The notes under the pieces are model-generated. The model searched no databases, was not told the DNA's origin, and worked only from the letters and a program-made list of their open reading frames with translations. The translations under genes and the position numbers were made by a program. A stretch of 48,834 nucleotides of DNA from Clostridiales bacterium (GTDB lineage: Bacteria; Bacillota; Clostridia; Christensenellales; Borkfalkiaceae): contig SVIN01000014.1 of assembly GCA_015069495.1 (NCBI GenBank), positions 1 to 48,834 on the forward strand. The letters are read 5' to 3'. Position 1 is the stretch's first letter, and each line of letters opens with the position of its first letter. Of this stretch, positions 1 to 48,834 are shown piece by piece.

Positions 1-169
1 TACCTTCTCTTGCCGTTTCCGACATACATACGGATACGTGTACTGCCGTATCACCGCAGCGCACCAAACATGCACCGTTTGCTTGTTCAGCATATTTACC
101 GATCTCAACGATCAATTCTCTGCCTGCGTAGTTCGTTTTAAATACTTTGCTATTGTTTAAATCTGGCAT
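1..169 (-). CDS. pnp: Polyribonucleotide nucleotidyltransferase (PNPase), N-terminal fragment
   Basis: This is the first 56 codons of a gene that runs off the left edge. The translation starts MPDLNNSKVFKTNYAGREL and continues with GACLVRCGDTAVHVSVCMS, the hallmark start of the first RNase PH domain of PNPase. PNPase is a phosphorolytic 3'-5' exoribonuclease acting in mRNA decay. An AAGGAG ribosome site lies about 9 nt before the ATG at 169. The gene sits just downstream of rpsO on the same strand, the classical rpsO-pnp order, with a terminator-like hairpin between them. The catalytic C-terminal PH domain, KH and S1 domains are outside the window. Identification from 56 residues is confident because of motif plus synteny. 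Confidence 0.9.
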   Translation of the reverse strand, partial: MPDLNNSKVFKTNYAGRELIVEIGKYAEQANGACLVRCGDTAVHVSVCMSETAREG

Positions 170-328
170 TGTAAAAATTCTCCTTATACTTTAATTCTTT
201 TTTGTTCTTGTCCATCGTTCGCCGCCCGACGAAGACGGGGTGCAACGTATGACCAGCGCGCAAACTTATGCCGAGGCTTGTCCGCTGTATTTGCCATGCG
301 TTATGGGGGGATTTAGTGTTTATTATCA

Positions 329-360
329 CAAAAAAGAGCGAGTTAAAATAACCCGCCCTT
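329..360 (-). terminator. Rho-independent terminator between rpsO and pnp
   Basis: On the minus strand a 10-bp stem (GGGCGGGTTA pairing with TAACTCGCTC, two G-T wobbles; arms 349-358 and 336-345) with a 3-nt loop is followed by a run of T. It lies 12 bp after the rpsO stop, so it should end most rpsO transcripts and let a fraction read through into pnp. Confidence 0.8.
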
Positions 361-371
361 TCGTGCTTGCA

Positions 372-626
372 TTATTTTCTAAGACCAAGCGCTTCGATAA
401 TCGCTCTGTATCTTTCGATATCTTTCGCCTTCAAATAGTCAAGAAGACCACGGCGTTTACCTACCATCTTCAAAAGACCGCGGCGGGAGTGGTTGTCCTG
501 CTTGTTAGCCTTCAAGTGTTCGTTGAGGTGGTTGATGCGATACGTAAGCAACGCGATCTGTACTTCGGGCGAACCAGTGTCACCTTCGTGGGTAGCAAAT
601 TTAGCAATAATTTCGTTCTTTTCCAT
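372..626 (-). CDS. rpsO: 30S ribosomal protein S15
   Basis: An 84-residue protein with the S15 signatures [37 protein letters not shown] and the C-terminal LGLRK. S15 binds the central domain of 16S rRNA early in 30S assembly. It is about five residues shorter than the usual 89, all at the N-terminus, and the start is well supported by AGGAGG seven bases before the ATG. It has its own promoter (712-740) and a terminator on its 3' side, and pnp follows. The leader of about 80 nt may carry an autoregulatory fold, as known for S15 in other bacteria. Confidence 0.97.
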
Positions 627-705
627 TTTTTTATCCTCCTATATGGAAATTATACTGACGTACTGCTGGGCAACCGTGGAGAATCGAGCCACTCAGACAG
701 CCGTT
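627..705 (-). ncRNA. Candidate S15 (rpsO) leader RNA
   Basis: Between the predicted transcription start (about 705) and the rpsO ATG the minus strand holds a possible bulged helix: GCTG pairs with CAGC (outer), enclosing GTGG pairing with CCAC (inner). Known bacterial rpsO leaders bind S15 to repress translation, with several unrelated folds. That this one does so is inference from position and foldability only. Confidence 0.35.
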
Positions 706-711
706 ACACCT

Positions 712-740
712 ATTTTATCATATTCTTTTACGAATGTAAA
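712..740 (-). promoter_or_regulatory. Sigma-A promoter of rpsO
   Basis: Minus strand: -35 TTTACA at 740-735, 17-bp spacer, -10 TAAAAT at 717-712. It lies between the hemZ stop (777) and rpsO and drives rpsO and partly pnp. Confidence 0.75.
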
Positions 741-776
741 CCAAAAACATAGCGATTTTACATTATTTTTTTGGAA

Positions 777-2156
777 TTATTTGAAAAATTCCCTTCTTTT
801 TTCAATGATGATATCCACGTTTTCGATATACGTTTTCAAATCCTTCTGCGACGCGAAACGAGTAATCAACCCCTTCTCCGTATACACACGCTTTGAAACC
901 GCATTCGCACCCACAGCAAGATTATCCGCCGTTTCTTCCATAATATCCACGTTATATACACACGCTTTTCCAGGCTTTGTCCAACCCACGTTTTCGTTGT
1001 TTCCTACCTGATATTTTTGGCGGTACATGTAATAAGGCACGTACCCGTTTTGGGTCAGAATTTCACGAGAAGAAGCCACCATAGCTGAGATGAAATCATT
1101 TTCAAGGTAATCGGTTTCCTCTTTTAGCTTCGCCCCCGACTTCAAGGAAAGACAATGCACGGTGATATTATCCGCGCCCGTTTCCACCGCCTTTTTTACA
1201 CTCTCGGTAAAGACGGACGGCGTTTCATCCGCAAGCCCCGCAATCAAATCCACGTTGACGTCAAAACCGAATTTTGCCGACATTTCAAAGGCGCGATACA
1301 CGTCTTCTTCCGTATGTTTTCGACCGATTTTTTGCAGAGTATCATTGGAAAAACTTTGCGGGTTGATACAAATCCTCGTCACGCCGTACTCCTTCAACAA
1401 CGCCAACTTCTCCTCGGTGAACACGTCGGGTCGTCCCGCTTCCACCGTATATTCTCTCGCGGGCGTATAGCTACGGTATAAAGGGTCAACGGCTTTCAAT
1501 ACCCGCGTAAGCTCGTCCGTTTCCAACGCAAACGGCGTTCCGCCCCCGATATACACACTGCGCAAATTGCCGATACTGTCACCCACGGATGACAACTCCT
1601 TTTCCAATGCATCTAAATACGCGGGCAGGAAATGCCTTGTCTTATCAATCGGTGCAGTGATAAACGAACAATACGCGCATTTGGTCGGGCAAAAAGGAAT
1701 GGATACAAACAGGTCGGTATTGCCGTCTTTTTTCTCGTAAATCCCCTTTTGCGCATTCAGGATATCCCCCACCAAACGGATATTATCCTCGCGAACCTGC
1801 ATACGTCGGAACAAATCCTCAAAGGGTTTGCCCTGTTCCAATTCCATATACGCAAGCTTGGTCGGACGAATCCCCGTCAACGCGCCCCAAGGCATTTGTT
1901 CGTTGTATAATCCCGTTAAAATTTCGTACAAACGGAGCTTGGCAAAACGGCGTTCTAACCGCTTAAACAGCAATTCACCGCATACCTGCCCCCTATCTTC
2001 AAAGGAAAACTCCTTACCGTCCACCGTGAACGCATTGAAAAAAACGCCCTCTTCAAAACGGAAAGAGTGCGTCAAAACATCAGGTCTGCGTTTAAACAAA
2101 CGGACCACGTCCAACAATTCGTTTTCTAAAAATGCGCAATCGGTTGTAAAGGTCAT
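777..2156 (-). CDS. hemZ: HemZ-type radical SAM protein (coproporphyrinogen dehydrogenase family)
   Basis: A 459-residue radical SAM enzyme. The iron-sulfur motif CPTKCAYC puts cysteines at 156, 160 and 163, and the SAM-binding GGGTP follows at about 204-208. The N-terminal 150 residues, including PWGALTGIRPTKL, are the HemZ-specific extension. The family is named for oxygen-independent oxidation of coproporphyrinogen III, but no other heme gene is in the window and HemN-like proteins often have other roles, so the substrate is uncertain. It is the last gene of a minus-strand operon recJ-relA-MBL-hemZ and starts 5 bp after the MBL stop. This gene order is typical of Clostridia. Confidence 0.85.
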   Translation of the reverse strand: MTFTTDCAFLENELLDVVRLFKRRPDVLTHSFRFEEGVFFNAFTVDGKEFSFEDRGQVCGELLFKRLERRFAKLRLYEILTGLYNEQMPWGALTGIRPTKLAYMELEQGKPFEDLFRRMQVREDNIRLVGDILNAQKGIYEKKDGNTDLFVSIPFCPTKCAYCSFITAPIDKTRHFLPAYLDALEKELSSVGDSIGNLRSVYIGGGTPFALETDELTRVLKAVDPLYRSYTPAREYTVEAGRPDVFTEEKLALLKEYGVTRICINPQSFSNDTLQKIGRKHTEEDVYRAFEMSAKFGFDVNVDLIAGLADETPSVFTESVKKAVETGADNITVHCLSLKSGAKLKEETDYLENDFISAMVASSREILTQNGYVPYYMYRQKYQVGNNENVGWTKPGKACVYNVDIMEETADNLAVGANAVSKRVYTEKGLITRFASQKDLKTYIENVDIIIEKRREFFK

Positions 2157-2161
2157 ATTTC

Positions 2162-2785
2162 TTATAAATCCTGCATAAAAGGGTTAATTTTTCGTTCGTT
2201 GTCCAAGGTAGTGGGCTCGTTATGCCCCGCATAGACGGGATAATCTCCGTCGAGTGCCGACAGTTTCTTTAACGAGGCACGCATTTCACCGATGTTGCCA
2301 GTAGGAAAATCAGTACGCCCGATGCTATTTTCAAACAAAGTATCCCCCGTGAATAAATACCTGTCCCCGTCCTTTGCAGTCACAAGGTAGCACGCACTGC
2401 CCGACGTATGTCCAGGTGTCCACAGCATTTTCACACGGATACCGCCAAGATTTTTTTCTTCATTATCGGTGAAAGTTTCATCCACGCGGTAAGGAATACG
2501 AGGCGCACCAAACATTTCATACAAGTCAGCGGAAGTGTTCACCAAAGGTTTTTCCGCTTCCGAACAAAGCACTTTTGCCCCGCTTGCCTGCAATGCGGAA
2601 ACCCCGCCCACATGGTCAAAATGACAATGGGTTAAAAGCACGTACGCGGGCGAAAGCCCGCGTTTTATCAATTCGCTTTCCACGCGCGTCTGTGCAGGGT
2701 CAATGACGATTGCCGTCTTACCGTCTTCCGTCAGCACGTAGGTATTTGCCCCGAAACCACGGGGATAAATGGTAATAATTTCCAT
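2162..2785 (-). CDS. MBL-fold metallo-hydrolase (glyoxalase II-like, YqgX/YcbL type)
   Basis: A 207-residue metallo-beta-lactamase-fold enzyme. The metal motif THCHFDH is at residues 52-58, followed by TPGHTSGS near 125 (third histidine ligand), FTGDTLF near 145 (bridging aspartate) and YAGHNEPT near 190 (last histidine). That set matches the short glyoxalase II-like hydrolases that cleave thioesters such as S-lactoylglutathione or bacillithiol analogues. The substrate here is unknown. It lies 10 bp after relA and 5 bp before hemZ in one operon. The same neighbour pair is common in clostridial genomes. Confidence 0.85.
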   Translation of the reverse strand: MEIITIYPRGFGANTYVLTEDGKTAIVIDPAQTRVESELIKRGLSPAYVLLTHCHFDHVGGVSALQASGAKVLCSEAEKPLVNTSADLYEMFGAPRIPYRVDETFTDNEEKNLGGIRVKMLWTPGHTSGSACYLVTAKDGDRYLFTGDTLFENSIGRTDFPTGNIGEMRASLKKLSALDGDYPVYAGHNEPTTLDNERKINPFMQDL

Positions 2786-2795
2786 AGAAGCTCCC

Positions 2796-4949
2796 TTACG
2801 AAAGAGAAGTGATACGATGCACGTCGTAAATACGCTTGTCCGCTTTCATTTTTTTGATGAGCAAATCCACCTCGGAAATATCCGTCAAGGAAATACTTGC
2901 TTCCAAAATAGCGTCGTGGTTTTTGTCAATTCTGCCATTGACGGCGGTGATAGAAAGTTTCAAATCCCCTACGACCTGAGAAAGCACCGACAACGCTGCG
3001 CCTTGATCGGTTGCGCGAATAGCGATATTTGCATTATAACGCTGTTTTGCCCCCGCCGCAATCTGCCACGACGCAGGCAACAAACGGTTCTGTTCCACGT
3101 TTTTCACGTTGGGACAATCGCAACGATGGACAACCACCCCGCGCCCACGCGAAGTATATCCCACGATTTCATCGCCAGGTACGGGCGAACAGCAACCTGC
3201 AAAACGCACCAACATCCCCGCTTGACCGTTAATCAATACACCGCCTGGGTTTTTCCCACCGTGACCTGCGTGTACCTCGAATACCATCGGGGTTTCTTTA
3301 CGGTAGAAGTCAATCAGTTTGAACAGAATTTGGTTGACGGAAATCGAACCATAGCCAACCGCCGCGTACATTTCTTCCACCTCGTTAAACGAGAAGCGTT
3401 CGCAAATACGCTTAAAACTTTCCGGGGTAAGCAGGGTGGACATGGACAAGCCTTTTTTCTTGGCTTCGTCTTCCAACTTAATCTGTCCGATGCGGATATT
3501 TTCTTCTTTTAATTCGTTTTTATAGAATTGTCGAATCTTCGCCTTTGCGGACGAGGATTTGATAAATTTCAACCAATCGCGGGAAGGACCTTTCGAGTTC
3601 GGTGAGGTAATAATTTCCACCACGTCACCCACTTCCAACTTGGTTGTCAAGGGTACAATTTTTGAATTGACGCGCGCACCCGTACAACGGTTACCGACTT
3701 CCGAGTGAATAGCATACGCAAAGTCAATCGGGGTCGCTTCGGGCGGCAGGGAAATGACTTTACCGCGCGGCGTAAATACCAACAATTCGTGGCTGTACAA
3801 TTCCGTTTTCAAGGCGTCGATGAACTCTTTCGAATCCTTCAAATCCCCTTCCCATTCCATCACCTCGCGCAACCACGCAAGGCGGCTTTCGAAGTTGTTG
3901 GCTTCCTCTTCCGTCTTCCCTTCCTTGTATTTCCAATGCGCCGCGATACCGAATTCTGCAATGCGGTGCATTTCTTCCGTACGGATTTGAATTTCGAAAG
4001 GCTGACCGAAACGAGTCATAACCGTCGTGTGCAACGATTGGTATTTGTTGGGTTTCGGGGTAGCGATATAATCCTTGATACGCCCAGGGATGGGTTTCCA
4101 CTTTTCATGGATTCGCCCTAAAACGGTGTAACATTCTTTGATGTCTTTGACGATAACGCGTACCGCGGTCAAATCGTAAATTTGATCCAGGGTTTTGCCC
4201 TTGTTTTTCATCTTTTTATAGATGGAGTAGAAGTGCTTGGGTCTGCCGAAAACTTCGCCTTGCACGCCATCCCCTTCCATCAGCTCGCGGATTTCTTCCA
4301 CGATATGGTTAACAAATTCTTTGCGTTCAGACAAGCGTTCACGGATATTATACACCAAATATTCGTACGCTTCGGGGTCGAGATATTTCAAACACAAGTC
4401 TTCCAATTCACACTTAACCTGCGAAATACCGAGACGGCCTGCAAGCGGAGCATAAATATCCAAGGTTTCGCTTGCCATACGCTGTTGTCTTTCCTGCGAG
4501 AGAAAGTTCAACGAACGCATATTATGCAAACGATCGGCGAGTTTGATGATGATAACGCGCACGTCCTTTGCCATGGCAACGAAAATTTTACGGAAGTTTT
4601 CCGCATTTTCCTCTTCCTTTGATTTGAAAACGATTTTTTCAAGCTTGGTAACACTGCTTACGAGGGCAAGTACCACGTCGCCAAATTCACGCTGGATATC
4701 TTCCGCGGTCGATTCGGTATCCTCGATAACGTCATGCAAAAGCGCCGCGGCGATTGTCGCGGCATCCAAACCCAAATCAATGAGAATGTCTGCTACTTCA
4801 CAAGGATGAATAAAGTAAGGTTCACCCGAAGCGCGCTTTTGATTGGCATGCGCTTCCTTGGCGTAATAGTACGCCCTGATCAGCATTTCCTCATCGTTCG
4901 CGTTGTAATATTGCTTGATTTTTTCCAAGATTCGTTCCATCTCTAACAT
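2796..4949 (-). CDS. relA: Bifunctional (p)ppGpp synthetase/hydrolase RelA/SpoT
   Basis: A 717-residue long RSH protein. The HD hydrolase domain has H48 and HDVIED at 72-77 plus LADRLHNMRSL near 140. The synthetase domain spans about 235-345 and includes GRPKHFYSIYKKM and KDYIATPKPNKYQSLHTTV. A TGS domain follows at about 385-445 (VFTPRGKVISLPPEATPIDF), and an ACT domain closes the protein (about 645-717). The intact HD residues argue for both making and degrading the alarmone (p)ppGpp. The ATG at 4949 has a weak ribosome site; Met4 at 4940 is an alternative. RecJ ends 15 bp upstream, so translation is probably coupled. The apt gene often found between recJ and relA in Clostridia is absent here. 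Confidence 0.95.
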   Translation of the reverse strand: MLEMERILEKIKQYYNANDEEMLIRAYYYAKEAHANQKRASGEPYFIHPCEVADILIDLGLDAATIAAALLHDVIEDTESTAEDIQREFGDVVLALVSSVTKLEKIVFKSKEEENAENFRKIFVAMAKDVRVIIIKLADRLHNMRSLNFLSQERQQRMASETLDIYAPLAGRLGISQVKCELEDLCLKYLDPEAYEYLVYNIRERLSERKEFVNHIVEEIRELMEGDGVQGEVFGRPKHFYSIYKKMKNKGKTLDQIYDLTAVRVIVKDIKECYTVLGRIHEKWKPIPGRIKDYIATPKPNKYQSLHTTVMTRFGQPFEIQIRTEEMHRIAEFGIAAHWKYKEGKTEEEANNFESRLAWLREVMEWEGDLKDSKEFIDALKTELYSHELLVFTPRGKVISLPPEATPIDFAYAIHSEVGNRCTGARVNSKIVPLTTKLEVGDVVEIITSPNSKGPSRDWLKFIKSSSAKAKIRQFYKNELKEENIRIGQIKLEDEAKKKGLSMSTLLTPESFKRICERFSFNEVEEMYAAVGYGSISVNQILFKLIDFYRKETPMVFEVHAGHGGKNPGGVLINGQAGMLVRFAGCCSPVPGDEIVGYTSRGRGVVVHRCDCPNVKNVEQNRLLPASWQIAAGAKQRYNANIAIRATDQGAALSVLSQVVGDLKLSITAVNGRIDKNHDAILEASISLTDISEVDLLIKKMKADKRIYDVHRITSLS

Positions 4950-4964
4950 CGTCTTTTACCCAAA

Positions 4965-7289
4965 TCAATTCTGTTGTAATAAACAAACCTTTCTATAAAT
5001 ACTCGAATCGCCAAGTTCCGCTTTCACCCCGCGGTAAACGGTCAAACGCCCTTCGCCGAAGGAGACCAAACCCAGCTCCTCAAATACGTTCAAAGCAAAA
5101 ATAAATTCTCGCTTGTCAAAGCCCAATCCATCGCAGGAGAATGCCAATTCTTCCACGCTTGTCCCATACAAGTTATTCACCTCACGGCGAAGCGCGGAAA
5201 AAATTTCCAAAAGGCTTTCCCTTGCCACGTTCAACCCCTCAAACATTTTATACCCGCAAATATCACGGTTGACGTACACGGGTTTCCCTGCAATTGCGCC
5301 CAAGTGGAAATCGGACGGCGTGTCCAAGAAAATAAAATCGCGGAAGCCCGACAAATCTGCATCGGGCGCAGGCGATACCACCAAAGCATTGGCAAGGTTA
5401 CGCGAGGACGGATAGAACAGGTCGCAACCCATTTCTTCCAACCCCTCGTAAAAACGCAAGGTTCTTCTATCGGAAGCAATCAAACACAAACCATAAGCGC
5501 ATTCCGCTTTCTTTTGTGCAATCAACGCCTTGATTTCTTCCGTATTCATCTCCACGGGTTCTACTTCCACAGCAGGCGCATAGAACCGCGCGATAGAGTT
5601 GGCAAAAATACTTTCTGCCGTTGCGCGCCCCGTTCTGCCGTCATATAAAAGATCGCGCACGTAACCCTTGATATATTCTCTGCCCTTGAATTTGGACAGG
5701 TTCACTTCAAAGATAAAATCCTTCTTTACGTCGCTTTCGATGATGCGTAAATTTTTCGCGCCTGAGAAGTACAAAAGATCGATAAAATCGCTCTTCACCA
5801 TCAGGTGGGGCGACATTGCCTTGACCGGACGAGCCGTACATGCCCCCGCCGAAATGGAAAACAAAGGTCTTCTATGCCCTACGCCGTAGGGTTCCATCGC
5901 CACGATTTCACGGGCGAATTTTTCCGAGAACGGTCCTTTGATTTCCTCGCTGATCGGGATGATTTGTTCAAAATCCGCGGGCGTGTAGGTCGCACCGATT
6001 TCTGCATTTAACGCTTTTTCCAAAGCGTCGAATTGGTCAAAGCGGATATTGATACCAGCCGCCTGCGCGTGTCCGCCAAACTCTGAAATATACTGCGAAC
6101 AATTCTTCAACGCGTTGAAAATGTTGATACTTTCAATACTGCGCGCACTGCCTTTCAACATGTCGCCATGGTGTACAAACAGCAAGGTCGGACGGTTGTA
6201 TTCTTCCGCGATACGCGCGGCAACAATCCCGATAAAACCCGTATTCCAGCTTTCATCCGACAGCATAATCACGTTGTCGTACGCACCTTTTTCCAACAGT
6301 TTTTTCTTGGCGGAATTGTACAGTTCGTCGCAATATTTCTGACGTTCGGTATTATACATGCAAAGCTTGGTGGCAAGTTCATAAATTTCCGCTTCATTTT
6401 CGGAAATAAAGAGCCTAAAAGCCGACTGCGCGTCCCCCATACGGCCTGCCGCATTGACGCGGGGCGCAACGTTGAACGCCAATGTCTGCGCTGTGACACC
6501 GTCGTAATTTTTACCAAGCAACAACGAGAAGCAAGGACGGAGGCGGGTATTAAAACGCTTCAGCCCTTCCGTCACGATATCACGGTTTTCCCCAAGCAGA
6601 GGTACACTGTCCGCAACGGTTGCAAGAGTAGCAAAATCAAGGTATTTGTACGCTGCTTCGCCAATCAACGCGCAAGCCAACTTGAAAGCTACGCCCGCAC
6701 CGCAAAGGTTATCGTAAGGATAATCGTCCTTTAATTTTGGATTGACAATGATACAATCAGGCAAAACTTCAGGCAACTCATGGTGGTCGGTGACGATGAC
6801 GTCCGAACCCAACTCGTAAATATATTGCGCTTCTTTCGCACAAGAAATACCGCAGTCCACCGTAATGAACAATTCGGGGTTGCAATCTTCAAAGATGCGG
6901 TCTACCGCTTCTTCGCTAAGACCATAACCATCCGAACGTTCAGGCACGTACACGTGCGGTTCGATACCAAATTCCCTCAAGGCGTGGTACATAATCGCCG
7001 ATGCGCAAATCCCATCCGCGTCGTAATCGCCAAATACTGCGACTGTTCTGCCCTCATCACGCGCTTGCGTAATCAACTCCACCGCTTCTTTCATACCGCT
7101 CATGAGGAAGGGGGAAAGGAAATTCTTTTCCGAAGGACGCATGAAACGTCGGATTTTCTCCGCTGTATCCACACCGCGCGCATATAAAATGCGAGTGATG
7201 TATTCCGTCAACCCAACTTCTTCGGCAAGGTTTGCGACAATATTCAATTGTTCAGCCGAAAAAGAATATTCGGGTACGATTTTTTTCAT
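4965..7289 (-). CDS. recJ: Single-stranded-DNA-specific exonuclease RecJ
   Basis: A 774-residue DHH-family nuclease. DYDAD is at 88-92, VDCGIS near 145, VTDHHE with DHH at 168-170, and the DHHA1 motif GGHAQAAG near 400. RecJ degrades ssDNA 5'-3' in recombination and mismatch repair. The extra C-terminal region of about 200 residues beyond the DHHA1 and OB-like domains is usual in Firmicutes RecJ. It is the first gene of the recJ-relA-MBL-hemZ operon. A TATAAT close to the ATG suggests a very short 5' UTR, but I see no convincing -35 box. Confidence 0.95.
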   Translation of the reverse strand: MKKIVPEYSFSAEQLNIVANLAEEVGLTEYITRILYARGVDTAEKIRRFMRPSEKNFLSPFLMSGMKEAVELITQARDEGRTVAVFGDYDADGICASAIMYHALREFGIEPHVYVPERSDGYGLSEEAVDRIFEDCNPELFITVDCGISCAKEAQYIYELGSDVIVTDHHELPEVLPDCIIVNPKLKDDYPYDNLCGAGVAFKLACALIGEAAYKYLDFATLATVADSVPLLGENRDIVTEGLKRFNTRLRPCFSLLLGKNYDGVTAQTLAFNVAPRVNAAGRMGDAQSAFRLFISENEAEIYELATKLCMYNTERQKYCDELYNSAKKKLLEKGAYDNVIMLSDESWNTGFIGIVAARIAEEYNRPTLLFVHHGDMLKGSARSIESINIFNALKNCSQYISEFGGHAQAAGINIRFDQFDALEKALNAEIGATYTPADFEQIIPISEEIKGPFSEKFAREIVAMEPYGVGHRRPLFSISAGACTARPVKAMSPHLMVKSDFIDLLYFSGAKNLRIIESDVKKDFIFEVNLSKFKGREYIKGYVRDLLYDGRTGRATAESIFANSIARFYAPAVEVEPVEMNTEEIKALIAQKKAECAYGLCLIASDRRTLRFYEGLEEMGCDLFYPSSRNLANALVVSPAPDADLSGFRDFIFLDTPSDFHLGAIAGKPVYVNRDICGYKMFEGLNVARESLLEIFSALRREVNNLYGTSVEELAFSCDGLGFDKREFIFALNVFEELGLVSFGEGRLTVYRGVKAELGDSSIYRKVCLLQQN

Positions 7290-7341
7290 GTTTACCTTCG
7301 TATATTATATAATTTAGACGCGCGCACACGCGTATTTATAT

Positions 7342-7464
7342 GGCTAAGTCACAGAGACTGGTTGTTTTTTATTTCTTTGCGATGACAAGAACCATGCAAG
7401 AAAGATAACTATTTTATGAGGGCGCACCCTCAGCAATCCACAACCAAAGCGATGTGACAAAACC
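7342..7464. repeat. Dispersed inverted-terminal repeat element, family 1, copy A
   Basis: A 123-bp element between secF and recJ. Its left end (GGCTAAGTCACAGAGACTGG, from 7342) and right end (CAACCAAAGCGATGTGAC, to about 7458) are imperfect inverted repeats. The interior contains CAAGAAAGA and GAGGGCGCACCCTC. The same landmarks recur at 12341-12566 and 32749-32922. This is the shortest copy, lacking the central stretch of the others. It looks like a MITE or REP-type non-autonomous element. Confidence 0.75.
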
Positions 7465-7480
7465 GTGTGTATAAATGATT

Positions 7481-7511
7481 GGGCGGGTAGGAAAATAACC
7501 CCCGCCCGCCC
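7481..7511 (-). terminator. GC-rich hairpin after secF
   Basis: GGGCGGG at 7481-7487 pairs with CCCGCCC at 7501-7507 or 7505-7511, leaving a loop of about 13-17 nt. It lies 28 bp downstream of the secF stop and is the likely end of the secDF transcript. The T-run is poor. Confidence 0.55.
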
Positions 7512-7538
7512 ATATTGACTCATTTTAAGGAAAGCTTA

Positions 7539-8654
7539 TTATTCCGTTACTTCTTCAGCCGCTTCTTCAGCAACTTCTTCAACGGGCTCTTCCGCTACTT
7601 CTTCAACCGTTTCTTCAACAGGTTCTTTCTCTACTTCTTTAGCGGGAACAATTTCCTCGGTTTCCTTTTTTGCAAATACTTTCTTTTCCTTGGTCGAGGT
7701 CTTTACCGCACCAACGTATGCATAAGCATCTTGGTTAGGTCTAGCGTCCGCAGCCACTTTAATAGGCGCATAGAAAGCGGGCACACCTTTCAAACCGATA
7801 AGCGTTGCAACAATTACTGCAATGATGGAGGTAAGTGCGAAACAAGCCACACCTTTCGTTGCAAGCACTGCCAATACAAGCAATGCCGCGCAGCTCCATC
7901 CGCAAATTGCACCGATTTCCTTGCAAGCGCAAGCACATGCGCAACCATCTTCCGATTTTTCGCTTGCTGCAATTTTGTTCATCGTCATCACTGAGGTGAT
8001 TGCACTTAACAATGCCGCCATTGCAAATACGTAACCAATCGACGTCGTTACGGGGATACGGGTCAAAATAACGATTGCAATCGTCAAGCCCAAACCGTAG
8101 AACGTACCCAATGCAACGGATACGCCCTTGCCGATACCGAAACGAATCGCGCTGTATACGTATACCAAAACAACCAATACAAAGCCTGCGATTGCACCGC
8201 GAAGCGCATAGTTTTCAGCGATATATTCTACCGCGTCTTCATTGTTGGAAGCCACGGAAACGAACCAACCGTCCCATTTGCTGTCTTCTGCAAACTTTTT
8301 CTCTACTGCCTGTTCAATTTCACCGACGTTTACGTCTTTATCAAACACGTAGATGATTTCGCTTTCGTCACCGGACATTTCGCCCTTCATTTGATAGGCC
8401 GCTTTTACGCCGCCAAGCGTTTCAAACGTATCTTCGCAAACGTTTTCCACTTCATCCAACATAGTGGTATAAACGTATTGGTTCATGGAAACCGTCAAGG
8501 TTTTTACGTCGTTCAACGTTACGCTGGTATTGAAAGTACCGATACCCTTTACGCCGAATATAGCGCCAAGTATCGCGGCAACTACGATGATATACGTGAT
8601 AAACGCAATCCAGCCAGCGCCTTTTTTAACCGTGTTATTCTGGCAATTACTCAT
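7539..8654 (-). CDS. secF: Protein translocase subunit SecF with acidic tail and Cys-rich loop
   Basis: About 371 residues. SecF pairs with SecD to drive late steps of Sec export using the proton or sodium gradient. One N-terminal TM segment (about 15-35), a periplasmic-type P1 domain, then five TM segments from about residue 150 to 300 match SecF. Two features are odd. The cytosolic loop after TM4 reads EDGCACACACKEIGAICG, four alternating cysteines where SecF normally has a short charged loop. The last 50 residues are a Glu/Val repeat (EEVAEEPVEEVAEE). The start at 8654 (MSNCQNN) is preferred over 8663, because GAGGAGG lies 9 nt before 8654 but directly abuts 8663. It overlaps the end of secD. 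Confidence 0.88.
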   Translation of the reverse strand: MSNCQNNTVKKGAGWIAFITYIIVVAAILGAIFGVKGIGTFNTSVTLNDVKTLTVSMNQYVYTTMLDEVENVCEDTFETLGGVKAAYQMKGEMSGDESEIIYVFDKDVNVGEIEQAVEKKFAEDSKWDGWFVSVASNNEDAVEYIAENYALRGAIAGFVLVVLVYVYSAIRFGIGKGVSVALGTFYGLGLTIAIVILTRIPVTTSIGYVFAMAALLSAITSVMTMNKIAASEKSEDGCACACACKEIGAICGWSCAALLVLAVLATKGVACFALTSIIAVIVATLIGLKGVPAFYAPIKVAADARPNQDAYAYVGAVKTSTKEKKVFAKKETEEIVPAKEVEKEPVEETVEEVAEEPVEEVAEEAAEEVTE

Positions 8655-10131
8655 CGTCGTCATCCTCCTCTCTTACAAAGCGGAAATAATTATACTTGTT
8701 TTTGCTTGCGGAAAGAAGCATAACGTTGATTACTCTCGTCCACAACAAGTTGCAGAACGCAGCCGTAACGATACAAATCAATGCCTGCAATGCAAACGTA
8801 TACAAGCCGGAGATACCAATCAACAATGCCACAGCGCCCAATGCAGCCACAGCATATACGTCCACGATGGTCATCAAGGTCTTTTTGTAACCGCCCTTTA
8901 CAGACGATTCCACCGTTTTACCCAACGCAAATTCATTTTTGATTGCGCCGTAAACGTAGGTATTCAATACGTTGACAAGTACAAGTCCCATCAAGAACAC
9001 AAGGATCGAACCAAGACCGATTTCGAATACACCGCCGGAAATGAACGCATAGCAGATTGCCACAATGATCAAGTAGCTTACCGTCGAGTATGCGCAAGAT
9101 ACGCCGAAACCGCCCATCTTCGCTACGGTGAACGCAATCAAGCCTACCAATACAATTGCAAGCGCAATGTAAACAAGCGTCAAGGTGTTTTCGCCGTATA
9201 CAGCCGAGTAGGTACGAACTTCACTGTTGGAAACCGTGTTGAATTCGATATCGAAACCGCCGTTATTCAACGCGGAATTTAACAATACAACCATCGTTTC
9301 AGCAACGTGCTTATCTTCTTGGTAAGCTACGCCGTATCTAACCGCGTTTCTCGACGTGATATAATCATCGCTTGCTTGAATATCCAAAACGGTTTCATCA
9401 CCGATCATGATTTTCAAAGTTTTCGCTTCGTTGGTTTCCGAATCCGTTTGCGCGCCCGTTTCTTTATATTCCTTAATCATTTCCTTACCAATGCTGGTAA
9501 AGTCGATTTGTACGAACGCAATTTCATTCTTCATATAAACGGAGAATTCTTTGATGATTTCGTCCACTTCGTATTCTTGACGTTCTTCAACCAAAGCGTC
9601 GCCCAACTTAATTTCCAACGCGCCCGTTTTCGCAAATTGGCCAAACGTATTGTACGCGCTTTGGAAAGCCGATTGGTTTTTCGAAGCTTCAGACGAAGGC
9701 ACGTAGATTGCCAATGCGTAATCGTCTACAACGGATACGCGGTAATCCGAATACCCTCTTGCCGCATAACGAGCGCGAATTTCCGCCGTTGCTTTTGCAA
9801 AGTTGTCTTTGAATTCTTCGCTGATTTCACCATCTTGATAAATGCCCAATTCAGGGTCGTTTTTCAAGTATAAGCCTTTGTGGTTGGTGTAAGCGTCTTG
9901 GTCGTCTTCGTCCAAGTTCTTATATTCGACTTCGGAAATAACGCCGTTCGGATAGTAATACGCATAGTATCCGCCGTTTAAATCCGTGCCGAGGTCATAC
10001 ATGCTGACAACGGGGTTCCAAATTTTTACCGTATTGGGAACGGCAAAGCTGGGAACAACCGTAATGGCGCACAATATGACAATAACGATGGTGAGCAAAA
10101 CCATCAATACGGTCGATTTCTTTTTGCCCAT
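8647..10131 (-). CDS. secD: Protein translocase subunit SecD
   Basis: A 494-residue membrane protein. An N-terminal TM segment (8-28) is followed by a variant D1 motif, LGTDLNGG (usually LGLDLxGG), a large extracytoplasmic region to about 320, and five TM segments to about 470. The end is FVREEDDDDE. SecD with SecF and YajC assists protein export. The codons for the acidic C-terminus (EEDDDDE) contain GAGGAGG, which is the ribosome site of secF, so the tail sequence and secF translation are linked. A good promoter lies at 10193-10222 and AGGAGG precedes the ATG. Divergence from the classical SecD motifs is notable, but the neighbourhood confirms identity. Confidence 0.88.
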   Translation of the reverse strand: MGKKKSTVLMVLLTIVIVILCAITVVPSFAVPNTVKIWNPVVSMYDLGTDLNGGYYAYYYPNGVISEVEYKNLDEDDQDAYTNHKGLYLKNDPELGIYQDGEISEEFKDNFAKATAEIRARYAARGYSDYRVSVVDDYALAIYVPSSEASKNQSAFQSAYNTFGQFAKTGALEIKLGDALVEERQEYEVDEIIKEFSVYMKNEIAFVQIDFTSIGKEMIKEYKETGAQTDSETNEAKTLKIMIGDETVLDIQASDDYITSRNAVRYGVAYQEDKHVAETMVVLLNSALNNGGFDIEFNTVSNSEVRTYSAVYGENTLTLVYIALAIVLVGLIAFTVAKMGGFGVSCAYSTVSYLIIVAICYAFISGGVFEIGLGSILVFLMGLVLVNVLNTYVYGAIKNEFALGKTVESSVKGGYKKTLMTIVDVYAVAALGAVALLIGISGLYTFALQALICIVTAAFCNLLWTRVINVMLLSASKNKYNYFRFVREEDDDDE

Positions 10132-10192
10132 GTGATAAAAGCCTCCTGTTGTGTTTCGGATATTTTTCTTCCGAGTACAATAATACCTTCTT

Positions 10193-10222
10193 ATTATACC
10201 TTATTTTAATTGTCCTCGTCAA
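10193..10222 (-). promoter_or_regulatory. Sigma-A promoter of secDF
   Basis: Minus strand: -35 TTGACG at 10222-10217, 18-bp spacer, -10 TATAAT at 10198-10193, about 55 nt before the start of secD. An inverted repeat CCTCGT/ACGAGG overlaps the -35 region. Confidence 0.8.
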
Positions 10223-10293
10223 GCCATAATCACGAGGATAAAACATTTTTTTAGTGATTTCTCAAAAAAAATTATCAATATGGCTTGGGTTTG

Positions 10294-11622
10294 TTAATTC
10301 CCCAGCAACTTTTTCTCCGCCAAGATATGCATTGCGCATTCGATACGTTTCTTCATCATACCGCAAGTTACTTCGTACGGGTCGTCAATATCACCGTTGT
10401 AGTGGTAGTTATTGGCATTGCAACCGCCCGAACAGATGAACTTTGCAAAGCAATCCCCGCACTTCTTACGGGTAAACAAGCACGAATTTTTAAAACGTTC
10501 GCGGATGTCCGTACGCACAATCCCCTCGGATACACTGCCCATACGGAAGTTTGCGTCGCCTACGAACTGATGGCAGGGGTACAAATCCCCGTTGGGGGCA
10601 ACCGAGAAATACTCGTTACCCGCACCGCATGCGGAAACGCGCTTGGAAAGACAAGGTCCCCCTTCCAAATCCACGTTAAAGTGGAAGAAGTTAAACCCTT
10701 TCCCCTCGGCATATCTTTGTAAATATGCGTCGCAAAGATTTTCATATTCCTTTTCAATGGCAGGCAAATGCTTGTCCGTGATTTGTAAATCCTCGATTTC
10801 CGTAACCACGGGTTCCATGGAAATAGAATCCACGCCCTGATCGGCAATAAACAATACGTCTTTTGCAAAATCAAGATTTTTCGCAGTGAAAGTACCGCGC
10901 ACGTAATAGCTCTTATCCCCGCGCAAAGAAATGAATTTCTTTATCTTGTCGATGATGAGGTCGAACGTGCCCTTACCGTTGATGGATTTACGGATAGCGT
11001 CGTGCACTTCTTTTCTGCCATCCAACGACAAAACAACGTTTTCCATCTCTTCATTGAAGAACTTGATGACGTCGTCGCTCAGCAGCAACGCGTTGGTCGT
11101 GGTGGTGAACAAGAATTTCTTGCCCGCCTTTGCGCCCGCTTCCTTCGCGTAAGCCACCGTCTGTTTCAAAACGTCAAAATTCATAAGCGGTTCCCCGCCG
11201 AAGAAATCCATTTCCAAAACGTTACGGTGCCCGCTGTTTGCAATAAGGAAGTCCACCGCCGCTTTCGCGGTTTCAAAACTCATCGATTCGCGCTTAGAAT
11301 GGTACGCGCCCTCATCCGCGAAACAATAACGGCAACGGAAATTACAATCGTGGCAAATGTGAATACAAAGCGCCTTAACCTCGTTGCTTTTCATGGGGTA
11401 GGATTGCACTTCTTCCTTGAACAGCAATCCCTGCTGTTTCAATCCGTCCACGTCCGCAAGAATTTCCTTGATTTGTTCGTCCGTGATATAGGTGATATCG
11501 ATATCTGCGCCCTCTTCCTTTGCCTTGAGGTAATCCGCGGTCGCTTGATCGCATTCGTGCAAGCTGCCGCTTCCCGTATCGTATATATAATTTTTATCCC
11601 TGTAATTGAATACGTGTATCAT
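10294..11622 (-). CDS. scfB: SCIFF radical SAM maturase (thioether-forming)
   Basis: A 442-residue radical SAM-SPASM enzyme that installs Cys-to-Thr thioether links in the SCIFF peptide, whose gene is upstream at 12059-12211. The radical SAM cluster motif is CNFRCRYC (inside HDCNFRCRYCFADEG), and FFGGEP is the SAM-contacting strand. Downstream cysteines (GPCLSKRVSACGAGN, YPCHQF, KCGDCFAKFICSGGC, TCGMM) are the auxiliary-cluster ligands of a SPASM domain. The N-terminal 80 residues (MIHVFNYRDKNYIYDTGSG) resemble a peptide-recognition domain. The start at 11622 (MIHVF) has AAGGA five bases upstream; the ATG at 11637 has none. Unusually it is separated from scfA by 436 bp holding a repeat element and a terminator, and it seems to have its own promoter. 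Confidence 0.93.
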   Translation of the reverse strand: MIHVFNYRDKNYIYDTGSGSLHECDQATADYLKAKEEGADIDITYITDEQIKEILADVDGLKQQGLLFKEEVQSYPMKSNEVKALCIHICHDCNFRCRYCFADEGAYHSKRESMSFETAKAAVDFLIANSGHRNVLEMDFFGGEPLMNFDVLKQTVAYAKEAGAKAGKKFLFTTTTNALLLSDDVIKFFNEEMENVVLSLDGRKEVHDAIRKSINGKGTFDLIIDKIKKFISLRGDKSYYVRGTFTAKNLDFAKDVLFIADQGVDSISMEPVVTEIEDLQITDKHLPAIEKEYENLCDAYLQRYAEGKGFNFFHFNVDLEGGPCLSKRVSACGAGNEYFSVAPNGDLYPCHQFVGDANFRMGSVSEGIVRTDIRERFKNSCLFTRKKCGDCFAKFICSGGCNANNYHYNGDIDDPYEVTCGMMKKRIECAMHILAEKKLLGN

Positions 11623-11651
11623 ACTCTTCCTTTTCATTTGATCTGCCGTGA

Positions 11652-11680
11652 AATATACGATTTACGGCAAAACCGCGCAA
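11652..11680 (-). promoter_or_regulatory. Candidate promoter of scfB
   Basis: Minus strand: -35 TTGCGC at 11680-11675, 17-bp spacer, -10 TATATT at 11657-11652. It lies between the terminator at 11685-11720 and the scfB start, so scfB can be transcribed separately from scfA. Confidence 0.5.
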
Positions 11681-11684
11681 ACGG

Positions 11685-11720
11685 CAAAAAAGGGCGCGTA
11701 TTCATTCACACGCGCCTTTT
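11685..11720 (-). terminator. Rho-independent terminator between scfA and scfB
   Basis: Minus strand: GGCGCGTGT, loop, ATACGCGCC (arms within 11693-11716), followed by CTTTTTT. The plus strand also has T residues after the stem, so it may act both ways. Confidence 0.75.
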
Positions 11721-11757
11721 ACGCTGTTTTGCGTTCCGTTTATTTTGTCCCCGCGGG

Positions 11758-12038
11758 TAACCAAAGCAATATAATCCAAACCAAGATTTTTAGCGATAAA
11801 TTTTGTCTACTACTTCGTTAAGCCCCTTGATAAACCGCTATGGTTTACCTTCGGTGCTCTCCTTGTAGGCAGTCTAAAATTTATTCGCTATAAAATTGCT
11901 TCGCACCTCAAAGTTTGGATTTTTTGATGATTTTTGTGTGAGGAGGAAGCAATCATACCAAAGTATTATAATAACGACGAGCCGAAAAGCGCAAAAAAGA
12001 CGGCTTTGAGGCTGGTTCGGATTATATTGCTTTGGTTA
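11758..12038. mobile_element. MITE-like element with 25-bp terminal inverted repeats (family 2)
   Basis: A 281-bp element between scfA and scfB. Both ends carry TAACCAAAGCAATATAATCC (left 11758-11777, and its reverse complement ending at 12038), extended to 25 bp with one mismatch. A second inner inverted repeat lies at about 11788-11808 and 11871-11895 (AGCGATAAATTTT against AAAATTTATTCGCT), with a small TAAACC/GGTTTA hairpin (11831-11847) between. There is no transposase gene, so it would be non-autonomous. Near the right end (from 11941, plus strand) GAGGAGGAAGCAATC is followed by ATA and an open frame reading PKYYNNDEPKSAKK, which resembles a decayed gene start. Target duplication is not obvious. 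Confidence 0.7.
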
Positions 12039-12058
12039 ATCCCGCTTACGAAATCAAA

Positions 12059-12211
12059 TTATTTGCGTTCGATTTTTTCTTCGCGCGTAATTCTTTCGCA
12101 GGACTGGTTGCCTACCGTGCAGCTCGTTTTGCAAGCGGATTGGCAGGTGCTTCTGCATTCGCCACAAGCGGTCACTTTCTTATCTGCGGGTTTCGCAATC
12201 GTCTTAATCAT
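12059..12211 (-). CDS. scfA: SCIFF peptide precursor (six cysteines in forty-five residues)
   Basis: A 50-residue ribosomally made precursor. The core has cysteines at 16, 19, 23, 27, 31 and 38, with the near-invariant stretch CQSACKTSCTVGNQSC that defines SCIFF peptides of Clostridia. The N-terminal leader MIKTIAKPADKKVTA is the part recognised by the maturase ScfB. The start at 12211 is chosen because GGGAGG lies 8 nt upstream; a longer frame to 12247 has no ribosome site. The tail ERITREEKIERK is longer and more charged than usual, since most SCIFF peptides end soon after the last cysteine. It has its own strong promoter. The biological role of mature SCIFF is not established. Confidence 0.95.
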   Translation of the reverse strand: MIKTIAKPADKKVTACGECRSTCQSACKTSCTVGNQSCERITREEKIERK

Positions 12212-12249
12212 ACTAACATCCTCCCGATATAATTGGAATTTGTTCATTT

Positions 12250-12278
12250 ATTATAATACACTTTTTCTAAAATTGCAA
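12250..12278 (-). promoter_or_regulatory. Sigma-A promoter of scfA
   Basis: Minus strand: -35 TTGCAA at 12278-12273, 17-bp spacer, -10 TATAAT at 12255-12250, about 39 nt before the scfA ATG. Confidence 0.8.
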
Positions 12279-12340
12279 GCGTTTACCGCATTTTTTTTAC
12301 AGTTTTCCCTGTAAGAGTTCTCTTTTTTAAGATTTTTTAT

Positions 12341-12566
12341 GACTATGCCACAGAGAATGGTCGATTTTAGCTTTTTAGCGAATGACGAGAAAAATACAAG
12401 AAAGACAAGTGTTTTGTGAGGGCGCATACCCTGAAGCCTGACAAGGGAAACAAACAAGATTAAGGCTTGTTCGGTTTAACCCTTGCCAAGCTTTTGCAAC
12501 CGAACAAAATACGCCGTCTTTCACAGAATTTTCCGTCAAAAATCAACCAAGTGACGTGACAGAGCC
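12341..12566. repeat. Dispersed inverted-terminal repeat element, family 1, copy B
   Basis: A 226-bp copy. The left end GACTATGCCACAGAGAATGG (12341) and right end AATCAACCAAGTGACGTGAC (12541, continuing to AGAGCC at 12566) are inverted repeats. The interior shares CAAGAAAGACAAG, TGAGGGCGCATACCCT and TTTTCCGTCAAAAATCAACC with the other copies. It also carries a private hairpin, TTGTTCGGTT pairing with AACCGAACAA, at about 12467-12507. The right end overlaps the last codons and stop of the TIGR04086 gene. Confidence 0.8.
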
Positions 12567-12941
12567 TTTCAAATTAACCGCAAGCGTTCCCCCGATTGCC
12601 CCCAGCAAAAAGGCAAGCGCAAGCTCGGCAAAAATCAGCCAACTCAACGAAAAATCCCCGCCTATCGCCGAAAAGGCAAGATAGGAAATCCCCGTGAACA
12701 GCAAACCTGCGCCGCCGCCCTTCAGCCAGCCTCTTTCACCGCGTATGCACACAAGCGCGCTTACGGCAATCGCCAAACCCTTTAGGGTTTGATTGACTGG
12801 GTAAATCACTTTATCCCCCCAATTACACACCCGCAACAATACCGCAAAAATCACCGCCCCCAACAAGGACAGCGCCAACGCCAGCCCCGAAGTTTTTACC
12901 ACTGTAAAAATACCGTCGCCGTATACCCGATCCTTTCGCAT
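12543..12941 (-). CDS. TIGR04086 family membrane protein
   Basis: A 132-residue protein with about four predicted TM segments (near 16-38, 44-66, 70-92 and 98-122), matching the small YrzE-like TIGR04086 family whose role is unknown. In Clostridia it sits between yajC and scfA, exactly as here. The start at 12941 (MRKDRVYG) has GGAGGTG and seven T residues in front; an earlier TTG at 12959 would put the ribosome site inside the gene. The last seven residues, GSVTSLG, and the stop codon are encoded by the terminal repeat of the family 1 element, so the native C-terminus was probably replaced. Expression must pass an overlapping terminator hairpin. Confidence 0.8.
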   Translation of the reverse strand: MRKDRVYGDGIFTVVKTSGLALALSLLGAVIFAVLLRVCNWGDKVIYPVNQTLKGLAIAVSALVCIRGERGWLKGGGAGLLFTGISYLAFSAIGGDFSLSWLIFAELALAFLLGAIGGTLAVNLKGSVTSLG

Positions 12942-12977
12942 AAAAAAACACCTCCGCAATATTGTATGCGAAGGCGT
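12942..12977 (-). terminator. Terminator whose 3' arm is the ribosome-binding site of the next gene
   Basis: Minus strand: ACGCCTTCGCA (12977-12967), 8-nt loop, TGCGGAGGTGT (12958-12948), then TTTTTTT (12948-12942), then the ATG of the TIGR04086 gene. The 11-bp stem has two G-T wobbles. The downstream arm contains GGAGGTG, the only ribosome site of that gene. It ends yajC transcripts and would also mask the ribosome site in read-through RNA. Confidence 0.7.
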
Positions 12978-12994
12978 TTTGTATTTAGAATCAA

Positions 12995-13468
12995 TTATTC
13001 TTCCGTTTTTTCTTCCACAACTTCTTCGGTTGCTTCTTCGATTGCAGGTTCAGCCGTTTCTTCCTCGAAAGGTTCTTCTGCGGGCGTTTCCGCTGCGGGA
13101 GCGGGTTCCTCTTTCTTTGCATTAGCGTCCGATTGATAAACGGCTTGCTTGTCAAATTTGATATACGATTTACCACTTGCTTCCGTACCCGTTTCCAATA
13201 CAAAAGTATTGTCTTCAGGGCAAACCTCTACAACCACACCGCAGATACCGCCAATGGTTTTCACCTTCGTACCGGGTTGAATCGCGTTCAACATATCCAT
13301 TGCTTCTTTCTGTCTTTTCATCTGCGTGCGTCTGTTGTAGACCATAAACACAATCATCACCGCCGCGATGATACCAAACATAATATAGGTAGGCCAAGGA
13401 CTGGTTGCGCCCTCACCTGCACTATTCGACGTAGAATCCGCTACGCTCGTCAATAAATTATACCACAT
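12995..13468 (-). CDS. yajC: Preprotein translocase subunit YajC with acidic tail
   Basis: A 157-residue protein with one TM segment (about 27-45, PTYIMFGIIAAVMIVFMVY) and the YajC core NRRTQMKRQKEAMDMLNAI followed by PGTKVKTIGGICGVV (about 65-80). YajC associates with SecDF at the membrane. The core ends near residue 112. A tail of about 45 residues, rich in Glu, Ala and Pro (EEPAPAAETPAEEPFEEET), follows and resembles the SecF tail in composition. AAGGAG precedes the ATG and a 17-bp-spacer promoter is at 13526-13554. In many bacteria tgt lies immediately upstream; here an ABC operon intervenes. Confidence 0.92.
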   Translation of the reverse strand: MWYNLLTSVADSTSNSAGEGATSPWPTYIMFGIIAAVMIVFMVYNRRTQMKRQKEAMDMLNAIQPGTKVKTIGGICGVVVEVCPEDNTFVLETGTEASGKSYIKFDKQAVYQSDANAKKEEPAPAAETPAEEPFEEETAEPAIEEATEEVVEEKTEE

Positions 13469-13525
13469 AGTATTTTCTCCTTTTCTCGCGCGATTAAGCG
13501 CTCGCTTTCAATATTGATTGCCCAT

Positions 13526-13554
13526 ATAATACCTTTTTTTTCAGTTTTTGGCAA
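13526..13554 (-). promoter_or_regulatory. Sigma-A promoter of yajC
   Basis: Minus strand: -35 TTGCCA at 13554-13549, 17-bp spacer, -10 TATTAT at 13531-13526. Confidence 0.75.
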
Positions 13555-13619
13555 GTGATTTCAAAGCGTTTTGTAAGATTTTTTACGTTTCACTGTTTTT
13601 TCATTTTGTGAAAATTGCG

Positions 13620-13646
13620 AAAAATGGCGGTTCGCCCGCCATTTTT
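13620..13646 (-). terminator. Bidirectional terminator after the ABC exporter operon
   Basis: AAAATGGCGG and its complement CCGCCATTTT form a symmetrical stem with T-runs on both strands, 5 bp after the stop of the last ABC permease gene. Confidence 0.8.
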
Positions 13647-13650
13647 ATCC

Positions 13651-14574
13651 TTATTTTCTGTTTTTTCGTTCCGCCAACACCATGATGATGACAAACGCCG
13701 ACAGCATCAAAAGAATCGACCCCGCCAAAACAAGGTACATCACCCATTGTTCTACCGTATTCCCGAAAAAGGACAGCCGACAATCCGCCGCCGCGCGCAA
13801 TCCGTCCACAGCCTGCTGCGGAACGTTTTCCGCCAACATTTCCTCAAACACTCCGTTCAAGGCGTGATTGCGAATCAAGGAAGTACCATGCGTGCCGGGT
13901 AAAAATATCAAAGTGTTTTGCAACGCTTTCCCAAACGAGGAAATGGGCATATACGCCCCGCAAATAAAGCCGTACCCCGAACTGACAATCGTCCCCACCG
14001 CCGACATCGCGCCTTGCGAACGCAAGGGATAACAAATCAACGACGACAATGCCGTACCGAATAACACGAGCAGTACAACGTCCGATATCAGCAACAGCAC
14101 GTCGGTAAAGGAAAGATACCAACCGATAAAGGACAGATATACGAGTCCCATCGCAAGAGCGACGAAACTGATAATCAAACCGTTAATCACCGTCGCGATA
14201 TAATACCCAAACGCGAGGGAAGAAGGTTTCACGGGTGCAATCGATAAATCTCCGCGCGCCCCCGTTACTTTGTCCTGCACCATAAACAGATTGGCGCAGA
14301 ACGGCACGGTGACGGTACTAACCGCAAGCAAAGACGACAGCAATACCCCGCCGACCAAGCCTTGGATAAGCGAATCGTCCACGAGTCCCTCAGGCAATTG
14401 CGCGCTGAAAGTATCCTCGTATACGTTGTAGAGAAAGGTTGCGTACAACACCAACAAAATAATGGGTGTAATCAAGGAAGTAAAGAAGGTGCCTTTGTCC
14501 TTAAAGTACATGGAAACGTTGCGTTTTACCAGCGTACCGCAGGCGCGTAAGTCATGATTGTTTTGCGTTTTCAT
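13651..14574 (-). CDS. ABC-2 type transporter permease
   Basis: A 307-residue membrane protein with about six TM segments: one near 30-50, then clusters at 75-95, 120-150, 155-180, 195-220 and 280-300. The segment LMVQDKVTGARGDLSIAPVKPSSLAFGYY is the typical cytosolic loop of ABC-2 permeases (DrrB or NatB-like) that work with a separate ATPase. The gene overlaps the upstream ATPase gene by 4 bp, so the two form one exporter. It is the last gene of a four-gene operon. The substrate cannot be told from sequence; the family exports drugs, antibiotics, lipids or peptides. Confidence 0.82.
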   Translation of the reverse strand: MKTQNNHDLRACGTLVKRNVSMYFKDKGTFFTSLITPIILLVLYATFLYNVYEDTFSAQLPEGLVDDSLIQGLVGGVLLSSLLAVSTVTVPFCANLFMVQDKVTGARGDLSIAPVKPSSLAFGYYIATVINGLIISFVALAMGLVYLSFIGWYLSFTDVLLLISDVVLLVLFGTALSSLICYPLRSQGAMSAVGTIVSSGYGFICGAYMPISSFGKALQNTLIFLPGTHGTSLIRNHALNGVFEEMLAENVPQQAVDGLRAAADCRLSFFGNTVEQWVMYLVLAGSILLMLSAFVIIMVLAERKNRK

Positions 14575-15479
14575 GCGTTATCACCCCCTAAATTCTTTCC
14601 CGTCGCATTCAAAAATACGTCGTCCATTTTCCCTTTGATAATTTCGTAATCCACAAACACGTCGGGGTATTTTACCACCAAATCGGTCGCCTCTGCGGTG
14701 TCTTTCAAGTTGATACGGAATCCCTCGCCCATTTTTTCGTACGGCTTGCCAAGCTTTTTCACCTTTTCTTCCTCGGTGTAAAGGTATAAATAATCCCCCG
14801 TAAATTGATTTTTCAATTCTAACGGAGTGCCTTCCGCGGCAATTTTTCCCGCATCCAAAATCACCACGTAATCAGCGTCCACCGCTTCTTCCATGTAATG
14901 CGTGGTCAAAAATACCGTCATGTTTTCCGTTTTGCGCAAATGTTCGATAATCCCCCACACCGTTTTACGGGTCTGCGGATCTAACCCCGTGGTCGGCTCA
15001 TCCAAAATCAAGATGGACGGCTTATGCAGTAAAGCGCGCGCAACGTCCACGCGGCGTTTTTGCCCGCCCGAAAGTTTCCCAATGGGTCGGTTTAAGATAT
15101 CGGACAGCTCAAAAGTATCCGTCAGTTCCTGCATGCGGTTTTCAAACGCTTGTCCGTAAATGCCGTACAATGCCGCGCGGGTTTTGAGGTTTTCGTATAC
15201 GGAAATGGGTTTATCCAGGACAGAATTTTGGAAAACTACCCCCAATTCACGTTTGATTTCCGTAGGGTACTCGTCCAAATTTTTACCGTTAATCTCAACC
15301 CTGCCCCCGTCCTTTTTCAATTGACCGCACATAATCGAGATGGTCGTACTCTTCCCCGCGCCGTTCAACCCCAAAAAGGCAAACAGCTCCCCTTTCTTCA
15401 CGCGGAAAGACAAATCCTGCACCGCTTTCACTGCACCGTAACTCTTGTACAAGTGCTCTATTTTTATGATATCTTCCAT
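14571..15479 (-). CDS. ABC exporter ATP-binding protein (DrrA-like)
   Basis: A 302-residue ATPase with Walker A GLNGAGKSTT (about 37-46), signature LSGGQKRRVDVARALL, Walker B ILILDEPTTGLDPQTR, and the H-loop in LTTHYMEEA. The C-terminal 80 residues (EEEKVKKLGKPYEKMGEGFRI onward) are the accessory domain seen in DrrA-like drug exporters. It overlaps the following permease gene by 4 bp and starts 12 bp after the upstream permease gene. Together they look like one of two exporters in the operon. Confidence 0.85.
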   Translation of the reverse strand: MEDIIKIEHLYKSYGAVKAVQDLSFRVKKGELFAFLGLNGAGKSTTISIMCGQLKKDGGRVEINGKNLDEYPTEIKRELGVVFQNSVLDKPISVYENLKTRAALYGIYGQAFENRMQELTDTFELSDILNRPIGKLSGGQKRRVDVARALLHKPSILILDEPTTGLDPQTRKTVWGIIEHLRKTENMTVFLTTHYMEEAVDADYVVILDAGKIAAEGTPLELKNQFTGDYLYLYTEEEKVKKLGKPYEKMGEGFRINLKDTAEATDLVVKYPDVFVDYEIIKGKMDDVFLNATGKNLGGDNA

Positions 15480-15491
15480 TTCAAATACTCC

Positions 15492-17096
15492 TTACACTGA
15501 CAAAGCTTTGAAAATTTTCACACCCTTACGATTCAGCCAAAACAACAACCCCACGGTCGTTGCTGTAAGCAACCACATACACAACAGAGCATATCCCCAT
15601 GCAGGTAAATATTTCCCAAAGAGGAAATAACCGCCGAGGGGCAACAAGGAAACACCCCAACCGCCGAACATTGCAATCATCACCGACATACTTTGCTTAA
15701 TGACCGTAACTTCGTTGGTCCATTGCAGATTGGGGAATTTGAGATTGACTGCCAAATCAAACGACGCAAACAGCAAGGAAGCAATCACCGCCGTCGCAAA
15801 GACGATGACAATTTCCCACCATACCAATCCCCAAAGCACGGATACAACCGCCCCGCAGAACAGCGCAGGCAAAACCGTCATGGCAAAGTGTAAATATACT
15901 TTCGCACGCAAAATTGACCATTCGGTCACGGGCAACGCTTTGACAAGGGAGATATTTTCCCCTTCCAAGGACACGGACGAAGCCGCAATCGTGTTGGACG
16001 AAGCCAAAAAACATACCGCCAAAGCCGCCAATAAACCCATGACTTTTTCATCTCCAATCATCGCGGTCAACGTCTCTGGCGTAAGTCCGCCCAAATCCCC
16101 TTTCACAATCATCATGATACCGAGGATAAGCATAAAGAAGGTACCCATGGATGCGTTGATTAAATACATGGGGCTCTTGATTAAGCGTAAAAACTCCTTT
16201 TTGAACAATGCAAAAACAACACCCGATTGCTTTTCCGCACGCTGTTTGTACTTTGCATAACGCTCCCCGCGTTTCATGGTAATCACACGGAAATAGGTCA
16301 AAGAAATCACCCAATATCCCACGGCAAACAAACCGCCCCAAATCCCTACGCTAATCAACAGCGACAGCCAATTCCCCTCGATAGCAAACCCGATTTGCGA
16401 GAAGGGGTACAACACCGTTTTCATGGCAGAACCCACCGCTTCGCCGTTTTGTAAAATGTAACCGAGGTATTCGTTCACCTTGGAATACACGGTGAAATAT
16501 ACCGCCATGAAAATGACGAACCCTAAAACACTCCAAAAATTTTTATACGGCAATCTTGCCGTCAGCACTGCCAATAAAAATCCCACCAAGCAACAAATTG
16601 CCGTACTGCCCAAAGGCAACACAAACAATAAGACAATCCCGCCAATGAGGGAAGGAATTTGGCAACCTGCCACCATGTAATATTGCACGAGCGCAGGTGC
16701 CAAAACCAATAGCTCTATCATGAAGGTGAAAAGGTACAAACCTATCATGCGCGCAAGTAAAATGGTATGCGCAGGGATCGGCATAGACAACAGCAAATCG
16801 TTATCCTTCGCCTCGTACAGTTTACTTTTCGCCATGAAACAACTGCCGATCACACCAAATGCAGTCGCCATCAAACTCATGACGGAAAAATATACCCACG
16901 CAAGGTTTGCTTCCGCCAAAGGCTGACACAGCATTTTCGACATTTCCCAAAAGAGAAAGCCTACTGCGCCCACCCCATAGGCAAGCAACACGGCATACCC
17001 AATCGCTGTCAGCGGAGCGCGCCGTTTCCCGTTTTTACCTTGTGTGAAGACCGCCAATAATGCCCATATTTGTTTTTTCAGCAAAGTTTTCAACAT
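15492..17096 (-). CDS. Large ABC exporter permease (putative ABC-2, 12 TM)
   Basis: A 534-residue integral membrane protein with about 12 predicted TM segments in two sets, separated by a charged loop near 270-300 (KRGERYAKYKQRAEKQSG). This suggests two fused six-TM halves. The motif YEAKDNDLLLSMPIP near 92-107 is typical of the Firmicutes ABC exporter permease family that partners with single ATPases such as the gene just upstream, 3 bp away. The substrate is unknown. Confidence 0.75.
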   Translation of the reverse strand: MLKTLLKKQIWALLAVFTQGKNGKRRAPLTAIGYAVLLAYGVGAVGFLFWEMSKMLCQPLAEANLAWVYFSVMSLMATAFGVIGSCFMAKSKLYEAKDNDLLLSMPIPAHTILLARMIGLYLFTFMIELLVLAPALVQYYMVAGCQIPSLIGGIVLLFVLPLGSTAICCLVGFLLAVLTARLPYKNFWSVLGFVIFMAVYFTVYSKVNEYLGYILQNGEAVGSAMKTVLYPFSQIGFAIEGNWLSLLISVGIWGGLFAVGYWVISLTYFRVITMKRGERYAKYKQRAEKQSGVVFALFKKEFLRLIKSPMYLINASMGTFFMLILGIMMIVKGDLGGLTPETLTAMIGDEKVMGLLAALAVCFLASSNTIAASSVSLEGENISLVKALPVTEWSILRAKVYLHFAMTVLPALFCGAVVSVLWGLVWWEIVIVFATAVIASLLFASFDLAVNLKFPNLQWTNEVTVIKQSMSVMIAMFGGWGVSLLPLGGYFLFGKYLPAWGYALLCMWLLTATTVGLLFWLNRKGVKIFKALSV

Positions 17097-17099
17097 AGA

Positions 17100-17807
17100 T
17101 TATACCAACTCCAAAAAGACGTTTTCCAAGCTGTGATCCCCTTTCACCTCGTCCATGGTACCCGCTTTTATCAATTTACCGCCTTTGATGATGGCAACTT
17201 TGTCGCAGAGTTTTTCCGCCACCTCCAATACGTGAGTGGAGAAGAAAATCGCCCCGCCGCTTTCACAAAGTTCGCGCATAAACCCTTTCATGGTATGCGC
17301 CGCTTTCGGGTCAAGCCCTACAAACGGTTCGTCCATAATCATCAATTTGGGTTGGTGTGCCATTGCCGCAATGACCGCCAATTTCTGTTTCATACCATGG
17401 GAATAGGTCGAAATAGGTTGCGCCAATGCCATGGTCAATTCGAACGCGTCACCGTATTTACGTATGCGCGCGCTACGCGTATCCGCGTCAATTTTATAAA
17501 TATCACAGATAAAATTCAGATATTGAATCCCCGTCATAAATCCGTATAAATCGGGGTTATCGGGAATGTACGCAATTTTAGACTTGCACGCAATGGGATT
17601 TTCACGCACGGAGATTCCGTCCACGTAAATTTCCCCCTCTTCAAAACCAAGAATCCCGCAACACGCTTTCAAGGTCGTCGTCTTCCCAGCACCATTGTGT
17701 CCGATAAAACCGTACAGTTCGCCAGGCTTGATATGCAAGGACAATCCGTCCACTGCCTTTTTCTCCGCATATTGTTTGGTTAAATTTTCGATTTTTAACA
17801 TAGTCAT
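17100..17807 (-). CDS. ABC exporter ATP-binding protein
   Basis: A 235-residue ATPase with Walker A GHNGAGKTTTLKA (about 37-49), signature YSHGMKQKLAVIAAM (variant YSHGM in place of LSGGQ), Walker B PKLMIMDEPFVGLDP and the H-loop FFSTHVLEVAE. Variant signatures with SHGM are frequent in ABC-2 ATPases of Firmicutes. It is the first gene of the four-gene operon, and the operon promoter (TTGACA-17-TATCAT) lies upstream. No regulator gene is linked. Confidence 0.85.
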   Translation of the reverse strand: MTMLKIENLTKQYAEKKAVDGLSLHIKPGELYGFIGHNGAGKTTTLKACCGILGFEEGEIYVDGISVRENPIACKSKIAYIPDNPDLYGFMTGIQYLNFICDIYKIDADTRSARIRKYGDAFELTMALAQPISTYSHGMKQKLAVIAAMAHQPKLMIMDEPFVGLDPKAAHTMKGFMRELCESGGAIFFSTHVLEVAEKLCDKVAIIKGGKLIKAGTMDEVKGDHSLENVFLELV

Positions 17808-17835
17808 CCCCTCATTTTTGAGTTATGATATTAAA

Positions 17836-17864
17836 ATGATATCACAAAGATATTTGCTTGTCAA
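17836..17864 (-). promoter_or_regulatory. Sigma-A promoter of the ABC exporter operon
   Basis: Minus strand: -35 TTGACA at 17864-17859, 17-bp spacer, -10 TATCAT at 17841-17836. Two partly symmetrical ATATCAT copies overlap the -10 and could form an operator. Confidence 0.8.
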
Positions 17865-17891
17865 GTGTTTTTTATAAAGTTTATAAAAAAA

Positions 17892-18075
17892 GTGAATTGA
17901 CCTGCGGTCGTGAATTGGCTTCGCCGTGAATTGCGCTAATCGCGCGTGAATTGCAACGCCAAGCGTTGCGTTATTGAATCGTTACCACAACGACGGCAGA
18001 GCCGTCAATTCACGAAAATACATATTTTCAATTCATGTTGCGCATGCAACAATTCACGACCATAGGTCAATTCAC
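17892..18075. repeat. Nested palindromic array of GTGAATTG boxes and hairpins
   Basis: The left half holds GTGAATTG at 17892, 17910, 17926 and 17946. Each is followed by a different perfect hairpin: GACC-TGC-GGTC, GGC-TTC-GCC, GCGC-TAATC-GCGC and GCAACGC-CAA-GCGTTGC. After a degenerate centre (17970-17991) the right half holds hairpins GACGGC-AGA-GCCGTC, GAAAATA-CA-TATTTTC, GTTGC-GCAT-GCAAC and GACC-ATA-GGTC. Each is followed by the inverted box CAATTCAC (18006, 18029 with one change, 18050, 18068). The whole forms a large inverted repeat made of small inverted repeats. There is no coding potential. It lies between tgt and the ABC exporter operon. Confidence 0.85.
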
Positions 18076-18077
18076 TA

Positions 18078-18144
18078 TAGTGAAAGCACGAAGCTATCTT
18101 CCAAGTGTGCGAAAACACACCCTACTGCGCCCAGCGTCAGGCTG

Positions 18145-18145
<1 letters not shown>
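18078..18145 (-). repeat. REP-like element (family 3), copy 1
   Basis: Minus strand reading: CCAGC-CTGAC-GCTGG hairpin, GCGCAGTAGGGTGTG, GAAGATAGCTTCGTGC and TTTCACTA. It is a diverged copy of the elements at 18145-18215 and 22900-22972. The stem of the first hairpin differs from the other copies, but pairing is kept by compensating changes. Confidence 0.75.
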
Positions 18146-19447
<1,302 letters not shown>

Positions 19448-19531
19448 TCATTATATTCACACATTTTATACATTTATACATGAATGCATGAAAAAATATT
19501 CAAAAATATCCCAAATAATATGCAAAAACAG

Positions 19532-19560
19532 TTGACAGAATGTAAAAATAAGAATATAAT
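19532..19560 (+). promoter_or_regulatory. Sigma-A promoter of the amino-acid ABC operon
   Basis: TTGACA at 19532-19537, 17-bp spacer, TATAAT at 19555-19560; consensus at both boxes. AT-rich sequence with ATTCA-type half sites lies upstream, but no clear operator. Confidence 0.9.
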
Positions 19561-19604
19561 ACCTTTACAATTTAGAAAAAACTTTTGAAACGGAGAAAAC
19601 AGAT

Positions 19605-20417
19605 ATGAAAAAATTTATGGCACTTGCCTTGGCAACCCTCGCAGCATGCACCACTTTTGGCTTCGCTTCTTGCGGTAACAACGCAAAATACGTAGCAAGC
19701 CCCATCGCATCGGATGCAAACGAACAATACGCTTTTGCAATCGGTAAAAACGCAACGAAGAAAACCGAAATCCTTAACGCGATGAATAAGGTTATCGATG
19801 AAATCGACGTTGCAAAAATCGTAGAATATTACACCGCAGTTGCAAGCAACGAAATCCCTAGCGTTGGCCTTGATTTTGCAAATCTTGCAGACAACACCGC
19901 AGGCACGTTGCAAGTTTACACCAACGCAACGTTCGATCCCTTCGAATTCCGCGATGAAGCAAATGCCATTGTCGGCGTAGACATGTACATTATGGAATTG
20001 GTTGCAGAAGAATTGAACATGAAGGTAAACTTCAACGACATGGACTTTGACGGTATCGTTGGTAAAGTGGCAACAGAAGACAATGCAATCGGCGCGGCAG
20101 GTATGACGGTTACGGAAGAACGTTTGGAAAAGGTTGATTTCTCGAACACCTACTTCTCCACCGTTCAATGCATCATCAGCAAAGAAAGCGAAGCATTTAA
20201 ATCCATGGACGATTTGAAAGGCAAGAAGATTGGCGTACAGAAAGGTACGACGGGTTGGCTGCTTATCGATGAAGCGATTAAGTCGGGGGCGTTGAAGGAT
20301 ACGGGCGCTGAAGTTCTCGCTTATGACAACGGCCCCCTTGCATACTCCGCTTTGAAAGCTGGCAAGTGCGACGTTGTCGTTATCGATGAACTTCCTGCAA
20401 ATAAGCTTGTTAAATAA
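19605..20417 (+). CDS. Polar amino-acid ABC transporter substrate-binding lipoprotein, apparently circularly permuted
   Basis: A 270-residue lipoprotein. The signal peptide ends in the lipobox FASC (Cys23), so it is anchored outside the membrane. The segment order is unusual. Residues about 35-80 (SDANEQYAFAIGKNATKKTE to AKIVEYY) match what is normally the C-terminal end of a PAAT-family binding protein. Residues about 103-268 run from GTLQVYTNATFDPFEF through GMTVTEERLEKVDFSNTYF and GKKIGVQKGTTG to CDVVVIDELPANKLVK, which is the canonical N-terminal to central part, and then stop. The usual last segment is thus moved in front rather than lost. The permease and ATPase follow after a weak terminator. 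The ligand is probably an amino acid. Confidence 0.85.
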   Translation: MKKFMALALATLAACTTFGFASCGNNAKYVASPIASDANEQYAFAIGKNATKKTEILNAMNKVIDEIDVAKIVEYYTAVASNEIPSVGLDFANLADNTAGTLQVYTNATFDPFEFRDEANAIVGVDMYIMELVAEELNMKVNFNDMDFDGIVGKVATEDNAIGAAGMTVTEERLEKVDFSNTYFSTVQCIISKESEAFKSMDDLKGKKIGVQKGTTGWLLIDEAIKSGALKDTGAEVLAYDNGPLAYSALKAGKCDVVVIDELPANKLVK

Positions 20418-20436
20418 TCCAATCACATCTTCACAG

Positions 20437-20463
20437 GCAGAGCCTTTCAAGGGTTCTGCTTTT
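20437..20463 (+). terminator. Weak intercistronic terminator after the binding-protein gene
   Basis: GCAGAGCC pairs with GGTTCTGC (8 bp, one G-T), then TTTTG. Partial termination here would give more binding protein than permease, as is usual in such operons. Confidence 0.55.
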
Positions 20464-20483
20464 GTGCGTTAAAAGGAGTTTTT

Positions 20484-21155
20484 ATGTTAGATAGTTTTTA
20501 CGACGCTTTAAAAGGCGAACGTTGGACTTGGTATTTTGAAGGTCTTGGAAAAACCCTATTGATTTCCTTAGGTGCAATCACCCTTGGTTGCATCCTCGGC
20601 ATAATTGTTTCCTTGATTAAATACACCAACAAAAAGTACGGAAAAATGAAGATACCCAGTTATATCTGCGATATCTATCTTGCCATTTTCCGCGGAACCC
20701 CCGTGTACGTGCAGTTGTTGATTATGTACCTCATCGTCTTAGTCAGCGTACCCAGCATGTGGGTCGCCATTTTAACCTTTGGTATCAATTCTGGGGCGTA
20801 CGTGGCGGAAATTATCCGTGGCGGTCTGGAAGGTGTAGACGATGGTCAGTTGGAAGCGGGCAACTCTTTGGGGCTTAGCAATCTTCAAGTGTTAATCTCC
20901 ATCGTTTTACCGCAAGCCATTCGACGCGCTTTGCCCCCTTTCTGCAACGAGTTTATTGCGTTGATTAAGGAAACCTCTATCGTCGGTACAATCGGCGTAT
21001 TGGACTTAACCAAAATCGCAGAAAATATTATTGCGAAAACCTACGACCCGTTTGCGCCTTACATCATCATCGCATTGATGTACCTCGCGGTCGTATTGTT
21101 GTTGACGTATCTTTTGAAATTACTGGAAAGGAGGTTAGCGAAGAGTGATCGATAA
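20484..21155 (+). CDS. Polar amino-acid ABC transporter permease
   Basis: A 223-residue His/Glu/Gln/Arg/opine-family permease. TM segments lie near 22-45, 60-80, 85-108 and 190-215. The EAA-type coupling loop is [32 protein letters not shown], followed by [18 protein letters not shown]. Full length for the family. AAAAGGAG precedes the ATG. The end overlaps the start of the ATPase gene by 11 bp. Confidence 0.93.
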
Positions 21156-22035
21156 TGCAAAAACACCCATTTTACAGGTCAACAATTTACACAAATCCTT
21201 TGGCAAATTGGAAGTATTGAAAGGCGTCAGCATTGACATTTACAAAGGCGATGCCATTGCCATCATCGGTCCCTCGGGATGCGGTAAATCCACTTTTTTG
21301 CGTTGTTTGAACCTTTTGGAACAACCCAGCGCAGGGGAAATTCTTTTCGAAAACGAATACATGTTCAAAAACGAACGCGTATACCTCAAACGCCAATTGA
21401 AAAAAATGAAGCAGGCGCAAAAAAACGGTGAGGAATTTAACCAAGAAGCATTTAACGCGCTGACTGCGCAGTACAACGAATTGCGTACGGCGGAAAAGGA
21501 AATTGAAAAATCAGTTGCAAAAAACATTAACTTGCACCGTCAAAAAATCGGTATGGTTTTCCAACAATTCAACCTGTTCCCCCACCTCACGGTTATGAAA
21601 AATATCACCCTTGCGCCCGTGAAATTGAAGAAACTGACGGAAGAAGAAGCGCAGGCAAAGGCGATGGAATTGTTGAAAAAAGTCGGATTGGAAGACAAAG
21701 CCGACGCATACCCTGCTACCCTTTCGGGCGGTCAAAAACAGCGTATTGCCATCGCACGCGCCTTGGCAATGGAACCCGACGTCATGCTGTTCGACGAACC
21801 CACCTCTGCGCTTGACCCCGAAATGGTCGGTGAAGTATTAAAGGTTATGACCGAACTCGCGCAAGAAAACATGACCATGATTGTGGTAACCCACGAAATG
21901 GGTTTTGCAAGAGAGGTTGCCGAACGCGTTATTTTCATGAGCGAAGGCGTTATCAAGGAAGAAAACAACCCCAAGGATTTCTTTGAAAATCCCCAAGACG
22001 AACGCTTGAAGGACTTCTTGTCCAAGGTATTGTAA
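21145..22035 (+). CDS. Polar amino-acid ABC transporter ATPase with an inserted helical segment
   Basis: A 296-residue ATPase; the family is usually about 240-250. Walker A is [15 protein letters not shown] (about 38-52), the Q-loop is [15 protein letters not shown], the signature [15 protein letters not shown], Walker [15 protein letters not shown] and the H-loop VVTHEMGFA. The extra length lies between Walker A and the Q-loop (about residues 72-130), a Lys/Glu-rich probably coiled-coil stretch running from [20 protein letters not shown] to [14 protein letters not shown]. The start is GTG at 21145, inside the end of the permease gene, with AGGAGG nine bases upstream. Energises amino-acid uptake with the two preceding proteins. 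Confidence 0.92.
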
Positions 22036-22039
22036 AATT

Positions 22040-22798
22040 ATGCTTTTTAATTATCACACACATACAAAACGCTGTCGTCACGCAAGCGGTGAAGACAGAG
22101 AATACGTCGAACAAGCCATTGAAAAGGGCATACAGGTGCTTGGTTTTTCCGACCATGCCCCCTACCTTTTCCCGAATAAGAACTACTACTCCTCTTTCCG
22201 TATGTTCACCGATGAGCTGGAAGAATATGCCGACAGCGTACGCTCTTTACAGAAAGAATATGCGAGTGATATCCGCATCCTCTGCGGGTTCGAGTTGGAG
22301 TATTATCCAAAATTCCACGAGGAAGAAAAGAAATTTTTAAGCAAGGTAAAACCCGATTATTATATCATGGGTCAGCATTTTAGCGGTAATGAAATCGATT
22401 CCCCGTACGTACCGTACATGGAAGGCAATGACAACCTCACCGCGTATATTTCACAGATTTTGGAAGGGTTGAAGACGGGGGATTTCCTCTACCTTGCCCA
22501 CCCCGATTTAGCGGGGTATCATTACCCCGAGGAAGTGATTCAGCGGGAATATAAACGGCTTTGCGAGGGCGCAAAAGCACTGAATATTCCTCTGGAAATC
22601 AATTTCCTTGGTTTGCGCACAGGACGGCATTATCCCGACCGTAGATTTTTTAAAATCGCTGCAGAAGTCGGCAATCCAATTATTTTTGGTGCAGACGCGC
22701 ACGAACCCTGCTACGTTTGCCATGAAGCAACGGAAAAAGAAGCTTTGCAATGGGTAAAGGATTTGGGTTTACAACTTATTGACAAACCGATTTTATAA
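22040..22798 (+). CDS. HisJ-family histidinol-phosphate phosphatase (PHP domain)
   Basis: A 252-residue PHP-domain metallophosphatase. Metal motifs are YHTHTKRCRHA (about 5-15), FSDHAP (about 36-41), GFELEYYP (E near 92), GQHFSG, LAHPDL and GADAHEP near the end. This matches the K02-type histidinol phosphatase family (HisK/HisJ), which forms L-histidinol, although PHP phosphatases can act on other phosphate esters. It begins 4 bp after the ATPase stop and so is in the amino-acid transport operon. No other histidine gene is nearby. A very strong hairpin terminator follows. Confidence 0.82.
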   Translation: MLFNYHTHTKRCRHASGEDREYVEQAIEKGIQVLGFSDHAPYLFPNKNYYSSFRMFTDELEEYADSVRSLQKEYASDIRILCGFELEYYPKFHEEEKKFLSKVKPDYYIMGQHFSGNEIDSPYVPYMEGNDNLTAYISQILEGLKTGDFLYLAHPDLAGYHYPEEVIQREYKRLCEGAKALNIPLEINFLGLRTGRHYPDRRFFKIAAEVGNPIIFGADAHEPCYVCHEATEKEALQWVKDLGLQLIDKPIL

Positions 22799-22816
22799 TT
22801 GGTAAAATGTATAAAA

Positions 22817-22849
22817 GCCGCCGCGGTTATGAAACCGCGGCGGCGTTTG
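22817..22849 (+). terminator. Strong GC-rich terminator
   Basis: GCCGCCGCGGTT pairs with AACCGCGGCGGC across a 4-nt loop, then GTTTGTG. It lies after the HisJ-like gene and convergent to the ABC exporter operon, so it may serve both strands. Confidence 0.8.
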
Positions 22850-22899
22850 TGCTTATTCAAATTTAACAATACCCACGAAGGATAACACGCCCTACCGCA

Positions 22900-22972
22900 T
22901 AGTGAATGCACGTAGCAATCTACAAACACGAGCGAAAAGACACCTTACTGCGTGCAACGTCAGGTTGCTTAC
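22900..22972 (-). repeat. REP-like element (family 3), copy 3
   Basis: Minus strand reading begins at the stop codon of the ABC exporter gene: TAA then GCAAC-CTGAC-GTTGC, GCAGTAAGGTGT, GTAGATTGCTACGTGC, ATTCACTA. It is nearly identical over the first 32 nt to copy 2 after tgt. Confidence 0.8.
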
Positions 22973-24951
22973 TCTAACTCAAACGCCCCCGTATACAATT
23001 GATAATACGTTCCCTTTTGTTCAATCAACTGCTCGTGCGTTCCGCGCTCGATAATCCGCCCATGATCCAATACCATAATCGCATCCGAGTTTCTTACCGT
23101 CGACAAACGGTGTGCGATAACAAATACCGTTCTGCCGTGCATCAACTTATCCATACCATCTTGCACCAAAGCTTCGGTACGGGTATCAATAGACGAAGTC
23201 GCTTCGTCCAAAATCATCGCAGGCGCATCCGCAACCGCCGCGCGCGCAATCGAAAGAAGCTGTCTTTGCCCTTGTGACAAGTTCGCACCATTGTTCGTCA
23301 ACATCGTATCATACCCATCGGGCAAACGGCAGATAAAATCGTCTGCATTGGCAAGTTTCGCCGCCGCAATACATTCTTCATCCGTCGCATCCAAACGCCC
23401 GTAACGGATATTTTCCATCACCGTACCCGTAAACAGATTGGTATCTTGTAAAACAATCCCCAGCGAACGGCGCAAATCATCCTTTTTAATCTTATTGATA
23501 TTGATACCGTCATAACGGATTTTTCCGTCTGCAATATCATAGAAACGGTTGATAAGGTTGGTAATGGTCGTTTTCCCTGCGCCCGTTGCACCAACAAACG
23601 CAATCTTCTGCCCAGGTTTCGCATATAAGGTGATATCAGACAAAACCTGCTTTTCAGGCACGTACCCGAAATCCACCTGATCCATCACGATATCCCCTTG
23701 CAATTCGGTATACGTGGTCGTATCGTCGTCTTTGTGATAATGTTTCCAAGCCCAAAGCCCCGTACGTTCTTCCGTTTCGCACAAAGTTCCGTCAGCGTAC
23801 TTCGTCACGTTTACCAAAGTAACGTACCCTTCGTCCGTTTCAGGTTCTTCGTCCATCAAGGTGAATACACGGCTTGCGCCTGCAAGCCCCATGGCAACCA
23901 TGGAAATTTGGTGCGACATTTGGTTGATGGTCTGCGAGAAGTTTTTCGACATACCAAGGAATGCAACGATGACGCCAACCCCCAACGCTTTATCTCCGCC
24001 AAACAGCGTGGATAAACTTGCGTTCGGTATATTCAGCGCAAACAACGCCCCGCCGACAATCGCCAACAATACGTAGGTCAAGTTACCGATATTGCCCAAA
24101 ATAGGCCCGAGGATATTCCCGAAAACATGTGCGCGTTCGCTATCCTTGAACAGCTTTTCGTTCAGCTTGTCAAAATCCTCTTTCGCCTTTTCTTCATGCG
24201 TGAAGACCTTGACAACCTTCTGCCCTTTCATCATTTCTTCAACAAACCCTTCTTCCTCTGCAAGCGAAGTCTGTTGTGAAACCATGAATTTCGCGCTATT
24301 TCCGCCGATTTTCTTCATAACGAAACTCATAAAGAAGGTAGAAACCAACACCACCAACGACAGCCAGAAACTGTAGGTCAGCATCAAGACAAGCGTCACA
24401 ATCAACGTCAACGTACTGGTTAAAATGGTGGGTAAACTTTGCCCAATCAACTGACGGGTTGCATCCGTATCGTTGGTGTACGCACTCATGATTTCACCAT
24501 GCGCGTGCGTGTCGAAGTATTTGATAGGCAAATTTTGCATCTTATCAAACATCTCCGTACGCAACTGATACAGCATACCCTGCGTTACCGTCGCCATCAA
24601 GCGAGTCTGGACGAAGTTTGCAATGACGACAATGGTATATACCCCCACCATCATAATAATCAAGCCTGTCAAACGCGCTTTCAACACGCTGTCAAACGAA
24701 GTTTCCAATGCAGGCGTAATGACGTCATCCACCAACAATTTCATATAAACGGAAGACACCAAACTGCCGACCGCACTGATGATAATGGCAGCCAATACAA
24801 AGATAACCCGCCATTTGTAATGTTTCATCAGGGTTTTCAGCAATCTGCTGAGCGTACCCTTTTTAATCGCACCTTTGGGTACAGGCATACCGCGCCCGCG
24901 CATAGGGCCTTTGGGCATTACGGGAGTTTTCATAGGTTTTGCCGTTGCCAT
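22969..24951 (-). CDS. Heterodimeric ABC exporter subunit, catalytically complete half
   Basis: A 660-residue half-transporter: six TM segments (about 45-350) then an ATPase domain. The ATPase has Walker A GATGAGKTTITNL, a variant signature NLSQGQRQLLSIARA, Walker B AMILDEATSSIDTRT with the catalytic Glu, and the H-loop VIAHRLSTV. A hydrophilic insertion of roughly 45 residues (around 385-430, including CETEERTGLWAWKH) separates the two domains. Its ATG overlaps the stop of the partner gene (TAATG), so translation is coupled and a heterodimer is expected. The family exports lipids, drugs or peptides; the substrate is unknown. The stop codon merges with a REP-like element. Confidence 0.9.
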   Translation of the reverse strand: MATAKPMKTPVMPKGPMRGRGMPVPKGAIKKGTLSRLLKTLMKHYKWRVIFVLAAIIISAVGSLVSSVYMKLLVDDVITPALETSFDSVLKARLTGLIIMMVGVYTIVVIANFVQTRLMATVTQGMLYQLRTEMFDKMQNLPIKYFDTHAHGEIMSAYTNDTDATRQLIGQSLPTILTSTLTLIVTLVLMLTYSFWLSLVVLVSTFFMSFVMKKIGGNSAKFMVSQQTSLAEEEGFVEEMMKGQKVVKVFTHEEKAKEDFDKLNEKLFKDSERAHVFGNILGPILGNIGNLTYVLLAIVGGALFALNIPNASLSTLFGGDKALGVGVIVAFLGMSKNFSQTINQMSHQISMVAMGLAGASRVFTLMDEEPETDEGYVTLVNVTKYADGTLCETEERTGLWAWKHYHKDDDTTTYTELQGDIVMDQVDFGYVPEKQVLSDITLYAKPGQKIAFVGATGAGKTTITNLINRFYDIADGKIRYDGININKIKKDDLRRSLGIVLQDTNLFTGTVMENIRYGRLDATDEECIAAAKLANADDFICRLPDGYDTMLTNNGANLSQGQRQLLSIARAAVADAPAMILDEATSSIDTRTEALVQDGMDKLMHGRTVFVIAHRLSTVRNSDAIMVLDHGRIIERGTHEQLIEQKGTYYQLYTGAFELE

Positions 24952-26741
24952 TATGCCTCACCCCCTTTTGAAGCTTTATCCGATTTTTTCGTCTGCGCTT
25001 CGTAAATTTCACGGTAAATATTGCTATTTTCCATCAACTGCGCATGGTTTCCGCAAGCGATGATTTTACCGCCGTCCAAAACCAAAATTTTATCCGCGTG
25101 TTCCACGGAAGATACACGTTGCGCAATGATGATTTTCGTGGTGTCGGGAATTTCTTCCGCAAACGCCTTACGAATCAACGCGTCCGTTTTGGTATCGACT
25201 GCTGAAGTAGAATCGTCCAAAATCAATACTTTGGGTTTGCGCAACAATGCGCGCGCAATACAAAGGCGCTGTTTCTGACCGCCCGAAACGTTGGTACCGC
25301 CCTGCTCGATATAGGTGTCGTAACCTTCGGGGAAACCATTGATAAATTCGTCCGCTTGCGCCAGCTTACACACGCGCACGATATCCTCGTCCGTTGCGTT
25401 TTCATCACCCCAACGCAAATTTTCCTTAATCGTCCCCGAGAACAAAACGTTTTTCTGTAAAACGATGGAAACTTCTTTACGCAAGGTGTCCAAATCATAA
25501 TCCTTGACGTTAACACCGCCGACGTATACGTTCCCTTCCGTCGTATCATAAAGTCGGGGCAACAGCTGAATCAGGGTCGTTTTCGACGAACCCGTACCGC
25601 CCAAAATCCCGACCGTTTCACCCGATTCAATGGTCAAATCAATACCCGACAACGCGTAATTGTGCGCCTTTGCCGAGTATTTGAAGCTGACGTTTTCAAA
25701 ACGGATAGACCCGTCTTTCACTTCCGTGATTCCGTTTTCAGGACTGACGATATCCGATTCTTCATTCAATACTTCCGTGATACGTCTAGCCGACTCCAAC
25801 GACATCGACAGCATAACGAAAATCATCGAGAACATCATTAAGCAGGAAAGCATTTGAATCCCGTACGCAATCAACGCGGACAACTGCCCCTTGCTAAATC
25901 CGTTGAACGCCGCCCAGTAATTGCCGTCAATGATGGCGTACGCCGCGAACGCAGAAATCAAGATGGAAGCAAAGTTGATGAAAAACGTCATGATGGGCGT
26001 ATTGAGCGCAATGATTTTTTCCGCTTTCGTGAAATCGTTGCGTACTTCACCCGCCGCATTTTCAAATTTTTTCTTTTCATATTCTTCGCGCACGAAGGAT
26101 TTTACAACGCGGATCCCCCCCACGTTTTCCTGCACGGAATTGTTCAACGCGTCGTACTTCTTGAAGATACGGCGGAAAAAAGGCATTACGTAGCGCATAA
26201 TCACCACGATAATAATCCCCAAGAATGGTACTACCGCAAAGTAAATCCACGCAAGTTTCGGGTTAACCGTAAAGCTCATGATGATTGCAAAGATAAACTG
26301 CAAAGGCACACGGATGGCAATACGCAAACACATTTGATAGGATTGCTGTACGTTGGTTACGTCCGTGGTCAAACGGGTAACCAAAGACGACGTGGAAAAT
26401 TTATCCACGTTCCCAAAGGAAAATTTCTGTACACGGTAAAACAAATCGTGGCGCAGGTTTTTCGCAAACCCGCAACTTGCCGTCGCCGCAAATTTCCCCG
26501 CCAAAGCACCGCTCGCCATGGAAAGGATTGCAAGTCCAAACAAAATTGCACCGTATTTCAAAATCTCCCGCATTGCCACCTGCGAAGTGATATCCTCGAT
26601 ATCGATGGCGGTAATCATTTGCGCCATGAAAAAGGGGAGTAAGCATTCGCAAAAAGCTTCCAACGCCATGAAAATAGGCGTGATGATGGACGGCTTTTTG
26701 TATTGCCTTACGCTTTTTAACAACGTCTTCACCATACTCAT
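24951..26741 (-). CDS. Heterodimeric ABC exporter subunit, degenerate-site half
   Basis: A 596-residue half-transporter: six TM segments (about 15-320) and an ATPase domain. Walker A is GGTGSSKTTLIQL, the signature NVSGGQKQRLCIARALL, but Walker B reads VLILDDSTSAVD (Asp in place of the catalytic Glu) and the H-loop histidine is Gln (IIAQRVSSV). That pattern marks the non-hydrolysing site of asymmetric ABC exporters such as TM287/288 or BmrCD. The active partner is the next gene, overlapping by 1 bp. The promoter at 26780-26808 contains a perfect palindrome that could be an operator. Confidence 0.9.
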   Translation of the reverse strand: MSMVKTLLKSVRQYKKPSIITPIFMALEAFCECLLPFFMAQMITAIDIEDITSQVAMREILKYGAILFGLAILSMASGALAGKFAATASCGFAKNLRHDLFYRVQKFSFGNVDKFSTSSLVTRLTTDVTNVQQSYQMCLRIAIRVPLQFIFAIIMSFTVNPKLAWIYFAVVPFLGIIIVVIMRYVMPFFRRIFKKYDALNNSVQENVGGIRVVKSFVREEYEKKKFENAAGEVRNDFTKAEKIIALNTPIMTFFINFASILISAFAAYAIIDGNYWAAFNGFSKGQLSALIAYGIQMLSCLMMFSMIFVMLSMSLESARRITEVLNEESDIVSPENGITEVKDGSIRFENVSFKYSAKAHNYALSGIDLTIESGETVGILGGTGSSKTTLIQLLPRLYDTTEGNVYVGGVNVKDYDLDTLRKEVSIVLQKNVLFSGTIKENLRWGDENATDEDIVRVCKLAQADEFINGFPEGYDTYIEQGGTNVSGGQKQRLCIARALLRKPKVLILDDSTSAVDTKTDALIRKAFAEEIPDTTKIIIAQRVSSVEHADKILVLDGGKIIACGNHAQLMENSNIYREIYEAQTKKSDKASKGGEA

Positions 26742-26779
26742 TCGGCAATTCGCCTCCTAAAAAAATTACTAACGTTATT

Positions 26780-26808
26780 ATTATATTTTCTTGAAAATAT
26801 AAAGTCAA
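26780..26808 (-). promoter_or_regulatory. Promoter of the ABC exporter operon with an overlapping palindrome
   Basis: Minus strand: -35 TTGACT at 26808-26803, 17-bp spacer, -10 TATAAT at 26785-26780. The spacer and -10 are covered by a perfect inverted repeat at 26781-26802 (half site TTATATTTTC, 2-bp centre). A dimeric repressor bound there would block polymerase. Confidence 0.75.
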
Positions 26809-26821
26809 TCATTTTAACGAA

Positions 26822-26875
26822 AAAAATCACCCTTTCACAATATTTTCATTCTTTTTCCTTGTGAAAGGGTCTTTT
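26822..26875 (-). terminator. Terminator after queH, active-looking on both strands
   Basis: CCCTTTCACAA at 26830-26840 pairs with TTGTGAAAGGG at 26859-26869 (11 bp, 18-nt loop). On the minus strand it is followed by TGATTTTTT, ending queH transcripts. Confidence 0.75.
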
Positions 26876-26890
26876 TATTTCACTTTTTAT

Positions 26891-27478
26891 TTATCGCTTA
26901 GAAAACTTGCACCCGCAAAAATCCTGCCGATACAGACCGTATTCATTCGACAATTCCACCGAACGATGATACCCGCCCTTCTTCTTAAAATCGGTGTAAA
27001 GGTAATTCAACGCATACCTGCCCCCTACCTTTTCACCAATTTCGTTCAGCCACTCGGCATTTTTATACGGGCTTAAGGTCAAAGTTGTGGCAAACCACGA
27101 GATACCGTTTTGCTTGGCAATCTCCGCCGTCTTTTCCAAGCGCAGGGCATAACACAAATAACAGCGTTTCCCGCGTTCGGGTTCTTCTTCCAAGCCTTTC
27201 GCCATTTGCGCAAACGCTTCCGCATCGTGATCGCAATCGAGAAAATCCGCCCAACCCGTTTCGGTTAAGAAACGGATTTGTTCCGCTTTGCGCTTTTCAT
27301 ATTCTTCCCGCTCGTCAATGTTCGGGTTGTAATACAACACGGTCACGGAAAAATACTCTTTCAAGCGTTCCAAGCAAGTGGACGAACAGGGCGCGCAACA
27401 GCTGTGCAATAACAACCGCGTACCCTTTTCCACACCCTTTAATTGTTCCATCATCAATCGTTCAAAATTTTGTTTCAT
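26891..27478 (-). CDS. queH: Epoxyqueuosine reductase QueH
   Basis: A 195-residue enzyme of the DUF208 family, which reduces epoxyqueuosine in tRNA to queuosine. The family cysteines are present: LLHSCCAPCSSTC (27, 28, 31, 35), RCYLCY (106, 109) and DFCGC (188, 190), which bind iron-sulfur and metal centres. The start is MKQNFERLMM at 27478; the frame is open far upstream, but that region is the divergent gene and the promoter. The -10 box ends only 6 nt before the ATG and there is no ribosome site, so the mRNA is probably leaderless. Tgt of the same pathway is at 18212. Confidence 0.93.
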   Translation of the reverse strand: MKQNFERLMMEQLKGVEKGTRLLLHSCCAPCSSTCLERLKEYFSVTVLYYNPNIDEREEYEKRKAEQIRFLTETGWADFLDCDHDAEAFAQMAKGLEEEPERGKRCYLCYALRLEKTAEIAKQNGISWFATTLTLSPYKNAEWLNEIGEKVGGRYALNYLYTDFKKKGGYHRSVELSNEYGLYRQDFCGCKFSKR

Positions 27479-27484
27479 AAAAAT

Positions 27485-27548
27485 AGTATACGCCTTTTTT
27501 ATCCATTTGTCAAGTTGACTTGACAAGATAGAAAAAAACAGATATAAT
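27485..27548. promoter_or_regulatory. Face-to-face divergent promoters of queH and the RNA methyltransferase gene
   Basis: Minus strand: TTGACA at 27513-27508, 17 bp, TATACT at 27490-27485. Plus strand: TTGACA at 27520-27525, 17 bp, TATAAT at 27543-27548. The two -35 boxes sit within one perfect palindrome (half site TTGTCAAG, 27507-27514, 4-bp centre), so the two polymerases should compete. Both predicted starts fall at or within 3 nt of the ATG codons. Confidence 0.85.
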
Positions 27549-27557
27549 ATATGCATT

Positions 27558-28718
27558 ATGAAATTATTAATTCCCGTAGCGTCGGGCTTAGAACAGACAA
27601 CAAAACGGCAACTTCTTTCCCTTGGCTTTGACAAAGCCCCCGCGGACAACGGGCGATTGGAAGTGGACGGTGATTGGCAGGATATCGCACGCTTGAACGT
27701 ATTTTTGCGCAGCGGCGAACGCGTATTGATTGTCATGGATAAATTCCCTGCCGTGACCTTTGACGAACTGTACGAGGGCATGTACCGTATTCCTTGGGAG
27801 AATTGGCTGACCGTAGAATCCAAAATTTTGATGGACGGTAAGAGTGTGCAAAGCCAGCTTGCGGCAATCAAAGCGGCGGGCGGTGTGGCGAAAAAGGCAA
27901 TCATTTCCCGCTTGGCAGACAAAGTCCGCACAGGCAGAAAGACCTTTTCGGAAACGGGCGCGCGGTCGATTGTCGGCGTGTCCATTTACAAGGATGAAGT
28001 GACCGTCACCTTGGATACGTCAGGCGATGGCTTACACAAGCGCGGATACCGTTCGCTTGCTTACAGCGCGCCTTTAAAGGAAACCTTGGCGGCAGGTTTG
28101 ATTGACAGTACCTTTTACAACCCCGACAAGGATATCGAAAAACCGTTTGCGGACGTATTTTGCGGAAGCGGCACTCTGCCCATCGAGGCGGCTATGAAAG
28201 CCCTGCATATCGCGCCTGGGTTGCAAAGAAGTTTCGATTTCCAGCACTGGGCTTGCGCGCCGAGCGGCATTTTACAGCGCGCGAAAGAAGAAGCGAAAGA
28301 CGGTGAAATGAAAAACGCCGCGCCCGTCATTTTTGGCAGTGATATCAACAAGGAAGCCATTTCCATTGCGCAATACCACGCGAAACGCGCGGGTGTGGAT
28401 AAGCATATTCGTTTTTCCGTCGCGGACGCACGAAAATTCACCAGCGATAAAAAGTACGGCATTTTGCTGTCCAATCCCCCCTATGGCGAACGATTGAGCG
28501 AAGAGAAAGAGGTTCGTAACCTGATGCGGGATTTTGGCAACGCTTTCCGTGCTTTGCAGGATTGGAATGCGTACGTTTTGACTTCCCTGCCCGACTTCGA
28601 ACGGTATTTCGGTAAGAGCGCGGATAAGAAGAAAAAATTATTCAACGCGAACCTGGTATGCGGATTTTACAGTTATTTCGGTAAACCGCCGAAATCGGAA
28701 AATCAATTTTTGAGGTAA
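27558..28718 (+). CDS. THUMP-domain class I SAM-dependent RNA methyltransferase (RlmL N-terminal/YpsC type)
   Basis: A 386-residue enzyme. The N-terminal THUMP/ferredoxin-like RNA-binding part (about 1-160) is followed by a Rossmann methyltransferase. The SAM-binding motif is VFCGSGTLPIEAAM (about 199-212), FGSDINKEAI follows near 258, and the catalytic N-methyltransferase motif is LSNPPYGERL (about 310). It belongs with YpsC of Firmicutes and the N-terminal half of RlmL, which form N2-methylguanosine in 23S rRNA. The exact target base is not proven here. No ribosome site precedes the ATG and the promoter places the start about 3 nt upstream. Three membrane-protein genes follow closely. Confidence 0.88.
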   Translation: MKLLIPVASGLEQTTKRQLLSLGFDKAPADNGRLEVDGDWQDIARLNVFLRSGERVLIVMDKFPAVTFDELYEGMYRIPWENWLTVESKILMDGKSVQSQLAAIKAAGGVAKKAIISRLADKVRTGRKTFSETGARSIVGVSIYKDEVTVTLDTSGDGLHKRGYRSLAYSAPLKETLAAGLIDSTFYNPDKDIEKPFADVFCGSGTLPIEAAMKALHIAPGLQRSFDFQHWACAPSGILQRAKEEAKDGEMKNAAPVIFGSDINKEAISIAQYHAKRAGVDKHIRFSVADARKFTSDKKYGILLSNPPYGERLSEEKEVRNLMRDFGNAFRALQDWNAYVLTSLPDFERYFGKSADKKKKLFNANLVCGFYSYFGKPPKSENQFLR

Positions 28719-28722
28719 AACT

Positions 28723-29406
28723 ATGTTAGATTATACAAGAGGCGTTTTCGCGAAAACGTTAGAGGATTTGAAACGGCTGACCTTTTTGCTTAGCCTTTCC
28801 TTGCAAGTTTTTCAAATTGGATATTTGATATACGCGTTGTGCGTAGGCGCGGGATTTTTGGTTGCAAATATCATCCTGCTCGTCCTCTCAACGGCATATT
28901 GCGGATTTATATTCTATATGCGCCGTTATGCGGTCGCTAAGGAAACGGCAAAAATCCTAAAAAATATTTACGCTTGGTCAAAACGGTTGATTAAGCTGTT
29001 CACCCTCGGTGTGTCCGTGTACGGTTTGTTGGTCACGGCATCCCACGCCGTTACGGTAGAATCCCTCATCTCCATCGTACTGTTGCTGTTTATGATCATC
29101 GCGTGGATTTTGGACGTGTTGTTCAGTTTGCTGGTGTACGTTTTGGACCAGCGCAAGGAATTGTTTTTCAATGCCATCAAGATGGATATGGAACCCTTGC
29201 TCAAAGCCAAAAATTTCATTGACAAAATCCGCGGTAAAGAGGTGGATGAGGAAATTGTTACCACCAAAACCCGTGGCAAGTTGGAAGACATCAAATCCGC
29301 ATTCAAACAAAAACGCCTGCAGGCGAAGTTGGAAAAGCAGGAAGCCAAGCGCATTGCAAAAGAAGAAAAAGCCGCGAAACGCGCCGCAAAAGAAAAGAGT
29401 GAATAA
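28723..29406 (+). CDS. Membrane protein of unknown function with a Lys/Glu-rich helical tail
   Basis: A 227-residue protein that I do not recognise. It has four probable TM segments (about 20-40, 43-65, 88-105 and 113-137) and then a long charged helical C-terminus (about 180-227) rich in Lys, Glu and Ala, for example KQKRLQAKLEKQEAKRIA. The tail should be cytosolic and could bind nucleic acid or ribosomes. It starts 4 bp after the methyltransferase stop and ends 3 bp before the TraX-like gene, so all three are one transcription unit. Confidence 0.75.
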   Translation: MLDYTRGVFAKTLEDLKRLTFLLSLSLQVFQIGYLIYALCVGAGFLVANIILLVLSTAYCGFIFYMRRYAVAKETAKILKNIYAWSKRLIKLFTLGVSVYGLLVTASHAVTVESLISIVLLLFMIIAWILDVLFSLLVYVLDQRKELFFNAIKMDMEPLLKAKNFIDKIRGKEVDEEIVTTKTRGKLEDIKSAFKQKRLQAKLEKQEAKRIAKEEKAAKRAAKEKSE

Positions 29407-29409
29407 CCT

Positions 29410-30171
29410 ATGGATACATTGAAAAAATTACGATTTTTGAATATTAACTCTATCAAAATTCTCGCGGCGGTATTTATGTTTATCGACCATTTCGGGTTGA
29501 TGTTTTACCCGCAAGTCATGTGGCTTAGAATGCTTGGCAGAATTTCCATGCCCCTCTTTGCGTTTGCCATTGCCGAGGGTTGCCGTTATACCCGCAACAA
29601 GCTGAAACATTTTGCGATGCTGTTCGGGTTGGGCGTTATCTGTCAAATCGTGTACGCCATCGTAGACCCCAACACGCTGTATTTCGGGATTTTGATTACC
29701 TTTTCTTTCTCGACGGTGATGATTTACGCGTTGCAGTTCGCCAAGAAATGCACCTTTGAGGAAAAGGCGGTTTGGTGGAAAGTTATACTGAGTTGGACGT
29801 TGTTTTTCGCCTTGGTTACAGGCACGTATCTTTTCTGTGAAAAGTTCACCGTCGATTACAAATTCTACGGTTGTATGTTGCCCGTATTTGCGTCGATTTT
29901 TGATTTTCACCGCATACCTGCCCCCGCCATTTTGAAAAAATTGGATGCTTTGCCCTTACGAGTTTTCTGTATGGCGTTGCCTATGATTCCTATGATGTAC
30001 GTGGGCGCGTTGGGTGTCAAAGTCACCTGCTATTCCTTTGTGACAATCCCTTTGCTGTTGTTGTATAACGGTGAAAAAGGAAAGCGGAATATGAAGTATT
30101 TCTTCTATATTTTCTATCCCTTACATTTGGCTTTGTTAGAAGGCATTTTGATGTTAACAATTTGGTTATAA
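29410..30171 (+). CDS. TraX-family membrane protein
   Basis: A 253-residue protein with about seven to eight TM segments. The N-terminal stretch NSIKILAAVFMFIDHFGLMF, the following RMLGRISMPLFAFAIAEGCRYTRN and the C-terminal FFYIFYPLHLALLEGI match the TraX family. The founding member acetylates F-pilin, but most chromosomal Firmicutes homologues have no pilus context and probably act as membrane acyltransferase-like proteins. No conjugation genes are nearby, so the name should not be read as function. It is the last gene of the methyltransferase unit. Confidence 0.82.
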   Translation: MDTLKKLRFLNINSIKILAAVFMFIDHFGLMFYPQVMWLRMLGRISMPLFAFAIAEGCRYTRNKLKHFAMLFGLGVICQIVYAIVDPNTLYFGILITFSFSTVMIYALQFAKKCTFEEKAVWWKVILSWTLFFALVTGTYLFCEKFTVDYKFYGCMLPVFASIFDFHRIPAPAILKKLDALPLRVFCMALPMIPMMYVGALGVKVTCYSFVTIPLLLLYNGEKGKRNMKYFFYIFYPLHLALLEGILMLTIWL

Positions 30172-30256
30172 AATACCTACGCATACTCTTTCAAACGTGA
30201 TTACTTTCATGGCAGATATGGCTTTTATATCAAAAATAAGGATTTAGGTGGTATTT

Positions 30257-31015
30257 ATGGATAAACTACTGCTCTTTAACTTTGCACTCATTACTGTTAT
30301 TATACTGGGATTATGGTGCACCAAAAAATTTCTTAAAAGCGAATCTTCTCGAAATATAGCACTCGCTATCGCGGCATCATGCACCATATTATTACATTAT
30401 AGCACGCTTATTGGTAAGCTTGTATCAGGTAAAGATGCCATAGGATATTTATCCACTACCCCCAACTTGATTTTGCCCATTTATCCATGCAACGTCGTGA
30501 TGTGGTCTGCTTTGATTTTTGCGTTTTTGAAAAATAAAAACTCGAAAATTGGAAAGTTTTTTGTCGATTATATTTTCTGGTTTGGAATTTTATCGACCTT
30601 GGTTGGAATGTTTGCCAACGTAGACTTTATCAAAAATCCCACCCTTGCCGATTGGGAAAACGTGAAGAGCATCACCGCACACGCCACATTGCTGTTCAAC
30701 GTATTATTACTTCCCATCTTTGGGTATGTCAAAATAGATTTGAAAAGGAATATGACCAATATGATTCTTTCCATTGTTGTAATGGCTTTGATTGGTAATT
30801 ATTGCAATCTTGTATTCCACGTGCTTGTTTCGAAAGACGCAGCCTACAATGTAAATTCCATGTTTTTAATCCACTCTCCGTTTGACGGCGTTGACTTTTT
30901 AACCTACCCCATGATTGCTTTGATGGCTGTTCCCTTTTACTTTATTGTATTTATGGTATGTGATTTTTGCTTTCATAAACCAGAAGAACGATTTTTTAAC
31001 AAGATAAAGAAATAA
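30257..31015 (+). CDS. YwaF-like (TIGR02206) integral membrane protein
   Basis: A 252-residue protein with about seven TM segments. The motif LPIYPCNVVMW resembles the LPxHxC motif of the YwaF/TIGR02206 family, and NSMFLIHSPFDG resembles the later conserved segment. The start ATG at 30257 has GGTGG upstream; an in-frame GTG at 30248 would overlap that site. Function is unknown. A second, distinct member is encoded at 41635-42414. From this gene to about 32005 the DNA is visibly more AT-rich than the neighbouring genes. Confidence 0.75.
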   Translation: MDKLLLFNFALITVIILGLWCTKKFLKSESSRNIALAIAASCTILLHYSTLIGKLVSGKDAIGYLSTTPNLILPIYPCNVVMWSALIFAFLKNKNSKIGKFFVDYIFWFGILSTLVGMFANVDFIKNPTLADWENVKSITAHATLLFNVLLLPIFGYVKIDLKRNMTNMILSIVVMALIGNYCNLVFHVLVSKDAAYNVNSMFLIHSPFDGVDFLTYPMIALMAVPFYFIVFMVCDFCFHKPEERFFNKIKK

Positions 31016-31044
31016 AAAAAATGCTATATTAAAGATCTTATACA

Positions 31045-31091
31045 ATGCGATGCCCCCAAAAAGTTATACAAACTTTTTGGGGGCATCGCAT
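31045..31091. terminator. Perfect 21-bp hairpin
   Basis: The arm 31045-31065, containing GCGATGCCCCCAAAAAG, pairs perfectly with 31071-31091 across a 5-nt loop. It lies 30 bp after the YwaF-like stop. No T-run follows, but the CCCC-AAAG-TT core is like many Firmicutes terminators and like the hairpin at 32061. Confidence 0.65.
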
Positions 31092-31175
31092 ATACAATTT
31101 ATCTGTAAGTATTTCTCTTTGCTAAAATTGCCATCTATACTTATCCATTAAATGTATCACTCTTTTCGTGTAATT

Positions 31176-31382
31176 TCAAAATTCAATACGTCCTAATAAA
31201 TAATCTACGGATACATCAAACACATCCGCAATTTTTACTAAGTTTTCTTGCGATGGCTCAGAACTTCCGTTCTCATAACGAATATATGAGGGTTGAGAAA
31301 TCCCTAAAGTTTCAGCCATCTGTCTTTGCGTTAGACCATATAATTTTCGCTGTTCTTTTAATCGTTCTTCAAAAATTTTCAT
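31176..31382 (-). CDS. Xre-family (Cro/CI-type) transcriptional regulator
   Basis: A 68-residue single-domain helix-turn-helix protein: GLTQRQMAETLGISQPSYIRYENGSSEPSQENLVKIADVF, then the common tail VSVDYLLGR. It has no second domain, so it resembles SinR or Cro-like repressors that act as dimers. It is divergent from the gene at 31484, and the 101-bp gap between them holds a promoter and a clear inverted repeat. Autoregulation and control of the divergent gene are inferred. No strong ribosome site is seen. Confidence 0.9.
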   Translation of the reverse strand: MKIFEERLKEQRKLYGLTQRQMAETLGISQPSYIRYENGSSEPSQENLVKIADVFDVSVDYLLGRIEF

Positions 31383-31410
31383 AATTGTTATATTTTTTTT
31401 CTCTTTTTAC

Positions 31411-31466
31411 TTGACAATTATAACAAACTGCTATATAATTAAGTAAAAATATAGCATATTGCTATC
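31411..31466. promoter_or_regulatory. Promoter and operator between the Xre gene and the divergent membrane-protein gene
   Basis: Plus-strand promoter TTGACA 31411-31416, 17 bp, TATAAT 31434-31439. An inverted repeat TGCTATAT (31429-31436) and ATATAGCA (31449-31456) covers the -10, and a third TTGCTATC half site lies at 31459-31466, over the likely start of transcription. On the minus strand a TATAAT at 31422-31417 may serve the Xre gene. Confidence 0.75.
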
Positions 31467-31483
31467 ACAAAGGAGAAAAAATT

Positions 31484-32005
31484 ATGGCAAAAGAAACAAA
31501 AAGTATTTCTGTACACCCCGATGATGAGCAAGAAACAATCGACCTTTACCAAACTTTTGGTTGGGAATTACAAAGCTCTCAAGAAATTTTTAACAGAGAC
31601 AGTCATTTAGAACGCTCTGGGAATAACATTAACAGTATAACCACCACAACGAATTATGTTAAGCTTGTATTTTCAAGAGAAACAACTATGCCGAATTATA
31701 GCAAGCTTAGCGCCTTAGAAAATGAATATCACGATGTTGACTTCCCTTACCAACAATCAGCCAAAGGATGGTTTATCATTTCAGGTATTGTAGCAATGTT
31801 AGGTATTTTTAACTTAGGTACATGGTTTTTTGGCATTCCAATTTTAGCAGTCGGTATTGTTCTTCTTGTTTTTAGTTTTAAGAAAATGAAAAAGTTCAGC
31901 GATGAATATTGGAGTGAGCGTAGCGCCGCGAATGAAAAATGTGAAGAAATCCTTAATAAAGCAAGAAGTGTAAAAAATGAAAAAGTAAAAGAAGAAACAG
32001 TATAA
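31484..32005 (+). CDS. Small membrane protein of unknown function controlled by the Xre regulator
   Basis: A 173-residue protein that I do not recognise. The N-terminal 90 residues are soluble (PDDEQETIDLYQTFGWELQS, then a Ser/Asn/Thr-rich stretch). Two TM segments follow (about 97-115 and 117-136), and then a charged tail (about 137-173) rich in Lys and Glu. The FGWELQSSQE stretch is typical of small proteins in which a cytosolic domain precedes a TM hairpin. AAAGGAG precedes the ATG. With the divergent Xre gene and hairpins on both sides it forms a compact two-gene module with AT-rich composition. Confidence 0.75.
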   Translation: MAKETKSISVHPDDEQETIDLYQTFGWELQSSQEIFNRDSHLERSGNNINSITTTTNYVKLVFSRETTMPNYSKLSALENEYHDVDFPYQQSAKGWFIISGIVAMLGIFNLGTWFFGIPILAVGIVLLVFSFKKMKKFSDEYWSERSAANEKCEEILNKARSVKNEKVKEETV

Positions 32006-32060
32006 TATCTTCACTCGCCAAAGAAACGGGGCAACAAATTATCCTCCGCCCTAATACAAT

Positions 32061-32095
32061 ATACACCCCAAAGTTTATGAAACTTTGGGGTGTAT
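32061..32095. terminator. Perfect 16-bp hairpin
   Basis: ATACACCCCAAAGTTT (32061-32076) pairs with AAACTTTGGGGTGTAT (32080-32095) across ATG. It closes the Xre module on its right side; the hairpin at 31045 closes the left. Confidence 0.65.
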
Positions 32096-32138
32096 TCTTA
32101 CCACTTTTATAGAATTATAAGGACTATGACAACGCCTA

Positions 32139-32681
32139 TCATCTCACAGACATACCCATTTCATAAGCAATCTGCATCAATTCAGGACGGTTGACAACTT
32201 CTCCCTTTTCCGCCACGCCTTTGCCGTATAAAATCCCCTTTTCGTCATACCCGTCAATACACATTGCAAAACCGTGCATGCAGGCAATCGTACCGTCCAT
32301 CGTGTCCTCATCTTCTTCCGCGGCGGTCATGATATAATATAAATCCTTATTGGCAATCTCCGTCCAGCGCGCTACGCAACGGTCAATTACCGCTTTCAAT
32401 TGCGCACACATAGAGTAAAAGTATACGGGGCTGGACAATACGAGGACGTCGCAATCGATAATCTTTTGCAAAATATCCCCCATATCGTCGTTCAACGCGC
32501 ACCTGCCCCCGCTGTTTCTGCAAAAATAGCAACCCGTGCAAGGTGCAATTTTCTTTTCCGCAACGCGGATTTTTTCCACTTCATTCCCCGCTTCCAACGC
32601 GCCTTTGGCAAATTGGTCGCATAAAATATCCGAGTTTCCGCCCTTTCTTGGACTACCCGACAAAATCAATACCTTCTTCAT
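32139..32681 (-). CDS. NAD(P)H-dependent FMN reductase / iron-sulfur-flavoprotein-like protein
   Basis: A 180-residue flavodoxin-fold protein. LILSGSPRKGGNSD (about 5-18) is the FMN phosphate loop, and LVLSSPVYFYSMCAQLKAVIDR (about 80-101) is the second flavin-binding segment. Between them lie cysteines in APCTGCYFCRNSGGRCALNDDM (C-x2-C-x2-C-x6-C, spanning about residues 47-60), similar to cluster-binding cysteines of archaeal-type iron-sulfur flavoproteins. Probably a redox or quinone-reducing enzyme. The start at 32681 has GGAGA 9 nt upstream; an upstream extension lacks a ribosome site. Confidence 0.82.
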   Translation of the reverse strand: MKKVLILSGSPRKGGNSDILCDQFAKGALEAGNEVEKIRVAEKKIAPCTGCYFCRNSGGRCALNDDMGDILQKIIDCDVLVLSSPVYFYSMCAQLKAVIDRCVARWTEIANKDLYYIMTAAEEDEDTMDGTIACMHGFAMCIDGYDEKGILYGKGVAEKGEVVNRPELMQIAYEMGMSVR

Positions 32682-32705
32682 AGTGGTTCTCCATATATAA
32701 TAGAA

Positions 32706-32731
32706 AGTTCCCGTTGAGAACAACGGGAACC
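32706..32731 (-). terminator. Hairpin between pckG and the flavoprotein gene
   Basis: Minus strand: GTTCCCGTTG, 4-nt loop, CAACGGGAAC, followed by TTTCTATTAT. A perfect 10-bp stem with a moderate T-run; it probably ends pckG transcripts. Confidence 0.65.
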
Positions 32732-32748
32732 ATCGTTTTTCATCCTTA

Positions 32749-32922
32749 GGCTGTATCGCTGAGAATGGTTGATTAGTGATTTATCACGCTTTTACGAGGA
32801 AAACGCAAGAAATACAAGCAGTATACAAGGGCGCATACCCTCAGTGGTCTGTAACCGCGTATAATGCGTAGGATTTCGCAGCGTTTTTCCGTCAAAAATC
32901 AACCAAGCGATGAGATAGAGCC
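32749..32922. repeat. Dispersed inverted-terminal repeat element, family 1, copy C
   Basis: A 174-bp copy directly downstream of pckG. The left end GGCTGTATCGCTGAGAATGG and right end AATCAACCAAGCGATGAGAT (then AGAGCC) are inverted repeats. Inside are CAAGAAATACAAG, AAGGGCGCATACCCTC and TTTTTCCGTCAAAAATC, shared with copies A and B. It ends 5 bp from the pckG stop codon. Confidence 0.8.
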
Positions 32923-32926
32923 TTTA

Positions 32927-34705
32927 TTAGTTAGCGCAGTTTTTCTTAAGGATTTCAAGGTTAGCCATGATTTCCTTAGGCATCTTGTCGCCGAAGTTTT
33001 CTGCATAGTAAGCAGTGATTTCTTCAGCTTCTGCAGCCCAACGAGCTTTATCAACAACCAACAACTTATCAAGCGTTTCAGCGGTGATGTCGCAGTTTTC
33101 GATGTTGATATCCTTTGCATAAGGAAGGTAACCAATTGCGGTTTCCTGAGCTTCTACCTTGCCTTCGCAACGGTCAAGAATCCAGTCAAGTACACGCATG
33201 TTGTCACCGAAACCGGGCCACATGAAGTTGCCGTTTTCGTCCTGACGGAACCAGTTAACGTTGAAGATCTTGGGTTGCTTGCTTTCTTCTACCTTAGCAC
33301 CCATATCAATCCAGTGCTGGAAGTACTTATCAACCGAGTAACCCATGAAAGGCTTCATTGCCATGGGGTCGTGACGAAGTACGCCTACTGCACCCGTAGC
33401 AGCTGCCGTCGTTTCGGAAGACATGATCGTACCAACGAACGTACCGTGGTTCCAATCTCTGGATTGGTATACAAGGGGAGTCGTGGTTGCTCTTCTGCCG
33501 CCGAAGATAATTGCGGAAAGAGGTACACCTTCTTTCGAGTTGAATGCAGGGGAAATGCAAGGGCAGTTTTCTGCAGGAGCGGTGAAACGGGAGTTGGGGT
33601 GCGCTGCGTTGCGGCCGCAATCAGGCGTCCAAGGCTTACCCGTCCAGTCGATCAAGTTTGCAGGAGCTTCCTTCGTCAATTTTTCCCACCAAACGGTGTT
33701 GTTTGCAGGGTTCAATGCAACGTTGGTGAAAATCGTACCCTTCATCGTCGAAGCGAGTGCGTTGGGGTTGGATTTTTCGTTGGTACCAGGAGCAACGCCG
33801 AAGAAACCGTTTTCAGGGTTGCATGCCCACAATCTGCCATCTTCACCTACGCGGATCCAAGCGATGTCGTCGCCTACGCATTGTACTTCGTAGCCAGCGT
33901 CAAGATACTGCTTGGGAGGAATCAACATTGCAAGGTTCGTCTTACCGCAAGCGGAAGGGAACGCTGCTGCAACGTATTTCATTTCCTTATCCTGAGGACG
34001 CTTTACGCCAAGGATAAGCATGTGTTCTGCCATCCAGCCTTCTTTCTTACCAAGGTTGGTTGCGATACGAAGTGCGAAGCACTTTTTACCAAGCAATACG
34101 TTACCGCCGTAAGCAGAGTTCACGGAGATAATCGTGTTGTCTTCGGGGAAGTGCATGATGTATCTCTTTTCAGGATCTACGTTACACTTTGCGTGGAAAC
34201 CTTTAACGAAGTCGCCGGTTTCACCAAGCTGGTCAAGACACATTTTACCTACTCTGGTCATGATCATCATGTTGAGTACAACGTAAATCGAGTCGGTGAT
34301 TTCGATACCGATTTTGGAGAAAGGCGAGCCTACAACGCCCATCGAATAAGGGATAACGTACATCGTTCTGCCCTTGTATGCGCCCTTTGCAATTTCGTTA
34401 ACCATTGCGTAAGCATCTTTGGGTGCCTTCCATTTTACGATGGAATGAGGAAGCGCGTCTTCTTCATTTTCACAGCAAATGAACGTTCTGTCTTCTACGC
34501 GTGCAACGTCGTTTTCAGCCGTTCTGTGATAGTAGCAATCAGGCAACAATTCTTGGTTCAATTTGATGATTTCGCCGGTTGCGCAAGCTTCTTCTCTCAA
34601 AGCGTCTCTTTGCGCGTCACTGCCATCGATCCAAACCACTTTGTCGGGCTGTGCAAATGCCTGACAGTCTGCAACGAATTGAAGCACTTTCTTGTTGTTC
34701 GTCAT
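32927..34705 (-). CDS. pckG: Phosphoenolpyruvate carboxykinase (GTP)
   Basis: A 592-residue enzyme interconverting oxaloacetate and PEP with GTP/GDP. Landmarks are the R-loop RTMYVIPYSMGVVGS (about 113-127), the substrate segment NSAYGGNVLLGKKCFALR (about 196-213), the P-loop FPSACGKTN (about 249-257) and NPENGFFGVAPGT. The length matches the GTP-dependent family. AAGGAG precedes the ATG. The promoter is at 34784-34812, and the leader of about 75 nt contains an 8-bp hairpin. In fermentative Clostridia it may run in either direction, linking PEP to oxaloacetate and succinate or aspartate. It is monocistronic. Confidence 0.97.
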   Translation of the reverse strand: MTNNKKVLQFVADCQAFAQPDKVVWIDGSDAQRDALREEACATGEIIKLNQELLPDCYYHRTAENDVARVEDRTFICCENEEDALPHSIVKWKAPKDAYAMVNEIAKGAYKGRTMYVIPYSMGVVGSPFSKIGIEITDSIYVVLNMMIMTRVGKMCLDQLGETGDFVKGFHAKCNVDPEKRYIMHFPEDNTIISVNSAYGGNVLLGKKCFALRIATNLGKKEGWMAEHMLILGVKRPQDKEMKYVAAAFPSACGKTNLAMLIPPKQYLDAGYEVQCVGDDIAWIRVGEDGRLWACNPENGFFGVAPGTNEKSNPNALASTMKGTIFTNVALNPANNTVWWEKLTKEAPANLIDWTGKPWTPDCGRNAAHPNSRFTAPAENCPCISPAFNSKEGVPLSAIIFGGRRATTTPLVYQSRDWNHGTFVGTIMSSETTAAATGAVGVLRHDPMAMKPFMGYSVDKYFQHWIDMGAKVEESKQPKIFNVNWFRQDENGNFMWPGFGDNMRVLDWILDRCEGKVEAQETAIGYLPYAKDINIENCDITAETLDKLLVVDKARWAAEAEEITAYYAENFGDKMPKEIMANLEILKKNCAN

Positions 34706-34746
34706 ATTGTTTATCTCCTTAAATGATAATTTTTATCTTTTTTGTG

Positions 34747-34778
34747 CGGTGAAATTGGACAACGCCTATTTTTCACCG
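34747..34778 (-). promoter_or_regulatory. Hairpin in the pckG 5' UTR
   Basis: Minus strand CGGTGAAA pairs with TTTCACCG, 16-nt loop, right after the predicted start of transcription. It could stabilise the mRNA or bind a regulator; no known riboswitch is recognised. Confidence 0.4.
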
Positions 34779-34783
34779 ATTAC

Positions 34784-34812
34784 ATTATAGCACAAATATT
34801 TTCACTTGTAAA
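34784..34812 (-). promoter_or_regulatory. Sigma-A promoter of pckG
   Basis: Minus strand: -35 TTTACA at 34812-34807, 17-bp spacer, -10 TATAAT at 34789-34784. Confidence 0.8.
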
Positions 34813-34830
34813 CTGTTTTTTCAACTTTTT

Positions 34831-36537
34831 TTAGCCCCGCAAGGAAGATTTTACCGCTTTCATTCCTTTTTCACGGTGATTTCGCTTATTTTTCCCATAT
34901 CGGTACAGCGGATTGAGTGCAAACGAAACGTCTGCTGTGCGTTTATCAATGCGCGCGGTCTCCGCTTCACTGTATCGTATATTGGAAAAGAAAAGCAACA
35001 CAATGGACGAATACCCCGTTGCCACAATCAACAATACAGGTAAAATTCCACCCTGGAAAATCAAAGAAATCACAAGTAAGAGTGTGGAAAAGGCAATTTC
35101 CTTCCATTGGAATTTCAACGCGAACCACAACCCAATTTTTTGCGAGGATTTCGGAGTTACGATGAAGCGTGCCTTTTTCCCGAAAATCCCCTTTGTTGCC
35201 GACACCAACGAGGTAGTCAGCATTGACCCGTACAGCATAATGACTGCCACCGTGTAAACAATCGTCCGCAAGGGATTTAACCGAAACGCCCAAGTGATGA
35301 AATCGTTCAGCATTGGCGAGAAGAAAAAGACAATGGTCGGTGCAATCATCCACCCCGCGTACGCTCTGCCCAAATCAATGGATAATAACGGCGCAATCAT
35401 GAGGTTGGCAAAGATAAAAAAGGCAAATACCGCCGTCAACGGCAGGTTGTAGGTAAACAACACGATGTCCATTTTTTCAAACCATTTCATCTTCGATTGT
35501 GCGATTTTACCCGTATATTTTTTGATAAATTCCAAGTTCCCCTGCGTCCATTTTGAGTGTCGTTTTTTAAACGCCACGTAATCGATGGGATATTCTTCCC
35601 GACAGACAATATTGGGCGCAAACGCCACGTAATACCCTGCGCCCCGCGCCTCGATACTCAAACATAAATCTTCCGCAACCAAAGGCGGAAACCCGCCCGC
35701 TTGTTCGTAACACTCCCGCTTGAGCATCGCTCCATGGCCTAGCATAGTGGAAAAACCGTAGAAATGTTTCATCGTCTGATAGGTCGGCCAGTGGGAATTT
35801 ACCCCCACGTGGAAGAGTTTCATGAAAAAGTTTCGGTTTCTATCGGAGATATGGTTCGCTTGTACAATGCCCACGTTTTTACGCGCGTAGAAATATTTCA
35901 AGCTCTCCTCTACGTAATCGGGCGGTAAAATTTCATCCGAGTCCAAAATTACGTAATATCCATACCCCGCGTTTTTACATTCTTCCCCCATAAAATAATG
36001 GTTGATATTGCCCGCTTTAAACCCCGTGCGGTCGGCTCGCCGTATCACTTGTAAACCGTGTTTTTGCGCAAAGTTATCCACAGCGGTTTTATAGCTTTCC
36101 TCGGTGGAGTCGTCCAAAATCACCGTTGTTACGTGCGGATAAGTTTGTTTCATGCTCTCTTCTAAGCTTCTGCCGTCGAAATCGTTGCAGGTACAATACG
36201 CCATCAACACTTTGTCCGTCGCGCCCGACACGTCCGTCGCCATTACGTCTAAATACCGACGGAGCATATGCCGACGAAAAACGTAATACCAAATTACGTA
36301 CAAGAAATCCTTTACCCCGTTCAGCCAAAAATAAGAAATAAATATTCCGTTAAAAGTCAACAAAACACGCGCGCCGATTGCCACACCCAAAGAAATATTG
36401 CTTCCCGCACGAAAAGGCACGTGGATAACGTGGGGTAAAAAATACGCCCACAATAACACCGTCAGCACCGTCCATATCCCTATCATTGTGAGGTACAACG
36501 CAGGGCTTTTTTTCATCACGTCTTTTTTCTGTTCCAT
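34831..36537 (-). CDS. Membrane glycosyltransferase family 2 (cellulose-synthase-like)
   Basis: A 568-residue processive-type GT2. Two N-terminal TM segments (about 14-34 and 45-66) precede the catalytic domain (about 100-335) with DDSTEESY, DSDEILPPDY (the metal-binding DxD), AEDLCLSIEARG (acid base region) and RHSKWTQGN (in the place of the QxxRW motif of BcsA-like enzymes). About five further TM segments lie between 365 and 530. It should build or transport a beta-linked polysaccharide from a UDP-sugar at the membrane. No partner such as BcsB, PilZ or a cyclic-di-GMP enzyme is nearby, so the polymer is unknown. Start at 36537 with AGGAAGAGG upstream. Divergent from proB. Confidence 0.88.
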   Translation of the reverse strand: MEQKKDVMKKSPALYLTMIGIWTVLTVLLWAYFLPHVIHVPFRAGSNISLGVAIGARVLLTFNGIFISYFWLNGVKDFLYVIWYYVFRRHMLRRYLDVMATDVSGATDKVLMAYCTCNDFDGRSLEESMKQTYPHVTTVILDDSTEESYKTAVDNFAQKHGLQVIRRADRTGFKAGNINHYFMGEECKNAGYGYYVILDSDEILPPDYVEESLKYFYARKNVGIVQANHISDRNRNFFMKLFHVGVNSHWPTYQTMKHFYGFSTMLGHGAMLKRECYEQAGGFPPLVAEDLCLSIEARGAGYYVAFAPNIVCREEYPIDYVAFKKRHSKWTQGNLEFIKKYTGKIAQSKMKWFEKMDIVLFTYNLPLTAVFAFFIFANLMIAPLLSIDLGRAYAGWMIAPTIVFFFSPMLNDFITWAFRLNPLRTIVYTVAVIMLYGSMLTTSLVSATKGIFGKKARFIVTPKSSQKIGLWFALKFQWKEIAFSTLLLVISLIFQGGILPVLLIVATGYSSIVLLFFSNIRYSEAETARIDKRTADVSFALNPLYRYGKNKRNHREKGMKAVKSSLRG

Positions 36538-36595
36538 AATCCCTCTTCCTTTTTGTAGTATTGTGTTTCGTTTTTGAATTTTTCATGCGTTTAAG

Positions 36596-36624
36596 TTGAC
36601 AAACCTCTTTTTTTGCGTTATACT
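36596..36624 (+). promoter_or_regulatory. Sigma-A promoter of proBAC
   Basis: TTGACA 36596-36601, 17-bp spacer, TATACT 36619-36624. The leader of about 60 nt is too short for a T-box and shows no obvious regulatory fold. Confidence 0.8.
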
Positions 36625-36691
36625 ATACAATATAATCGAAAAAATAGTTTTTACCTCCGTATAAAATCAGTAAAGGGAATTGGTAAGTGAC

Positions 36692-37459
36692 ATGAAAATA
36701 GTTATCAAAGTAGGCACGTCCACGCTCGCGCATACAACAGGACGATTGAATATCAGACGGACGCAGGATTTGTGCCGTGTATTGAGTGATTTAAAAAATG
36801 CAGGTCACGAAGTGATTCTCGTTTCCTCGGGCGCAATCGGCATGGGGGTTGGGAAGTTAGGCTTAACAGAAAAGCCAACGGATATCCCCACCAAACAAGC
36901 GGCTGCGGCAATCGGTCAATGCGAATTGATGTATACCTACGACCGTTTATTTACTGAATACAACCACACGGTGGCGCAGATTTTGTTGACGGGGGCAGAC
37001 TTCGTGGCGGAAGACCGACACGAAAATTTCAACAACACCATGTCCCGCTTGTTACAGCTTGGCGTTTTACCCATCATCAATGAAAACGATACGATTGCCA
37101 CGGAAGAAATCAAGGTAGGCGACAACGATACGCTTTCCGCGCTTGTAGCGGTCAGCGTGCAAGCCGACCTGTTGGTAATTTTATCTGACGTGAACGGTTT
37201 ATACGACACAGACCCCCACAAGAACGCCAACGCAAAGTTGATTGAACGCGTACACGGTATCCCCACATGGCTGGACAACTTGGCAGGCGATGCGGGAAGC
37301 GCGTTAGGTACGGGCGGTATGCGGACAAAATTAAACGCCGCAAAAATTTGCGTAGACAAGCAAGTGGATATGGTTATCGCAAACGGTGAAAATCCCGAAC
37401 TGCTTTACGATATCGTCAATGGTAAGGAAAACGGTTACACTCGATTTTTTGCAAGGTAA
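36692..37459 (+). CDS. proB: Glutamate 5-kinase (short form, no PUA domain)
   Basis: A 255-residue amino-acid kinase: VIKVGTSTLAH at the N-terminus, LVSSGAIGMGVGKLG (about 37-51), INENDTIATEEIKVGDNDTLSALVA (about 130-154), LSDVNGLYD, GTGGMRTKLNAA. It phosphorylates glutamate in the first step of proline synthesis. It lacks the C-terminal PUA domain of E. coli-type ProB (367 residues), and proA follows after 6 bp. The start at 36692 (MKIVIKVG) aligns with the family; an upstream in-frame TTG at 36680 sits closer to AAAGGG and is an alternative. Feedback inhibition by proline is expected from the family. Confidence 0.94.
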   Translation: MKIVIKVGTSTLAHTTGRLNIRRTQDLCRVLSDLKNAGHEVILVSSGAIGMGVGKLGLTEKPTDIPTKQAAAAIGQCELMYTYDRLFTEYNHTVAQILLTGADFVAEDRHENFNNTMSRLLQLGVLPIINENDTIATEEIKVGDNDTLSALVAVSVQADLLVILSDVNGLYDTDPHKNANAKLIERVHGIPTWLDNLAGDAGSALGTGGMRTKLNAAKICVDKQVDMVIANGENPELLYDIVNGKENGYTRFFAR

Positions 37460-37465
37460 ACGATT

Positions 37466-38725
37466 ATGAAAACAACGCAGGAAATTTTACAACAAGCGAA
37501 AGCAGCGGCAAGCGAATTGGCGCGCTTGACTCCTGCACAAAAAAACACCGCACTTTTAAAAATGGCAGATGAATTACAACGCAGAAGCGCGGAAATTTTA
37601 CACGCCAACGCACAAGACGTAGAAAGGGCAAAAGCCACCTTGGGCGAGGTTATGATAGACCGTTTGCGTTTGGATGAAAAACGCATTGTAGGCATGGCGC
37701 AAGGTATCCGCGAAGTTGCGGCTTTACCCGATCCCATTGGAAAAATTTTGGAAAAAACTACACTGCCTAACGGTTTACAAGTTACCAAACACCGCGTACC
37801 TTTGGGAGTGGTCGGGATTATTTACGAAAGCCGCCCCAACGTTACCTCGGATGCGGGCGCGCTGTGTTTTAAGAGCGGGAACGTCTGCGTATTGCGCGGC
37901 GGGAAAGATGCGTTTCATTCCTCTTTCGCCCTCGTTTCTATCCTGCGCGACGCCTTATCCTCTTTGGGATTAAATCCCAATTTCATCAACGTTGTGGAAG
38001 ACGTTTCCCGTCAAAGCGCGACCGAATTAATGATGGCGGTCGGATATGTAGACGCGTTGATCCCCCGTGGCGGCGCAGGGTTAATCCGCGCTTGCGTGGA
38101 GAATGCAAAAGTGCCTTGCATTCAAACGGGTACGGGAATTTGCCATATATATGTGGATAAGTCCGCCGATCTTGAAAAAGCTATTAAGATTTTGTATAAC
38201 GCAAAAACTTCCCGCCCTTCCGTGTGTAACGCGGCGGAAGTGTGTTTGGTACATTCGGCTATCGCTGAAAAATTTTTACCGATGATAAAACAGAAGCTTT
38301 GCGCAGAACGCGAACAAGCGGGTTTACCCGCTGTGGAACTCCGCTTGGACGACCGCGCGTGGGCGATACTTGGCGGGATTAAAGCGGGAGAAACGGATTT
38401 CGATACGGAATTTTTGAATTATATCCTCGCGGTAAAGGTTGTGGACAGCGTGGAAGAAGCCATCGCGCACATCGGCGCGCACTCCACAGGCCACAGCGAT
38501 TGTATTGTGAGCGAAGACGAAAGCGCGTGTGATTTGTTCACCCTTTGCGTGGACAGCGCGGCGGTGTATGTCAATGCGTCCACGCGATTCACCGACGGCG
38601 GTGAATTTGGGAAAGGTTGCGAAATTGGCATTTCCACCCAGAAATTACACGCCCGCGGACCGATGGGATTGGAAGAATTATGCTCGTATAAATATGTTGT
38701 TAAAGGCAACGGGCAAGTGCGTTAA
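37466..38725 (+). CDS. proA: Gamma-glutamyl phosphate reductase
   Basis: A 419-residue aldehyde-dehydrogenase-fold enzyme that reduces glutamyl phosphate with NADPH. Signatures are [23 protein letters not shown] (about 112-134), [17 protein letters not shown], and the catalytic cysteine in [15 protein letters not shown] (Cys near 256). [14 protein letters not shown] is the usual C-terminal end. Full length, second gene of proBAC. Confidence 0.97.
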
Positions 38726-38735
38726 GGAGAATAAT

Positions 38736-39533
38736 ATGAAATATCAATTAGGGTTTATCGGTTGTGGAAATATGGGCGGCGCATTGGTGACCGCCGCGGC
38801 GAAAACGGTGGCTGGCCAAACGATCGCCGTGTGTGATTACGACCACTCGAAAGCGGAAAACTTCGCCAAGCAATACGGCGCAAATGCTGTCACGGGCATG
38901 GAAATTGCGGAAAATGCAGACTTCGTCGTTTTGGGTGTAAAACCCCAAGTCATGGGCAAGACACTCGCGCCTTTGGCAAGCGCGCTTTGTGCGCGTGAAA
39001 ACTTGACCGTTGTAACGATGGCAGCGGGCGTATCGATTGCGGCTATCCGCGGATATATCGGTAAGGACGTACCCGTTATCCGCATTATGCCCAACACCCC
39101 CGTAGCGTTGGGCGCAGGGATGATTTTGTACACCACGGCAGACGTCAGCGCGGAAACGGAACAAGCGTTTTTGCAGGCGTTTTCTCAGGCGGGGGTATTC
39201 GACAAAATCCCCGAAGATAAAATCGACGCGGGCAGCGCATTGTCGGGTTGCGGTCCTGCGTTTGTGTACGCGTTCGCTGAAGCGCTTGCGGACGGTGGTG
39301 TAGAATGCGGGATTCCTCGCGATAAAGCGGCTTTGTACGCGGCGCAAACTTTACTTGGCGCGGCGCAGATGTTGTTAGAGTTCGGGCATCCTGCGGATTT
39401 GAAGGATGCGGTTTGTTCCCCCGGGGGCACGACGATTGCGGGTATACACGCATTAGAAGCAGCGGGATTTAGAGGCGCGGCGATGGGCGCGGTAACTACG
39501 GCATATAAACGGACTTTGGAATTGAAAAAGTAA
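38736..39533 (+). CDS. proC: Pyrroline-5-carboxylate reductase
   Basis: A 265-residue enzyme for the last step of proline synthesis. The NADPH-binding motif FIGCGNMGGALV is at residues 7-18, PVIRIMPNTPVALGAGM near 112-128, and the conserved dimer segment SALSGCGPAFVYAFAEALADGGVECGI near 168-194, then CSPGGTTIAGIHALE. AAGGAG lies six bases before the ATG at 38736, 10 bp after proA. Its 3' end is followed by a strong terminator. Confidence 0.97.
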   Translation: MKYQLGFIGCGNMGGALVTAAAKTVAGQTIAVCDYDHSKAENFAKQYGANAVTGMEIAENADFVVLGVKPQVMGKTLAPLASALCARENLTVVTMAAGVSIAAIRGYIGKDVPVIRIMPNTPVALGAGMILYTTADVSAETEQAFLQAFSQAGVFDKIPEDKIDAGSALSGCGPAFVYAFAEALADGGVECGIPRDKAALYAAQTLLGAAQMLLEFGHPADLKDAVCSPGGTTIAGIHALEAAGFRGAAMGAVTTAYKRTLELKK

Positions 39534-39550
39534 AAAAATAAGACATAGAA

Positions 39551-39583
39551 AAACCGCGCGGTATGCACCGCGCGGTTTGTGTT
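39551..39583. terminator. Bidirectional terminator between proC and tsf
   Basis: AAACCGCGCGGT, loop ATGC, ACCGCGCGGTTT, then GTGTTTT on the plus strand and an A-rich upstream part giving T residues on the minus strand. The genes are convergent, so it serves both. Confidence 0.85.
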
Positions 39584-39596
39584 TTACTTGGAAAGA

Positions 39597-40490
39597 TTAG
39601 TTCTTCATTGCAGCAACTTGCTTAGCAACTTCTTCGCTCAAATCTTCGCTCTTCTTTTCAAGACCTTCGCCCATTACGAAGAATACGAACTTGTTGATAG
39701 ACGTGTTAGCGGACTTCAACAATTCAGCAATCTTCTTGGAATCGTCTTTAATGAAAGCTTGTTCAAGCAAGCAGTTTTCTTCGTAGAACTTCTTGATACG
39801 GCCGAGAACCATCTTTTCAGCGATTGCTTCGGGCTTACCTTCGTTCATAGCCTGTTGCTTCAAAACTTCTTTTTCTTTTGCGATCGTTTCTTCGGAAACT
39901 TCGCTTGCCGTAAGGTAAGCGGGCTTCGTGAATGCGATCTGCAACGTTACGTCGTGCGCAACTTCTTTTGCAGCGTCGGTAGCTTCGCCAGCCATATCCA
40001 ACATAACGCCAAGCTTGCCGCCAAGGTGGATGTAGCTTTCAAGGAAGCCTTCCGTTTCATACTTTTCAAATCTTCTAACCGCGATCTTTTCACCGATGAT
40101 AGCGATTTTACCCTTAAGGTATTCTTCAACAGTGCCGTTTGCTTCGGTTTCGCAAGCAAGCAAAGCGTCTACGTCAGCAGGGCTGTTTTTGATGATAACC
40201 TTGGAAACTTCTGCTGCGATTTCAGAGAACTGAGGGTTCTTTGCAACGAAGTCGGATTCGCAGTTCAATTCAACCAATACGCCAACTTTACCTTCGGTGT
40301 AGCAAGCAACGATACCTTCTGCCGCGATACGGGAAGCTTTCTTTTCAGCTTTAGCGATCCCTCTTTCTCTAAGAAGGTCAGCTGCTTTGCTCATGTCGCC
40401 GTCAGCGTCCGTCAATGCCTTTTTGCAGTCCATAACGCCTGCGCCCGTCTTTTCGCGGAGCGCCATTACGTCTTTAGCCGTGAATGCCAT
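39597..40490 (-). CDS. tsf: Elongation factor Ts
   Basis: A 297-residue nucleotide-exchange factor for EF-Tu. The N-terminal UBA-like domain has VMALREKTGAGVMDCKKAL, and LVELNCESDFVAKNP follows (about 86-100). GKIAIIGEKIAVRRFE and IHLGGKLGVMLDM belong to the core domains. Length is normal. It follows rpsB in the usual rpsB-tsf order, separated by 83 bp with a hairpin. Confidence 0.97.
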   Translation of the reverse strand: MAFTAKDVMALREKTGAGVMDCKKALTDADGDMSKAADLLRERGIAKAEKKASRIAAEGIVACYTEGKVGVLVELNCESDFVAKNPQFSEIAAEVSKVIIKNSPADVDALLACETEANGTVEEYLKGKIAIIGEKIAVRRFEKYETEGFLESYIHLGGKLGVMLDMAGEATDAAKEVAHDVTLQIAFTKPAYLTASEVSEETIAKEKEVLKQQAMNEGKPEAIAEKMVLGRIKKFYEENCLLEQAFIKDDSKKIAELLKSANTSINKFVFFVMGEGLEKKSEDLSEEVAKQVAAMKN

Positions 40491-40535
40491 AATTATTTTC
40501 TCCTTATATTTTACGTGATTTTTTCTTATTTTGAT

Positions 40536-40560
40536 GAACGGGCGAACCTGTCGCCCGTTC
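40536..40560 (-). terminator. Hairpin between rpsB and tsf
   Basis: GAACGGGCGA pairs perfectly with TCGCCCGTTC (10 bp, 5-nt loop). No T-run follows, so it may be an attenuator or a processing site between the two genes rather than a full terminator. Confidence 0.5.
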
Positions 40561-40573
40561 GGTTATTGACAAC

Positions 40574-41332
40574 TTATGCGTTTTCAGCAGCAACAACTTC
40601 TTCAATGTCGGTAGGAGCTGCTTCTACAGCGGGAGCAACCAATGCTTCTGCGCCTTGGTTTGCTTCGATAACTGCGTTTGCGATTACGGAAGAAATCAAC
40701 TTGATTGCGCGGATAGCGTCGTCGTTACCAGGGATAACGTAATCGATTTCGTCGGGATCACAGTTGGTGTCGGTGATAGCAACGATCTTGATGCCAAGTT
40801 TCTTTGCTTCTTTGATTGCGATGTCTTCATTGTGAGGGTCAACAACGAACATGATGCCGGGCATAGCCTTCATGGTTTTGATACCGCCAAGGTTAGCCTG
40901 CAATTTGCCCATTTCCTTCTTCAAGAGCATAACTTCTTTCTTGGGCAAAGCTTCGAAATCGCCGTTTGCTTCCATAGCTTCCAACTTTTCAAGACGTTCA
41001 ACACGGCTTCTCATAGTTTTGAAGTTGGTCAAGCAACCGCCGAGCCAACGGCTGTTAACATAATATTGACCGCAACGTTCTGCTTCTTCTTTGATTGCGT
41101 CTTGAGCCTGCTTCTTCGTACCAACGAAAAGAACGGTTTTGCCCGTTTTAACGGTTTCACAAACGAATGCATACGCTTCTTCAATCAAGTTAGCGGTAAG
41201 TTGCAAGTCGATGATGTGAATGTCGTTTCTTGCCGCGAAGATGTACTTCTTCATTTTGGGGTTCCACTTTCTCGTTTGATGACCGAAGTGAACGCCTGCT
41301 TCCAAGAGCTGCTTCATAGTAATAACTGCCAT
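40574..41332 (-). CDS. rpsB: 30S ribosomal protein S2
   Basis: A 252-residue S2. It begins [19 protein letters not shown] and contains [23 protein letters not shown] and the [10 protein letters not shown] segment. The tail after residue 228 ([19 protein letters not shown]) is acidic and Ala/Val-rich. GGAGG lies 8 nt before the ATG. The promoter is at 41450-41478, giving a leader of about 110 nt. Confidence 0.98.
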
Positions 41333-41335
41333 AAT

Positions 41336-41443
41336 TCAAACCTCCGTTTTTCCTCCTCGCCTTGCGTTGGCTCACAATGACGTCCGCATTGAAAGATTTT
41401 ACGGACACGGATTGTGCACAATGAGCGAGTGTGAATTTTCAGC
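41336..41443 (-). other. rpsB 5' leader
   Basis: This is the untranslated leader of rpsB. It contains the perfect palindrome ATTGTGCACAAT (41411-41422). A stretch reading GTCATTGTGAGC and GCAAGGCGAGGAGG on the minus strand resembles a common type of bacterial intergenic repeat. No specific S2-binding fold is recognised. The rest of the 41333-41634 gap is AT-rich and holds the two promoters listed separately. Confidence 0.4.
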
Positions 41444-41449
41444 CTTACT

Positions 41450-41478
41450 ATTTTACCATATCGCCCCATCTAAGGCAA
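41450..41478 (-). promoter_or_regulatory. Sigma-A promoter of rpsB-tsf
   Basis: Minus strand: -35 TTGCCT at 41478-41473, 17-bp spacer, -10 TAAAAT at 41455-41450. Confidence 0.75.
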
Positions 41479-41573
41479 GCTATTTTGCATGGATTTTGCA
41501 ATTTTTTTTGGCTTTTTTATTTTTTCTAAATGCAAAATCAATAAATAATTTTTATTTTCTCTTGTACTTCCCG

Positions 41574-41602
41574 TTGATTTTCTGATTGCTTTGTGCTATA
41601 CT
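41574..41602 (+). promoter_or_regulatory. Sigma-A promoter of the second YwaF-like gene
   Basis: TTGATT 41574-41579, 17-bp spacer, TATACT 41597-41602. It overlaps the frame upstream of the chosen start, which confirms the shorter protein. Confidence 0.75.
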
Positions 41603-41634
41603 GTAACTATATTCCACATGTGAGGTATCTATTT

Positions 41635-42414
41635 ATGTCACCCTTTCTTGGCAGCAACAACCCTTTGTTTGGGTTAAAGCACTTTGTTTGCATTGGCTTG
41701 TGTATCGTTTTGATTGCCGCTTTGTTTCTCCTCTTGAGGAAAAAGAGTTTCCGTACTATGTGCGGTGTATTCTTTTATTGCGGTATCGTATCGGAAATTG
41801 TCAAAATTTTCTACTATTCTCATACAAACGAAGCTAAGTACGGCGGGATTTTACCAAAAACCGACCTGCCTTTCCACCTTTGTTCCATTCAAATTATTTT
41901 CATCACGATTTTGTACTTATTCCACAATGAAAAGTTAAACCGTTTCTTGCTCTCGTTTATGCGCCCCAGTTGTCTGTTCGGCGGTATCGCGGCAATTTTA
42001 ATCCCCACTGCATCCGCCCGCAACGGCGGGTGGATTATTACCACGCAATATTTTGGATATCATGCCATTTTGGTCGTATTTTCTTTATATTTGTACGCGA
42101 GCAAGGAAATCGAATTCAAACTGTCCGATTATTTGAACTGTTTGAAATTTTTACTGGTATTGATGTTCTTTGCCTTTTATATCAACAGTATCCTTTACGA
42201 CGGAACGACAGAAATGAACTTTATGTACGTTATCAGCCCGCCGCAGGACGGCTTGCCTTTCCTTAATAAAAACCAAGGTTGGTTTGTATACGTATTAAAA
42301 TATGCAACGCTAATTATTACTTGCGTGACCTTATCGTATATCGTACCGATTGTGAAAAGCATTAAAGAAAAATTGGGGAAACCTGCCGTGGAAAACACGG
42401 AAACAAACGAATAA
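41635..42414 (+). CDS. YwaF-like (TIGR02206) integral membrane protein
   Basis: A 259-residue protein with about seven TM segments. The family motif LPFHLCSIQI (about 78-87) is intact, and INSILYDGTTEMNFMYVISPP matches the later conserved part. The start ATG at 41635 has GAGGT 10 nt upstream. It is monocistronic, between its own promoter and a strong terminator. The C-terminus (LGKPAVENTETNE) is soluble. Function is unknown; the family is widespread in Firmicutes. Confidence 0.82.
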   Translation: MSPFLGSNNPLFGLKHFVCIGLCIVLIAALFLLLRKKSFRTMCGVFFYCGIVSEIVKIFYYSHTNEAKYGGILPKTDLPFHLCSIQIIFITILYLFHNEKLNRFLLSFMRPSCLFGGIAAILIPTASARNGGWIITTQYFGYHAILVVFSLYLYASKEIEFKLSDYLNCLKFLLVLMFFAFYINSILYDGTTEMNFMYVISPPQDGLPFLNKNQGWFVYVLKYATLIITCVTLSYIVPIVKSIKEKLGKPAVENTETNE

Positions 42415-42437
42415 AATTTACATAGTAAAATGCCAAC

Positions 42438-42469
42438 GGGCGGTCGAATGTTCGACCGCCCGCTTTTTT
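42438..42469 (+). terminator. Strong Rho-independent terminator
   Basis: GGGCGGTCGAA pairs with TTCGACCGCCC, then GCTTTTTTA. Perfect 11-bp stem. Confidence 0.9.
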
Positions 42470-42523
42470 AATCTCTACCGTACTTCTTCACTATTACATT
42501 TTACTTATTACTTGCCATGGGAT

Positions 42524-42607
42524 ACACTCCACTCGCTACGCTCGGTCGGTATGACATGGTGGCATCCAACCCCCGCAAGGCATATCTCGCGCATCGTTAG
42601 ATGCATC
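42524..42607 (-). repeat. REP-like intergenic sequence after ruvX
   Basis: Minus strand: GTCATACCGACCGAGCGTAG followed by CGAGTGGAGTGTATC. This resembles the widespread bacterial repeat type with a GTCATTCCGACCGAGCG core. It also holds GATGCATC near the stop codon. Single copy in the window; the match to the general type is from memory and not tested. Confidence 0.4.
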
Positions 42608-43375
42608 TTACTCCATACTTTCCGCTTCTTGACTATCCTCAAAATTTTCGTACTGATGGCAGAATTCCGCAAACACTTCATCCAAAAGCTGTTCGTCTTC
42701 CAACGCTTCCAAAACCGCGTCGTCGCCTTCGCCCTTCAATGCAAAGATAATGACTTCGTCTTCTTCCTCTTCACATTCGGGTTCCGCCTTTTGGAAACAG
42801 CAATACATGTTGCCGCGGTATTCAATCGTAGCAATGTGGTACAACTTTTCCACTGTGCCATCGTCCGCTTCCACCTCGAAAATACGGTCTTCTTCTTCGT
42901 AAACTTCGTTTTCCATTTCGTTATTCATTTGAGATTCCTCCCTTTTATTTTTCTGTTTTTCTCTAGCAAGATAGCTCTCCAAGATATACGACGCCGCAAT
43001 CGAATCAATGGTCTTCTTCCGCTCCGCGCACTTGATCCCGCCCATAATCTGCGTTTCGCGCGCTTGCATGGTGGTAAAACGCTCGTCTTCCAACTCAATC
43101 GGTAAATCGGTTTTCTCACGCAAATGCTCGATAAATTCTCGCGTTTTTGCGGTCTGAATCCCCTCACTGCCGTCGTATTGGAAAGGCATTCCGCACACGA
43201 TCACGCCTACCCCTTTATCCTTGGCAAGTTTCGCCAAAGCGCGTGCATCCGCACCGATATCACGGGTACGGACAAAAGTTTCGCAAGGCATTGCATATTC
43301 GTTGAAAGGGTCGGAAATCGCCACCCCGATTCGTTTGTTGCCTATATCAAAGGCGATTGCTCTTTTGCTTATCAT
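42608..43375 (-). CDS. ruvX: RuvX/YqgF putative pre-16S rRNA nuclease fused to a DUF1292 domain
   Basis: A 255-residue fusion. Residues 1-140 are a RuvX/YqgF RNase H-fold domain: AIAFDIGNKRIGVAISDP (catalytic Asp10), VIVCGMPFQYDGSEG, IELEDERFTTMQA (Glu/Asp site) and DSIAASYILESYL. Residues 150-255 are a DUF1292 (YrzB-like) acidic domain. In most Firmicutes these are two adjacent genes, ruvX then yrzB. Here the frame runs through without a stop, although GGGAGG and an ATG at 42928 could also start DUF1292 alone. The -10 TATAAT ends 6 nt before the ATG at 43375 and no ribosome site exists, so the transcript is probably leaderless. Confidence 0.88.
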   Translation of the reverse strand: MISKRAIAFDIGNKRIGVAISDPFNEYAMPCETFVRTRDIGADARALAKLAKDKGVGVIVCGMPFQYDGSEGIQTAKTREFIEHLREKTDLPIELEDERFTTMQARETQIMGGIKCAERKKTIDSIAASYILESYLAREKQKNKREESQMNNEMENEVYEEEDRIFEVEADDGTVEKLYHIATIEYRGNMYCCFQKAEPECEEEEDEVIIFALKGEGDDAVLEALEDEQLLDEVFAEFCHQYENFEDSQEAESME

Positions 43376-43381
43376 ACCTAT

Positions 43382-43410
43382 ATTATAACACAAACCGGGG
43401 CGTTTGACAA
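43382..43410 (-). promoter_or_regulatory. Sigma-A promoter of the ruvX fusion gene
   Basis: Minus strand: -35 TTGTCA at 43410-43405, 17-bp spacer, -10 TATAAT at 43387-43382. The predicted start of transcription coincides with the ATG. Confidence 0.8.
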
Positions 43411-43491
43411 ATTCTTTTTCCTTTTTTCCGCATTTATTTAGAAATATTTTCACATACTGCCTATACAAATATTCCGTAAGGAGGAAGAAAT

Positions 43492-43764
43492 ATGGAAAAA
43501 TTTGCAATCGGGCTCGTCATCGGCGGGCTTAGCGGGGCGCTTCTCGCCACCAATAATTATAAAATGCGCACTCTTATCAAAAAAGGTCAGGAAGAGGTGC
43601 AGATGAAATTGGACAAATTGATGGATGAAAAAATCGACGAAATGTCCAATGCCGTGGAGAAAGCCAAGGAAGAAGTATCCGAAACCGCAGATAGCGTAAA
43701 AGAACACGCGGAAGAACTCACGGACAAAGCCCGCAAATCCTTTAGAAAAAAAGAAAATGCATGA
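43492..43764 (+). CDS. YtxH-like small protein
   Basis: A 90-residue protein. The Gly-rich hydrophobic N-terminus (MEKFAIGLVIGGLSGALLAT) is followed by an amphipathic, charged coiled-coil-like region rich in Lys and Glu. That is the layout of YtxH-family stress-associated proteins of Firmicutes. AGGAGG lies just before the ATG. The role is unknown, and the family is defined mainly by composition. A terminator follows. Confidence 0.75.
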   Translation: MEKFAIGLVIGGLSGALLATNNYKMRTLIKKGQEEVQMKLDKLMDEKIDEMSNAVEKAKEEVSETADSVKEHAEELTDKARKSFRKKENA

Positions 43765-43769
43765 TGGTA

Positions 43770-43803
43770 AAAACAACGGACGAATGCCCGTTGTTTTCAT
43801 TTT
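43770..43803. terminator. Bidirectional terminator between ytxH-like and the convergent gene
   Basis: AAAACAACGG pairs with CCGTTGTTTT (10 bp), followed by CATTTTA on the plus strand and T residues on the minus strand. Confidence 0.75.
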
Positions 43804-44443
43804 ACCGATTGTGTAATTGTTCTTTCAAGTTTTCGTTTTCCATGCGTAAACGCTCGTTCTCCGTCTTCAACGCCTGCGCCAATCGGTCGTACAAGGCGTT
43901 GATTTCATTTTCCAACCGCCGACGCAAAAAATCACGGTCGGGCAGGCGAGAGTCCCTTCCCTCTGCCGTCCTTCTGCCCCCTCGTTTCAAGCTTTCCGCC
44001 TCTTCGCTCAACCCCAACTCCGTAGCAATTTCCGCTATCCGTTCGGGGTCTTTTTTTAAGGTGTTTCTGTATTTATTTTGCAAACGCAACATCAGTTTGT
44101 CATCCCCGCCCGCAAGGTTAAAAATCGCCCTGCGCACAGACAATCCCTTACTCTTTTCCGCCAAGATACTCCGCAATACCTCGTCTGTTTCTTCAGGTGT
44201 AAATTCACGGATTTTTTCCACGGACAGCTCCGCACCGTCCAACAATTGAACAATCCGTTCATCTCCCTTTTCGTTTTTCATCAAGGCATAGTAATAATTC
44301 CGCACACTTCCTTTTGCCCGACCGTTTTGCAAGCCATAGGTTTCGAAAAGATAAGTAAGCGTTTTGCCTTTTTGTTTTCCCGCCTTGATAAAATCGACCA
44401 AGTTTTTTGCTTCTTCTTCCGTATAGCCGTTGATTTTGTTCAT
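43802..44443 (-). CDS. Putative DNA-binding protein with a Myb/SANT-like N-terminus and coiled-coil C-terminus
   Basis: A 213-residue protein that I cannot assign to a named family. Residues 5-55 (GYTEEEAKNLVDFIKAGKQ, LTYLFETYGLQNGRAKGSVR, NYYYALMKN) look like a SANT/Myb or RsfA-type helical DNA-binding unit. A similar second helical unit may occupy about 75-150 (FTPEETDEVLRSILAEKSKG). The end (about 165-213) is a basic patch and then a leucine-rich coiled coil (LKTENERLRMENENLKEQL). This is the architecture of a dimeric DNA-binding protein. GGAGG precedes the start at 44443. Divergent from the gene at 44537. Confidence 0.7.
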   Translation of the reverse strand: MNKINGYTEEEAKNLVDFIKAGKQKGKTLTYLFETYGLQNGRAKGSVRNYYYALMKNEKGDERIVQLLDGAELSVEKIREFTPEETDEVLRSILAEKSKGLSVRRAIFNLAGGDDKLMLRLQNKYRNTLKKDPERIAEIATELGLSEEAESLKRGGRRTAEGRDSRLPDRDFLRRRLENEINALYDRLAQALKTENERLRMENENLKEQLHNR

Positions 44444-44536
44444 AATCTGCCTCCATTTTACTCGACTTATGCACAGATTATTTCCGCATTTTTGCATTTT
44501 TATACTTTTTCAAAAAGAAATTTCATATATTATGGT

Positions 44537-45451
44537 ATGAAAATTTATTTTTTATCTTCCGCACCGTGTATGCTCACCCTCAACGGTACCTTTTTCGGCA
44601 TAACGGACAAATTTGAACGCTTTGCGGATATCTGTTTGACCGACCGTATCTTTGCCGAATTCACCCCCGAAGGCAGGTTGCCCATCAGCTTTTTTATCAC
44701 GGATGCCTTGTTATCCACACCCCCCATCGGCTGTGAAGTCTACCTGCTTCGCGACGGTGTTGCCATTTATGCACGCGATTTTCCGCCCGCGGATTTCACC
44801 TTACGCCCTATCGCCCAACAACAGTTCGACGATACTCTTGTTTCCGTTTTCCAACAAGGGGATATGCAGGTCAGCATTCAATCCCCCGCAGGATTTTTCA
44901 CCGATGCTCTGCCGTCCGTTTTCTTCAATTGCAAACTCTCCGCACATGCGGGACTTTACTTCATCGAAGGGGAACGCCACCTTGCCGTTTATACCGCCAT
45001 GGGGAAATGCGTTTTATTGGAAGAAGTCCTCTCCTTTTCCGTGACGGACGGGGAACTGCACGCCTTGCTCCCCCTCTCCGACTGCCTTGGCAGAATAGCC
45101 GACTGCACTTGGTCGTTGCATGAAAACGATTGTGTGCGCACTGCGCTGACTTTACGGCAAAATCATACGCAAGCAGGGGACACGGATATCGATAAAATCG
45201 CAGACGAATTACTCCCCTACGCTTTCTTTCAAAGCGTGTTATTCGGGGGAAATTACACTGATTATCTCTCCAATGAGTTAGCAGGCAAAGCCTCGCAAAT
45301 CGTCGATTTTTTAGGGAATTTTCGCGCAGTTTGCATTACCGAAGATCCCTACGTCTGCGGGTTAATACGCGAAAAGAAAGCCCGATTGTTTGAGGTTGTA
45401 TACTTTACCGTGAAGATAGAAAATAAAAAAATTGCGGATATTGTAGGATAA
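44537..45451 (+). CDS. Conserved-type protein of unknown function
   Basis: A 304-residue soluble protein that I do not recognise. The N-terminal 200 residues look beta-rich (MKIYFLSSAPCMLTLNGTFF, LPISFFITDALLS), possibly a jelly-roll or sugar-binding-like fold. The last 90 are more helical (DIDKIADELLPYAFFQSVLF). There is no signal peptide, TM segment or metal motif. The start at 44537 lacks a ribosome site; a TATATT lies 5 nt before the ATG, so it too may be leaderless, but the -35 is unclear. The frame is also open far upstream, across the divergent gene, which I take as chance. Confidence 0.65.
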   Translation: MKIYFLSSAPCMLTLNGTFFGITDKFERFADICLTDRIFAEFTPEGRLPISFFITDALLSTPPIGCEVYLLRDGVAIYARDFPPADFTLRPIAQQQFDDTLVSVFQQGDMQVSIQSPAGFFTDALPSVFFNCKLSAHAGLYFIEGERHLAVYTAMGKCVLLEEVLSFSVTDGELHALLPLSDCLGRIADCTWSLHENDCVRTALTLRQNHTQAGDTDIDKIADELLPYAFFQSVLFGGNYTDYLSNELAGKASQIVDFLGNFRAVCITEDPYVCGLIREKKARLFEVVYFTVKIENKKIADIVG

Positions 45452-45474
45452 CAAAACTTTCCACTCAAAAATAG

Positions 45475-45504
45475 TTGACATTCAGTAGAGTTTTACGATA
45501 AAAT
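45475..45504 (+). promoter_or_regulatory. Promoter of the 77-residue protein gene
   Basis: TTGACA 45475-45480, 18-bp spacer, TAAAAT 45499-45504. Confidence 0.7.
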
Positions 45505-45548
45505 ATTACCCGTAAATCAAAAAAATCGAAGAAAAGGAGAAGAAAAAT

Positions 45549-45782
45549 ATGCAAAAAATTATTTGCAAGAAAGTGTATGATACGGAAACCTCTACTTTGT
45601 TGAAAAAGGTAACCTACGGTACGTTCGGTTCCCCCGACGGTTGGGAAGAAAGCTTGTATCAAACGGAAAGCGGTAATTATTTCCTCTACACCAACGGCGG
45701 TGCAGAAAGCAAGTATACCACGGAAAATATTACCCGTATGAGCGCTGCAAAGAAAGACGAATGGCTGAAAGCAAACGCATAA
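45549..45782 (+). CDS. Small conserved-type protein of unknown function
   Basis: A 77-residue soluble protein (MQKIICKKVYDTETSTLLKK, then GSPDGWEESLYQTESGNYFL and YTTENITRMSAAKKDEWLKA). Its beta-strand-rich start and helical end are a pattern I have seen in small clostridial proteins, without a known role. It has its own promoter, AAAGGAG before the ATG and a good terminator, so it is a real, separately expressed gene. No metal or catalytic motif is visible. Confidence 0.8.
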   Translation: MQKIICKKVYDTETSTLLKKVTYGTFGSPDGWEESLYQTESGNYFLYTNGGAESKYTTENITRMSAAKKDEWLKANA

Positions 45783-45786
45783 TTGT

Positions 45787-45820
45787 AAAAATCCGTCCAT
45801 AGCCTGGACGGATTTTTCTA
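45787..45820 (+). terminator. Rho-independent terminator
   Basis: AAAAATCCGTCCA pairs with TGGACGGATTTTT, then CT. Perfect 13-bp stem, symmetrical, so it may also stop the convergent gene at 45878. Confidence 0.85.
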
Positions 45821-45877
45821 TTGCCTTTATCAAAAAAATCCCTTCGCCGTATTGGCAAAGAGATTTTTCTATTTTAC

Positions 45878-46768
45878 TTAGTATTTCTTAACTTTTACGC
45901 TGGTAACTTTGATTTCTGCATTAGGTACTTCGAACGCATTCGAATCCTTCAAAAGTTCCGCATCTTCATACAAGTCGTCGGTATCAATCTGAATCTTTTC
46001 CTTGTGAACGAACTCACTTGCCGTCGCATCGTCACCATATTCTGCCTTGATAAATTCTGCAATTGCGTCTTCAAGAGATTCCAATACCTCTACGCTGTCT
46101 TCATCCAACGTTGCAAAGGTGCAATAGCTTACGCTGGAAGAAGCGGTCGTCGACAAGGAAATGAAGAATTGCGACGTTGCGCTGTTGTATTTGTACTGTC
46201 TCGTTGCGAACTCGTTACTGTCACCGCTAAGGTAAGGCGCGTACACTTTCGCAGCCGTGGATTTTTCGGTATAGTACATGGTCAACGAACCATAGCTTTG
46301 CTTCTTCGCACCGTTTTCTACCACGAAACCGTTGTTTTCAAATTCGCCGTATACGGTGTACAAAGCTTCTTTTCCGTCTTTATCCGCCCATACGCTTACA
46401 GGGAAATCTGCATAGTTTTCAAACTTTGCAATTTCTTCATAGTAGCTCTTATATTTCAAGCCAGATTCTTCATTGGTATCCGCCGTATAAGCACCCGTGT
46501 ACATTCTCTTTGCGCTTGCATCATAATCGTGAATGCAAAGACCGTCATAATAACCGTTGCCCGCAAGCCACAAGAAATGTTTTACCGTGGAAGGCGCGAT
46601 ATTTCTGTAAAGTTCATATTCAAGTACATACGGCGTATCTTGGAAAGTAATGGTCATTTCCACTTCGGGATGCGCGGTTTCACAAGAAGTTGCCATACCC
46701 AAACAAGCAACTGCGCTAAGCGTTGCCACTGCATTGCATACAATTCGTTTCATCATCTTTTTAGACAT
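45878..46768 (-). CDS. Cyclophilin-like lipoprotein lacking the catalytic arginine
   Basis: A 296-residue lipoprotein: signal peptide, then lipobox GMATSC (Cys29), so it is attached outside the membrane. The mature part follows the cyclophilin outline: ELYRNIAPSTVKHFLWLAGNGYYDG (for AP-TV-NFL-L---GYYDG), GSLTMYY, NSATSQFFI (for N--GSQFFI) and YCTFATLDE. The catalytic FHR motif is replaced by IHDYD, so the arginine is missing and prolyl isomerase activity is doubtful. A 70-residue insertion lies between the two halves. GGAGA lies 8 nt before the ATG at 46768. Probably an extracytoplasmic chaperone-like or binding protein. Confidence 0.75.
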   Translation of the reverse strand: MSKKMMKRIVCNAVATLSAVACLGMATSCETAHPEVEMTITFQDTPYVLEYELYRNIAPSTVKHFLWLAGNGYYDGLCIHDYDASAKRMYTGAYTADTNEESGLKYKSYYEEIAKFENYADFPVSVWADKDGKEALYTVYGEFENNGFVVENGAKKQSYGSLTMYYTEKSTAAKVYAPYLSGDSNEFATRQYKYNSATSQFFISLSTTASSSVSYCTFATLDEDSVEVLESLEDAIAEFIKAEYGDDATASEFVHKEKIQIDTDDLYEDAELLKDSNAFEVPNAEIKVTSVKVKKY

Positions 46769-46807
46769 ATTCAAAATCTCCGTTATTGCAAAATTCTGCA
46801 CGCTACT

Positions 46808-46836
46808 ATTTTACCCTTTATTTCACGTTATGTCAA
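46808..46836 (-). promoter_or_regulatory. Sigma-A promoter of the cyclophilin-like gene
   Basis: Minus strand: -35 TTGACA at 46836-46831, 17-bp spacer, -10 TAAAAT at 46813-46808. Confidence 0.8.
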
Positions 46837-46878
46837 TCGGTTTTACCTATTTTCTGTAATTTTTATCTAATTTACACA

Positions 46879-46914
46879 AAAAAACGACCCCCTTTGCAGG
46901 AAGTCGCTTTTTGT
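46879..46914 (-). terminator. Terminator of the rplJ-rplL operon
   Basis: Minus strand: GCGACTTCC, loop, GGGGGTCGT (three G-T pairs), then TTTTTT. 22 bp after the rplL stop. Confidence 0.75.
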
Positions 46915-46936
46915 TGTTTGATTTGAACTACTTGAA

Positions 46937-47305
46937 TTATTTCAATTCTGCAGTAGCGCCGTTTTCCTTAAGCTTAGCAACCAATTCTTCAGCGTCAGCT
47001 TTAGGAGCGTTTTCTTTGATAACGCCCATGCTTTCAACTGCTTTCTTAGCATCAGCAAGGCCAAGGCCGGTAGCTTCACGTACAACCTTAATGATAGCGA
47101 TCTTGTTGGGACCGATGTCTTTAAGAACAACGTCGAATTCCGTCTTTTCTTCTACTGCGGGAGCTGCTTCTGCTGCGCCGCCTGCTGCGGGAGCTGCTGC
47201 AACTGCTGCGCTTACGCCAAATTCTTCTTCAAGTGCTTTTACAAGGTCGTTCAATTCAAGAACGGTCATAGCTTTTACTTCTTCAATAAGTTTCTGTACA
47301 TCCAT
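46937..47305 (-). CDS. rplL: 50S ribosomal protein L7/L12
   Basis: A 122-residue stalk protein. The N-terminal dimerisation domain ([20 protein letters not shown]), the Ala-rich hinge (about 33-50, [19 protein letters not shown]) and the factor-binding C-terminal domain ([32 protein letters not shown]) are all present. Binds L10 and recruits translation GTPases. Typical length; AGGAGG-like site before the ATG; 51 bp after rplJ. Confidence 0.98.
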
Positions 47306-47356
47306 GATTTTTTAATCCTCCGATAATTTTTAATGATTTTTTGATTTTAACAGAAA

Positions 47357-47860
47357 TTAGTTGCTTTCTTTTGCTTTCGCGATCTGATCCAAAACACCAA
47401 CGAATTTGGACAGAGGAGACTGGAAGCAACCGAGCATCTTTGCGATAAGGACTTCTTTGGAAGGAATCGCGGAAAGTGCTTTAACACCAGCCTTGTCAAG
47501 ATATTTGTTTTCAACGTATGCGCACTTAGGAACGATTTTTTCCACCAATGCGGGGTTTGCCTTCGTTTCTCTTGCAAATACTGCTGCGCCGCTTGTTTCA
47601 TCTGCGCAGAATACCGTTGCGGTCGTACCGTTGAGATCGTTGTCGAAATCGGTGATACCAAGGTCGTTGAACGCCTTTCTTACCAAAGTGTTTTTGTATA
47701 CCTTGTATTCGCAGTTTGCTTCTTTGAACTTGTTACGAAGTGCGGTAACTTCCAACACCGTCAACTTGTTGTAATCAGCAAGTACGATGGATTTGCTTGC
47801 TTGGATTTTCGCCTTAATTTCTTCTACGATTACTTTCTTAGCTTCTACATTTGCCGACAT
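47357..47860 (-). CDS. rplJ: 50S ribosomal protein L10
   Basis: A 167-residue L10, the base of the ribosomal stalk. Features are the N-terminal rRNA-binding domain (VIVEEIKAKIQASKSIVLAD, LRNKFKEANCEYKVYKNTLV) and a C-terminal helix for L7/L12 dimers. AAGGAGG precedes the ATG. A long structured leader with an attenuator lies upstream; L10-L12 binding to that leader is the usual feedback control. Confidence 0.97.
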   Translation of the reverse strand: MSANVEAKKVIVEEIKAKIQASKSIVLADYNKLTVLEVTALRNKFKEANCEYKVYKNTLVRKAFNDLGITDFDNDLNGTTATVFCADETSGAAVFARETKANPALVEKIVPKCAYVENKYLDKAGVKALSAIPSKEVLIAKMLGCFQSPLSKFVGVLDQIAKAKESN

Positions 47861-47904
47861 AATTTTTTACCTCCTTTAAGCGGTTATTGTCACCCGCCTG
47901 ACAT

Positions 47905-48029
47905 AAAAAAATACCTTACGCCGCGCGGCATAAGGACCCTATAACTTGATAAGCTATTTTCCTTAACCTCGGCGAGTGGTTTCCCTTCAAACCTTACGGT
48001 GCTCACTTTCTGCGGCTACTGATTTTTAC
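47905..48029 (-). ncRNA. L10 (rplJ) leader with attenuator
   Basis: The minus-strand RNA from about 48029 carries GAAGGGAAACCACTCGCCGA and flanking pairs typical of the ribosomal protein L10 leader. It ends in an attenuator hairpin (CCTTATGCCG / CGGCGTAAGG, 47914-47935) followed by TTTTTTT. In known systems the L10-L12 complex binds the leader and favours termination or blocks translation. Confidence 0.85.
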
Positions 48030-48035
48030 TATGTT

Positions 48036-48064
48036 ATTATATCATTTCCGCCAAAGGCAGTCAA
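48036..48064 (-). promoter_or_regulatory. Sigma-A promoter of rplJ-rplL with an overlapping inverted repeat
   Basis: Minus strand: -35 TTGACT at 48064-48059, 17-bp spacer, -10 TATAAT at 48041-48036. A perfect 10-bp inverted repeat (CAAAGGCAGT at 48052-48061 and ACTGCCTTTG at 48073-48082) straddles the -35. Confidence 0.8.
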
Positions 48065-48127
48065 TCATTTTTACTGCCTTTGACGAAAATTTTTGTTTTT
48101 TTTATCAACTTTTACAGTTGAAAGATT

Positions 48128-48522
48128 AAAATGCGACTATACGAGGCAAGGCGCGGGAATACTTTCAATGGTCATATACATGATGCAGGTGACCGAGAAA
48201 AGCGCATCCGCAACGCTGAAATGCGACGTATATACGCGTTTTAAACGATACCGTCGACCCTTAAAATGCGGAGATACGAGCAGTTCAAGACGCGGGAGCA
48301 TTTTCGATGGGAACGTACATGGCGTACGTGACCGAGAAAAGCGCATCCGCAACGCTGAAATGCGACGTACAACGCGTTTAAATGATACCGTCGACCCTTA
48401 AAATGCGGAGATACGAGCAGTTCAAGACGCGGGAGCATTTTTGACGGGAGCGTACATGGCGTACGTGACCGAGAAAAGCGCATCCGCAACGCTGAAATGC
48501 GACGTATATACGCGTTTTAAAT
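48128..48522. repeat. Three-copy tandem repeat between rplA and rplJ
   Basis: Units at 48128-48262 (135 bp), 48263-48399 (137 bp) and 48400-48522 (truncated end). Each starts AAAATGCG and contains GTGACCGAGAAAAGCGCATC and CGCAACGCTGAAATGCGACG; units 1 and 2 end in GATACCGTCGACCCTT. Units 2 and 3 are nearly identical, unit 1 more diverged. Internal short palindromes (ACGTAC and GTACGT) remain paired. The array ends exactly at the rplA stop codon. Open frames through it arise from the repetition and are not genes. Confidence 0.9.
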
Positions 48523-48834
48523 TTAGATCTTGGGAACTACTTTAACGCCAGGGCCCATCGTGGAAGCAAGGGTAACGCTCTTAAGATAGGTACCTTTTGC
48601 TGCTGCGGGTTTTGCCTTAACGATTGCATCCATAAGCGCGGTATAGTTTTCCTGAAGCTTTTCTTTACCAAAGCTCTTCTTACCGATGGGGCAGTGGATA
48701 ATTGCAGTTTTGTCAAGTCTGTATTCAACTTTACCAGCTTTAACTTCTGCGATTGCCTTTTCAACGTCCATCGTAACCGTACCGGACTTAGGGTTAGGCA
48801 TCAAGCCCTTGGGACCGAGCACACGACCGATACG
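48523..48834 (-). CDS. rplA: 50S ribosomal protein L1, C-terminal fragment
   Basis: The last 103 residues of L1, cut by the right edge of the window. [20 protein letters not shown] is the L1 signature, followed by [17 protein letters not shown] and [16 protein letters not shown] at the end. L1 binds 23S rRNA at the exit-site stalk and can repress its own operon. It lies upstream of rplJ in the usual rplKAJL order, but 662 bp of repeats and leader separate it from rplJ, so rplJ-rplL uses its own promoter. Confidence 0.97.

Follow-up and report, generated by a model that had tools for sequence, protein, structure and literature searches.

The gene at positions 19605-20417 of the window, the whole stretch of 48,834 nucleotides of gut Clostridiales DNA analyzed in the present study, raises the question of whether its product is a circularly permuted binding protein of the PAAT family (family 3, SBP_bac_3), as a reading of the sequence alone had claimed, or merely a shortened one, and of how often such a permutation has arisen. 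The open reading frame covers exactly these positions on the forward strand, begins with ATG, and encodes 270 amino acids. Our reading, to which we assign a probability of about 0.87, is that the product of this gene is a permuted but functional binding protein for amino acids, anchored by a lipid and serving an ABC importer of the PAAT type, and this figure includes the predicted fold and the origin and recurrence proposed below. The features of the locus are as follows.

19532..19560, forward strand: sigma-70 type promoter, TTGACA-17 nt-TATAAT, 12/12 consensus, by pattern alone (the region has 10 such sites, where shuffles give an expectation of 6.3)
19605..19670, forward strand: predicted signal peptide, residues 1-22, with lipobox-like FAS-C, by sequence
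19671..19673, forward strand: Cys23, presumed lipid anchor, by sequence
19686..19706, forward strand: residues 28-34, new N-terminus, equivalent to the canonical last lobe-2 strand (residues 30-69 align to the profile starting at position 171; modelled strand at 29-33)
19719..19844, forward strand: residues 39-80, strand-helix-helix unit from the C-terminal part of lobe 1, now at the front (profile, shuffles, model, identity to L009, dN/dS)
19845..19901, forward strand: linker, residues 81-99 (19 residues), joining old C-terminus to old N-terminus (dN/dS 0.544 against L002, 0.318 against L032)
19902..20174, forward strand: lobe-1 N-terminal unit plus hinge 1, residues 100 to about 190, including Arg173 (profile from position 2; end approximate)
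20175..20414, forward strand: about residues 191-270, rest of lobe 2 up to the helix that follows VVVID, with Asp261 (profile match stops at 164 of 223)
20484..21155, forward strand: permease (BPD_transp_1; PF00528, 2.1e-22)
21145..22035, forward strand: ATPase (ABC_tran; PF00005, 1.2e-38)

Chain order of the binding protein

The Pfam match of the protein to SBP_bac_3 (PF00497) was restricted to residues 102-218 (79.4 bits against a cut-off of 26.4). Upon searching with a canonical profile of 223 positions, built from 97 unpermuted relatives, residues 30-69 were matched to profile positions 171-207 and residues 101-270 to positions 2-164, and the same reversed two-piece pattern was observed in 12 of 12 examined proteins of this type, with a best rotation of 160-170. 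The window protein scored 215.4 bits with the profile rotated at position 165, compared with 197.3 bits unrotated; among the canonical controls, 96 of 97 scored best unrotated, and the remaining one was better by 0.7 bits at rotation 210. Thus, by both the profile and the rotation tests, the canonical lobe1-lobe2-lobe1 order is absent from the window protein. Judged by these matches, the protein is a circularly permuted PAAT binding protein, and the claim of the sequence-only reading was borne out by profile order, rotation, and shuffles. The predicted order of segments is the last lobe-2 strand, hinge 2, the lobe-1 C-terminal unit, the linker, the lobe-1 N-terminal unit, hinge 1, and the rest of lobe 2, which shows why Pfam gives the protein as a fragment.

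In this order, lobe 1 becomes continuous in the chain, lobe 2 is split, and both crossovers are intact, supporting the earlier proposals that the permutation makes lobe 1 continuous and moves the lipid anchor. The permuted segment was indeed present after the lipobox, although it begins at about residue 28, earlier than the residue of about 40 first suggested, and the lipobox-like cysteine is residue 23. By contrast, the proposal that one hinge strand is opened did not survive: the last lobe-2 strand (KYVASPI) lies at the new N-terminus, and therefore the cut point is within lobe 2; the first piece runs unbroken from this strand through hinge 2 into lobe 1, so that no hinge strand is opened. 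A cut at the hinge was dropped, as the profile puts the cut near position 165, in lobe 2. The hinges of the window protein were placed on our own assumption of where they lie in GlnH.

A truncated canonical protein, with its C-terminus lost and an unrelated tether as its first 80 residues, would also be expected to match Pfam only at residues 102-218, and the moved segment on its own is weak in the clade of the window protein (about 10-18 bits). However, residues 25-98 scored 15.3 bits at the expected profile positions, whereas none of 5000 shuffles reached that score (maximum 12.4). Moreover, residues 28-80 share 17 of 36 positions with the canonical protein L009 of the same genus (78 of 164 for residues 100-270) and are constrained, and the moved segments of seven other proteins with the same cut (L008, L011, L018, L023, L024, L026, and L029) scored 26-40 bits. 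The chance control for L023 failed, with 25 of 1000 shuffles matching the segment, because the chosen cut shortened this segment to 30 residues; rotation of the whole protein was clear, at 172.3 against 142.3. Four distinct orthologues with the same order and 56-80% identity, namely L002 (identical to L031), L032, L033, and L034, end at the equivalent point, and no separate C-terminus follows the stop. Truncation is thus very improbable, and a permuted chain is the reading retained here.

Structure model

The AlphaFold2 model of residues 24-270 had a mean pLDDT of 89.8 and a pTM of 0.79. The first six 10-residue blocks had means of 80-97 and elements in the order E-E-H-H, as expected for the canonical C-terminal unit; residues 28-80 are thus predicted with high confidence as strand-strand-helix-helix. 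The alignment for the model contained four orthologues and 45 canonical fragments, none given as a C-terminal piece; of the 45 fragments, 44 begin no earlier than model residue 60 and the other begins at 57. In a structural comparison, among the 50 matches listed, 29 begin at model residue 72-78, but 20 begin at 26-29 and so extend by one residue or more into the moved part, beside the start of the target; these 20 weigh, if anything, against the permuted reading, and a sequential alignment of this kind cannot show permutation.

Function and genomic context

Constraint was observed on the moved segment. Against L002, the dN/dS was 0.127 for residues 28-80, 0.544 for the linker, and 0.083 for the rest, and against L032 the corresponding values were 0.107, 0.318, and 0.175; against L033 and L034, dS was saturated outside the linker. 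We take R173 as the arginine that binds the amino-acid carboxylate and D261 as the aspartate that binds the ammonium group. Among the rows filed as type A, the cut type of the window protein, the arginine was conserved in 67/67 and the aspartate in 66/67 (one row, L214, is cut at 124-130), and each was found in 102/103 canonical rows. Homology to AncQR extends over residues 99-265 (1.1e-36). SBP_bac_3, Lig_chan-Glu_bd, and NMT1 were the only Pfam families matched at E up to 1, and at this threshold there was no match to the Type I sugar-binding family or to the glycine-betaine-binding family (OpuAC/ProX). In an NCBIfam scan of seven proteins, the curated cut-off of no substrate-binding model was reached.

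The stop at 20417 and the permease gene are separated by 66 nt. A permease was the next gene for 62 of the 65 proteins filed as type A, with one fused (L029, 547 aa), one with a permease upstream only, and one with none seen. For type B, a second cut type described below, the permease was next in 25 cases, fused in one, and without room in six. For the 107 proteins filed as canonical, which include the permuted L212, L143, L032, and L198, the permease was next in 29 cases, a permease or ATPase was upstream in 69, none was found in four, and there was no room in five; L212 and L143 were counted as permuted in the 60-row tree, its clade tests, and the arginine and aspartate tally. A PHP-domain protein (1.2e-14) is encoded at 22040-22798, starting 4 nt past the ATPase gene; by eye, we take it to be histidinol-phosphatase-like, a possible hint that histidine is transported. 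A strong hairpin at 22817-22844 after this gene (12 pairs, 10 G-C; pattern match only) possibly marks the end of the operon. The genome itself, a MAG of 1.74 Mb, has the 19605-20417 gene as its single SBP_bac_3 match; this assembly is 76% complete, and therefore another PAAT gene may be missing from it.

Taken together, the retained arginine and aspartate, the constraint on the moved segment, the permease as the next gene, and the single SBP_bac_3 match argue for a working binding protein. A degenerate gene or a mis-assembly might be suspected, since the nearest relatives, L031-L034, come from MAGs. However, the frames are open and conserved with the same order in several assemblies, the dN/dS is low, a consensus promoter match is present, and type-A proteins also occur in three single-contig genomes (G462, G485, and G586), leaving this explanation the least credible of those weighed here. 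For a working permuted protein, we propose that the chain would fold to the usual two-lobe clamp, with lobe 1 folding from one continuous stretch and the anchor holding lobe 2 instead of lobe 1. An amino acid would be bound between the lobes, and the clamp would close and deliver it to the neighbouring permease as in GlnH.

Relatives and cut sites

The distribution of this order was surveyed with a junction profile of 140 positions comprising the C-terminal unit, the linker, and the N-terminal unit, and a genome was counted when the match of a frame began at junction position 12 or before and reached at least position 134, as tallied by eye. Matching genomes numbered 18/57 in the genus (E 1e-8), at least 54/248 in the order (E 1e-8; frames under 400 aa only), and at least 62/393 in the class (E 1e-18; including four frames of 501-537 aa and a G310 frame with internal stops), and a phylum sample gave 5/398 at E 1e-28, all from the class of the window protein; these counts are samples with differing thresholds, and permutation is not proven by a junction match on its own. 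All 28 loci taken from the class search, L170-L197 (27 distinct, as L182 repeats L181), contain a permuted frame. In the viral contigs searched, no relative of the window protein was found. The order is shared by relatives across Clostridia, where other cut sites were also encountered, a recurrence that the sequence-only reading had not noted.

For the survey of cut sites, the canonical profile was rotated in steps of 6 against 202 different frames shorter than 420 aa, among which permutants are over-represented owing to the search. The native order or a margin below 8 bits was observed for 103 frames, and the other 99 were rotated. Of these, 66 have their cut at 160-172 (type A) and 29 at 76-106 (type B, including L080, which is placed at 76 and is interrupted by a contig end), with a further three at 124-130 (L203, L214, and L215, all from the genus of the window protein; L214 runs past the retrieved stretch) and one at 22 (L198). 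The L198 protein closes with the first lobe-1 strand, after which come the stop and, downstream, a permease (2.3e-44 to that of the window). By rotation, therefore, permutants in Clostridia fall at four cut sites, near profile positions 165, 97-110, 124-130, and 22.

With the lobe borders that we assume, three of the four sites (97-110, 124-130, and 165) lie in lobe 2, and selection might drive permutation if lobe-2 anchoring altered docking or tether geometry. In text excerpts of the report on the permuted glucose-binding protein TpMglB-2 (PMC4990184), tethering was likewise suggested as a possible reason for permutation. However, wide searches favour lobe-2 cuts because the junction profile needs a continuous lobe 1, the L198 cut lies in lobe 1, and neutral permutation explains the pattern equally well. 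Thus, we regard selection as possible and on the unlikely side.

Several fusions were also observed. In L029:1306-2946 (547 aa), a type-A binding protein is fused straight to the permease, so that the new lobe-2 C-terminus leads into the membrane domain. The transporter fusions L199, L200, and L204-L207 carry an array of binding domains and a permease in one chain, with the ATPase as well in L204 and L207. The arrays of L199, L200, L205, and L206 start in lobe 2 (profile 95-103) and end at 88-104; that of L199 reads as half, three, and half domains, possibly four tandem type-B units, and a single type-B unit is present in L207 (919 aa). In Lachnospiraceae, 13 type-B paralogues (L037, L041, L053, L054, L068, L070, L074, L075, L080, L088, L089, L105, and L109) share a retrieved stretch with a canonical binding-protein gene. 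All 13 are without the backbone-binding arginine (V in 11, S in one, a gap in one), and S-A replaces T-T of the GTT motif; therefore, a different ligand may be bound.

Recurrence of permutation

Close relatives were observed to differ in chain order. After rotation, the type-A protein L166 and the canonical L006 were 66% identical over 214 columns (31/55 in the moved and 114/167 in the unmoved piece), and L153 (type A) and L157 (type B) were 65% identical over 210, with both pieces contributing. Trees of rotated sequences interleave canonical, type-A, and type-B proteins. The number of type-A changes required was five on a 52-row tree and nine on a 60-row tree, at least eight of the latter being forced by well-supported branches. 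A single clade of all type A was rejected on the first row set (p 8.4e-5) and on another (p 1.7e-5), and a single clade of all type B, likewise one of all permuted proteins together, was rejected on the first. The clade of the window protein groups with the permuted L212 and L216 and the canonical L019 (96/91), within a group of 21 rows, 14 of them canonical (98/91). For smaller groups, named after the trees had been seen, uniting the window clade and the large type-A clade gave p 0.18 on the first row set and 0.023 on another, uniting the window clade, L212, and L216 without L019 gave p 0.023, and pairing L166 and L194 without L006 was not rejected (p 0.39). A canonical protein, L211 (G183:C40), is nested in the large type-A clade, representing either a reversal or a separate type-A gain.

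One ancient permutation, with the interleaving due to poor resolution of short alignments (223-227 columns), would be consistent with the p of 0.18 for the window clade joined to the large type-A clade and with a reversal in L211. Against this, an all-type-A clade is rejected on two row sets, different cut sites cannot share one event, and the L166/L006 and L153/L157 pairs combine closeness with different orders, and we consider a single event improbable. According to the trees, then, permutation arose more than once in Clostridia, and a single origin for all proteins with the cut of the window protein is rejected. A broader proposal, which we favour with some reserve, is that this Clostridial family repeatedly switches topology, through many separate permutations at at least four sites, with some pairs about 65% identical, possibly in both directions, and feeding multi-copy fusions of permuted units. 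If true, such repeated switching would offer a natural setting in which to observe circular permutation as it happens.

Origin of the permuted chains

Herein, we propose that a canonical gene underwent tandem duplication or fusion and then lost both outer parts, whereby the old C-terminal tail would have become the linker. Both canonical proteins of L019 have a C-terminal tail that the L212 linker matches (scores 53 and 55; 0/5000 shuffles each), and their genes lie side by side. The L212 linker, the paired L019 genes, and the tandem domains of GlnPQ favour duplication, fusion, and end loss, a route that is likely as traced in this one relative and not in the window protein. The window linker as a remnant of a canonical tail was dropped, with 7 and 628 of 5000 shuffles for the two L019 tails; its best tail match comprises EYYTA and its neighbours, at the helix end.

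Comparison with known systems

The window protein has in common with GlnH, LAO, and AncQR, all of the PAAT family, its homology, the ligand-anchor positions, and an operon with permease and ATPase, whereas the termini of those proteins lie in lobe 1 and those of the rotated window protein in lobe 2. Engineered circular permutants of PAAT sensors have reportedly been made (Clifton in 2017, Whitfield in 2015), and the family is said to tolerate permutation; those proteins are artificial, whereas the window protein is natural, and natural permutants would provide further material for biosensor design. The tandem SBD1-SBD2 of GlnPQ (6h30) has the same C-terminus-to-N-terminus junction as the window protein but consists of two complete canonical domains, and is thus a model for the presumed intermediate and not a permutant. 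It was the only chain whose best stretch spans the junction among the 60 listed of 83 PDB matches, and by best stretch no permuted PAAT chain was found among the 60 rows listed in each of two PDB comparisons (83 and 75 matches), a negative that falls short of proof. Likewise, no natural PAAT permutant was found in the literature among the matches listed, which were mostly titles and abstract openings, with preprints and most subscription journals outside the scope.

Other families of binding proteins already include known natural permutants; we found none described for PAAT, in which the recurrence and the multiple cut sites are the new part. The excerpts on TpMglB-2 (Tp0684), a 'Type Ic' glucose-binding protein, describe a natural, lipid-anchored permutant that retains ligand binding and has relatives in gut Gram-positives (PMC4990184). 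Both it and the window protein are natural permutants of ABC binding proteins, the anchor being predicted in the latter; as far as those excerpts describe it, TpMglB-2 differs in belonging to the Type I / cluster B sugar family, in being cut elsewhere, and in having a fourth crossover that should be unnecessary in the window protein. Among glycine-betaine-binding proteins, permuted versions were recognized through structure comparison, with less than 24% identity in the part of the report available (PMC2395249). On the evidence of these partial sources, known natural permutants of binding proteins have a permuted part with little sequence similarity left to their unpermuted relatives, whereas the permuted and unpermuted PAAT forms described here are up to 66% identical, and such close pairs allow the tracing of junctions, comparison within the same transporter, and a test of anchor position.
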